This document shows, piece after piece, positions 1-64,000 of a stretch of 64,000 nt of DNA. The position numbers and the translations under genes were made by a program. The notes beneath the pieces were generated by a model, which ran no database searches, was not told the origin of the DNA, and was given only the letters and a program-made list of their open reading frames with translations. Positions within the stretch are counted from its first letter, which is position 1. Every line of letters begins with the position of its first letter. The stretch covers positions 4,713,501-4,777,500 of the forward strand of contig CM067526.1 in the NCBI GenBank assembly GCA_034509925.1, read 5' to 3'. Origin of the DNA: Hirudinaria manillensis (taxonomy: Eukaryota > Annelida > Clitellata > Hirudinida > Hirudinidae).

Positions 1-276
1 TGGATTTATGCCGCAACGAGTATTGTGAAATAAAATTTTTCCCATTCATCAATCTCAATTTTAATTTTATTTTGAAATTCATGTCGCTATTATTCTTAAT
101 TATTTGTAATAAGTGGGAATCAATAGCTATAAAAAAAACATTCTGATATTATTACAAACCAGAATGAGTTAAAAGTAACAAATCTCTTCATTTGACCCTC
201 TATAAGGAAATTATGGACTTGAATAAAGATGATCTGCCCATCCAGTCTGATGCTCTGGCTGGACAAATGCAATTTG

Positions 277-3200
277 TCACATTATTTTAAATGAGAGATT
301 GAGTCCATCAGTCAATCCTCTAACCTGTGCTTCTGAGGGTGATGACCAACCTCTGTAAAGGGATTCCACTCCACTTATCGGGGACTCGTTGTTGTCGCTC
401 GACTCATCATTTGCCTCGCTTCCCTGCGAACCAGGGCTTAATCCTCCTTCATTGCAATAAAGAGTTTGCATCTTATTTTTCTGCAGATCCACTGGAGATT
501 CTCCACTAAAGATACTTTCTGAACAACCCTCTTGTTGACTGATAAAATTTTTCAGCATCTGAGATCTTATCTGACCATCTTTTACAATAATTCCTTTTAT
601 GATGCTTTGAGATGATTTAACGTAGAGTCCTTTTTTCTTTGGTGCGATTGCAGGAGTAAAATCATCACATTTATCGACATTGTCTGACTTGTTGTCAAAC
701 AAACAATAAGACTTTGAAACTTTCTTTAAAATGCCCTTTATTTTGGTTTCATCTGAGGAAATATCTTCAGTCACTGGCTTGTCATGAAATCTAGTTTTGA
801 TGTCAGTCTCTTTCCTTCGTCTGGCTCTCCTCGAATGACCTTGTCGATCATCAATAACATTAACGATGGTAAAACCTGCAAATGAAACTCTCCTCTTCTG
901 GTTGATCGGGCTTGAATTTTCGGTTTGTGACACCATGTCCGATGCTACTTTCTGCGGGAAACAAACCAATTTGCTGACTGAAGACTTCAATTGTAAATTG
1001 TTTTGTGGAATATTGGGAGTGTTTGAGATTTCTGCATTAATCCCAACAATTTCTTGTGAAAGATCTAATGCGGTGGAGGCCGAGTTTGTGCTCGTATCAA
1101 CATCTGCTGGAAAAACAGAAAGAAGTGCTTTGAAATCGATTGGATCTTGTCTTAGATGACCTCTCATTGAAATAAAACTGTAAGAGCTTTTGCAAATCTT
1201 TTTCGAGGAACTGGTTTCTTTATCTTTATTAGAATTAACATCTAAGACAAGATCTTCATTGGTTGGATTAAGACTAACTATTTTGAGTTTGACTTCAGAA
1301 GTCTTAACGAACTTTTTGCACAATTTTTGCTCATTTATTTGATAATTACTGGGAAACTTTGAGTCCTTGACAGTAAAATCTGAAGATTCAACAAAATTAC
1401 TTTGAACCATCAACGAAGTGTTTTCTTCAGCGATAGTTGAGTTGCTTAGATTTAATTGATCACATTCTGAAATGCTAATAGGATTTGTATTGCAAGTGTC
1501 AACAAACTCTGAAAATTTATTTTCTTGCAGCTCTTGAACATTATTGCAAAGCTCTGCAGCTTTTGATATATTCCTATCCTTGGCAATATTCCTCATCTTT
1601 TTATAATTATTTTTAAATTTCACTTTGCTCTGCGACTTCCTTGCATTCCAAATCCTCTGTGGCTTAATGTATTTACCAACTTTATTATTCATTTCAACGC
1701 ATTCAAAGCTCGATTCACCATTTTCAAATTCTGGTTTACTTAGACCTAACGAATCATCATCAATAAGTTTTTTATTTGTAGGTATGGCATTATTCTGCAG
1801 ATCCATATTACAATCAGTAAATTTGAAACCATCCAATTCTCCAAGATTGGGTATACTCAATTCATTTCTATCTGTCAAGATATCAGCCATTACCAAAGGG
1901 TCTGCGGATGTGAAGTTAACTTCACTGTTTTCAACAATCTCTATTTCAACCACTCCATCATCTTTTACTTTCACTTCAGATATTTTAAGTTGCTTCTTTT
2001 TTCTCTTTGTTACTTTACTTTTCATTTGTTTGTTAAGAGCTTTACTTCCTACTAAATTTAGATCAACGTCACAAATTTCATTAGAATCGGGACCCAATAT
2101 ATCTTTAAAGATTATAATTTCTTGATTCTCTTGCTGTTCTTGCAATTCTGAAGAAACTACTATTTCACAGTCTACCTGTAACTGATGATCATTTTCATTC
2201 ACTTGAGGCAACACATTAATGTCTGTCATTAACTTATTATTAACACCAATTTCAATGCTTTCAATTTCTTGTCCTAAATCCATTGAAATGTTTTGTGTCA
2301 GCTTAAGATTCTGTGGACTACCTTCGATTGAAGCACTTTTTAAAGAATCCATTTTCACAACTTCTTCATTTTTATTTACAGGTGACTCTACTCCAGAATG
2401 AATTTTATCCATTTGTAATTGATGAGCCCCCTTGTGTGCCTTTGCTTTCTTCCTTTTACCATAACATGTCTTCTTTTTCTTATGCTTTTGTTTGTGATTA
2501 TTGCCAGTTTTACTTTCTTGACAAAATGAATCAAGGGTTAACTTTTCAAAATTGTTCTTATTTTCAACTCCCCATTCTTCTTTTGATGATAAGCACGTGT
2601 TTTCCATAGTGAGAGTGGTTTGAGAAGTACAAACACTTTCAGAAAGTAACCCAACATTTGACTCTTTCAGCAAGATAATGTTGTCAGCTTTGTTAGTTTT
2701 TCCATCTGAGTAAATGTAAAGTTCTTTTAATGTCTTTTGTGAATTATATTCTTGAGGAACTTCAAGAATTTCCATTGAATCATGACACTGAATGCTTACA
2801 TCCATTTCAATAGCAGCATCTTGAGTAAAATAGTCATCAGAAGCAAATTTGTCATTCTTACTAGTATCATGTATGTTAGGAACTTGTATGATATCATTCT
2901 GAATTTCATTTTTGTTATCATAAGCATGACACTTGTTCAATGCATCTGGCATTTCATTTTCTTCAGGATTCACAAATGATTTGTTTTTGTCAAGCCATTC
3001 ACTGTCAAGATCTTCTTTTGAAAGCAAGTTCTCATAGATTGTAAGAATTTTAACCTCTTGCAAACTAATTACAGGGTCTGTTGGCTCGTCAATGTTTCCT
3101 TCTTGATCAATAGATGCATATTTTTCTCTTTCATTTTCTGATCGAGATTCATAAAAATCTTTGCCATCAATATTTTCCCTTGAAAAAGATTCAAGTGATT

Positions 3201-4541
3201 CTGCACCATAAACAGTTTTTTCCCCATTAAGTTTTCTTTTGGGAGTTACTGGAACTACAGCATCTTCAACTTTATGTGAAAGAATTTCTTGATTGATGCA
3301 AGGTCTACCAGACCTTGGAACATGCTGTTCAAAGTGATGCTTTTCACCAACAATTGAAAAAGATGATTGCAATTGGGATGTTCGACAGAGTCTTTTATTT
3401 CTTGGACTTCTGGTATCTGTCGATTTGTTTGAACATCTGATAATATCATCAAAATCCTCATATGTGAAATCACTGCGTACTTTAAACTGTGCAGTTTTAA
3501 ATCTTTCCTTCATGGGTTTCTTGGTAATCAGCATGTCTTCATTGCAAATTTCCTCACAGATTTTATTAGATTTTTTAGCTAATGGATACTTAGATTTATA
3601 ACAAACAGGAGAACTGTGATGAACTTGGTCAAGCTTTTCTTTACTTCTATGGGACATGCACTTCACTGCAAGGTTGGGGAAATGATCTTTCCTCCTGGAA
3701 TAAACATTTCTTTCACTAAACAAAGTTTCATCCACATTTTTACAACTTGGATTATCTCTCTTTTCTCCTTGTATGATATTCATGTTCATGTAATTCTCAA
3801 CAGTTTTGTTTAACTTTGCATGAGTTCTTTTGTGGATATGAAACAAACTTCCACTATTATAAAATGATTCTTCCTCACTCAAATCATACACTTTAAAATC
3901 ATACTTTTTCTTCTTGGGGGTTCCAATAAATCCATGCTTTGACTTAAAAAATTTGGGAATAACAACTTGTTTTGAATAATTCTTCAATTTGCTTTGTTCG
4001 TTCCAAAAATTGGCTTGATTAACTCTGTAAAGTTAATAGCTTTGATATTTGCAGACAAGCCACTAAATAATGGGCAAAAATATTCACCCAGGAATTTATT
4101 TTATAATCATTTTATCCATCAAGAATGTAGAATTAAACACTATTTGATTGCATTGCTTTATAATTAGTTACTTAAAAAGTCAATCTCAATGCATACAGAT
4201 ACTTTTAGATACTGTTTTGCCAATAATAGCATTCGAGCACTTTTAAGAAAAGCCATAGATGCTGAAACAGTGTAAGTTGCACTTTTACTCGGACCGTCGA
4301 CTAGCGAAAAATCGTGATCTCAGTACAATTATGAAAATTAACAAAAAATAATATTGATTTCTATAGATACTAATGCGAGTTAATTCACCAAGAAACAATT
4401 GTTTTACCTATTTATCCCATTCTTCACATTGTTCCATTTCTTCAGTATCCTTCCGTTTATCTGTTCGCGACTTAAAAATGGAAATAGTTTCTTCGTTTTC
4501 AAAGCTTCTGAACAAAGAAACGAGCGCTTAATTGATTCCAT
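277..4541 (-). CDS. Large disordered nuclear-type protein with PP1-docking motifs
   Basis: I do not recognise the orthologue. Two exons are read on the minus strand. Exon 1 is 4541-4408, starting at an ATG at 4541 and ending in a GTAAAA donor. Exon 2 is 4024-277, after a TTTACAG acceptor. The phases join cleanly and give about 1,293 residues. The open frame continues upstream of the TTG at 3987, so that codon is not the start. The protein is rich in Lys, Ser, Asn, Asp and Glu, with basic clusters (KKKK near the start, a KHKKKKTCYGKRKK stretch, RRARRRK) that look like nuclear localisation signals. Near the C terminus are RRVSFA (about 871-899) and, downstream, KGILKK (about 720-740). These fit the RVxF and [GS]IL[RK] protein phosphatase 1 docking motifs found in chromatin and kinetochore PP1 regulators such as Repo-Man, Ki-67, KNL1 and RIF1. 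The usual order, SILK before RVxF, is reversed. A PP1-targeting role is inferred from motifs only. No folded domain is visible. Confidence 0.7.
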
Positions 4542-4746
4542 CTATCTCAAAAGCAAGGTCCCGAAAGCAGACGACTAAGCGATTACGAATAAGGAGGACG
4601 TGAATGCTTATTTTTATTATTATTTAAATGTTCAAGGGCATAATTAATTAACTGATTATTTATTTATTAACTTTTATATGAACATAATAAAAATGCCATT
4701 ATTTTGTTGTAAAGAATCTTGAAAAATGAAGCTTGTTTCATGTGAC

Positions 4747-5008
4747 CTATTCGGTCGTCTGCATATTATCAGAGGTTTGACCAGAATCTCTTAGTGGCTG
4801 AGCAGATATTGCACGCAACTTGAAATCTGATGAATATTTTTGTTTGATAGAGGCCAAGTCACTCTCTGACAGATTCTTTGAGTGTTTAGAGCGTTTCAGG
4901 TGTGATCCATGTCGCCTGTAGATGTGACTTCTGGTGTTGGATACTATTGAAGCATGAGTGCGCCAATTAGCCCTCTGACCACCTTCTTCCATGTTCTCAC
5001 GAAAGGCT
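4747..5008 (-). CDS. Putative C-terminal exon of a small unidentified gene
   Basis: An open frame runs on the minus strand from an ACATTCAG acceptor at about 5009 to a stop at 4747. It encodes roughly 86 basic, Ser-rich residues ending in DNMQTTE. It may be the cytoplasmic tail of the protein whose membrane segment lies at 5495-5620. Joining the two through a poor donor (GATG/GTCCTT) keeps the frame, but that splice is uncertain. No family was recognised. Confidence 0.35.
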
Positions 5009-5474
5009 CCTGAATGTGATAAAAAAAATGAAACAAATTGTTAATTAAAAAAATATGAAATTCTAGTAGGGCCCCGCACAATAATAGCAAATTTATTTTT
5101 GGACATTTTAGTAAACTTGTTAAATTTACAGCTTGTTACTACATCTTATTCATTTGTTTATTTATTTTTATTTTCATCACGGGAGGAGTACATGCTACAA
5201 TTTTACTTTAATATTTGGTTCACGAATGGCTAGAGCAAAACTGACATTTTAAGCTCCCTGTTAAGTCATTGTTTCAACTTCAAACATTAAAAAAAAAGTG
5301 CGATCCAGTATAAATTAAAAAAAAACGTTTACAAGATCTTCTGCGGACCATGTAAACATTCAAAATATTGGAGTGTGCTTTGAATATTGTGATTTCTGTA
5401 GGTAAATATATCTGTTAAAAACTGAAAAACAAAACAATTACATATATTTGCATGCACGATAAAGATTAACATAA

Positions 5475-5620
5475 ATAAGGACCATCTCCATGTCCATTTT
5501 CTTCCTCTTCTTGAGCGTATGTGATGATGAAGACAATGCAATCCTGAGCTATCTTCACCAACATGCTGATCCACATGACCAGCATAACAGGCACCAAGAC
5601 ATTTTTCACGAAGATTGATT
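5475..5620 (-). CDS. Putative exon encoding a transmembrane segment
   Basis: After a TTTGATCAG acceptor at 5621-5623, one minus-strand frame encodes a strongly hydrophobic stretch (VLVPVMLVMWISMLVKIAQ, followed by CIVFIITYA). An acidic EEEENGHGDG segment and a stop at about 5475 follow. The hydrophobic run is long enough for one or two membrane passes. A second acceptor-like site lies at about 5420 (TTGTTTTTCAG) with a short open frame behind it, so the exon structure is unresolved. I found no start exon between 5640 and 6900. It is probably part of the same gene as 4747-5008. Confidence 0.3.
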
Positions 5621-5639
5621 CTGATCAAATATTATTTTT

Positions 5640-6934
5640 TTTCTTTAAATTAGACGTTTACCACAAATGCTATATAGCAGTTTTAGTTTTTATTAATTTT
5701 CAATGCATACCCTCCAGAGAAAATACTCTGGTATAATTCATTTAGAATCCAGATTTTTTAAGAAAATGTTATTTTTTGTTGTTTACAAACAGTGACGTAC
5801 TGGATGAAAATCTATGTAGTCTTTATTTTAACATTGACACGGACAATAATAAATTAGCAAATTAAATTTCAATTAATGATCAACAAACTTTTTCATTCTA
5901 ACAAATTTTTCTTAAATTGTGTAATGATCCGCCTGCGTTTTCTACTGTCAAGAGAAAGCATTAAAATGAAAAAGGAAATACGGAGAGTTAATTATTGGTT
6001 AGATTTTTCCCCGAAAATAGCATCTATTTGTCTCCATGTTTTTTCTTTATTTGCTTAATAATCTCAAATGATGAGAAACTTGTTGATACATCGAATAAAA
6101 TTTGCAACCCAACTTATGTCCTAATACATAAGTGAAATAAGCAAGTGCAAGAGAATAGAATGAAGATACTTTTAATTAATTTAATTATTTGAAGTTGGAA
6201 GATCACAATTTTTGACAAAAATGATTAACATTTAATCAAGTTAAATCATAGAAATGTCTCCACTTGAATAGTTTTAAGAGAGCTTTGGTATGAGATGATT
6301 AGAATCAAATATTTTCCGACCAATAATCATTTATATAATAATCATGTGTCTCCAATTAAACAAACGAAGTGTACTAAAACATGAGTTGGTCCAGAAAACA
6401 CAACCAAATATGTATGAAGGGCGTACATGTTAATGAAAGCAACGCAGGTATGTTGGCTTTTAAGAATAAATATGACGGCGGCTTATTACAACTATACAGG
6501 TAATAGGTGTAACAGTTATTTATGACCAACCTAACAACTAATCAAGTTAAGTGCTTAAAATAGTCTAATATTAAAACTGATTGTATAATTAATTAAAATT
6601 GTTAGAATAAAATTTATTCCAATTGAATGACATGATCAAATGAATTGTAATATTTGACCGAGTTTATTTTGTAAACAGTACAATTTTCCTGAACAACAAT
6701 ATTTTAAATATAATATTTGCAATAAATCTGACAAGCGGATACATGAATAATTGTTGAGTTTCGACAAGGAACCAGTCACAAAAGTATACAGGCATAGTTC
6801 GCTAGATGTCCTGGTAAACAAAACGACGACGTCGTCAAAGTTGCGATTGGGAGCTTATCGCTTGTCTTTCAACTGTAAATCGATCTTTTAAACTTATAAA
6901 CTTTCTAGAACATCACCGATACATACCTTCCAAG
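5640..6934. other. Intergenic, no gene seen
   Basis: AT-rich sequence with short chance ORFs only. The last 130 bp before the CLINT1 start carry a GCGATTGGGA element (inverted CCAAT box) at about 6842 and a GACGACGTCGTC palindromic CRE-like element at about 6823. These may belong to the CLINT1 promoter. Confidence 0.5.
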
Positions 6935-7981
6935 ATGATTAACGTAACAATGTCCAAGGTTCGGGAGTTGGCAGATAAAGTGTAAGTTATGTTCTTCAGG
7001 TGTTGAGTACGATAATTTTTTTAATTAAAATTTTTTTTTTCCTTTACACTCATTGGCACATTATCTGCTACCGTTTCTTGTCAGTATTACGAAACATCGA
7101 TTGTAGTATAGTTTTCATTAGGTCATGTATGAGTTTAAAAAGATTATTAAGATATAATTAAGCGGAATTGATTTCATTTTAAGGACGAATGTAGTCATGA
7201 GTTATACTGAAGTGGAAGCAAAAGTTAGAGAGGCAACAAATGATGAACCCTGGGGTCCAACAGGTGCCATTATGCAAGAAATTTCTCAATACACGTTCAC
7301 CTACGAACATTTTCCTGAGGCCATCGGAATGTTGTGGAAAAGAATGTTAACTGACAGCAGAAAAAATTGGAGAAGAGTTTACAAGGTATCCTTGGATATT
7401 TCCAAGTAGATCAGCCACTTTGTTGACATAATCAGGCTTTCCTTTGATTATAATCAATCACTTGTTTTATAAATGCTTAATTTCCATTCAGTCCCTAAGA
7501 CTTCTCGACTATTTGATCCACAACGGGTCGGAACGTGTGATCGGAGCCACGAGGGAAAGACTGTACGAGTTGCGACAGCTGGAAAACTACACGTACACTG
7601 ACGAATATGGCAGGGATCAGGGTATCAATGGTAAGAAATCAAAATTTTATACATTTTTATTCCTTTATGGAAGTTGAATGTTAACTTGTAAGATTATATA
7701 ATATTATGCTTATTGTTCTGGTATAGAAGTTTACATTTATTAGATTCTCTAAATAATCATTTTAAGTAAATTAGCAAAACTTCATTTCTTTTCGAAGATA
7801 GTTTCCATTAAAAATGATTTACACGAGTGCTTTGCATTCCACTTTTAAATGTAAAGCAGACGTTTCCCAGTGTGAGTTTAATTGCCTTGCCTTGTTCAAG
7901 TTCTAACAGCTCCTGAGTGGACTTTAATCAGCAGTTTGTTTTGAGAAGTGACAAACACAAATGATTCTGCAACCACAGCAT

Positions 7982-8030
<49 letters not shown>

Positions 8031-11000
8031 GATATAATTATATATATATATATATATAGTTATGAGCTTACTGACTGCCGAGTACCGTGATATTGCTGTT
8101 GTTATTATTCTTATTTATTTATTATATTGTTATTTACTACTGAGTACTGTGATATTGTTGTTGTTGTTGTTATTTATTTATTTATTTATTTTCCTTTAAC
8201 AAATGTTACAATTTTTATTTTTATTTTAAACAGTTCGTCAAAAAGTTAAGGAGATTTTGAACCTCGTGCAAAATGATGACCTGTTGAGAGAAGAGAGGAA
8301 GAAGTCGAAAAAGAATAAAGACAAATACGTTGGAATCGTCGGGGGAGGATATGGCTCGAGATACTGTGAGATGATATTTGTTTTATTAGATCTTAATTTG
8401 TTTATAATTTAGTTTTAAATATTAATTTAGAATTTATTTATAATTCGTCTCGTGGATTAAAGTTTAGTTACTGGTATCACTATTACTGTTTTAACATCAG
8501 GTGATGATTATGATGCAAGCGGAGTTTCCAGCTACGACAAGAAACGACTGGACGACATAAAGGACTGGCAGTCGGGCAACAAAACCATTGCAGAGGAGGC
8601 CATCGACAAGGTCAAAGAGTTCGTTAGCAGCATTAGAATCTTCGACAATCCTGATGACTTCGGGTGAGGGTTTAGTTCGTCGCGTGTCATTTGACGATCA
8701 TTTCTGGATTCTTGTTTTCATTGCTGACATCGTGTTGTTTCAAATTGCTGACTCTTCAAGTTGACTGAAGCCTCTAAATTGATTGATAACCTAATCAATA
8801 GGTTTGATTGTTCTTTCACAAAACAGTAGCAACGACCTTTACGAAGATGACGGTCCCTATGGCGACAGAAACGGAGATTTCAGGGACGGAGATTATGCCT
8901 CGAGGCGCGATTTCAAAGACAAAGACGATGCCGAGAACAAGCCGAAATATTCGTACAGAAAGCCAAATTCTGATTCGGTTTGTACTCGTAATCTTTGTAG
9001 TCTTTTCTGTTGCTGTTGTTGTTGTTGTTCTTGTTCTTGTTGTTGACATGTGATACAAGCGAACACATCTCGCATTTAGTCATAAAAAACTGAAATTCCG
9101 ATAGCAATATGGCTGTGACGTGTTTGATGTTGCTGTTGCTTGAAGGTGCAAGAGAAATCAGGTGAACGAAGCAAGCAGACGACAAGTAAAGCAAACCAAC
9201 CTGCGACGTCTGCCTGCGCGGATGCCAACGGGGATTTTGCTGATTTCAAATCTTTCGAGGACGCGGGAGACGACTTTAACCCGAGGGCCTCTGAACCAGG
9301 TGACGACACTTTCCTGTTTTTTATTGATCAATTTTTTTTTTAAATCACCCTAACTGAAATCATATTCATTTGTTTTATTATTTTTCTCATCAGTTCCTAA
9401 ACAGAATTCATCTCTACCAGCTCCAATAAAGTGAGTTTTTGTTTTTTGTTTTGGAGATTCGCAATTCATTATGTTTTCGTTTAACACTCGTTTGACGTAG
9501 TTCTCTAAACAATCGGCTTTAATTATTTTTAATTTGATTTTCCAAAGATTAATTCAATTAATAAAATTATGTTGGAAAATGATTTCTTTAACCATTCAGA
9601 ACACCGCCACTACCACTACTACTACGTTTGAAATGCTTTACTTTTAAGTAATTGAAATAATTTCAACTTTTCATCAGTAACTTGTCTAATGCTTAAAATT
9701 TTTGGTTCTAAGCACTTTTTAATATTTAACAATTAATTAATTATTTAATATTCGTTAATTAATTATTTAATATTAATTAATTAATTATTTAATATTTAAC
9801 TAGAACAAAGTCTGAGACTTCGACTCCTGCAAAGATCCCCTGCGACCCTCTTCCTACATGCAACGTTCCAACTCAGTCGCAAAGCAACGCCGATCTTCTC
9901 GGAGGCTTGGATTTCGGATCTACCTCGATGCCGGCTCCTGTGACCAATCAGAATTCCTCTCTCTTGGATGATTCATTATTTACCAACAATAATGATGTGG
10001 CAGTACAGCAGACGACACTTTTCCAGCAACCGATGTTCCAGCAACAACAACTACAACAGCAGCCGATGTTCCATCAACAGCAACAACAACCAATGTTCCA
10101 GCAACAAATACAACAACAGCAGCCAATGTTCCAACAACAACAACAGCAGCAGCAGTTCCATCCCATGCCTTCCATGCAGACCTCGGTTCTTGCTCCTCAA
10201 GGTAAAATCCTTTCTAATAAAACAATAAATAAATAAATTAATTAATTAAAGTTGAAGTATTAATATATAATGCAATCTTTTGTAATAATTCTGTAACGAT
10301 TTAATGATGGCATGCATTGATTACTTGATGATTCAGATGACCTCTTCAGTCCAATAATGGCTCCTTCAACACTTCAACCAGTCCTTCAACCCAATTCAAC
10401 CCCATTGATGCCTGTTCAGAACAGCATTTCAGCCAAACAAGTAATTTGTCATTTCTTTTTGTTTATTACTCCATTATTCAATAAAAAAAATGCCTGAAAA
10501 TGCTATGAAATATTGTGACAAGAGCCTGCAGGTACAAATGTTTGCAGGCTTTAAAATTGTTGCTCCCTAATTGTTATGCTTGCTTAAAGAACACGTTGAA
10601 ATGCTTTAATTTGATTGGTGCATTTCAATATTTGTTTGAATATTGAATTGAGAAAGTCATCTGCACATGCGGTGGATACTACTGAAATTAATGTCATTTA
10701 ATGTAATTTCAACATTGATTTCTCAAACAAACCGATCTTGAAATCCAGCAGGCGACCTCTGCCCATCAAACTACTGCAGACCCGAAGCTCGGAAGCACTT
10801 GGCTCGGTGCCGGAGTCAACATTTCTTTGGATAACTTGGGTGGAAAGCAACAAAAAGCCACTGCGTTGACCATCAAGCAATTGCAGCTGCAACAGCAGAA
10901 CAGAGGTGGTTGTAAATTTAAATTTAAAAAAAAATTAATGTTTTTATTTCAAAAATACCCTTTAAAGCTTTTTGCGGAATGATGGTCGTCATTCCAACAC

Positions 11001-11284
11001 TTTGGATTCATTAGATTCGAAGCACGCCACCTAGTGAATATTCATTAGTTACGCTTTCGTTTTTCTTTTGTATTTCGAATGCCGAGATAAAAATAATAAA
11101 TTTTCGAATCCCAGGAGCGAACGCGCCGAGTCCCGTCCGACCCGTGGTCGGAAATCAGCCCGGTTCGTTCCCCGGCCAGTACGGGGGGTCGTTCGGACGG
11201 GAGGGGACGCCCGCCCCTTCCTACGGAGCGAACGGTCCGTCCGCGCTCCGGCAACACCAGCCTTCTGCAGGATCCCTGCTCTAG
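6935..11284 (+). CDS. CLINT1: Clathrin interactor 1 / epsinR (ENTH-domain adaptor)
   Basis: EpsinR binds PI4P membranes, clathrin and AP-1 at the trans-Golgi network and endosomes, and sorts SNAREs. Exons: 6935-6981, 7184-7385, 7492-7630, 8234-8365, 8501-8663, 8827-8977, 9146-9299, 9394-9430, 9804-10201, 10337-10440, 10752-10905, 11115-11284. All phases agree and give 616 residues. The first four exons encode an ENTH domain with family hallmarks NDEPWGPTG, KNWRRVYK, NGSERV and DQGIN, followed by RKKSKKNKDKYVG. Exon 7 has GDFADFKSF, an acidic-Phe motif like gamma-ear ligands. Exon 9 holds a Gln/Met/Phe repeat. Exon 11 contains STWLGAGVNISLDNL, matching the conserved C-terminal patch of vertebrate CLINT1 and separating it from ordinary epsins. 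No UIMs are seen, as expected for epsinR. The last exon is unusually GC-rich. Confidence 0.93.
7983..8060. repeat. (TA)n microsatellite in CLINT1 intron 3
   Basis: Long alternating TA tract, interrupted by a short AAGATATAATTA block, followed by ATT/TTATT-rich simple sequence to about 8200. It lies wholly within an intron. Confidence 0.9.
10018..10160 (+). repeat. PMFQQQ coding minisatellite in CLINT1
   Basis: The exon contains about five imperfect units encoding PMFQQ(Q)n separated by poly-Gln of CAA/CAG codons. It is an in-frame, length-variable low-complexity tract in the disordered adaptor tail. Confidence 0.85.
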
Positions 11285-12830
11285 TTACCATTCAGCTTCA
11301 TTTTCTTCAGGAAATTTTTAATTGTATTTTTAGGTGATTAACGTTTTTTTTTTTAAATCAATTTTATTTCATGATTTACCAAAGAAGGGTTGTCGAGCTA
11401 CGATGGTTGCCATGACGGAATGCTGTCGTGATTTCGTGCTTTTGTGTGCGTCGATGATTTTGATTTGAATTTCAAATTCCAAGGTTTGCAAATTTCCGCG
11501 CTATTGTTTACTAATGTCCGCCATTTCCACTCGTCCCCTTACGCCGGCACGACTCGTAAGCAGACGAACTCGTCTCCTCCACTTGATGTTTCTTCCGTCT
11601 ATCTCACATCACCATTACAATTGTGTTGCTATTTTTTGAGACGTGTGATGGACACATGTGATATTTTGTCTTACTTGTAAATACAAAAAGATTCTTAAAA
11701 TGTTTACCCGTAAACACGGAGGCTGCGCCGTCGACGCGATCGAAGTTGCGATCGGTTTTCACGAGACCGAACGGGGATTTCCGACGACAGGTGTATTTCT
11801 GGATGCAACTTGATGTCATCATCATCATCACCACTTGCTCGTGGAGGACATCAAGTGTCGTTAACATTTTATTATTATTTGATTAATTAATATTATTATT
11901 GTTATTATTATTAATGTGGGATCATTGATTATTTGAATTTTGTACTTATGCAATCAATCAATCATTTTTTGATCTGTTAATATTAAATTTGATTCTCAAA
12001 CATATCATCATCATCGGCTCGATCATCCTCTCGTATGTCGATTCATCCCATGCTTCTTGTTCATTAACATTCACTATGAATAATGATGACGAACAATGAT
12101 ATGAAAAGTGCACTTCTACTCTGACCTTCTTCTGTCATTCTCATTTTCTTCCTGGTGGCAACATTTTAATATTGTGTGCAAAGCCATAACGTTTCCATTG
12201 TAGCCAAGTTGCGCATGGATTTTTCACAAAACCATTGAACATGACCAGGCTCTGTGCATTTAAAATGCTGGATTTATTGCATGGTTGATTGGAACATGAA
12301 ACATCAATACAAGTATGATAAAAACAGCAAAGAATTTTTGTTCAATTTTATATAAGTACGACTGGTTGTGATTTGGATAGGGGCGATTGGTCGTCAATAA
12401 CATTGAGTACCATTTAACGAATTACGGTTATAATCGAGGTCGTTGCGTTTGGGGATGCTGTTGGATTTGGGGAAATGATGAAAAGGTATCATTTGTGTCA
12501 AAAGAATAACAATGTAACGATCTTCAGAAAGCAAGGTATAGTTTGTGGATCGTGAAGTAAAATACTTTTCGAAGTGTGTTTTTTTATTTCAGTAGACCTT
12601 GTCTCCAGGTGTTTTAGTCTGAATAGTTTTTTTAAAGATGTCTGGGATACGTTGTAGAAATTAGATCGTAATTTACAAAAAAATCGAATGTAATAGTCCA
12701 CGGAGAGTGGACAAATAGAGTGGCAAAGATATTTAGTTTAAAGAATGAGTAAGCGCTAAAGTATAAAAGTTTCTTAAAATTTTCAAGAAGTTGGTCATAT
12801 GCTCATATCATCGTTGCCAAGAGAAGCAGG
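11285..12830. other. CLINT1 3' flank and intergenic region
   Basis: Roughly the first 600 bp is probably CLINT1 3' UTR: moderate GC, no continuing frame. The rest is AT-rich with ATC/ATT runs. A GGCGATTGGTCG inverted CCAAT element lies at about 12385. I see no gene. Confidence 0.4.
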
Positions 12831-15660
12831 ATGAGGGCGGTTTTGTTGATGTTGTTTCTTATTGAGGAAGCCTTATGTGGGACTTATTATTTTGATTTCA
12901 CAAATGGTTTCGGTCGTACATTCGATGGAGTGGGAGGCATTAGCGGTGGAGGGGTTAGTTTAATATATTTTAAAGTTTCATAAAGTTTACACTTATTTAT
13001 GCCGCTTTAGGCAACCTCTAAACTTTTGCCCGACTACAAAGATCCGCAAAAGAATGACATACTGGATTTTCTCTTTAAAGTAAATTTTACTTTGTTTGTT
13101 GCGTCTGTTTTTAATAATTGATAAATTGAAATTAATATTTCGTAGCCTGGTTTTGGGGCGTCTATGCAGATCTTGAAGGTTGAGATTGGTGGTGATGTCC
13201 AAAGTTCAGGTTCTTAAATTAATAAGAAATTATTCAATATCACGCAGAAATTATGACGATGCAGATTCCTGGCTTTTTATGCATTCATCATTCTTATAGA
13301 AGGAACAGAATCTTCTCATATGCATGAAGAATGGGATGAAAATTATCAAAGAGGATATGAATGGTGGTTGATGACTGAAGCAAAGAAGGTAATTAATAAA
13401 ATTTTAATAATATTAATGTGAATTTTGAAGACTTTGTGTTTGTTGGTTAAAGAGGAATCCAAAAATAAAGTTATGTGGACTGGCATGGGGTTTTCCTGGC
13501 TGGCTGAGTGATGGTTCCTGGAATCCATATGTCTATCCATTAAAAACAGCCAATTATATTGCCAATTGGATTGTTGGAGCCAAGAAATATCATGGACTGG
13601 AAATTGACTGTATTGGGGTTAGATCACTCTATTTTTGTTACTAAAGATGGCAATGACATCCAAAGTTCAGATTTTTAATCTTAAATTTTCACATTTTTCT
13701 TTGTTGTAAATGAATAAATTTCTTACTTAGATCTGGAATGAGAAGCCTTACAAAGCCAGTTTCATCAAGGTTAATTTCTTGATGTTTTCAACAGTTAAAA
13801 ATATAGGAAAAAAAAACAAAATTGAAGCACAAAGTTATTTTTAACAATTATAATTATTAATAATTAGTAATAATTATTTTTAAAGCTCCTCAGGCAGGTC
13901 TTGAACGGCCTCGGATTGAGTTCGGTGAAGATCGTCGCCGGGGACAACCTGCCTGGAGGTGCTTGGACCATCGTGGAGGACATGTTGAGAGACGAAGAAG
14001 TGATGGATGCCGTTGACATCATAGGGTTAAATGTTAATGGCAATAATTTCCGCTTCTTTTAATTAAAAGAATTAAAATTTAAAGCTCGCCTCGAATCGTT
14101 TTATCATCGTTAACGTAATCGTAACGATTTTATTCCGATTAATAATTAAAAGGGTTCATTACATGGGCTCGGAATTCAACAAGGAGGCCGTTGCAACCAA
14201 TAAGACCATTTGGTCCTCTGAAGATTGGAGTTCAAGTGGAAACGAGGAGGAGGGAGGTGGATGCTTGGCTCAAGTGGGGGCATTTTTTTGGTAGTCATGG
14301 CAACGTTTTCATCAATGTCACCTATTTGTAGGATAATGAACTTTTTAATGTTTTTACAGTTACTGAACAGGAATTATGTCTACGGATACTATACGAGGTT
14401 ATTAACATCGCGGATTTGTTTTTGTGGAAGGTGCTTGCGGATTTACCATAATTAATGAAATAATTAATTATTTACCAACCAGCACAATAGCCTGGAACAT
14501 GCTCTGTGCTTATTACCCAAGAATGGACTACGATGGTCACGGTCTAATGGTTGCCAACGAGCCTTGGTCTGGACACTACACGATCGGACCTGCCGTTTGG
14601 GCCATGGGTAGGTTTAGCAGTGGAGTGCGATGATTCATTTGAACATTTCAATAATTTAATGATAATTATTTATAATATTAAAAATGTAAACAAAAAGAAA
14701 AAGGAAAACTAGCGACTAACAATCATTTTGCAGCACACACGACGTGGTTCACAGAACCGGGATGGAAGTATTTGAAGCATGGAAAGGGAGTCGACGAATT
14801 GGAGTTCGGAGGAACATTCGTGTCACTGATGAGCGAAGATCGGAAGCACTTTACAATTATTATTGAGACCATGGTTTGGATTCCAATGTTAAGATGTGGA
14901 TGTTGTTGTAGTTGTAGTTGTTAGGGTGATCTTTGTTTATTATAAAATTAAATTTAATTCTTGCATTTCTTTGCAAATCAAGTTGATTTTAATGTGAAAT
15001 ATAATTACTTTTATACTGTTATTTGTGGCTGGATAATTTTTCTTTCCAGCTCTTAGGATATTGATTTATTGTTTTTACATGAAGCCTTCTGAATGAATCA
15101 TCGATTGATGTTAAATATCTTCGTGTCTGATCTGAAAATATTTCCACAGGACACGAGAGGAAACAAGTTCTGCAATCGACCTCCGGCTTTTCCAAAGAAA
15201 GTTTTCCCGCAAACGGCAGAATTTGTTCTCAAAGGAGACTTGGTTCGTCATTTAGTTTTGAAAATTGTTGCTTATTGTGAAGGGATGAACGTGGAATAAA
15301 TGGCTCATTATAATATAATTAATATAATTAATACAATAAATATGCATGAATTGATGAACAACGGTGCAATATCATGACATAGGCAATGCAGCAGGTGATT
15401 TCATTGTCTCTTTGCATTTTGTATTTATTAATTAATTAATTAATTTTATTAAATAAATAATAATAATAATAAACAAATGAATTAATTTGTATTAATTCAT
15501 TCAGAATGTGTCCTTCCTTCACTTGTGGAGTACAACTTTCAAATCAAATGGTTCAAGCATCTTTCTCAAATATGGAGGAAGAATTCCAGTTAGTATTAGT
15601 AATCTATTGATTTGAATGAAGCTGAATTTTATTATCATAATTATCTTATCATAATTAAAA

Positions 15661-15693
<33 letters not shown>

Positions 15694-17120
15694 TTAAAAT
15701 ATTTCTAGGTTTCAGATGGAAGAGTCAAAATCATAGACCTTGATGTGAACTCCATTTATACTTTAACAACATTTGACATGGGTCTCAAAGGAAAACCTTC
15801 AATTCATATTCCAAGAAGCAGAAGATTTCCTTCAAACTTTTCTGATAATTATGAATGTCAGTCATTATTTATTTATTTATTTATTTTTTGCTTTTAAATG
15901 ATTTTTATAAGTTTTAATAAATGTTTTCTTTTGTGAAATTTAACTAATTGCCAAACTTTTCTCTCTTAATATTTAACTCAAATCTAATTGCTCTGAGAAC
16001 AAAGTAGTTTTGGAAGTCTTTTCCATCGCTGTGGTTGGTACTGTTATTGATGTTATTATGTTATTATAATTATCATAATTGCTTCATTTGATATTATTAT
16101 TATCATCATCATTAATCTTCTCAGCCTACCCTGACTATCAGGAAGCGAAGGGTTTCGCTCAGCAGATTGGAGCCTTTGAAGTGCTGTCCATTCCGGATGC
16201 AAAACACGGCAAAGTGATGAAGCAGGTCGTCATGAGGCCCCCGATACGCTGGTGTCCTTTCCCTCAAAAGACTCCAATGGGCGTCATCGGCGATGGAGAA
16301 TGGTTCGTCCGTTCGATTTATTGATTTTCTGGGGTTTAAGATTTTAATGTGAAAAATTAAATCTAAGTTTAAATTTATTAGCATTAAATGAACAATTAAA
16401 TGTAATAATTTTGTTTTCATTGTTGTTGTTGTTGTCCTTCGAAGGAGGGACTTGAACGTTTCGGCAGACGTGTTCATTCCGAACGTGAACTCGACGGACG
16501 GGGTGTTCGTGGGGGCCCGGGTGGACCACGGGGGTTGTTCTGCTTTCATCACCTCTGGACTTTTCTTCTTCCTCTCCTTCTCTCAACAGACGGCATCGAT
16601 TTCTTACGATCTGAGTAAAATGTTCTTTAAAAAATTAAATGTTAAAACTTATAAATGTTATAATTATGGTTATTTATAATTATTATAAGTACCTATTACA
16701 ATATTTTTATATATTATTATTATTATTACAGTGCAGGCAAAGATTGTGGCTGCAGTTCAATTTGCTGTCAAGAAAGAAGTCTGGTACCACATGGACTTAA
16801 GCATCAAAGTTTGTTGGATGCTGAAATGATGTGAAATATTGAATTTATTTATTAATTCAGTATTATTGCATTTTTAGAATATCTTAATACCTGAAATTAA
16901 TAGAACATCATTAGGATTCTGGACAATAGTTAGATAAAGTAATAAAGCAATAAAATGATTGCAGGCAAATGAAGTTGTGGCTCGTCTCAATGGTAATCTT
17001 GTGGTGTTGAAGCATATGTTGGAACACAAGGGATCACCATCGAGAGGATATGTTGCACTGGGGTGCCAAAGTTTTGGACTTGCTTACTTTGACAATTTGC
17101 ATATCCAGTCATCCTTGTGA
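12831..17120 (+). CDS. GALC: Galactosylceramidase (GH59, lysosomal)
   Basis: GALC removes galactose from galactosylceramide and psychosine in lysosomes. Eighteen exons: 12831-12953, 13011-13079, 13146-13209, 13300-13388, 13453-13617, 13731-13769, 13886-14025, 14153-14273, 14360-14397, 14483-14607, 14734-14873, 15150-15242, 15505-15588, 15709-15856, 16125-16302, 16445-16614, 16732-16808, 16965-17120. The frame is intact and gives 672 residues, close to human GALC. A signal peptide ([17 protein letters not shown]) is followed by the GH59 barrel. IWNE in exon 6 carries the expected acid/base Glu, and WSSEDWSS in exon 8 the expected nucleophile Glu. STIAWN and EPWSGHY are further family landmarks. 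The last exons encode the lectin-like jelly-roll ending [10 protein letters not shown]. Assignment rests on end-to-end similarity. Most introns are 50-400 bp. Confidence 0.95.
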
Positions 17121-17965
17121 AATGTGGAGCACAATCATGATATCATGTACCTACCATGTTTTCTGACCACTTGATACTTGTTTTTTATTATTTTTTAACT
17201 ATCCTCAATTTCTAATCAGGTCAAATGCGTTGATTTTAATAGCCAATTGTATATGTATTTAAATTTTAGCACATTGATTTAATTTGAGGCAGAAATCTAA
17301 AGAATTTATTTATTTTGCCAATGTTTTATACCTGCTGTCATTCCAAAAACAACGTGTTTCCTACGTAAATAAATTTGACAATCCAGATTACAAAGGCACA
17401 TATTAATAGGATTAACATGGCTGTGATGATGCTATCGTGGTTGGGTTCACGTTGATTTTTTGAGCGATTATCCTTCCATGGTCACAAGCGTGCGAACGAA
17501 CGTTCGAAGATTTATAAGATTTAAAGTAATCGAAAGTGGATGGATCACTTTTTGTTACACGGCCATTAAACAAGAAGTAACAATAAAAATAAATTTATTT
17601 GACTTAATTTAGAAACCAATTTATTCAATTTATTGATGAAGAGTATGTTCTATCATATTAACACTTTCATTAAAATTGTTTTACATTTGTGATTTTGTAT
17701 ATAATTGTAATTTTAAATGTTCCTAAAAGCTGAATTTAGGCTAATCTTGTTTTAAATGAACATTAAAACTGCGTTATTCAGGCAACAACAAAAGGAATTT
17801 ACCGCCACTGACTGAAATTATATGTTCGGAAGCGGTTGGGATTGTTTTTGTGGAAAGAATTGGTTGTCATTCCAAAATGAATAACGACAACGAAACTCTA
17901 AACGTCAAACTTGGTTATTATTTTAAACTTTTTAACTTTTGCCAAGTTTATGTCCAGTTTCTTCC
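17121..17965. other. GALC 3' flank and MSH2 upstream region
   Basis: AT-rich. An AATAAA at about 17368 could serve GALC polyadenylation. No coding exon is recognised. MSH2 upstream control sequence must lie near the right end, but no TATA box is evident. Confidence 0.4.
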
Positions 17966-20900
17966 ATGGAAGAAAACTTAATGGCTACGTAAATCGTACT
18001 TTTCGTTTATCGCAGACTCCTCACAAGAAAATAGCTTTCAATCATTCTACAGATCATTGCCAGAGGTTTGATGCAAATATTTAAAATAATCCTTAATGAT
18101 TTTACGAATTAAACATTTCTTTGCAGAAATTGTCAACAACAATAAGATTCTTTGATAGATCTGTGAGCCATTTTGTAGTTGTGTTGTTGGTTCAGTTCTA
18201 ACGGTCATTATAAAATTTAAATTTTTGTAGGATTTTTGGACAGTTCATGAAGCAGATGCTATTTTTATGGCTAATGAAGTTTTTAAAACTCGATCAGTCA
18301 TCAGGCATTTTGGATCAGGTAAAGCAATTTTTTATTACATATTTTTCTTCATGACCAGCCATTTTCATTTTGAACATTTTACAGCCTCCAAAGGGTCTGA
18401 ATATGTGGTTATAAACAAAACCAATTTTGACTTGGTGATCAGAGATTTGCTGTTAGTCAAACAATACAGAGTAGAAGTATATAAGTTGAAAAATGCTAGG
18501 GGTCAGGAGTGGAGTGTTGCTTATAAAGTTTGTCATTTATTTTTTGGAAAAGAAAAATCATAATTTTTAATTTGTTGAATTATTGTTATTATTAATTATT
18601 TTTAAGGCATCTCCTGGGAATTTAATACAATTTGAGGATTTATTGTTTGGCATGAATGAAGCAACTGCCACCAGTGGCCTCCTTGCAATCAAATCTTCCA
18701 AAGTTGGGGAAGAAACTGTTAGTTTGTGTTTTAAGTCTGATCAAGCTGTTTGAATCTTTTAACTTAAGATGCTTACAATGGTTTACAAGGTCATTGGGGT
18801 TTCGTATTGTGACGTTGCATCCAGGAAGATGATGTTGTGCCAAGTGGTGGATGACAACAACTTTGGAAGTTTGGAGTCCATCGTTGTGCAACTGAGGGCC
18901 AGCGAATGCCTCGTGGAAGGCGGTGCATTGTTCCAGAACATCCTCAACAGGAACAGGGTTGCCATTACTGAGAGGAAAAGGGGTGAGATGATTGGTTGCT
19001 GTCTGCATCTCAGTTTTTGTTTACTTGAAAACATAAATTCAGGTTGCATTTGACCGTTTTACGTGTTGTAATTAACTGAATGTTGCAGAAACAGAAAAAT
19101 AAGTTTTTAATTTCTGTTTGACATGTTTTTTTTTAAGGGGATTTCAGCTCCAAAGACATCGTACAAGACATGAACAGATTAATCAAGTTTTCTAAATCTT
19201 CAGAAAACTTTACCCTTCTTCGTAAGTTTATTACAATCTATTTCTTGTGATTATGTGTCTTTGCAGACACGTAGTGCTGATGCGATGATGTGGTGTCTAG
19301 TTACTTAGGAGATGTGAAGATGCATGTATGGTATTGTTTAATTCTAACCAAATATTTTAAAATGTAGTTTATTATTTTTCAATTAATTAATTAATTTTAA
19401 TAAATTTTAAATTGTCAGCTGAAGCTAACATGGAAGTGGCACTTTGCAGTTTGGCAGCTTCAATAAAATATCTCGAAGTACGCCTTTGATTGATGAATTT
19501 ATAATTATTTGTTTATTTTTATAATTAAGTTCACAAGAGAAGTTGTGTTGGATGAGTTCTAGAGATTTGTTTCATTATAAAGTTTGAATATCTGCAAATT
19601 TGAGAAAATTAAGGAATTAATTTGTTAATATTGGATAATCGACATAATTAGTTTTAAAATTCTTTGCAGACGGTAATCGTATTATAAATTAACCAATCAA
19701 TTCTTCCAGTTACTTTCTGACGAATCAAACTTTGGCCAATTCACGTTGGAAACTTTCACAACCGGTCGGTTCATGGCACTCGATGGGGCTGCCAGTAAAG
19801 CCCTCAATTTGTTACCCTCGCCGCAGGATGGTTGGTGCCGCTCGTGCTGATGCGATGATGTGATACGTTACCTTAGCACACTATGATTTTCATTTTGAAC
19901 TTATGTGCATTAAACCCTGTTGTTTTAAACAAAGCAATTTTATTGAGTTTTGAATTCCATTGGAATCAATTTACCTGTTAATTAGCAGGCATTAAATTGC
20001 AAATTATAACATTTCTTTCTTTTTCTGCTGCTCTTCAGGCACCGGTTCGTTCAGAAGTCTCTTCTCGGTGCTGAACAGATGCAGGACGATCAGAGGACAA
20101 AAACTTCTCTCGTGTTGGATCCATCAACCTCTTTTGGATCTCAATCAGATAGGTACGTGGAATTCGAGCTGGTGTACGTGTTTGATCGTCGGTTACCTGG
20201 ATTGAATGCAGTCATTTTAAACTGACGTTGATGATTCCCATCGATGCAACATCATCAGAGGACAGACTGGACATCGTGGAGGTGCTGGTGGACGATTCTG
20301 AGCTGAGGAAGAGTTTGCACGAAAACATTTTGAGGAAGGTGCCCGATCTCCTGACCACGGTCAGGAAGCTCCAAACGAAGAGGGCGGGGCTTGCGGAGTG
20401 CTACCGGGTGTACAGGGTCGTGATGCTCCTGCCGCGACTTCTCGAAACTCTCGAATCGGTTTCCAATGACGACGACAGACTCAAAGACAAGTTCAAGGAA
20501 TTGTTTTGTCATCCCCTGCAGGTGCAACAACATCATCGATGCAACAGCATCGTTATCATCAGCATCATATGTGACTTAAAATTGTAAAATGTACGAACCA
20601 TTTCAGGAGTTGATCGTGGATTTTTACAAGTTCAAGGAGATGGTTGAATCCACCGTCGATTTGAGTAAAGCAGACGAGAATGAATTCTTCATAAAACCCG
20701 ACTTCCATGAAAATTTACAAAGTAATGCATTCAAAATTCGACTTCTTCTGGGTTCGGATTTGAGTCACAAGATTTTTGTTGCAGATTTGCACGAACAAAT
20801 AGAGGAAATTGAAGAAAAGTTAAAGAAGGAATTAAATAAGGTTAATGTTTAAATAATAATGTTTATGAATTAGGGTATTGAATGTTTATTTCATTTTTTC

Positions 20901-23406
20901 ATTTCATGTAAACTTAAGGCAGCCAGAGAACTTGGTTTAGAAGCTGGTAAAACAATCAAGTTGGAATCAAATCCACAACTCGGATATTTCTTCAGAATCA
21001 CAAGAAAAGTTACAAAATTGTTTCACCTTGCAATCACTTTAAACTGCAATTTCTGAAATTTAAAAGGAATAAAATTTATATAAAATTTAAATAAAACTTA
21101 TATAAATTTAATGGACCAAAATATCTTCAGTACATCTTGAATGTAAAGTATTCTTTATAAGTTTATTTTTTATTAATTTAAAGGAAGAGAAATGCTTGAG
21201 GGGCAACGAAAGGTCGTACAAAACAATCGACGCCCACAAAGGTGGGGTGAGGTTCAGAAGTTCACCCCTGGAAATATTGAACGAACGATACGTTGCCCTC
21301 AAGGAGGATTTCGTGGAACAGCAGAAAGGGGTCGTGGCAGAGGTCGTGGAAGTGGCTTCCGGATACGGTGAGTCGTTGCAGTCGATTGAGATAATCCTCC
21401 TTGGTTGAAATGGTTAGGGTTGAACGTTTCAATCGATTGATCGTTTCAGTCGAACCGATCCATTCCCTGATCGACCTGATGTCCAAAATCGATGTTTTCG
21501 TTTCCATGGCGACCGCTTCCGTCGACGCTCCGATGCCTTACGTCAGGCCAAAGTTCGTAAAACCAGGTCGGTTCACGTTTGCAGTCTTAATAGCCACTGA
21601 ATATATATTTAATTTGAAATTAATAATTTCATAAATACTTTTATTCATAATTTTGCCTCCCAAAAATGTAATTAAACTTCAAAATACTGTAAATCTAACA
21701 CATCTCGTGGCTACTGGTCAGACAGAAATATAAATTTGTGAAATAAGCTTAGAAGTGGGTTCTGTCATCAAATTCCATTCCAAATGTTAATTTGTGTTGA
21801 TCAGAGGAAGCTGGTAAAAGGGAAATAACCTTTGTTGAGATGAGACATCCATGCATGGAAAGGCAAGATGGAACCAATTTCATTCCGAACGATGTCAAGT
21901 TGTCATCAGGTACTTTTTGTGATGTTAAATGTGCCTGGAAATGTTTAACTTGTGAATATTTATGATGAAATTAATTGTGAATAAATGTGAATAGATAACA
22001 AAACATTCCAAATCATAACCGGTCCAAACATGGGTGGAAAGTCAACGTACATAAGATCCGTAAGTATTGTTTTTTTTTTATCATCCTGACTCCTTACTTT
22101 CCCCCTGAGACTTTATGGAATGTTTAGGCCGGCCTGGTGGTTCTGATGGCTCAGATGGGCTGCTTCGTGCCTTGTGCTGAAGCTTCCCTGACGACGGTCG
22201 ACGCGGTGATGGCCCGGGTGGGAGCGAGTGACAATCAGTTGAAAGGTGTTTCGACGTTCATGGCAGAGATGCTGGAAATGACTGCAATATTGAAAGTTTG
22301 TGATTTGTTTGACTGTTTGATTGTGATTTAAAATAATCAATTTGTTTTTGAAGCTGTTAAATAAATTAAAATTAATAAATAAAATAATTAATTTTTACAG
22401 AATTTAATTAATTTTCTACAGAATGCTACTGAAAACTCTTTCGTCATTGTTGACGAGTTGGGCAGAGGCACTTCAACTTATGATGGATTTGGGCTTGCTT
22501 GGTCAATTGCCAAGTTGGATATCTTTTTGCCTTCATTCTATGATTTCTATTCTATAAATTTGCTGACTAGTGAATCAATTAGGGCCATAACCCTAGAAGA
22601 TTAAGATGAGTTTCGTTGCTTTGTTTCAGACACATTGCAACAGAAGTGAAGAGCTTTTGTTTGTTTGCAACACATTTTCATGAACTCACCTCAATGGAAG
22701 AGGTCTTCAATCAGGTCGGAAACCTGCACATGACGGCCGTCATTTCAAAAGATGATCTCATTCTTCTATACAAAGTCATGCCGGGTTAGGCTTATTTTAT
22801 GCCTAGTGCAACATTTAAATCATGATTTTAAATAGCCCTTTAATCTATAAAATGTAGAATAATCATTTGATTATTTTGGTCACTTCAGGCATTTGTGATC
22901 AGAGTTTTGGCATCCATGTTGCTGAATTGGTCCATTTTCCAAAGCATGTCATAGATGTGAGTCCTTGAACATTGATCTTTTAAATAAGCACACTTTGTTT
23001 GACATTTCCAAATCAATCATTTCCAAATTATGCCATCCTTGCAGAATGCAAAACAGTTGACTGCACAAATGGAGCAGTCCACAGAGATTCTAGTCAGAAA
23101 ATCTGAACATTCCCACGCCGATGAACCTGCCTCAAAAAAGATGAAGGTAAACATATTTGTACAATGGACATTTTTAAAAAGTGAAATTTGTATTAATAGA
23201 TTTGTTTCTGAGTTTGTTATTTATTATTACCTATTTCTTATTATGTTTGCTAAATTTTTGGATACAATTTCTAGATTACTTTGGATCATGTCAAGTCATT
23301 TTTGGGCAAAGTGAAAGAAAGGGCCAAGAAGTGTGATAATGATAATGATCTCTGGGAGATGTTTCAAACTATGAAACATGATTTTGATAGCCAGTTTTTG
23401 GCTTGA
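17966..23406 (+). CDS. MSH2: DNA mismatch repair protein MSH2
   Basis: MSH2 is the common subunit of MutS-alpha and MutS-beta and recognises mismatches and loops in the nucleus. I read 25 exons from 17966-17988 to 23275-23406, giving 911 residues in one frame (human: 934). Domain I starts in exons 2-4 ([23 protein letters not shown]). [15 protein letters not shown] is in exon 5 (18385-18527). Lever and clamp segments occupy 19710-21566. The ATPase carries Walker [10 protein letters not shown] in exon 21995-22059, Walker [13 protein letters not shown] in 22422-22513 and the ATHFHEL signature in 22630-22784. [12 protein letters not shown] (22889-22956) precedes the C-terminal dimerisation helices. 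The first two exons are the weak part: they need a 46-bp intron (17989-18034) to place an ATG in frame. AATAAA lies at 23442. Confidence 0.95.
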
Positions 23407-24205
23407 AATAACATTTAATTTTTTCATTTGCTGTTACTTCAAATAAAGGATAAGGTATCATGGTTAATGATCGATTTTTCAATGCTTCTTTATATTATTG
23501 GGATATTTGCCAAGCAATTTTTCACGTGTTCGCGGAAGGCACTAAAGTGAGATATTGCCTTTGAAATCTGTTTCCGGAGTTGATGCGATTCGCAGATGCT
23601 TTTAATGTACGAAACTGAGGGGTTCGTCGAGATAATGGGCCGATAAATCTGCTTTAAGAAATTGTAAGGGGTGTTACGTCGCTTGAATGAAAATGGAATT
23701 TATAATCAGGTAAATATGGTAGCCCGCAGACAAATAGATTGCGAAGTAGCCCGCTATCAAATCCATGTAAAATATTATAAATAATTTTAGATTTGACCCT
23801 TCACGAAAAATTATATTCTTTTTGCGTGAGTAATAAAGTAAATTAGTTGACATTAAAATGGATGAAGGCTGCTATTGCAGCTTTTCTGACTCGGTCACTA
23901 AATATATTCCTATTTTACCAAAACGTTATTTGCCATAAATATTATTTTAAACAATAATCTTTATATAAATACACTTTGAAATTATTTAGATAACTATATT
24001 AATGAATTAATTAACATTATAGGTGTTTAACAAATTATTTTTTTAATATTTATTTATTTAATATAATTATAAAAGATCATTTTGGAGTAAATTATAAATT
24101 TATTTATTGATATTTGTATGAAAATATGTAATCTATCTATCATTTTCTCACGAAGTTGGTGTTTTGGTTTGCCACTTCCTTTTTTATAAGTCTTCCGTCG
24201 GGGCC
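23407..24205. other. MSH2-RPL24 intergenic region
   Basis: MSH2 poly(A) signal AATAAA at 23442-23447, then AT-rich sequence without a supported gene. The last 40 bp before the RPL24 ATG contain a pyrimidine-rich CTTCCTTTTTT run, typical of ribosomal-protein (TOP) transcription starts. Confidence 0.5.
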
Positions 24206-24976
24206 ATGAAGTCAGTTTTGCGCTTTGGATTACTTTTGAATTTTGAAAACATAATCCCATTACTGAATGTGTTAATAAGCGAATAGTTACATAAATGTCG
24301 ATTGCTATGTTTTCCGCAGGATCGAACTCTGTTCATTCAGTGGGTTTAAAATTTACCCTGGCCACGGTTCCAGGGTTGTGAAAGTCGATGGCAAGGTAAC
24401 GTTTGAATTGATCCCCAATATCACGCTAGCGCTTCAAATTACTAATCGATAATTCCTTTGTTCAGACTTTCCAGTTTTTGAACGCAAAATGCGCCAAGGC
24501 CCATCTTGCTAAGAGAAACCCTAGGAAGGTCGAATGGACCGTTCTGTACAGGCGTAAGCACAAGAAGGGAGTTACTGAGGAAGTCTCCAAGAAGAAGACC
24601 AAGAAAACCACCAAGTACCAGAGGGCTATCACTGGAGCTAGCTTGGCTGACATTATGGCCAAGAGGAACCAGAAGCCCGAAGTTAGGCAGGCTCAGAGGG
24701 AACAGGCAATCAGGTATGAAAATGAGTAAATTAAGGAACTTGTTGGGACACATCTAAGATGTTTCTATCCATATTGTAGGGCTGCTAAAGAAAAGACTAA
24801 GGCTAAGGCTGCATTGAAGAAGGCTACCAAGGTATTTGTATAGAGTAGAGACTGATGTTTTGAATATTTTGTGAATTTGTTTTGTTTGATAGCCTGCAGC
24901 TGTCAAGGCCCCTGCCAAGCAGAAGGTCGCCAAGCAGGTTCCCAAGAGCCAGGTCCGTGTCGGTGGAAAGCGTTAA
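24206..24976 (+). CDS. RPL24: 60S ribosomal protein L24 (eL24)
   Basis: Large-subunit ribosomal protein eL24. Exons: 24206-24210, 24320-24395, 24466-24713, 24780-24831, 24893-24976, giving 154 residues (human: 157). The first coding exon is only five bases, ATGAA, before a GTCAGT donor. The second then reads [16 protein letters not shown], the eL24 zinc-ribbon start. [13 protein letters not shown]-like and [17 protein letters not shown] sequences are diagnostic. The Lys/Ala-rich tail ends in RVGGKR as in vertebrates. AATAAA is at 24998-25003. Two frames are open over much of exon 3; only this one is real. Confidence 0.97.
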
Positions 24977-26800
24977 ATTGGAACGTTGACAATTCTCAAT
25001 AAAAATGTCAAAAGTACAATTAAAATGATTTACAATTTGGTGGTTTATAATTTGGTGTGAAGGAAGGATGAGGATGTGGTGGGGTTGATTTGATTAATAG
25101 TTTTTTTATATATATATTTGTTTTCTGGTTTTAATCAAAAAGTGGGTCTGGTTGGTATTAGTCAAGGTGAGGTGTAGAAGTTATTTAGTGGAATATCTGT
25201 AAATTGTTTGTAAAAGGTTTGGGCTACCGGCCCTTCTGTTCGATCTGTGAAGCTAGTTTGTGGAACGTTAGCACAGATTTGCTTGGCAGGGACATTGCTG
25301 CGGATGTCTTTGGAGGACTGGCTCTTTCCCTAGCATTTGTGTTTGAGTGATGTGGTCCGTGATTCCCAAAAGTGTGTGGATATAGATTGTATGTTTTTTG
25401 TTATGTAGTTGTGTATGTTGTGTAGACAGGAGATATTTATAATCCTGTGTTAGTTTAGTGATGATCGGCAGATATAAGATTGTCTAAAAGCAGATGCAGA
25501 AGTTTTGTGAATATCAATTAAAAAGTTACTCTCTACAACATCTTCATTTATTATTTTCCTTCCCAACCCAACTTAAAATTTACCCTTTCTCCCTAGACCA
25601 TATTGTAAAAATAAAATACTGTCGTTAGATGTCGTTGACGTATATTTTTAAGTCCTTATCATGACTTATGAGATTAAAAAATAAATGTTTGAATTGTAAT
25701 CGTCTAATAATGGTTAAATAAATAAAATTCCTTGCACTTAAACTATGTAAGATTGTTATTGTTGTTTAATAATGGTTATTGTCGGGTGCGACCAATTTTA
25801 CATTTCAATAATAATTTTATTTAATAAATAATTACAAAAATATAATATATTATTTTTTTATAAGATATATTTCTGTTATTTGACGATAAAATTCATTAAA
25901 ATGGCATTTGAAATCTCATTAAAGTTAGCAAGAGGCCATCATTATCAACGTATTCATTCACAAGTTATGAATCATATCATTGGCGACCACGTGGTGCAGG
26001 TTTTGAGGTGCGATGTATTGATTTATTGTTCTTGCCTGCTGCAATTATAATATAATATTTTAATAATTGCTAATATTTGTGGAGGAAGTAATAATAATAA
26101 TAATATTTTTAATGTTATTGTTTTATGATTGTTAGCCACGTTTTCAAAATCTGAAACACATAATATTTGAAGACACTCCTGAAGTAAATGCATTCAGAAA
26201 ATCAAATTTTAAAAAATAAATTAACGAATAATTACATTTTAAGGAATTCAGTCCAGTAACAGTACCAAAGGTCACGAACCCGAATTCTAAATGATATGCA
26301 TATAATAATAGTAGTAAAAGATCATAGATGAATATTTTCCCATAATTATTATAATTTGTATCTGTATTAATAATAATAAATCAAAAATAATAGAGCAAAT
26401 ATTTATTATAAACATATCGACCTTCTCAAATAATAGAAATATTTATGACTAATTAAATTAAATTAATTATTAATTTAAACAATAAATATAATGTAGCATA
26501 TAATAATAATAATAATAAACACCGAAAGATTCAATTCCTTATTACAATTATTAATTATAACCAATTATAATTTATTACATTCTTCTGCAATTCTTTTGAA
26601 GAATTGTTATGAAATATGAATACTTATTATGCTCAGGAGAATAACACATAATATATCAGTGAAATTATGGCCATTATTATTATTATAAAATTATTCATAA
26701 TATAATTGTAATAAATATTATTACGAGGCGATATCGATTTTGAACTCCTAGGCAAGTTTTAATTAGAAACTTAAGAATCAATCCGTTATCGATCCAGTAA
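24977..26800. other. Intergenic region before the TEP pair
   Basis: RPL24 poly(A) signal at 24998. A GC-richer patch (25160-25370) has open frames on both strands, including a 50-60 residue minus-strand frame ending in LASQIEQKGR, but no credible splice sites or start, so I do not call a gene. The remainder to about 26568 is very AT-rich with ATA/ATT runs. The TEP duplication unit begins at about 26568. Confidence 0.4.
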
Positions 26801-26802
26801 TG

Positions 26803-26810
26803 TATAAAAG
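26803..26810 (+). promoter_or_regulatory. TATA box of TEP copy A
   Basis: TATAAAAG lies about 30 bp upstream of a TTGGCAGTCAGT initiator-like stretch (about 26829-26840). A short 5' UTR exon follows, ending at the GTGAGT donor at 26879. The first coding exon begins directly at the acceptor before ATG 26939. The same layout is repeated in copy B. Confidence 0.75.
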
Positions 26811-26938
26811 GGAACCAGAGCAGAGCATTGGCAGTCAGTAACAAAAATTGCTTCTTGCGATTTCTTGTTACATTCGAGGTGAGTTTTTCTTCGAATTCTT
26901 TTATTTTCAAATAAATTATTCTTTTTTTTTATTTGCAG

Positions 26939-29900
26939 ATGGAGAGACATCCGTTGTTGCTGCTCCTGCTGTCGGCGTTCGTGGCTTCCAGTTTGGCCAT
27001 CAATGATGTTCCGGCACCCAACTCGTACGTTGGAAGTGTGTCTAATGATGTATGAGGTGATAGTCTTAAATGTTGTCTTGACATTTTCCAGGTCCTACGT
27101 CGTCGTCACAAGCGACGTCCTCGTACCTGGCTCTGAACTTCTGATTGACTTGAACTTGCTCAACGTCGTCCTATCTGGTCCCAAGGAAGGAACAGAAAAA
27201 GACGAAAAGTCACCGGAATGCGTCCTTGAACTCAGCGTCACAGTTGGCGACCTCGTATGGCATCGTTCCGCTTGGGAAATCCAACCTGAAAAAACTCCGA
27301 AAAGTGATTCGTTGATTTTACTTTCATTTTCACATGACGTTGTCTCACGAAATAACGTTCGAATATCTTTGCAGGTTTTTCCAAAACGCTGAAAGTCATG
27401 GTTTGTAAATTTTATTCTATTTGTTATTTTCCATGAGATCTTCATTAAGTTTTTTTTTAAATTTTGTGAGCAGGTGCCATCTGACGAGAACGTGTGGGGA
27501 GACAAATCAGTTCTGAAGGTCGAATCGGGTTCTTGCTTCACGTTCTCCCATTCCGTCCAACTTCCAACTGGAAGGAAGGAGTTGCTGGTCTCCCTGCGCA
27601 CTGACAAACTGAAGTACCACCCAGGAGACCTCGGTAGGTTTTGTTAATTATAATAATAATTATTATAATTACCAACAAATAATTTTATATTTATTTCAGT
27701 CATGGTCGAGGCTCTCGTTCACACCCAAGAACTGAAACCGTACCTGAAGCCTGTCAACCTCTCGATTCACGTGAGATTAAAATAGCGTAATTATTCGCAG
27801 GAATTAAATTATTTACAATTATTTTTATTTTTATTTCTCAGGACTCGAACAACGTGCCACTCGTCCAATGGCTGAACGTCACCGCCGAAGAAGGTCGGGT
27901 CTTGATTTTAATGCACACGTTGACGTGTACATTTTGTTGAGATTATTTATTATTTACGTTTAATTTAATTTTTATTTCTGATTCTCAGGTCTGCTCAGAT
28001 ACGAGTTCCTCGTCCCACTTCTTGCTCAGTCAGACGAATGGGTCCTCGTCTTGGAAAGTCACGTGAGAACAAACATTTGCTATATTTAATGATATTTTAA
28101 TATCATGATATCTAATAGATTCAATTCTAGTAAAGTGATTAACGTTTTATCGTTTTAGGATCAATTGGTCAACCACACCATCGAAGTTGAACAACCCGTT
28201 GGACCTTATGGTTGGAAACTATTTAGTTTAGATGCACTTTTAACCTAGGATACGATAGATTAATTTCATTAAACCTGTTGCAAATATTTTCAGACGAGGA
28301 ATGCTTCCTGGTTGAAGTGAGATCTCCGAGGTACCACACTCTCCACTCGACCGATGAAAAGAAAAGTCACAGCTTGGATGTCACTGTAGCAGCGGGGTGA
28401 TTGGTCTTTAATGTCTTCTAATGACAATGTAAGAATTTATTATTAATTAATAATATTACTTTTGTCTAATTATTCAGCCACCGCTCTGGACTCCCGATGA
28501 AAGGAAAAGTTGAACTGCAACTTTCACTCGAGAAGAACTCAAAGTCGGGTTCACTGCCTCCGGTCGAGGTGGGATCTCTGCGGTTGTTTCTTGTGCTTCT
28601 CTTTCTTTGTCTCACGGTTATTTTTATTTCAACAGCTCGAAGCCGGTTACAAAGAGTTTTCACTGAAACCCGATGAAATCAAACAAATTTTGGGCATGAA
28701 GACCGAGGAACATCTGGCTGGACACGAGGTCAAGGTCACGTTCAAGGTGGAAAAGACGCGTCCTTCGCGCGAAGAAATCGGTCGCGGCGATGGAGAGAAG
28801 GAGGAAAAAATGAAGGAAGGAAGCGAAAGGAAATCAGACGTCGTTGTTCATGTCACCAAAGAGGTCCACGTGACCTTTGTCGATCAGTCTCATGTCCTCT
28901 TCTTCAGCGAATTCACTCCTGTCTTCTTCAAGCCTGGACTGTCTTACGTGGGCCAGGTCAGACGACGGATGATTCATTTCAAACAATTACATCCAACTGT
29001 ATTATTTATTAATAATTAATTAATTAATTAATATTATTCTTCTTAACAGGTCTTGTTGAAACAAGTTGAGGAAGTACTTCCACACAGTTCTGAGGAGAAA
29101 GAGGTCACCGTCAAGGTCAAGCAGTTCAGTTCAGCATCGGATCCCAAGGAAGAGAAACTCACTCTGAAACTGAAACCGAACTCTCTCGGCGAATTTTCAT
29201 TCGAGGTTCCCAAAGAAGTCAACAAATTGGAACTTGAGGTAATTATTTTCAATTTGAATCCATAATTAAATAATTTTAAATAATTTAAATACATTTTTCC
29301 ATTACCTTTTAGGCTCTCTTTGAGGACAAGGAATCTGGCAAAGTTGTCACGGCTAGTTTGGGAGAAGTTCTGCCGTTCTCGACGAAAAACAAAGATGGAC
29401 ACTTCCTCCAAGTCCTGGTAGATGAGAAGCCACCAAAAGTTGTTGTGAGTTTGAAATTCGAACCGATTATAAAATTAATCGGAAAATTATTTGCTTGGAT
29501 TAAATATTTGAATTTTTTAATGCAGATCGGTGAAACACTAAAGTTCAAGGTCGAAACAACGTTTCCCACGGAAGTTTTCCTCTACCAAGTCTTCTGCGAT
29601 CCAGGATTGGTTCTCTCGGGTAGATGGGTGGCTCCATCTCCGGCACTGAAGCACGATCTCTCCGTGGTTCTTCCGCACAACGTCAGCCATCTTCTGTCAA
29701 CTCCTAGACTCGTGGTGGAAGTGCTCAGTCCAAGCAATGAAGTTCTTTCTGAAAGTTTCCGATTTGTTGTCGAACAAGAAAAGGAAAGCCCGGTAAGGAG
29801 GACTTGGTTTTACTAATTATTGTGATTCTTTCGTTCATTCTTTTGACACCAATTTTCAATTCTTCGCAGTTGGAACTCTTCGTACGACCAGAGGTGGCTG

Positions 29901-32900
29901 AACCAGGAGATGTCGTCGAAGTTGTTGTAAAAGCGGAACCATTCACGAATGTTTACCTCCTGTCGACTTCTCATCTTCTCGTCTTCGAGCCGAAAGAACA
30001 GGAACTCCGTAAACTCATGGTTGGTTCGAGAGTCTCAAATGGTTTTCAGTTTGACTTAAATAATATTTGACGTTTTTTTTTAATTATTTAAAGGCCCACG
30101 AAAAGATGCTCAGATACGTGAACAGCCTGAACTCCTCAGAATTCTCTCATACCGTCGAGAATTTCGGTCAAAGTACCTCGACTTTCCCTTCTTTGGCTCC
30201 TGATTCCCAAAGAGTGCACAACGTAAGTTCATAATTTTTTTTGTGGTTAAAGGAGGAAAAATAAGTTTAAAATAAACTAATCGCTTCACGTTTTCACAGG
30301 AATCTGGAAGCCTACTGCTCACTGACAAAGTTTTGTTTGCCGATACGAGTTTGTTTAAACTTGCTTGTTGAATTCGCACAATGAAGTTACTTGGAATTAA
30401 TATTAATAATAAAATCGATTTTAAATTTTCAGGCAAACCTTGGCCGACACCGGTTCGCAAAAATGGGACATTGGATCACCTCGAACCGTCTTCATTGGAA
30501 ACCGTGGAGGAATTTAACTTCAACCTTTGGAAATTGAATGTCTTCGTTGGGTGAGTTGGTTGTTTTGTTTTACTGTTATTATAATTTTTGAATTAATTAA
30601 GTAATTTCAATTAAAAGAAAATGAAAAGTTGTTATTAATTAAGTTTACAAATCAACAACTTTATATTTTCAGACCGTCAGGAGAAGAGAAGCTTCATGTC
30701 GTACTTCCCGAGAAAGCAAGACTTTACACTCTCTCGGCTTTTGGTCTCACATATGGAAAAGGTCTCGTTATCGTCGATCAACCTGTACAGGTGTGTCACG
30801 TTACCTCAACGCTTAGGAGACGAAGAAGAAGAAGATGATGAATTGCACTGAAAATGCTTTATTTTTATTTTCAGTTTCTGTCCACTTCGAAAGTTCTGAC
30901 GTCGTTGAAGTATCCAGACTCTGTGGTGAGAGGTGAAGAAGTTGTTTTGGAAGTCCACCTGTTCAACAATCAGGACAAGGAAGCCAAGGTACGTTTGCAA
31001 TCTCGTGGGAATGCGTAATAGTTTAATAGTTATATGACGATTAATTGTAATAATTGAAACGTATTTGCAGGTTGAAGTGTCTGTGAAGGAAACTCACGGA
31101 AGTCACAACACGGAAGAGGAAAAGGAAATGAAAAGCAATCCTAGTCTGAACGAAGAAGTTGTCGTGAGTTTCAAGAATAGTTAAAACTCGATAGAAACGA
31201 TTAAAAGCTAACAATTTGTTTCGTTTCAGTTGAAACCAAAGCAGCTTGGACTGGTGAAATTTCCTCTGAAGACGTCGGCGACAGCACAACAACCGCTCGA
31301 ATTTCAAGTCGATGTCGTCTCCGGTGACGCACGTCACAAACTCAACTCCACCATTGAACTCAAAGTAGGAATAATTCAATTGTGTTTTTATCAATTAGTT
31401 AATTCATTCATTACAATTAGTTTAGTTTAGGATAAAATTAACGGTTTGTTAAACGTTTGCAGTACCAGGGATACGAAGTCGTTCCGTCAGAAAGTTTGTT
31501 GCTCGACAATTTCAACGGAAAACAAGTCCTGGAGGTTGACGTATCGAAGAACATGACGAAACCTGTCGAGAAGTCCGAAAGAGCTCACGTCAAGATCTAC
31601 GGTAACATTCCATTTCGAGAGATGTTATTGTTGTTTAAGAGCCACTGATTAACTTTAGAAACGAATTCTCTCCCACTTCACAGGTCATCCTTTGGGTCCT
31701 GCCGTTGAACACGTCTGCCAGCATCTGACAGAATCCGACGTTCTCGAGGAAAGAACGAAGCTGATCTTCGTCCAAGCAGTGAACGTTCTCAACTTCATCT
31801 CCAACAACTCGCTTCTCGACAACCACTTGACCCTCCACCACGAAGAGGAAGAACATCCGGTCAGGGTTTCGGTGGAAGTTCCAGTGGTGGATAAAGATAA
31901 ATGCGTCGAGCCACTCAGAGATTGTAAGCTTTTGTGATTCTTATATTTAATTTTTAACGGCATTTTTGTTTATAATATGAATCAATTCCTTGTTTCTTTC
32001 TTTTAGCTCTAATGTACCTGTTCAACAAGAGGAATCCAGATGGGTCTTACTCTTTCTACCCGAAACATCCTGGTTACGTTTGGTAAATGACCTCGAGATT
32101 TTATGTAATTAACAAATAAACTTTAATTAATTACTTGATTAATTTAATATTTGCAGGCTCAGCTCGATGATGCTGGATGCAGCAGTTCTGGTACACAATC
32201 TGGCTTTGTGGAATGAAGGACAAGAAGTTCTGTTGGTGAAGTGGTTGTTGGAGCAGCAGAAGGAAGATGGCTCATTCGTTGAACACAAGGACTCCATCGT
32301 TCTTAGAAATGATTTGGTGCGAATTTCTATTTATATTTTGTATTTGAAATTTTCTCTGACACTGATTAATTTCTTCGAAAAATAATTTATTTCGCAGGAC
32401 GAAAAGGCTGAACACGTTCCACTGACTTCGAAAGTGGTCGCCACTCTCCTCGAAGCCGTCGACAATCTCGATGTTAGCAACTGACGTGGCAATTGGGAGA
32501 CTGAATTTATTTATTTATTTGAACCTTTCGACAGCTCCCTCAAGAAGAAGTGAAATTGGTCGAAGCAGTGATCAAGAAGTCGGTGGACTACATCGTTCGA
32601 GTCGTTCTGAAGGGAGATCTCGACAAGGATTCCTACTCGCTCAACCTGGCTGCCTACGCCCTGGCTCTTGCCAAAAGCGACAAAATCTTCGAAGTCCTCA
32701 AGAGAAGAGATCGTCTGACGGTCCGCGAAGGTAGCTTTGAAGAGAAGGAATCACACCGACGTTCTGATTAAGCGATGCAAATGTTGCACTCGATCAATTC
32801 TAACAACTTGATAACTTTTTCTTTTCGCTGCAGATGAAGAAGAACATTGGAACGTCGGAGAAGAGGAGAACGTGAGAGAAAGTTCTTTGTCAGTCGAGGC

Positions 32901-33659
32901 GACCTCTTACGCCATCCTCACGTCTCTGGCCATGCACAGTTTCAGCGATGCACGACCTTTTGTCAACTTCGTTCTCGGTTCAATGAAACCCAATGGAGTC
33001 TTCGTCACGTCTCAGGTGAAAATAAATAAATAAATAAATAGACTTAAATAAAATTTAATCTTATAAGCGAATATTTTTAAAATATCTATTTTTATGTTTC
33101 AGGATTCGTACGTAGCGTTGAAGGCCCTGTCTCAGTACTTCAGTCTGTACAACGAGTACCACGAACACGAACGCGTCAATGTCGACGTCAACGTGACTTT
33201 GTCGGACAAGAAACAAGTCTCGTTGAAAGTCCTGAGTCCGCTCTTTGTTGGAAGCCTGTACTTTGACGTAGGATATTTCTCGGTTGCTTAACCATGCAAT
33301 CGATCATCATATTAATAATTAAATTAATTTCGATATTACTTTCAGCACTCCAACCTCACGCTCGCTTCTCCTTTGAAAGTCGAGTCATTGGGAGAAGGTG
33401 TCCTTCTCGTGCAGGTTTGTTTTGATTCTCTTTTTTTTATTGAAATTTGAACTTCAAATATTTGTTAGATTAACTTTTAAAATGTCGATTTAATTTCCAG
33501 AATGTTCCCGAGTTCAACGAGGCCGTCCCGAGCAGTAAACCAACTTCGGTGGACTTGAAAGTCGATTTGAAAACGTTGGACCCTGGACATCTCCAGCTGA
33601 AAGTCTGTGCCTTGTGAGTGCCGAAGAAAAACATGACAACTGTGCCGTCCAACGCCCGC

Positions 33660-33696
<37 letters not shown>

Positions 33697-34227
33697 TTCT
33701 ACTTGAATTATTTAATCGTAAACATTTTTCCTGTCGACAGAAACTTGGAGAAGGAATCGACGGGTTTCCTCATCGGCGAAGTTCCATTGCTCAGTGGCTT
33801 CGATCTCAACCTGTTGAATCACAACGACCGCAAGTCTAATCCACAAGTTCTGAAACAAGACGATCACGTTTACCTGGTCTTCAACGAGGTACATACTTTG
33901 AATTTTTCTCATTCGTGGGTGCAATTTATGATTATATTTATAATTATACTTTGTTTCTTTCTTTCTAGGTGAAACCATCTGAACCGACCTGCGTGGATCT
34001 GAATCTGGACAAAATCTTCGAAGTTGAAAATCTTGAACCCAGATTTGTCAAGCTGTACCCGCTCAACGAACCAGGTTTTTGAAAACGTGTTGTTCAAACA
34101 TGTTGTTATTCAACAACGTGTTTTCATTATTTTAATAACAACTCTTAAATACACTGCTTGAATTTTTTATTTTCCAGGCAACCCGGTCTACAAGCCTTAC
34201 GGGGCAAGGAAAGTGGAATCCAGTTGA
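26939..34227 (+). CDS. Alpha-2-macroglobulin/TEP-family secreted protein, copy A (no thioester)
   Basis: A2M/complement-family protein of about 1,480 residues in roughly 35 small coding exons, with a non-coding first exon. It starts with a signal peptide (MERHPLLLLLLSAFVASSLA). Macroglobulin domains follow, including the family landmark LRTDKLKYHPGD. The A2M-domain segment FNLWKLNVFVG...LPEKARLYTLSAFGL is at 30510-30790. The thioester-domain helices run from about 31685 to 33290: LGPAVEHV, NPDGSYSFYP, WLSSMMLDAAVLVHNL, KWLLEQQKEDGSF. A C-terminal receptor-binding-type domain ends at 34227. Where TEPs carry GCGEQ, this protein reads ESDVLEERTKL, so no thioester can form; C5 and fly Mcr also lack it. 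No anaphylatoxin cysteine module is visible. A role as a secreted or septate-junction-type non-opsonic factor is inference. AATAAA is at 34323. Confidence 0.9.
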
Positions 34228-34826
34228 AAACACGAACCAAAGCAACCGAACGAACATCCCGCAACCCAATTTCTCTTTTAAATGACTTGAAATTGCATTG
34301 AAAATTGGTCTGAATTTGCTCGAATAAAGCGTTTCAACTGCAAATCACTTTATTATTAAAATTAAAAATTAATTCACAATTGAATTCGGGTTTGCATTGT
34401 TTAATACAAACATTGGAAAGATGGAAACCATAAACACAAACAAGATGAGATGAAAACAATAAAAATAAAAATAAACTTAAAGTTAAACGATATCAAGTTC
34501 AAATTAACTGACAAATTAAATTTAATTTCAAATAAATTGTGGTTTTGGAAAGAAATATTTGGGTTTTGTGAACTTTCATTTATAATAAACAAATACAATA
34601 AACAAATATTCATTAATGAGTTTAATTTCATTTTGTTTTCATAAAGAAACTTGAAATGGACTTAACAATCCTATAAGAATTAACAATTCTATAATTTCAG
34701 GAAAATATTTACATTTAATTTCGACCGAGAATCGCTTTATGGAGCACATAATTAATAAATAAATTAATACTTTTATTGATAAACCAAATCAAAATTAGCG
34801 AATTGTTTGCGCTAAAAATTTTAAAA
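34228..34826. other. 3' flank of TEP copy A
   Basis: Contains AATAAA (34323-34328) and AT-rich sequence shared with the flank of copy B (44716-45314). No gene seen. Confidence 0.6.
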
Positions 34827-34830
34827 ATAG

Positions 34831-35130
34831 TGTAATAACCCGGGGTCCTCAAACTAATTATAGAAGGGCAGGTTTATTGAAAGTTGTCAGATGGCTTGGA
34901 AGATGTAAAATGCTTAATTGATTAAGTCTTGAAATCTGCTGTTTCTATTACTCTCGCTCTGCTTTCCGAGATAAATCCATTTGTCGAGGTACACAACCAA
35001 AGAGTCTGAATAGCAATTAATTATTTAATTATAAAATTATATTGCCGCTAAATTTAATTAATTACTAAATTAATTAATCAGCAATATAATTTCAATTAAT
35101 CTTCAATTATCTGGATCCAGGGATCCAACA
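34831..35130 (-). repeat. 3' LTR of the retroelement
   Basis: 300 bp, the downstream LTR in the minus-strand sense of the element. It is identical to the other LTR except for a 2-bp net indel around 34946-34952. Confidence 0.95.
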
Positions 35131-36228
35131 CTGCCCCCTCCTTAAATCTGTTCGTCCCGAACAGACATCTATTCCCATTTTCATTTTTACTCTCGGAATA
35201 GGATCCGATTGTCTTCCAACAATCTCATGGCTGCGAATCCCAGATCCATTTTCTTTGCCATCTTCTGGAATTTCTGTTGCCTCCCTTCTGCTTCTGTGTC
35301 CCGCAAGTTTCAGCCGCGGAACATCGCCATTTCCATGCTCAACCTCCTGCTCCACCATGCCGCCAGATCTCAGACTCTCTACAGGATCACCCGCTCCATT
35401 TTCCTTGCTAGGCACTCTCCCGAAATCCCGAGCACTCCCTTCTGTTATCTCCAATGGAGCCGAAACATCCGCTGGTAAATCCATGGGCTGTTCTGTAGAC
35501 TCTACTTGTTCCACCATCAAATCCGTGCGCTCCACCGGCAACTCCACGTGACTCATCACTAACTCCTCGGGCTGCACCAACAACTCCACATGATCCACCG
35601 GCAATCCCACAGGCTCCTCCGAAAGTTCCACTTGCTCCACTAAAACCTCCGTGAGCTCTCTGGGCCCTGCTGACGACTCGACCTGATCTGGTAACTCTAT
35701 GGGCTCCAACGGCGAGTCCTCTGAGTCCGCCATCACGCACAGCACTTCTGGAGACACGCATGCACTGCGGTCGGATGTGTCTTCGAATGACTCCATCCCA
35801 ATGCTGCCAGAAACTGTACCTGGAACAACGGACATGATTTGTTCTTCGTTGGTAACCTTTTTGCAGAGTTCCTCTCCTTGTTCCTCGCGAGATGGAAGCA
35901 CCACTTTGCCCTCCTCAAAAGAACCAACAGGACTCTTCTCGGTAGAGTTTCCACCCGAAATCAGAGAGACATCCTGACACGGAACCGCTGTGTTTTTCAA
36001 ATCACCCCTAATACTCCTAATACACTCCCTCAAATCCTCTGTTAACTCTCTCAAGAACTTACAATATTCGGACTCGAATTCGTATTCCTCCGGGTCATGG
36101 CCATTCTCTGTCAGCCATGCCCCAAGTCGCTCTCGTATCTCAGCTTTCGTGCCTTTGCAGTCCAGGCCACGATCTCTCAATTCTTGTCTCAATCGAGGCA
36201 CGTACAATTCATCCAAGTACTTCGGCAT
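35107..36228 (-). CDS. SAP-domain protein of the LTR element (possible Gag-like ORF)
   Basis: A 373-residue single-exon ORF whose ATG (36228) is 82 bp inside the 5' LTR. Residues 5-40 (LYVPRLRQELRDRGLDCKG, then AEIRERLGAWL) fit a SAP helix-extended-helix domain, a DNA/chromatin-binding fold seen at the N terminus of some retroelement Gag proteins. Residues about 190-260 contain a degenerate acidic repeat of the form E(L/Q)-PV-(E/D)-VEL. There is no CCHC zinc knuckle, no capsid signature and no DTG protease motif. The reading frame runs through the polypurine tract and stops inside the 3' LTR. The frame is intact, so the element looks recently active in trans. Function is inferred from the SAP fold and position only. 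Confidence 0.8.
   Translation of the reverse strand: MPKYLDELYVPRLRQELRDRGLDCKGTKAEIRERLGAWLTENGHDPEEYEFESEYCKFLRELTEDLRECIRSIRGDLKNTAVPCQDVSLISGGNSTEKSPVGSFEEGKVVLPSREEQGEELCKKVTNEEQIMSVVPGTVSGSIGMESFEDTSDRSACVSPEVLCVMADSEDSPLEPIELPDQVESSAGPRELTEVLVEQVELSEEPVGLPVDHVELLVQPEELVMSHVELPVERTDLMVEQVESTEQPMDLPADVSAPLEITEGSARDFGRVPSKENGAGDPVESLRSGGMVEQEVEHGNGDVPRLKLAGHRSRREATEIPEDGKENGSGIRSHEIVGRQSDPIPRVKMKMGIDVCSGRTDLRRGQCWIPGSR
35134..35143 (-). other. Polypurine tract
   Basis: AAGGAGGGGG on the minus strand, three bases from the 3' LTR boundary: the expected plus-strand primer site of an LTR element. It lies within the end of the ORF. Confidence 0.85.
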
Positions 36229-36290
36229 CCTTCACTTTTCAACTAAACAAGCTTCTACCTTAGTTACTTTTGGACACCCTTTAACTCTAA

Positions 36291-36308
36291 ATCCAACTCC
36301 TGACACCA
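36291..36308 (-). other. tRNA primer-binding site
   Basis: TGGTGTCAGGAGTTGGAT on the minus strand, one base after the 5' LTR. It is complementary to a tRNA 3' end finishing ...TGACACCA, which resembles tRNA-Leu. Confidence 0.8.
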
Positions 36309-36309
36309 A

Positions 36310-36607
36310 TGTAATAACCCGGGGTCCTCAAACTAATTATAGAAGGGCAGGTTTATTGAAAGTTGTCAGATGGCTTGGAAGATGTAAAATGCTTAATTGA
36401 TTAAGTCTTGAAATCTGCTGTTTCTAATTCTCGCTCTGCTTTCCGAGATAAATCCATTTGTCGAGGTACACAACCAAAGAGTCTGAATAGCAATTAATTA
36501 TTTAATTATAAAATTATATTGCCGCTAAATTTAATTAATTACTAAATTAATTAATCAGCAATATAATTTCAATTAATCTTCAATTATCTGGATCCAGGGA
36601 TCCAACA
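36310..36607 (-). repeat. 5' LTR of the retroelement
   Basis: 298 bp, TG...CA termini, upstream LTR in the element's own sense. Confidence 0.95.
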
Positions 36608-36611
36608 ATAG

Positions 36612-36840
36612 AAACATGGTCGAACAAACTCCTATTGGTTGACCCCAAAGGTCACGAATGTCACACGGGTTGTGATGGGCTGTCGAAGGATTGTCTTGCG
36701 GAATAATTGATCGAACCTCGTTCAATGCCACCTCCAAGATGGCCGCTAATTGGTTCATTCAACAAGACGATGTCATGATAATGATGCCAATATCGAGTTG
36801 CATGATTGCGAGATATCCATCTAACACTCCCGAAGGGTTA
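36612..36840. promoter_or_regulatory. CCAAT/YY1-like conserved segment downstream of TEP copy A
   Basis: A relatively GC-rich block with two inverted CCAAT boxes (CTATTGGTTG, CTAATTGGTT) and CCAAGATGGCCGC, a YY1-type motif. The same block is present at 45319-45540. It looks promoter-like, but no transcript or convincing ORF is attached; a 49-residue minus-strand frame (MNQLAAILEV start) exists in both copies. Function unknown. Confidence 0.35.
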
Positions 36841-37297
36841 ACTGTTAAATGAGCTTAAATCTAATGTAATTAAATCTTTTATTTTCTATAATAATTCAAT
36901 TATTTTTTTGTAATTTCTTGGTTAAACTAAACCATGAAATTATTTTTAAAAAGAGATAATTTACGAGGTTTCAGCGTCAATGAGAATGACTTTTGCATCA
37001 CATTATTATTATTATTGTTATTATTATTATCAATTATAATAATAATATATATATTTTAGCGCTAATTTATTATATTCTTTTGCAATTCTTTTGAAGAATT
37101 GTTATGAAATATGAATACTTATTATGCTCAGGAGAATAACACATAATATATCAGTGAAATTATGGCCATTATTATTATTATAAAATTATTCATAATATAA
37201 TTGTAATAAATATTATTACGAGGCGATATCGATTTTGAACTCCTAGGCAAGTTTTAATTAGAAACTTAAGAATCAATCCGTTATCGATCCAGTAATG

Positions 37298-37305
37298 TAT
37301 AAAAG
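37298..37305 (+). promoter_or_regulatory. TATA box of TEP copy B
   Basis: TATAAAAG in the same context as in copy A, with the same initiator and 5' UTR exon, so both promoters look functional. Confidence 0.75.
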
Positions 37306-37432
37306 GGAACCAGAGCAGAGCATTGGCAGTCAGTAACAAAAATTGCTTCTTGCGATTTCTTGTTACATTCGAGGTGAGTTTTTCTTCGAATTCTTTTATT
37401 TTCAAATAAATTATTCTTTTTTTTATTTGCAG

Positions 37433-40400
37433 ATGGAGAGACATCCGTTGTTGCTGCTACTGTTGTCGGCGTTCGTGGCTTCCAGTTTGGCCATCAATAA
37501 TGTTCCGGCACCCAACTCGTACGTTGGAAGTGTGTGAAATGCTGTATGAGGTGATAGTCTTAAATGTTGTCTTGACATTTTCCAGGTCCTACGTCGTCGT
37601 CACAAGCGACGTCCTCGTACCTGGCTCTGAACTTCTGATTGACTTGAACCTGCTCAACGTCGTCCTATCTGGTCCCAAGGAAGGAACAGAAAAAGACGAG
37701 AAATCTCCGGAATGCGTCCTTGAACTCAGCGTCTCAGTTGGCGACCTCGTATGGCATCGTTCCGCTTGGGAAATCCAACCTGAACAAACTCCGAAAAGTG
37801 ATTCGTTGATTTTACTTTCATTTTCACTTCACACTGTCTCACGAAATAACGTTTATAATAATCTTTGCAGGTTTTTCCAAAACGCTGAAAGTCATGGTTT
37901 GTAAATTTTATTCTATTTCTTATTTCCCATGAGATCTTCAATAAGTTTTTTTTTAAATTTTGTGAGCAGGTGCCATCTGACGAGAACGTGTGGGGAGACA
38001 AATCAGTTCTGAAGGTCGAATCGGGTTCTTGCTTCACGTTCTCCCATTCCGTCCAACTTCCAACTGGAAGGAAGGAGTTGCTGGTCTCCCTGCGCACTGA
38101 CAAACTGAAGTACCACCCAGGAGACCTCGGTAGGTTCTGTTAATTATTATAATTATTAATATAATTATTAACGAATAATTTTATATTTATTTCAGTCATG
38201 GTCGAGGCTCTCGTTCACACCCAAGAACTGAAACCGTACCTGAAGCCTGTCAACCTCTCGATTCACGTGAGATTAAAATAGCGTAATTATTCGCAGGAAT
38301 TAAATTATTTACAATTATTTTTATTTTTATTTCTCAGGACTCGAACAACGTGCCACTCGTCCAATGGCTGAACGTCACCGCCGAAGAAGGTCGGGTCTTG
38401 ATTTTAATGCACACGTTGACGTGTAAATTTTGTTGAGATTATTTATTATTTACGTTTAATTTAATTTTTATTTCTAATTCTCAGGTCTGCTCAGATACGA
38501 GTTCCTCGTCCCACTTCTTGCTCAGTCAGACGAATGGGTCCTCGTCTTGGAAAGTCACGTGAGAACAAACATTTGCTATATTTAATGATATTTTATATTA
38601 ATATCATTATGTCTAAGAGATTCAGTCGAATAAAGTTATTAATGTTTTATCGTTTTAGGATCAATTGGTCAACCACACTATCGAAGTTGAACAACCCGTT
38701 GGACCTTATGGTTGGAAACTATTTAGTTTAGATGCACTTTTAACCTAGGATACGATAGATTCATTTCATATAACTTAGTTGCAAATATTTTCAGACGAGG
38801 AATGCTTCCTGGTTGAAGTGAGATCTCCGAGGTACCACACTCTCCACTCGACCGATGAAAAGAAAAGTCACAGCTTGGATATCACTGTGGCAGCGGGGTG
38901 ATTGACCTTTAATGTCTTCTAATGACAGTAAGAATTTATTATTAATTAATAATATTACATTTGTCTAATTATTCAGCCACCGCTCTGGACTCCCGATGAA
39001 AGGAAAAGTTGAACTGCAACTTTCACTCGAGAAGAACTCAAAGTCGGGTTCACTGCCTCCGGTCGAGGTGGAATCTCTGCGGTAGTTTCCTGTGCTTCTC
39101 CTTCGTTGTCTCACGGTTATTTTTATTTCAACAGCTCGAAGCCGGTTACAAAGAGTTTTCACTGAAACCCGATGAAATCAAACAAATTTTGGGCATGAAG
39201 ACCGAGGAACATCTGGCTGGACACGAGGTCAAGGTCACGTTCAAGGTGGAAAAGACGCGTCCATCGCGCGAAGAAATCGGTCGCGGCGATGGAGAGAAGG
39301 AGGAAAAAATGAAGGAAGGAAGCGAAAGGAAATCAGACGTCGTTGTTCCTGTCACCAAAGAGGTCCTCGTGACCTTTGTCGATCAGTCTCATGTCCTCTT
39401 CTTCAGCGAATTCACTCCTGTCTTCTTCAAGCCTGGACTGTCTTACGTGGGCCAGGTCAGACGACGGATGATTCATTTCAAACAAATTACATCCAACTGT
39501 ATTATTTATTAATAATTAATTAATTAATTAATTAATAATATTCTTCTTAACAGGTCTTGTTGAAACAAGTTGAGGAAGTACTTCCACACAGTTCTGAGGA
39601 GAAAGAGGTCACCGTCAAGGTCAAGCAGTTCAGTTCAGCATCGGATCCCAAGGAAGAGAAACTCACTCTGAAACTGAAACCGAACTCTCTCGGCGAATTT
39701 TCATTCGAGGTTCCCAAAGAAGTCAACAAATTGGAACTTGAGGTAATTATTTTCAATTTGAATCCATAATTAAATAATTTTAAATAATTTAAATATATTT
39801 TTCCATTACCTCTTAGGCTCTCTTTGAGGACAAGGAATCTGGCAAAGTTGTCACGGCTAGTTTGGGAGAAGTTCTGCCGTTCTCGACGAAAAACAAAGAT
39901 GGACACTTCCTCCAAGTCCTGGTAGATGAGAAGCCACCAACAGTTGTTGTGAGTTTGAAATTCGAACCGATTATAAAATTAATCGGAAAATTATTTGCTT
40001 GGATTAAATATTTGATTATTTTAATGCAGATCGGTGAAACACTAAAGTTCAAAGTCGAAACAACGTTTCCCACGGAAGTTTTCCTCTACCAAGTCTTCTG
40101 CGATCCAGGATTGGTTCTCTCGGGTAGATTGGTGGCTCCATCTCCGGCACTGAAGCACGATCTCTCCGTGGTTCTCCCGCACAACGTCAGCCATCTTCTG
40201 TCAACTCCTAGACTCGTGGTGGAAGTGCTCAGTCCAAGCAATGAAGTTCTTTCTGAAAGTTTCCGATTTGTTGTCGAACAAGAAAAGGAAAGCCCGGTAA
40301 GGAGGACTTGGTTTTACTAATTATTGTTATTCTTTTGACACCAATTTTCAATTCTTCGCAGTTGGAACTCTTCGTACGACCAGAGGTGGCTGAACCAGGA

Positions 40401-43400
40401 GATGTCGTCGAAGTTGTTGTAAAAGCGGAACCATTCACGAATGTTTACCTCCTGTCGACTTCTCATCTTCTCGTCTTCGAGCCGAAAGAACAGGAACTCC
40501 GTAAACTCATGGTTGGTTCGAGAGTCTCAAATGGTTTTCAGTTTGACTTAAATAATTTTTGACGTTTTTTTTTAAATTATTTAAAGGCCCACGAAAAGAT
40601 GCTCAGATACGTGAACAGCCTGAACTCCTCAGAATTCTCTCATACCGTCGAGAATTTCGGTCAAAGTACCTCGACTTTCCCTTCTTTGGCTCCTGATTCC
40701 CAAAGAGTGCACAACGTAAGTTCATAATTTTTTTTTGTGTTTAAAGGAGAAAAAATAAGTTTAAAATAAACTAATCGCTTCACGTTTTCACAGGAATCTG
40801 GAAGCCTACTGCTCACTGACAAAGTTTTGTTTGCCGATACGAGTTTGTTTAAACTTGCTTGTTGAATTCGCACAATGAAGTTACTTGGAATTAATATTAA
40901 TAATAAAATCGATTTTAAATTTTCAGGCAAACCTTGGCCGACACCGGTTCGCAAAAATGGGACATTGGATCACCTCGAACCGTCTTCATTGGAAACCGTG
41001 GAGGAATTTAACTTCAACCTTTGGAAATTGAATGTCTTCGTTGGGTGAGTTGGTTGTTTTGTTTTACTGTTATTATAATTTTTGAGTTTATTAAGTAATA
41101 TCAATTAAAAGAAAATGAAAAGTTGTTATTAATTTTAAGTTTACAAATCAACAACTTTTTATTTTCAGACCGTCAGGAGAAGAGAAGCTTCACGTCGTAC
41201 TTCCCGAGAAAGCAAGACTTTACACTCTCTCTGCTTTTGGTCTCACATATGGAAAAGGTCTCGTTATCGTCGATCAACCTGTACAGGTGTGTCACGTTAC
41301 CTCAACGCTTAGGAGACGAAGAAGAAGATGATGATGAATTGCACTGAAAATGCTTTGTTTTATTTTCAGTTTCCGTCCACTTCTAAAGTTCTGACTTCGT
41401 TGAAGTATCCAGACTCTGTGGTGAGAGGTGAAGAAGTTGTTTTGGAAGTCCACCTGTTCAACAATCAGGACAAGGAAGCCAAGGTACGTTTGCAATCTCG
41501 TGGGAATACGTAATAGTTTAATAGTTATATGACGATTAATTGTAATAATTGAAATTTATTTGCAGGTTGAAGTGTCTGTGAAGGAAACTCACGGAAGTCA
41601 CAACACGGAAGAGGAAAAGGAAATGAAAAGCAATCCTAGTCTGAACGAAGAAGTTGTCGTGAGTTTCAAGAATATTTCAATTAGTTAAAACTCGATAGAA
41701 ATGATTAAAAGCCAACAATTTGTTTCGTTTCAGTTGAAACCAAAGCAGCTTGGACTGGTGAAATTTCCTCTGAAGACGTCGGCGACAGCACAACAACCGC
41801 TCGAATTTCAAGTCGATGTCGTCTCCGGTGACGCACGTCACAAACTCAACTCCACCATTGAACTCAAAGTAGGAATAATTCAATTGTGTTTTTATCAATT
41901 AGTTAATTCATTCATTACAATTAGTTTAGTTTAGGATAAAATTAACGGTTTGTTAAACGTTTGCAGTACCAGGGATACGAAGTCGTTCCGTCAGAAAGTT
42001 TGTTGCTCGACAATTTCAACGGAAAACAAGTCCTGGAGGTTGACGTATCGAAGAACATGACGAAACCTGTCGAGAAGTCCGAAAGAGCTCACGTCAAGAT
42101 CTACGGTAACATTCCATTTCGAGAGATGTTATTGTTGTTTAAGAGCCACTGATTAACTTTAGAAACGAATTCTCTCCCACTTCACAGGTCATCCTTTGGG
42201 TCCTGCCGTTGAACACGTCTGCCAGTATCTGACAGAATCCGACGTTCTCGAGGAAAGAACGAAGCTGATCTTCGTCCAAGCAGTGAACGTTCTCAACTTC
42301 ATCTCCAACAACTCGCTTCTCGACAACCACTTGACACTCCACCACGAAGAGGAAGAACATCCGGTCAGGGTTTCGGTGGAAGTTCCAGTGGTGGATAAAG
42401 ATAAATGCGTCGAGCCACTCAGAGATTGTAAGCTTTTGTGATTCTTATATTTAATTTTTAACGGCATTTTTGTTTATAATATGAATCAATTCCTTGTTTC
42501 TTTCTTTTAGCTCTGATGTACCTGTTCAACAAGAGGAATCCAGATGGGTCTTACTCTTTCTACCCGAAACATCCTGGTTACGTTTGGTAAATGACCTCGA
42601 GATTTTACGTAATTAACAAATAAACTTTAATTAATTACTTGATTAATTTAATATTTGCAGGCTCAGCTCGATGATGCTGGATGCAGCAGTTCTGGTACAC
42701 AATCTGGCTTTGTGGAATGAAGGACAAGAAGTTCTGTTGGTGAAGTGGTTGTTGGAGCAGCAGAAGGAAGATGGCTCATTCGTTGAACACAAGGACTCCA
42801 TCGTTCTTAGAAATGATTTGGTGCGAATTTCTATTTATATTTTGTATTTGAAATTTTCTCTGACACTGATTAATTTCTTCGAAAAATAATTTATTTCGCA
42901 GGACGAAAAGGCTGAACACGTTCCACTGACTTCGAAAGTGGTCGCCACTCTCCTCGAAGCCGTCGACAATCTCGATGTTAGCAACTGACGTGGCAATTGG
43001 GAGACTGAATTTATTTATTTATTTGAACCTTTCGACAGCTCCCTCAAGAAGAAGTGAAATTGGTCGAAGCAGTGATCAAGAAGTCGGTGGACTACATCGT
43101 TCGAGTCGTTCTGAAGGGAGATCTCGACAAGGATTCCTACTCGCTCAACCTGGCTGCCTACGCCCTGGCTCTTGCCAAAAGCGACAAAATCTTCGAAGTC
43201 CTCAAGAGAAGAGATCGTCTGACGGTCCGCGAAGGTAGCTTTGAAGAGAAGGAATCACACCGACGTTCTGATTAAGCGATGCAAATGTTGCACTCGATCA
43301 ACTCTTACAACTTGACAGCTTTTTCTTTTCGCTGCAGGTGAAGAAGAACATTGGAACGTCGGAGAAGAGGAGAACGTGAGAGAAAGTTCCTTGTCAGTCG

Positions 43401-44715
43401 AGGCGACCTCTTACGCCATCCTCACGTCTCTGGCCATGCACAGTTTCAGCGATGCACGACCTTTTGTCAACTTCGTTCTCGGTTCAATGAAACCCAATGG
43501 AGTCTTCGTCACATCTCAGGTGAAAATAAATAAATAAATAGACTTAAATAAAATTTAATCTTATAAGCGAATATTTTTAAAATATCTATTTTTATGTTTC
43601 AGGATTCGTACGTAGCGTTGAAGGCCCTGTCTCAGTACTTCAGTCTGTACAACGAGTACCACGAACACGAACGCGTCAATGTCGACGTCAACGTGACTTT
43701 GTCGGACAAGAAACAAGTCTCGTTGAAAGTCCTGAGTCCGCTCTTTGTTGGAAGCCTGTACTTTGACGTAGGATATTTCTTGGTTGCTTAACCATGCAAT
43801 CGATCATCATATTAATAATTAAATTAATTTCAATATTACTTTCAGCACTCCAACCTCACGCTCGCTTCTCCTTTGAAAGTCGAGTCATCGGGAGAAGGTG
43901 TCCTTCTCGTGCAGGTTTGTTTTGATTCTCTTTTTTTTATTGAAATTTGAACTTCAAATATTTGTTAGATTAACTTTTAAAATGTCGATTTAATTTCCAG
44001 AATGTTCCCGAGTTCAACGAGGCCGTCCCGAGCAGTAAACCAACTTCGGTGGACTTGAAAGTCGATTTGAAAACGTTGGACCCTGGACATCTCCAGTTGA
44101 AAGTCTGTGCTTTGTGAGTGCCGAAGAAATCACGACAACTGTGCCGTCCAACGACCGCTGATTGATTGATTGATTGATTGATTGTCGATTTGAATTATTT
44201 AATCGTAAACATTTTTCCTGTCGACAGAAACTTGGAGAAGGAATCGACGGGTTTCCTCATCGGCGAAGTTCCATTGCTCAGTGGCTACGATCTCAACCTG
44301 TTGAATCACAACGACCGCAAGTCTAATCCACAAGTTCTGAAACAAGACGATCACGTTTACCTGGTCTTCAACGAGGTACATACTTTGAATTTTTCTCATT
44401 CGTGGGTGCAATTTATGATTATATTTATAATTATACTTTTTTTTCTTTCTTTCTAGGTGAAACCATCTGAACCGACCTGCGTGGATCTGAATCTGGACAA
44501 AATCTTCGAAGTTGGAAATCTTGAACCCAGATTTGTCAAGCTGTACCCGCTCAACGAACCAGGTTTTTGAAAACGTGTTGTTCAAACATGTTGTTATTCA
44601 ACAACGTGTTTTCATTATTTTAATAACAACTCTTAAATACACTGCTTGAATTTTTTATTTTCCAGGCAACCCGGTCTACAAGCCTTACGGGGGAAGCAAA
44701 GTGGAATCCAGTTGA
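37433..44715 (+). CDS. Alpha-2-macroglobulin/TEP-family secreted protein, copy B (no thioester)
   Basis: Paralogue of 26939-34227 with the same signal peptide, exon layout, splice sites and domain order. All exons I compared are open and in phase, so it is not a pseudogene. In the first coding exon (37433-37518) there are three substitutions in 86 bases, one amino-acid changing (Asp to Asn). Other replacements include Phe to Tyr at LLSG(F/Y)DLN, Glu to Gly in EV(E/G)NLEP, and the C-terminal end YGARKVESS to YGGSKVESS. The thioester site is likewise replaced (ESDVLEERTKL). The mixture of silent and replacement changes and the intact splice sites suggest both copies are expressed. Poly(A) signal AATAAA is at about 44810-44815. 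Confidence 0.9.
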
Positions 44716-46062
44716 AAACACGAACCAAAGCAACCGAACGAACATCCCGCAACCCAATTTCTCTTTTAAATGACTTGAAATTGCATTGAAAATTGGTCTG
44801 AATTTGCTCGAATAAAGCATTTCAACTGCAAATCACTTTATTATTAAAATTAAAAATTAATTTAAAATTTAATTCGGGTTTGCATTGTTTAATGCAAACA
44901 TTGGAAAGATGGAAATCATAAACACAAACAAGATGAGATGAAAACAATAAAAATAAAAATAAACTTAAAGTTAAACGATATCAAGTTCAAATTAACTGAC
45001 AAATTAAATTTAATTTCAAATAAATTGTGGTTTTGGAAAGAAATATTCGGGTTTTGTGAACTTTCATTTATAATAAACAAATACAATAAACAAATATTCA
45101 TTAATGATTTTAAATTCATTTTGTTTTCATAAAGAAACTTGAAATGGACTTAACAATCCTATAAGAAATAACAATTCTATAATTTCAGGAAAATATTTAC
45201 ATTTAATTTCGACCGAGAATCGCTTTATGGAGCACATAATTAATAAATAAATTAATACTTTTATTGATAAACCAAATCAAAATTAGCGAATTGTTTGCGC
45301 TAAAAATTTTAAAAATAGAAACATGGTCGAACAAACTCCTATTGGTTGACCCCAAAGGTCACGAATGTCACACGGGTTGTGATGGGCTGTCGAAGGATTG
45401 TCTTGCGGAATAATTGATCGAACCTCGTTCAATGCCACCTCCAAGATGGCCGCTAATTGGTTCATTCAACAAGACGATGTCATGATAATGATGCCAATTT
45501 CGAGTTGCATGATTAGGAGATATCCATCTAACACCCCTGAAGGTTTAACTGTTAAATGCGCTTAAATCTAATGTAATTAAATGTTTTATTTTCTACAATA
45601 ATTCAATTATTTTTTTTGTAATTTCTTGGTTAAAATGAAATTATTAAAAAAAAAGATCGGGTCACCATTGCTTGGGTTATGGGCTCCAGGACCTCACAAA
45701 TCCATTGGTAGTCATAATTTTATTTATTTATTTATAAGCAAATACAATAAATACTTTGTGAGTGAGGATGAAATGCATTATTAAAACATTATTACAATTA
45801 ATTTAATTGTTTTCCGATAAATTGATTGAAATTAAAAAAAAACTGAAAGGCATTCTCAAAAAGATTCTGCTAAGAACAACGTGACGAACTTCTTCCCGTC
45901 CAATGACGTGCAGTTTATTAATAACCCGCAGAGGAACACTCAGCGATTGGTCAGCGGCCCTTGACCACGTGCTTCTAAAATAGGAAAGAATTCTTTGACC
46001 TTTCAATCGTTCCTTGCTTGATGAACCCAATTAGAACTTGGAATTGGAAAGTATTTTTGCCA
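44716..46062. other. TEP copy B 3' flank and Vax upstream region
   Basis: Shared TEP flank to about 45655, including the uninterrupted retroelement target ATAG (45315-45318) and the CCAAT/YY1 block. Beyond this, about 45890-46020 is GC-richer, with an inverted CCAAT (GCGATTGGTCAG) and a CCACGTGC E-box. It is a candidate Vax promoter or enhancer. No gene seen. Confidence 0.5.
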
Positions 46063-47020
46063 ATGTCTCATGAGGATGACAAGTGTTCTGGCAATTTGCC
46101 AGCGTATTGCAAGTCCATAAAATACAGAGGTTGTTATTAAATTGAAATTTTTTAAATAAAATATACTCGAAAATATACAAAGTCCATGGAAATGTTTTTG
46201 TTTCTTGGAATGCAATTTCAGATGCCGCCGGTCACGTGAAAGAACTCATCCTTCCGAGAGATTTGGACGTTGACAGACCAAAGAGGGACAGAACGGTTTT
46301 CGATCAGAAACAACTGAAGATTCTCGAAGATGAATTCAAGAAGAGACAGTACTTGACCAAGTCTGAGAGGTCTCAATTGGCCGATTCTTTGCAGCTCACG
46401 GAGACACAAGTGAAGTATCTTTGATCAATATTTGAAGAAATTGGTTATATTATACCTTGTTGTGCAATCTACGTATTACGAGATAAATAATTTAATTAAT
46501 ACTACTATTAAATATTAATATTAACAACGAAATGCGGTCATTCCATAGCCATTAATGCTCAAGTCATAATATCGTAATATTCCCAACATAATTATATTCA
46601 TAATATCATAATATTTTTCAGGTTAAAGTTTGGTTTCAAAATCGTCGCACAAAATCGAAAAAACTATCCTCAACTGTTGTCGAATCAACAACAACAACAA
46701 CAACAACAACGTTCAACACCTCCTTATTTCTTTCACCCAACATCGATCCTTCCAAGAGCGGCAAGGATTATTCATGTCTCCGCTTCCATCAAAGTCTTCC
46801 GTCAAAGGTTGATGTTCCTGGTTTTGTCATCCACCACAACCAACTACAACAACAGCAACAACAACAACATCAACATCCCAGTCGTCCATGGACTGAAACA
46901 GTTTCTGAAAGAATTCACTTGGAAGCAGGACTTCATTTTCGAACGAGACATCCTCACGTGTTTCCCTCGACTGTTGCCCAAGAATCTCCAACAAGCACTC
47001 AACTGGAGCCAAGTGTTTGA
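46063..47020 (+). CDS. VAX: Ventral anterior homeobox (Vax) transcription factor
   Basis: Exons 46063-46129, 46222-46409, 46622-47020, giving 217 residues. Vax proteins are nuclear ANTP-class homeodomain factors acting in anterior neural and visual development. Diagnostic is the block before the homeodomain: YCKSIKYRDAAG then KELILPRDLDVDRPKR, matching vertebrate Vax (DYCRRILVRDAKG, REIILPKGLDLDRPKR). It crosses the exon 1-2 junction, which supports the start. The homeodomain begins RPKRDRTVFDQKQLK and is interrupted by an intron after LTETQ; exon 3 continues VKVWFQNRRTKSKK, with the Vax-like RRTK. The rest is Thr/Gln-rich and low-complexity (ACA and CAA runs), with no further domain recognised. 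The EH1 motif was not found. AATAAA is at about 47184. It is convergent with the Msx-class gene. Confidence 0.88.
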
Positions 47021-48423
47021 CCTTCAACTGGAGAAAGAAAACTGCTTGTCAAAAGTTCAGGACCTGTTGCATCAAAAGTACATTTTGTTTCCCTCAACAA
47101 GTACATCCATGCCCCACAACAAGTACTTTTTGGTTCACCCAAGAAAAGTGAATTTATTGAACTCTTGCAAACGTTTTAAAGCAAATAAAAGACATTACAA
47201 CATCTTTATTTTTTATCCAATATTTCAGCTGGGATAATTGGTTTTAAGTTGTTAATGTTTAAATTCTGTTTTCAATATTTTTCACGAGAACCACAAATGG
47301 AAAACAGTGCATCTAATGGAGCACGTGTTCGAGTTGCAAATGTAATCTACGACATTTGCATATCATTTTACGCCGCCAATGAATTTTTCCGAACAATTGA
47401 AGAACCAAAGAAAGACATTCGTAACGAAGGAAAGAAGGTGATTCAACTTTGATCCCAGGCAAACTACCGAATAAGAGTTTTGAACTGGAATGAGTAGAAA
47501 CGATGATGTTGATGATGACGGTGCTGATGGAGGCGGTGCCGGTGGTAACGACGATTGTTAATAGGGGAAAGGCGTGGATTGCATAACAAGAAAATCGTAG
47601 GCGTGCAGAGATGGTCTCACATAAAAATCAATTTGCACGGCTGACGATGATGAGCAGACAGAAGCGACGTGTCACATTCACTTGTGTAATTAGCCTGACC
47701 TCAATTGACCCGCTTAAACCTAAACGTGACATCCACAAAAACCAACCGCGAACCAACCACCAACCAACCGCCACTCATTCAGCGCTCTTCCTTCTTTCCA
47801 GGTCTTTGACAATCACGACAACGACTTCCAATTGTATTCTTTATTCAAGTACTGCGCTCCAAGTATTAGGTTCAAGTACAACCTCTTTTTATACTCCAAC
47901 AACGTTGCAGTGACAATAGCGAGTCATCTTTAGACAACAAATTCTCAATAAATTCGCTTCCAGCATCAAGTGCCGGTTAGGACTGACCTCCATTTAGCAT
48001 TTCAGAGCCAAAAATCAGAGCCCAAAAGAAAAAAATGAAGAGACAAAATTGAAGCGCAAAATTCGAATCGAACGAATTCTCAAAGAGAGGTGATTAAATC
48101 CCAGTTAATTAACCATTAATTTTCCCGGTGCCGGCGACAAAGGTACGCAGTGTGGCCGAGCGATTCGGGAAGCCCCGAGGAACAAAGTGATGCCGGCCCG
48201 GTGCGATTTGCATAATTAATCTGCCATTTTTTTTTCTTTTTACTTTTTGAGGTTCAGAAAAGGTTGGCCTGATGTATACAGCAACCGTCTTAATTAATTT
48301 AGCGCACACTTTAGTTGCACAGCAGTAATTACAATAAGTTCGCACCCATGCATGCCACGCCGGGCAGATAATTCGCCGTGAAGACAATTAATAGTCGGTG
48401 CGATTGGATTTGCATTCGTCACT
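47021..48423. promoter_or_regulatory. Vax-Msx intergenic region, candidate cis-regulatory sequence
   Basis: No gene is supported. The segment holds POU octamers ATTTGCAT at 47354, 48206 and 48408, homeodomain-type TAATTA sites (for example beside the 48206 octamer), and Sox/TCF-like AACAAAG/ACAAAGG near 48130-48190. It also has the element at 47566-47584 repeated upstream of Msx. The 48109-48420 part is clearly GC-richer than its surroundings. It may include the Msx 3' UTR. Enhancer function is inference. Confidence 0.4.
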
Positions 48424-48539
48424 TCAGGCAGACTCGAGTTGACGTTTGAATTCATCTTCGTCCATTCTGTTACGAAGAGAGCTGCTGTTGTTGTTGATGT
48501 TGTTGTTTTTGCTGTTACTGTTGTTGTTGGTGTTGTTAG

Positions 48540-48571
<32 letters not shown>

Positions 48572-51044
48572 ATGATGATGCTATTGCCGTCTCCCACCTC
48601 AGTGTAGTTGCAAAGAACCTCACCGATGTAACCGGACGATGGCGATGATGAGGACGACGACGAGGACGATATCCTGCTGCGATGTTCCTGTTGGTTGCTG
48701 GAAAACATGACGGAGGAGGATGAGGAAGACGAGGGAGGCGATGCTTGAAGAGTCGAGGAAGTCCAACATTCCATGATTTCCTCTTCCTGGAGCCGCTTGG
48801 ATTTGGCTCTCCTGTTTTGAAACCATATTTTCACCTGGACGTTTGAAATTCAAACAGTTCTTAAATATATTATAATAAATAAATGTATTATTAGCTAAAT
48901 TATTGTCTAACATGGTCTTAATTGGGAGCGTGAATGGTTCGAGAAATGACGAATATTAATCAAAATATCTCGAATTTCGAACAAATTATCAATAATTTAA
49001 TCGAGAAAAAGTTCGGTTTCTGATTAAAAAAGTTTAATGAAATGATTATTGTTGATATTTTAGTAAAATATTTAATGAAGGATTGGTTGTACTTCCAATT
49101 GTTGATGATGGTGTACACTGTACATTGTAAACTGTACACTGTACATGCATTGTACAAGGTTTAATCAAATTAGTTTAAAAATGGTTAAAAATTTAACTTT
49201 TCCTCAGTTGTTTCCAAAGAATTTTCTGCTGAAAAACTTGGAAAATTTGTTTCAGCAAATAAAAAAAATTAATTATTAAAGAATTTATTGAAATATATTC
49301 AGTTTCACTTTTGAACTTTTATCCATTTTTTGTTGGACTGCAATCGATTTTAAAAATAATTAATATTTTTATTTGATAATAATAATAGTATTTATTAATA
49401 TTATGTATTATTTCTGTTTATTAATAATTATGTAATTTAAAAATCATGGCAGGAATAAAAAATTAAATTGAGATTAACGCAATAATAAAGTTATGAAATA
49501 ATAATAATATTATTATTAGTAAATATTATGATTAATGTTATTTTTTCATATAAACATACCAAACACGACACTAAATGTTCCTCAAATGAATACCTAAAGA
49601 CAATCACATGAATTTATCCTATAATTTGATTTATTTATATTATTTACATTAATATGTTTATAATAACGTGATTTAATAAATAAATAAATAAATAAATGAG
49701 ACTCCATTCCAGACAAACATTCCCTCAACTAACCTGGTTCTCATCTAGTCCCAGCGACAAGGCAAATTGAATTCTTTCGGCCGCATTCAAGTACTGCCTC
49801 TTCTTGTACTTGCACTCCAACATTATCAACTGCTCCACCGAGTACGAGGTCCTTGGCTTTCTGTTGGGTCGATGACGTCTGAGGAGATGCCTCTGCTGAA
49901 GGTCAAAGTTCACTTTGGGATTAGGACGGGCTTCCGGATGAGTATAGGCTGGGGAGGTTTTGGGTTGTTGTTGGGAGTTCGTGAAGCTCAGAGGGGAAGT
50001 TAAATGGTCGTTGTGTTGTCCAATCGCGTTCGTCCATTTGTTCGGTGGTACGAGTCGGTTCTCTTGAAACATTGCACCGTGGCCAGATTCGAGGAATGCA
50101 TTTGGTGGCCTTTGGAGGGAAGGTGGATGGAAGGAAGGAAATGGAGGAGACCAGTGAATCGTTCTCGGGTGGTCCTCACCTTCCATAGTGGAGAACAAGT
50201 TTATGATTGGATGGAAGAAACGAGGAGGAGAGATTTTTATTGGAACGGGGATGACCACGTGATGCTGCTCCAAACCTACAACGTCTTCAATAAACATCCG
50301 GATATTAATATTAATGATGGTCAAATAGTTAACATTATTAATCATTTAAACTCTTAATTACACTTATTTATTTTATTATTATTTATTTTGAATTTTATAA
50401 AAATTTGTGAAAATTTCAAATCACGATAATAAGATAATAACACTGAATTTATTAATAAATAAATTAATTAAACAATCATTAATTCACCATTAATTGTTTG
50501 AATAAACGTCAATAACACGTAATTATAAATACAGAAGCTCCTTCGACCAATTAGAGGAAGGGTAACTTTGGCTTCGTCCTGATTGGGTGCAGTTTTGAGG
50601 TTCATTAATAATAACGTTTTGAATTGACAGGTGAATTGATATTTGCATGAATTATGAATTGCTAATGACCTTCACAAGGACTATTGAGGATCGTGAAATG
50701 ATATTTGATGTCATCACGAAGGAGATACTGATGATGATGATGATGACTACGGCTTAGAATAAACAAATATATTTGTAGTAATAGAGAAATAATTAATAAA
50801 GGTATTTAACATCATTAACATTAGCTATCGTTTACTGTTATCATTATCCTCCTCATCATCGTTATCATCATCACAATCATCATCAAATAATTGAAATAAA
50901 CTCACTCTGTCTCTTCGGTACTTCTGCCAATATGTTGCTGATCGAATACGACAAATGACCTGGTGACGACGACGACGACGATGGGGTGCAATCCATGACG
51001 TCATCCCTGGTAAGCCCAGGTGGGGTGATGTTTTCCCTGTGCAT
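48424..51044 (-). CDS. MSX: Msx-class homeobox transcription factor
   Basis: Exons on the minus strand: 51044-50906, 50275-49734, 48834-48424, giving 363 residues in phase. Exon 1 encodes an N terminus with an EH1-type Groucho-binding motif (YSISNILA), normal for NK/Msx repressors. Exon 2 ends in the first part of the homeodomain, starting NRKPRTSYSVEQL and containing QYLNAAERIQFALSL. Exon 3 continues VKIWFQNRRAKSKRLQEEE. The NRKPRT start, AER..F..SL core and RAK.KRLQE end are Msx hallmarks; an Msxlx-type relative is the main alternative because several core positions are diverged. The C-terminal half is Ser and Asn low complexity. The homeodomain intron sits at the same Q/V position as in the Vax gene. 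A start inside exon 2 alone was rejected because the EH1 exon joins it in phase. Confidence 0.82.
49112..49146. repeat. Duplicated TGTACACTGTACAT palindromic element
   Basis: Two identical 14-mers (49112-49125 and 49133-49146) separated by TGTAAAC, followed by another TGTACA at about 49150. Each has internal dyad symmetry. They lie in Msx intron 2. Confidence 0.8.
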
Positions 51045-51435
51045 GTCAATTGTTAGTCCACAAGTCTATATTGTGCATTCCATCCTATTCATCAGTGCCA
51101 CTAATGGGAAAGTCATTAATTATTCACTATGTTTTATTAAAAGTGACTGGGAGGTCTAATTAATTCGGAAAGGCGTGGCTTGCATCGATTATTGGTCATC
51201 TCCAGTTGATTGACAGCCGACGATGTGGACTTCCACTGGTATGACGGTGACGTTTAATTCAGAGGCCGTTAAGACAAGCGACAGCATTAGCCTTATTAAT
51301 ATTAATTAATTTGATTAGTAATGGTAAGAATAACTCTTTCTGTTTTCCTGTATCCTTTGAATTTGTTTTGTAGATATTGATAGACATCTGTTTTATTACT
51401 TTACGACTCAGTTTATAACAATAAGTACCCAAAGA
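51045..51435. promoter_or_regulatory. Msx upstream region
   Basis: Non-coding. It has TAATTA/ATTAATTA sites (about 51115, 51158), an AATCGAT/ATTGG cluster at about 51186, and the 19-bp element at 51167-51185 that also occurs downstream of Vax. Likely Msx promoter-proximal sequence. Confidence 0.4.
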
Positions 51436-51738
51436 CCTGCCAACGGCCATGGCTACGAAGGATATTTATTCATTTGCTGATGAAATTTCTAGGCAGAGAA
51501 AGACATTGTTTACTTGATGGAAGAAAAAAATGATTTTATTGATGGTCGTGAGAAGGATTTATTTCTAAAATTTTATCCTGGACAATTCTACGATCTCGAT
51601 GACCAATGCCAAACGGATGTTTTTGGATCAAACGCTTTCTATATGAGGGTAGGGTAGACTTATGACTTCAGTCACTTTAGTTACTAAATTACTTCTATCC
51701 ATTATCTTATTTTATTACGTTATCTCTGACAGCGCCAA
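51436..51738 (+). pseudogene. Decayed copy of one metalloprotease exon
   Basis: This segment aligns with the exon 55656-55803 of the downstream metalloprotease plus its upstream intron end (from CCTGCCAA) and part of the following intron (TTATTTTATTACGTTATCTC). Recognisable peptide fragments are HCLLDGRK and, in another frame, the counterpart of the YPGQ-YDLD segment. Frames change at an A7 run at about 51525 and near the acceptor, so no single frame spans it. Neighbouring exons of a second gene were not found. It is probably a relic of a tandem or segmental duplication. Confidence 0.75.
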
Positions 51739-52436
51739 TGCTTAAGGACTTCAATAGTTTCATAAACTGGAATCATGATTAGAATAGTTAACAAATTTTG
51801 ATTATTGCTTTCTTCAGAAATTAAAGACAGGATAAAAATAACAAAAATAAAGATTAGACAAATGAAGAAGAAATTCATTGATTCAATAAACTAATATGTT
51901 TGCAAATTTATATTCGAATTTACAACAAATTTCAGAACAATTGAAAGCTTGGCATGATGTCCTGTCAGTTGATAAGTAATTGTATTGACGGGTTTTAACC
52001 ACTTAAACCGATTAAATCATCTCTTGGTGGTTCGAGCTTGTAAGATGAAGACTAATTACGTAGTTTCTAATAACATGTGGGATTCAATTCTATAAAACAA
52101 AGAAAAAATTATGAAACGCTTTACAATAATAAATGATTTGTTAGGAATTGAATCGAGATTATCTACAAAGAAGACTCAAAAGATGCAGAATTTTCAGCCA
52201 GTATTAACAGCTTGTCAGTTTAAGTCAAAGATTTGCCTTTCGTTGTTTTAAAACAATGGACATTTCATCAAGTTCTTATAAATACCAACGAGGTATCCAT
52301 CCAAATAGGGAATAGCCATATTACATAGGCATACATTAGACAAACGAACATCTCTCCTGGCAAACAATGGCAAGTTGTTGATATTCCTATCGAATGAACA
52401 TTCCGTTATTAAATTTATCTAAAATGATAACTGCAG
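51739..52436. other. Intergenic, upstream of the metalloprotease gene
   Basis: AT-rich, no clear coding exon. The missing first exon (start codon) of the metalloprotease should be here or further left. Confidence 0.4.
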
Positions 52437-55400
52437 AATTCAAGAACAATACTAGTGCTACTGCTGCTGATGGCCTGTCTTCACCAATCGACTTCGACTC
52501 AGAAAAAAGGTAAAATGTTTCTGTCATAGTAATAATAATTCTGTCATTATTTCCATTATTAACAACGTGATGTTAACTAACAATAAATAAATTATTATAC
52601 ATTGTCGAAAACATAAAAATCAACTGATTGTAGTGAATGCACGATGGACTTACAACGACAAGAACACAAAATCATTGCCTGACTCCATCCAAATGGACTT
52701 GGACCTCGAAAACGACAAAGTAACTCTTAATCTCATCAAGCAGAAGATGGATCCACCATTGGTGATGACCCAGTCAGAAGGTCAAAGGGCAATTTGGAGC
52801 GTCCCTGAAGACGAAGTTAGCAATTCAGAATTCTATATTTAGTCATGAGAAATATTATACTCGAATTATAAACTCTAAATTGTACATCCGAAGTTCATGG
52901 GCATTTACAAAGATTTCTCCCACGATGCTTCTGCCACCGTGGCCATTAAAAATGTCGACAATATCAAAGAAGTTTCATACGTGAGTCTTCAAATATTTCC
53001 ATTTGATCATTGCCAATATATATAATGATGAAGTAAATCTATATATATATATATATATATTGATATATATTAAAACAAAGCAATTAAACAAACGTTTTAA
53101 CATTAAATGATTGTGAACACCAGAGGATGACATTTAGTCGTGGCGGTTTTTCCTACATCGTCGCACCCAAAATTGATGGTCCTCTCTCCGATGAGACTGA
53201 AGAAGAAGAAGAAGAAGAAGAAGAAGAAGAAGAAGAAGAAGCTCAAGTACCCAGAACGAACAAGAAGGAAAGAAATGAAACTGAAACTCTCCTTAACATT
53301 GAAGGGACACTCTACTCACTCTACAAAACTCCAACCTCAAGAAAAGGTTTAATTGGTTAATATAAAGTAGATACAATTTGGTTACCAAGTGTAACATACA
53401 TGTTTAGCTTTGTATGTGATGTTATGATTGCCATAGTATTGTGACATATACAATAACAATAAGCAACAAACAACATTCGACATGGATGCTGTTTTAACAT
53501 TGAACTATGTATGACTTACGGCTTTCAATAGCATTATTCGTGTCATCGAATTTAGCTTCGTAATAATATTTCAGGACACAGCAGGGGCATTCATAAAAGA
53601 TCCGAGGAAAATATAACAAAGAGACTGATGACAATCGAAGTATTAACAGTCATTGACTTTTCAACGTTTACAAAGTAAGTTAGAAAGTGGAAACATAATC
53701 TCTCGGAATGCAATCCACGGAAATGTAACTTTAAATTTCTTGGACTCCTCCAGTTTCTTTGCAAAAAGCAAAGCACTTTCGGACACGGAAAAAAGAGAAG
53801 ACGCCATGAGGACCATGTTGTACATGTTCACTCACATAATGGAGGGAGTGAGTTATCAAATACTTTCAGCATTCATAACTTTGACATGAAAACCCTTGTA
53901 ATCTGGTGTTGATTTCTGCGTCCATTTGCGTTAATCCATGATTTATTATTATTATTGTTATTATTATTATTAACAACTACGTATTTACAATATTGTCGAT
54001 ATATTCATTAATATCAAATTTATCATTATTAGCAATGCATTGAAACAAATAAAACAATATCCATGTAAATACACGATCAAAAGCGGATTTCATTAAATTT
54101 TGTGCCACTATGTTAGATAAACTAAATTGTGTTACACTAACTACTGTATATTTACTAGTTATAACAATAATAATAATAATAATATCTATTTAATAATAAC
54201 AAAAACAATTCCAATTAGGTTAAAGATCTTTACGAAAGAATTGACATTGAAGGTCTAAGGTTTACTGTCAAATGGATTGGGACGCTGATTGCAGAAGTAA
54301 GTGTTGGTTTGGGATGATAATAAAAATAAACGTTAATTATCTGTTAATTAGATATGTTGATTGAATAATAGTTTTTAAAAATGTTCGATCATCAATCAAC
54401 TCAGTCAATGTGATTTTTATGGAAAATTCACCCAATGTTTCTTCAGAGTGCCGAAGATGTTCCATTCGTTGAAAATGAAATATCAAAGGAAAATCCTCCT
54501 AAAGCCAACTTTCATGGTATTTTGGCGAACCTAAAAGACTGGATTTTAAATGAAAATGACAAACAAATAGGAAAACTCAAACTGCCGGACTTCGATTCTC
54601 TCGTCTTATTCACAAGGTTTTTAAAATAACATTAATCTGCATAAATGCCGCACGAAATTCTGCCCATTTTGTCACCGATTCGCTTCATCGATTCCGTCAC
54701 CTAATTAGTGTTCTTCCAGCTACCAGGACATTAACATGGCAGGAGGACTAGCTTTCGTTGATCGAGTTTGCACCAGTTCAAGTTTATCTGTCGTCCGTTA
54801 CTCTGAGTGTACACTCACAACTCCAGTCACTGCCCACGAGCTCGGACATGGGTTAGTTTTAATCGATATAAAGTTTATTATATTCGTATTTGTTGCTTTT
54901 ACTAAAAGATTTTATCATTAATGCTTATTTATGTTATCGAAGCCTGGGCATGCAACACGATGGTACGGGCAACGAATGCAGTAGTGAAAGCAACTTCATC
55001 ATGGCAGACTATCACGAATTTTATTCTGAAAGCAACTTCAACAATTCATTCATCTTTTCTGAATGTTCAGTTTCATATTTGAGGAATACAATTCAAAAGC
55101 TGGATGAGTAAGTGAATGTGTTTGTAGGTGTAGTGAATAGTATAGGATTTATAATATAGTGTTATAGTTAAGGATGTTTGTTTTATCTTCCTGCTGTTTC
55201 ACCAATGAAACATGTTTCACATACATTTATGTAATCACTCAGATGCAATTAGCTTAGAACTATCGTGTCTTTCCAACGCCATTTCAGCAATTGTTGATCG
55301 TTTCATTTTTTAGTTAAATAATGACGGCACCAAACATATTAATTAATAATAATGTTATCGAGACTCCAAGTGTCAAATGAATATTTATACCGGAAATCTT

Positions 55401-58059
55401 TCAAAGAATCATCAGCTATGTTATAATCAGAAAAATACCTGCAAATTTATTTTTTAAAATCATAAACTAGTAATAAATTAGCAACTCTAGTTGTTGTTGC
55501 TCAGAAATGGCTATATGTACTGGGTATACTATATTCCAATGTCCCAATAAGTAAGACGTTATGAATAGAAATATCTAGAGAGAGTGAGAAGAGCTCGCCC
55601 TGCCAATAGAAATGGCTGTGAATGATGTTTATTCATTTGCTGATGAAATTTTTAGGGAGAAAAGAAATTGTTTGCTCGGCGGAAGAAATGATTTTATCGA
55701 TGGTCAAGAGAAGGATTATTTTCTAAAATTGTATCCTGGACAATTGTATGATCTCGACGAGCAATGCCAAATGGTTCATGGACCAAACACTTTCTATTCG
55801 AGGGTAAGACATTTATTTATTTATTTCAATGATTTTAATTATTACATTCATTCGTTTTGCTTATTACCTTATTATTTTATTACGTTATCTCGAGCCAACG
55901 TTCAAAGTCGACTGCAAGAATCCATTCATGTAATTAGGATCAATTAATTAATTAATTAATGTATGGGATTTCCAGTTACTAAATAATAAATAAATGCACT
56001 TTTCACGAATTAGAAACCTCATGTTCAAAATAAATTTTAAAAATTTTGAATTACTTTTAAACATTAAAACGATTTTTAGGGCGAAGAAAGCGACAAGAAT
56101 GTTTGCCATGACATCAGATGTCACAATGAAAGTCATTTCCTTGGCAGAGCCTTGCATAGGGCAATGGATGGGACCAGCTGCTCCAACCGGGCTTGGTGCC
56201 ACAAGGGGAAATGTGTACCCGATGACAGGGCTCCAAGGGTTCCAGGCGAGCGATTACAAATAAACAAATGAATAATTGCTTCATTAAAATTAAAATTCAG
56301 TTTTTAAAATTTATTTTTTATTAAATTTTGTTATTAAAAGATTAAATTATTTTATTTAAATAAGTTCGGCAATGTCAATCCAATGCCGTGTAATTCAATG
56401 TCGTGTAAATTTATTTTTACCAGATCGCTGCATCAACGGTGATCACAAATTCCAAGTTTACAGAGGTTCAAAATACTCGTGCAAGAATATTATATCTCAA
56501 AATCGTAATTTTTGCGATGACGAAGATATGAAAAAACTATGCTGTGCATCTTGCAATGGCCAAAGGACTTTGGATGGAAGTGAGGATGGGAAATTATAAT
56601 AATAATAATTATAATAATAATAAATAATAATAATTTTTATAATAATTTTTATTATAATAAATAATAATTTTTATAATAATTATTATTATAATAAATAATA
56701 ATTTTTATAATAATAATAATGATAATAAATAATAATTTTCCATCGTTGTTATATTTACTAAAAGTATTAAAATGTCTTTAACCCAGAATTGATTAGTACA
56801 TACATACATATATGAACGCACGAATTACATTTCATAAGAATACTTTTTCAGTTTGTAATTACTTTTTTAAATTAACTTTTATAATTTATGAGTTATAAAT
56901 TTGAGTTAGGAATAATAATATAATAATATAAGTAATACATTCATTCAACGAAATTTTATCGCCATTGTCAGGTTGTCAGGATTTCAATGATGAATGCAAA
57001 ACTCTCGAACCGAGAGATTGTTACAATGAATATTATGCCACAACTTGTTGCAAAACGTGTTCTGCTCTCGTCCTTAACCCAACCGATGGCACGTGTCTCT
57101 ATGGAGACAAAGGTGTTAATTGTCCGGACTTGGTACCTGAAGTCTGTCATCTTTCCAATCGATTCTGCTGTCAGACGTGTGCCAAACATCGGTCTTCGAC
57201 AAATGGAACTAAAATCACTACTACCACAACAGCAACGACGACAACGACTTCTCCACCAACTACAACCACCACTAAATCTACAACAACAACGACGACAACG
57301 ACTTCTCCACCAACCACAACGACTTCCATACCAACGACAACGACTTCCATACCAACGACAACGACTTCCATACCAACGACAACGACTTCCACACCAACGA
57401 CAACCACTACTAAATCTACAACAACTCTTCCAACTTCGGCCACATCTTCTCCACACAAGACACCAACTCCCCCCAATCCCAAGGCAGGTCCCACAATAGA
57501 TCCCACAATAAAGAACACAGGTATAATTCAAATTTTCCACTTTGAGTCCTGATAATTCACCTTTCATGATTTATAAACCAAAAGGAGACTTCAACGGAAC
57601 TTTGGAATACGTGGACGTTACTGGAAACAGATTATATCTGAACTGCAGGGCTTTGATCAAATATGCTTCTAATCTGTGTTATGATGAAGCTGTCCAGAAA
57701 TATTGCAGCGCTTCCTGTAGGAATGTCAGCATAGTCTCAACTGGTGAGTTTAAGTGGTATTTAAACGATTGTTCTTCAAATTGCTTATGCATAAACAATT
57801 TACATTTAAATAATTCCAATAACAGAGTTATTTATTTTGTAATTCTATAAAATATCAAATAACATCTCAGCCGTGATTTAATTGCATTTCAGATTACTGC
57901 ATGAACGGTGACTATCGTTCCAAGAGTTTCGATTGCAAAAAGTTTGTGAAAAACGAACCAAGTCTCTGTGATGTCAAGGAATTCAAAACTCTTTGCTGTA
58001 AAACGTGTGGATCTGTTGCTGTGAGGGCTGTCCAAATACACGCAGTTAATTTAGAATAA
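52437..58059 (+). CDS. Secreted ADAM/ADAMTS-like metalloprotease with ShK modules
   Basis: Exons: 52437-52509, 52634-52815, 52894-52980, 53124-53346, 53575-53674, 53754-53847, 54219-54296, 54447-54616, 54720-54851, 54943-55107, 55656-55803, 56080-56245, 56424-56579, 56972-57520, 57585-57743, 57893-58059, about 880 residues; the ATG exon was not found. Order: signal-like TILVLLLLMACL; prodomain with a poly-Glu run; a basic site HKRSEE; reprolysin-type catalytic domain; disintegrin-like/Cys-rich region (KRNCLLGGR, LYPGQLYDLDEQCQ, DGTSCSNRAWCHKGKCV) as in ADAMTS; ShK-type six-Cys module; two CC.TC modules; Thr-rich mucin-like linker; two more ShK-like modules. The zinc site HELGHGLGMQHD spans exons 54720-54851 and 54943-55107 with Met-turn IMA, so an active enzyme is expected. 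No thrombospondin repeat. Matrix or venom-type roles are open. Confidence 0.85.
53199..53241 (+). repeat. (GAA)n coding microsatellite (poly-Glu)
   Basis: About 14 consecutive GAA codons in the metalloprotease prodomain exon. All three frames are open through it, which creates shadow ORFs. Confidence 0.9.
56598..56740. repeat. AT-only tandem array in a metalloprotease intron
   Basis: Imperfect tandem units of the type AATAATAATTTTTATAATAA, several copies, between the first ShK exon and the next exon. Confidence 0.8.
57211..57450 (+). repeat. Thr-rich mucin-like coding repeat
   Basis: Tandem ACA/ACG/ACT codons, including four units of an 18-bp ACGACTTCCATACCAACG-type repeat (SIPTTT). It encodes a probable O-glycosylated linker between cysteine modules. 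Confidence 0.9.
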
Positions 58060-59034
58060 TATCAGTGCGTAATTCGTGAAATTAATAAAAGAAACCTATT
58101 AGAAATATTTCGCTACATCCTGTTTTTAGTTTCATTTAATTTTAGCAGAATGTTTTTATCGCCGAATTCATTTAATGGTTTTGTCGAAGCTTAAAACAAT
58201 AGCTTTCACTAGTATTGGGGTTATTTTAATCGTATTCAGACATTCATGTGTGGCACCCTTTAGCTTACTTTAATAACTTTCTTCACTTAAATCGTTCAGC
58301 AATCAAATTAAATTCCAAATGAGGTTATTAACCTCGTAGATCAAGTTATTATTGAATGAATACTGATTCCCGGTGTACGATGGTCTGTTATGCGACGACC
58401 CCTCTTCCCGTTAAGGTATTCTAGACCTACTTCTGGGTCCTAGTTGAAGAAGGTTTTTACAGCAAATTAAAACGAACTGCTTCAGTGCATGATATCGATA
58501 AGGTAGCAAACATGTTGGAAATTGTAAGGGTAATAACAACTGCGAAATATTTTTAATTGTTTTTTCAAAGCTTTATCATGTAGAATATGAGCTGAACCCG
58601 AAGTAGTTTGTTTATGACACGTTATTAATAAATCCAATTTATTAACGACATTTAGTAAGTAATCTTAAGAATGACGAGCGTAATCAACAAACTCGATTAT
58701 TCTGGGACAACCCCTCGAATGCGACAAGCATTTCACGAAGAAATTGGTTTTCCATTTTTTGAAATGGGATTGGATCTCCTGTAATTAAAAAAGCTAATAA
58801 AAATATAAACTAGAAGCGGTTAAATTAGATTATCATAATAACTCTAAATGCTGGCTATCAAAAAAGGCAACGATATGGTTTGTCATTATTTGTATTATTA
58901 TATTTAAATATAAATCACTTTTTTTGTAAGATATGCAAGAAATTAAGAATTACCATGAAAGTACAAAACCCTTGACTCCAAAGTTCAAAAATTGAGTTCA
59001 GCGAAGTGTTATCTAACGATTGTTGTCTAACGTC
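58060..59034. other. Metalloprotease 3' flank and ECI2 upstream region
   Basis: AATAAA at 58084-58089 for the metalloprotease. The remainder is AT-rich with no supported gene. Confidence 0.5.
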
Positions 59035-60882
59035 ATGAGGGCTTTGACGAAAAAACTGCTCTTTAGAGCTCCGTATGTTGCATTTGGTCATATGTTCACG
59101 AATGCGATCAGACGTTTACATCTCGTTGCAGATTTTCAAATTTCTCAAGAATGTTTGCCAGTTCCAAAGAAGAATTCGAGGATGCTGTCAAATCACTTGC
59201 TTCTCTAGAAAATGACCCTGGAAATGAAACCAAACTACAATTATATGCCCTTTATAAGCAGGTAGGATCTTTGGAAAACTATGTTTAAAGGCAATTATAC
59301 TCCATTATGTTGTGAAAGAAAAGGCTACAATTGGAAAATGCAACATCCCAAAACCAGGCCTGATAGATTTTACTGGCAAAGTCAAGTGGGATGCTTGGAA
59401 CAGTCTTCAAGATATGAGCCAAGTATTCAACATATTTTATTATCAAATTATCATTTTAAGTACTGTTTCCTTTTGAACAGTCTGAAGCACAATCAAATTA
59501 TGTGGACATTGTAAAAAAGTTGACAAAGCCAAGCTCCAAAAAAGCTGATTATGAAAAGAAAGGTCCTGACATAATTACTGAGATTGATGGTAAAGTTTAC
59601 AAGATCGTGATTAATTGTCCTTCCAGAAAAAATGCCCTCACTACTGAAGTGAGAGAAACTATAAATTAAAGATCACTTTCTCAAGTAACCTTTTGTTTGC
59701 ATTTGTTGCTCAGATGTACGATGCGATATCAGATTCGTTGGAGGAAGCGACTAAAAGCGACGCAACTATTGCAGTCTTGACAGGTTTCTAAGTTTTTAAT
59801 TTAACGACTAACATAAATATTTTCATGAAGAAGTTTTACATAAATATAATTTAAACATTGACATTCATTGATTTAAAAGAAATTCATGTTAAAGAGGCCA
59901 TGTAAGCAAATATTCCTAGCATTCTAAATAAATTTCCTTTCATTTTAAAGGTGCAGGCGATTTTTACAGCAGCGGCAACGATCTGGCAAACATCTTAAAA
60001 GCCGGCTCTTTTGACTACAACCAATACGTCACGATGGGCAGAGACTTATTGAAGTTAATTAAGAACCGAAGTTTTATTTTAAACGAGAAAATTCATTTTA
60101 ATTCGTTAACCGATCGTTCAGGAGGTTCGTCTCCACGTTAATCGACTTCCCGAAACCTTTAATAGCGGTCGTGAACGGACCTGCTATCGGCATCATGACC
60201 ACCACTTTGCCACTCTTCGATGGAGTGTTTGCTTCGGACAAGGTTAGAATCTCTCGGCCTCTGCTCGTAAAACTTTCTGTTCGGATTTTTCATCGGCAAA
60301 ATCTCCACAGGCCACGTTTCAAACCATGTTCACCTCTCTGGGGATGACCCCCGAAGGATGCAGCAGTTTCACCTTCCCTCTCATAATGGGTCACACCAAG
60401 GTCCGTCTTCAATGAATTTATTTCGAGTTCAGATTCCAATTTATTTCCCTTGTCGTCTTCATAGATTATTTATTTCATGGTCTCGATTGCAGGCCTGCGA
60501 CATGTTGCTTTTCAATAAAAAAATTACTGCCTACGAAGCCAAGGACCTCGGTCTGGTGACCGACGTGTTTCCCAGTTCCAGCTTCCAAGAAGAGGCCTGG
60601 AAGAAAGTCAAAGATATTTCGGCTTCTTCTCCTCAGGTGCGTTCTCATCATCCACGACCTCTTGCTCATAAATGCCCCTACGTGGCTTTTGTTCGGTCGG
60701 ACGTTCGCCGTGACATTGTTTTGAAGGTACTCAGACTGTCGAAAAACCTGGTCCGCGAGAACTTCAGACGAGTCTTGCACGACGTCAACGAGCAGGAATG
60801 CAACTTGCTCCTCGCCAGGTGGCTGTCGCAAGACTTCAAGGACACCATTCTCGACATCGTTCAGAAGAAGTCTTCGCTTTGA
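59035..60882 (+). CDS. ECI2: Enoyl-CoA delta isomerase 2 (ACBP-crotonase fusion)
   Basis: ECI2 shifts 3-enoyl-CoA to 2-trans-enoyl-CoA in oxidation of unsaturated fatty acids, in mitochondria and peroxisomes. Exons: 59035-59072, 59132-59261, 59324-59422, 59481-59648, 59714-59783, 59951-60053, 60122-60242, 60311-60400, 60493-60636, 60727-60882, giving 372 residues. A basic, Arg/Phe-rich N terminus suits a mitochondrial presequence. An acyl-CoA-binding domain follows ([20 protein letters not shown]), then the crotonase fold ([36 protein letters not shown]). [14 protein letters not shown] contains the expected catalytic Glu. The protein ends KKSSL, and SSL is a variant PTS1 peroxisomal signal (human ECI2 ends SKL). 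An alternative acceptor at about 59291 was rejected because the one at 59324 gives [13 protein letters not shown] in frame. Confidence 0.94.
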
Positions 60883-61131
60883 ACGATCGGAAAAAATTAT
60901 TTCATTTCGAACGTCCATAACGAAATAACTTATTACGAAATAGCGAGCATTTGATGTCTAAGTTACTTTGCAATGAAATGTCTTCACCAATTTTCTCACT
61001 TTGTTCGATTAAAATTTCATTTGTTCGCATCTTCGTGCCTGAATTTACAATTTTTGACTCTAAAACTGCAATAAATAGAAAAGACGACAGCTTAGACAAA
61101 CACGATGACAGGTGATTTCCTGAGGAATGTT
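60883..61131. other. Convergent intergenic spacer between ECI2 and the zinc-finger gene
   Basis: About 250 bp between two converging stop codons. A GCAATAAATAG signal at about 61068 could serve ECI2. No gene seen. Confidence 0.5.
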
Positions 61132-62322
61132 CTAGACTTTGACGTCCATCACTTTCTCGTGCATGTAGGCGATGTGCTTCTGGAAAAGTATTTTATTGCT
61201 GTAGGACTTCAAGCATTTGTGGCAGTTCAGATCGACGATGTCGTTGTGGACTTGCGTGTGGAGGTCGAGAGATTCTCTGCACCTGTAAGAGTTCTTGCAG
61301 ATCTTACAGACGAAGGGTTTCTTTATCTCGTGCCTCAGAGAATGTTTCACCAGTTGTGCCTGGAAACGATAGGATTTGTGACAAACGGAACAAGAAAAGC
61401 TCGTGATCTTCCCGAGACTGAGGCTGTCCGTTATTCCGTGTTTCGAGACCAAGTGGCCTTCCAGCAGGCTGATGGATTTCAGCTCTAAGCCGCAGGCCTC
61501 GCAGACGTTCATTCGTTTGCAGACGTCGTTTCTGTTTTCGTTTTTGTTCCTGAGAAGATTCGCTTTCGAGTCTATGGTGCCATCCACCGAACACTCGAAG
61601 CTGAAGTTGCTGAGGTTCGATTCAACTTCGAAAGAGTCGAGGATCGGATCGTCGCTCGTCTTTTTGGAAAACACGACTGTTTTTTTCTTGAGGCGATTGA
61701 TCTTTTTGAACACGCTTTCCTTGGAATCTTTGCACGGAAGTCTCTTCTGCGGCAGTTTGTGGAACGATTTTAGAGGTTTCCTCCTGTGCCTTCTCGCATC
61801 GAGGATCGGAGGACTGAAGGTGAGATCATCGTCAGAGATGACGAAAGCACTAATCATTGGATCAAACTTATTGTCTGGTATATCATAGTTTCTCATCATT
61901 TTTTGAGAGACTTGATCTGACATGTGCTCAATTGGTTCTGCTGTGACTGGTATGCTTTCAACCTCAACTTCCAGTTGTGGATCAGCTCCTACTGGGTCAA
62001 ACCCTTGAACCTCTGTAATTATTGAAGCCTCAGAATTCAATGGAGTAGAAGGTAAGTTCATTAGTAGGCCTGTAGGTTCGGTCAGGTAATTCATGACTGA
62101 GTTACCAAGGAATTCAGAAGAAAAAGGGTCTTTGTTTTGTAAGGCTTCTAATTTGTCATCGAAGTGAAACACAAAAGACTTTTGCTGGTCAACAGTAACA
62201 CCCAAAGTTCCTTCTACATGTAATTCAAGATCGTACGAAATATTCGTTCGGAAAACCTGTCCAATTACGTTTTTTAATGCATCTTTGAGCAGAAGATTCT
62301 GCTCTTTCTGCCCAAAAAGCAT
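61132..62322 (-). CDS. C2H2 zinc-finger protein
   Basis: A 396-residue single-exon ORF from ATG 62322 to TAG 61132. Four C2H2 fingers occupy the C-terminal third: Cys-x2-Cys-x12-His-x4-His (CEAC...SKH), then CSVC...SLRH, CKIC...TQVH and CHKC...AYMH. Finger 1 is separated from finger 2 by an 18-20 residue linker and the others are spaced like a tandem array, though without TGEKP linkers. The N-terminal 60 residues (FGQKEQNLLLKDALKNVI and following) may be a folded dimerisation segment; the middle is disordered, with basic patches (RRHRRKP, KKKTVVF). DNA binding in the nucleus is expected from the fingers. I cannot assign an orthologue. It has no introns although its neighbours have many, so retroposition is possible. 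Confidence 0.85.
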   Translation of the reverse strand: MLFGQKEQNLLLKDALKNVIGQVFRTNISYDLELHVEGTLGVTVDQQKSFVFHFDDKLEALQNKDPFSSEFLGNSVMNYLTEPTGLLMNLPSTPLNSEASIITEVQGFDPVGADPQLEVEVESIPVTAEPIEHMSDQVSQKMMRNYDIPDNKFDPMISAFVISDDDLTFSPPILDARRHRRKPLKSFHKLPQKRLPCKDSKESVFKKINRLKKKTVVFSKKTSDDPILDSFEVESNLSNFSFECSVDGTIDSKANLLRNKNENRNDVCKRMNVCEACGLELKSISLLEGHLVSKHGITDSLSLGKITSFSCSVCHKSYRFQAQLVKHSLRHEIKKPFVCKICKNSYRCRESLDLHTQVHNDIVDLNCHKCLKSYSNKILFQKHIAYMHEKVMDVKV

Positions 62323-63860
62323 TTTAGCAGATAAACTGAATGCAGCTCAATATAACGATAATCGGAACTAAAGCCAGATTTCTCAAAAAAAAAAATAAAC
62401 ATATAGATATCGAAACTCAAAGCTAGGCTTGAAGCCATTCACAGTAAAAATGCAAAACAATATATAATTCAGCATTTTATATAAATAAAATATCTTAAAT
62501 GCATTTATATAATTATTTCGTTAATTTAGTAAGCGCTTTCATATATATTGTCTTTATATTACATTTTACAAAGTGCAAAGTATTACCTATTAATTCTTAA
62601 CGAATATATCTTAAAGAGTAAATGGTATTAAACATGTTTTATTGGGAAATCTTCGAAAGTCTTAAATGTTACTCGAGATCATTTAGAAGATAATACTATT
62701 ACGATAATACTAGATACAAATAACTTAGTGCAGGAAAAAATGAGAATGGATATTTTTATTGTGCAAAATTAGCCACCTCTCGAAAAGAAATGAAATGAAT
62801 ATACGGCTTCTATTATTTCAAAAATGTTGATGATAATGAAATGTATAGAGATATATTTTATAAATGCTTTACACTGGTGGAAAAAAAAGGATGTAATCTG
62901 GCTCGCGCACACCTAGACTATTACGAATTCTACATGAAAGCATTCGCTTGCGTGGTCTGCCATGCTAGGATGAACGTGAATGGAGATGTAGGTGTGTTCA
63001 TATTTATCTCCTGGAAACACTTGTCTATGTTAACAAAGGAAATGATTTCATCCGGTTCAGATAGATTCATGTTTGTGCTTATATAAAGCTGTTTCATGCA
63101 AGAATCGTAGGCAGAGAGCAAGTAGGAGTGACTAATGAGGAAAAATTTCAGTAGGCGTTAGAATTAGAAGCCACTCTTTTATATGTTGTATGTATAGGAA
63201 TTTGACAGCAAGATCGCATCCATCACTCTTAGTCATTTTTTTAAAATTAAATTTTAAATTTTAACATTGATTTGCTTTTAAAAGGTTTTGCAAATGTAAC
63301 TTATCCCATACCTCTTCGACTACGTATTACTCCTGCCACAGTCTCAATTATCAGAGCAAAAAGACCACAAAAAATCCGGGCGCATAAAAAAACAGAACTA
63401 AGGATAAATAATGGCTCCATATTGTGGTGTCACTGCAGCCTCCACAACAATTTTTTGAAAATCGTAATTTATATTTCCCATTATTTGACACTGCTTACTT
63501 ATTTTGGTGATGTTTGGCAGTCTTGTTTTTATTAATTTGACATATTTTATTCATAAATGATGCTTTGGAATTGGCAATATTTGTCGACTCATGCGAGATA
63601 TCCTTTTATAAAAGAAATTCCCTTCTTTAATGAATAGTTTCTTGAGAGCAAATATAGCATAATTTTTCATTCACTTTTACTCGTGATTATTTTATAAAAA
63701 AAAAAAACAAAACAAAAAATTCACAAAATTCGACTCGCAACATTGAAATCGCGGCTTCTAATCAAAGCACAGATTTGATGAAAGTGAATTTAATTGGAAA
63801 TATTTAAACCCGGCGAGATTAGCAGCAACGTGTGGAGACAAATTAATTTCTTTCAGGGAA
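62323..63860. other. Intergenic, no gene supported
   Basis: AT-rich. Short ORFs near 62840-63120 on both strands overlap a small higher-complexity patch but show no splice context or known motif. Confidence 0.4.
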
Positions 63861-64000
63861 GAAAACCTCCGTCCGTTCTTCCAGCTGGATTCCACGGAGG
63901 TCCTCACGAAGTTTCGAAAGATGGCGGCGGTGGAGGAGGAGGAGGTGGAAGGATCGTATTGGGATCATCCTTCGGGGTCCTATTCGTAGGGGACTCATTC
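63857..64000 (+). CDS. Possible partial exon at the window edge
   Basis: A TTTCTTTCAG acceptor at about 63847-63856 is followed by GC-rich sequence unlike the flank. Two frames are open. One runs to the window end (GRKPPSVLPAGFHGG, then poly-Gly). The other gives ENLRPFFQLDSTEVLTKF and stops at about 63989. The window ends before a donor can be seen, so the frame and the gene are undecided. Confidence 0.3.

Follow-up and report, generated by a model that had tools for sequence, protein, structure and literature searches.

The mobility of non-autonomous LTR elements, and the retention of a gene by some of them, is still an open question. The TR-GAG elements of plants, whose name stands for terminal-repeat retrotransposons with GAG domain, are defined by a single ORF encoding a Gag with a capsid and/or a zinc knuckle. 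Outside the LTR retrotransposons, HeT-A of Drosophila, a telomeric non-LTR element whose only product is a full Gag, uses the reverse transcriptase (RT) of another element.

According to passages of the paper that describes it, a TR-GAG of Arabidopsis codes for a GAG of 562 aa, is able to transpose and resembles an autonomous element; its authors state there that it was previously unsettled whether TR-GAGs are mobile or merely act as a source of GAG (PMC8704663). PbTRIM of ants, as far as excerpts of its description go, is a family of young copies of 480-781 bp devoid of coding capacity, with a primer binding site (PBS) for tRNA-Leu and a 4-bp target-site duplication that is most often ATAT, and for which the authors identified no autonomous partner (PMC3532108). 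For CM-gag of the mosquito Culex pipiens, a title in the reference list of PMC3286476 gives gag as the only gene.

The element considered here is an LTR element with a SAP domain as its only recognizable domain. It spans 34827..36611 of the window, i.e. the whole stretch of 64,000 nucleotides that was analysed (Hirudinaria manillensis, contig CM067526.1, positions 4,713,501 to 4,777,500), and its sense strand is the minus strand. It is probably a satellite LTR retrotransposon of long standing that was active recently and is copied in trans, and its single gene corresponds to the N-terminal module of a Gag without its capsid. A parasite and its likely helper would thus be found in one genome, with defined common signals and one selected protein that differs, which makes the above question testable.

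Structure of the element and of its protein

All the cis signals that the sequence-only reading had recognized are present, and they are those expected of an LTR retrotransposon (pair of TG...CA LTRs, PBS, polypurine tract and short target-site duplication). On the minus strand, LTR comparison delimits a 5' LTR of 298 bp (TGTTGGATCC...GGGTTATTACA, 36310..36607) and a 3' LTR of 300 bp (34831..35130) that are one substitution and one indel apart, and the 4-bp duplication ATAG flanks them at 36608..36611 on the 5' side and 34827..34830 on the 3' side. The PBS, TTGGTGTCAGGAGTTGGA (36292..36309), abuts the 5' LTR and pairs with the 3' end of tRNA-Leu(CAG) at all positions but one. The polypurine tract (PPT), AAGGAGGGGGCAG (35131..35143), abuts the 3' LTR, and directly 5' of it lies a perfect 7-bp inverted repeat, CTGTTCG-GGA-CGAACAG (35148..35164). 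A second tRNA-like site that matches the PBS variant of the window copy was not scored as a tRNA. The matches of one tRNA-Leu end include 75 with a spacing of about 585 bp at C1:5586096-5629426 of the genome (G000, loci L074-L078); the stretch scanned (L074) carries four tRNA-Leu(CAG) and, on the opposite strand, three tRNA-Thr(AGT), an unusual tandem array.

The single ORF (35107..36228, 373 aa plus stop) ends 24 nt, stop codon counted, into the 3' LTR. Pfam agrees with the description of an intact frame with an N-terminal SAP domain and no retroviral domain: SAP (PF02037, residues 7-35, 36124..36210, E 4.3e-8) is the sole family above its cut-off (33.0 bits against 23.9), and no capsid, zinc knuckle, protease, RT, RNase H or integrase was detected in the ORF by this search. 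The best sequence matches in the PDB are also SAP domains (E 0.0009, 0.005 and 0.07), and three further matches look like chance. In the AlphaFold model, helices extend to residue 79, and confidence is low for nearly everything beyond; a fold search with the whole model, which is poor past that residue, gave no match at E 0.001 or better. Residues 80-343 (35200..35991) are predicted to be disordered (pLDDT below 50) and bear a net charge of -37 in the window copy; the part that starts at residue 80 and stops at the C-terminal motif has a net charge of -29 to -39 in all nine copies counted. By its sequence, the encoded protein is related to the N-terminus of the helper Gag and consists of a SAP domain, a short helix and a long, acidic tail predicted to be disordered. 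Two copies, L072 and L069, have the short-helix region expanded in frame by units of about 52 aa, giving ORFs of 538 and 438 aa.

Around the element, two similar ORF blocks (26883-29816 and 37410-40320 of the window) look like a host gene that was duplicated locally, and Pfam found no family in the one ORF tested from them. Homeodomain exons lie further on, on the minus strand (48424-48849 and 49725-50345).

Copies in the genome and selection on the ORF

A DNA search of the 148-Mb genome with the 1785-bp element gave 1250 candidates, of which the best 40 were scored. Thirty-six of these 40, window copy included, span nearly the full query at 88-100% identity. Junctions between LTR end and PBS of the SAP-only type number 352 at one mismatch or fewer, versus 128 of the helper type described below, the two patterns differing by two bases so that a few sites may be counted twice; at three mismatches or fewer there are 505 sites, helper sites included, and none for a reversed control pattern. 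Among 149 copies, the frame reaches at least 336 aa in 119 and is shorter in 26, four being set aside, and several frame-length groups occur among the hundreds of copies. The proposal of a compact non-autonomous family with a mostly intact ORF is thus upheld, and the two outcomes that would have undermined it, a lone internal deletion with no other 1.8-kb copies and an ORF broken in all other copies, are both contradicted by these counts. In the stretch fetched for one SAP-only copy, L020, the start of a SAP region of the helper type lies about 2.4 kb downstream.

Nearly identical LTR pairs and intact target-site duplications show that the family transposed in recent times. Indeed, 30 of 50 LTR pairs, among which are two mixed pairs from tandem copies, show no substitution at all (mean divergence 0.7%), and 45 of the 50 copies have a perfect 4-bp duplication, mostly ATAT-like.

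Young copies would appear intact whatever the ORF does. Fifty-two copies were fetched, 40 by DNA similarity and 12 picked for diversity and open frames; 45 passed a filter (frame of at least 340 aa and standard start), yielding 40 distinct aligned sequences for codon-position counts. Because of the 12 picked copies, the stop test and a repeated gap count were restricted to 39 of the 40 copies that DNA similarity had brought up. In these, the frame has been maintained. Whereas 9.1 stops would be expected on internal branches under neutrality, no stop is shared among these 39 copies, and the five broken ones are each broken at a different residue. Gap runs in multiples of three make up 11 of 16 in the ORF versus 3 of 22 in the LTR (Fisher p 0.0008; the first count, which included the 12 picked copies, gave 22 of 33 and 4 of 20), while among the gap runs common to at least two of the 39 copies, 4 of 10 are not multiples of three.

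The SAP part of the ORF is kept by protein-level selection. Within the family (16 chosen copies), omega is 0.42 for residues 1-53 (2dlnL 7.6), the bracketed value in IQ-TREE being taken as setting omega in the fixed-omega run. Furthermore, between SAP-only and helper SAP regions (four chosen satellite copies by two helpers, 52 codons, one helper codon omitted), pS is 0.78-0.86, i.e. saturated, and pN only 0.22-0.25 in all eight comparisons. Because amino acids have been kept while synonymous sites were saturated, the SAP region is conserved as a protein and is not a passenger; the same saturation implies that satellite and helper split long ago. Tested across copies as the sequence-only reading had proposed, purifying selection is found for the SAP part; for the rest selection is weak: in the same 16 copies, omega is 0.80 for residues 85-350 (2dlnL 3.9) and 0.83 for residues 1-350 (2dlnL 3.5). 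Variable sites in residues 1-350 of the 40 aligned copies fall almost without bias on the three codon positions (131/123/139), which means weak constraint over most of the ORF. For the residues after 350, simple counting gives a pN/pS of 2.3, on very few changes.

A candidate helper and the signals in common

The sequence-only reading had proposed looking for a Ty3-type relative that is autonomous and has a SAP domain in its Gag, and such elements exist in the same genome. Sites that match the core of the hairpin-PPT block, TTCGGGACGAACAGATTTAAGG, number 503 in the genome at two mismatches or fewer (reversed control, 0). On contigs C1 and C2, 27 RT matches were listed, 150 of 1478 candidates having been scored, so that a closer helper than those retained may exist; 16 of the 27 lie exactly 2033 bases from a core and 19 within 2029-2034 bases. 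A first helper candidate, an open frame of 1779 residues, was dropped because it spans a run of N.

Two of these loci, L060 and L061, hold Ty3/gypsy elements whose LTRs measure 221-225 bp, start with TGTTGGATCC and end with CGGGTTACAACA; in L061 both LTRs are intact and flanked by an ATAT duplication, and the exact 3' LTR end of L060 was looked for at its locus and not located. Their gag-pol ORF is about 1650 residues long and starts with MGPKILDDLRVPDLRRELRNRGLDATGLKAELQGRLEEWLLENNHDPSEYEF in L061. Tested in four pieces, L061 encodes a SAP domain, a coiled-coil-like match, a zinc knuckle (CCHC), a protease, RT, RNase H, H2C2, an integrase core and a p58 C-terminus, together with a marginal capsid match (PNMA, E 0.054); the order protease, RT, RNase H and integrase with H2C2 and rve is that of Ty3/gypsy. 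Their PBS is that of the window copy but for one base and fits the 3' end of tRNA-Leu(CAG) exactly. The satellite is therefore non-autonomous in the usual sense, since it carries no pol gene and an element with matching cis signals in its genome does.

The two types of junction are followed by different sequences. Among exact matches on C1 and C2, SAP-type junctions are followed by the PPT block 0.9-2.0 kb further on in 47 of 60 cases (in the remaining 13 none is found at the expected distance) and by a listed RT in none of the 60, versus a PPT block at 4.5-5.6 kb in 18 and a listed RT in 17 of 26 helper-type junctions.

The likeness between satellite and helper is confined to discrete blocks. 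With L061, these are the LTR end and PBS (39 bp, 92%), the SAP coding region (69%) and a 47-bp block that holds hairpin and PPT (96%); no alignment is obtained for the leader that separates PBS and ATG. With L060, the LTR end, leader and SAP region form one gapped DNA alignment (68.6%), and the hairpin-PPT block is 98% identical. LTRs of both types have identical first bases and similar last bases, but neither the LTR bodies nor the middle of the ORF match those of L060 or L061, so that the expected sharing of the LTR stands for its ends only. At the protein level, alignments of 11 satellite copies to the helper Gag stop at residue 51 in eight cases and reach residues 77-101 in three, and none of the 11 has a significant match past residue 101.

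The 47-bp block includes the end of pol (TAA) in the helper, while the short ORF crosses it in another frame and continues into the LTR. Being kept in two different frames, it is conserved at the level of the nucleic acid, so that the short ORF need not have a functional C-terminus. The inverted repeat that it contains is likewise kept in satellite and helper despite the different reading frames; the motif is reminiscent of plant Ty3 elements, and no paper with its core was located in literature text. The run of the ORF across the PPT, described earlier as an unusual economy, is real, but it may be a by-product of nucleic-acid conservation, the more so as the ORFs of L066 and L067 terminate ahead of the block. 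Against this, homologues in other protein records use the same frame across it.

A search of 5.8 billion proteins with the window ORF returned ten such homologues, of 387-468 aa, all with a SAP match and a C-terminal RVKMK...CSGRTDLRRGQC and with a middle region that is weakly like that of the window ORF. A profile search returned 17, i.e. seven more, of which the five read belong to the same families, two of them without the SAP part. Two SAP-only subtypes can be seen (P0002, P0007 and P0012 versus P0001 and P0004), with and without a long coiled-coil repeat after the SAP domain. Between P0001 and a helper-type Gag fragment, P0011, identity is 98% in the SAP domain and 78% across 184 aa that take in the coiled coil; the SAP domains of both are 53-57% identical to those of the window element and of the leech helpers, which are themselves 62-64% identical to each other. 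In these protein records, the SAP module thus tracks helper-type Gags, by exchange or recent derivation, P0001 and P0011 being possibly from different species. Among the papers returned by full-text searches for the SAP domain with retrotransposon terms, none deals with the subject by title and beginning of abstract, and an N-terminal SAP domain in a Ty3-type Gag may be undescribed so far.

Proposed mobilization in trans and comparison with described elements

Under the explanation favoured here, the satellite RNA would be reverse-transcribed and integrated by the enzymes of autonomous Ty3/gypsy elements of the same genome, which would recognize the common LTR ends, the tRNA-Leu PBS and the hairpin-PPT block. 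The SAP/helix module would join the helper Gag or the helper pre-integration complex and favour its own RNA or cDNA, either while particles assemble or later, on entry into the nucleus and contact with chromatin; this role of the protein is plausible, at a little under an even chance. Chromatin targeting, already suggested for the SAP domain, is a guess. More tentatively, such satellites could form a class that occurs in several animal genomes and whose sole gene would encode a Gag N-terminal protein without capsid, matched to the helper (SAP with a helix or coiled coil, and a disordered tail), that captures helper particles or steers their cDNA to chromatin. The match of the module to its helper may itself be under selection, as the module seems to have been renewed from helper-type Gags in other records (98% over SAP).

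The same protein could conversely be an interfering factor, a Gag N-terminus without capsid that poisons or dilutes helper assembly and thereby limits helper copies or super-mobilization. Truncated Gag products behave in this way in some yeast elements, the ORF retains the N-terminal module only, and the likeness of P0001 to P0011 could permit co-assembly. This is nevertheless unlikely: a satellite that relies on its helper would harm itself by strong inhibition, and in this genome most alignments to the helper Gag (8 of 11) go no further than residue 51.

It is less likely still that the target of the SAP protein is the host or its own promoter, with the protein regulating LTR transcription by binding DNA in the nucleus, for instance, rather than helper particles. 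The PDB SAP domains that it matches best belong to proteins known as nuclear or transcription-related, and its acidic tail resembles an activation domain, in composition only. However, the same domain forms the N-terminus of the helper Gag, which suggests a role in the particle or pre-integration complex, and the acidity of the tail is weaker in all five proteins counted from other records.

That the SAP region is kept as an RNA signal, for packaging or dimerization, the frame being a passenger or a shield against RNA decay, is improbable. Many non-autonomous elements do keep a 5' stretch of gag, constraint is weak over most of the ORF, and the alignment with L060 runs continuously from the LTR end into the SAP region; yet its synonymous sites are saturated relative to the helper while amino acids are kept, omega is low within the family, and the leader cannot be aligned with that of L061. 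Finally, an ordinary internal-deletion copy of the helper would account for the common PBS, PPT block and SAP domain, but is already contradicted, and almost certainly wrong, given the unlike LTR body and ORF middle, the hundreds of copies in several frame-length groups, the old split implied by synonymous saturation and the kindred ORFs in other records.

As a probable satellite copied in trans, the leech element works like a TR-GAG insofar as it has LTRs and a gene derived from gag but lacks pol. Contrary to the first proposal, it is no Gag-only element of the TR-GAG kind, since it encodes the SAP module alone, without detectable capsid or zinc knuckle (SAP is its only Pfam domain, and nothing matches the helper Gag beyond residue 101). 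Compared with plant TR-GAGs, which share LTRs and one gag-derived ORF, it keeps only the SAP N-terminus of Gag, has an LTR body of its own and resides in an animal. HeT-A is similarly Gag-only and borrows its RT, but it is non-LTR and telomeric and has a full Gag. The helpers L060 and L061 have the same LTR ends, PBS, hairpin-PPT, SAP N-terminus and type of target-site duplication, and differ by their shorter LTRs, their full gag-pol ORF and a pol stop inside the hairpin-PPT block. At 1.8 kb and with a maintained ORF, the window element is not a TRIM, these being very short and non-coding. Nevertheless, it resembles PbTRIM, by the features given in the excerpted description and not by sequence, in its tRNA-Leu PBS, ATAT-type 4-bp duplications and young copies, and differs from it by its size, its ORF and its likely partner; on these features, a Ty3 element with a SAP-bearing Gag is a candidate partner for PbTRIM.
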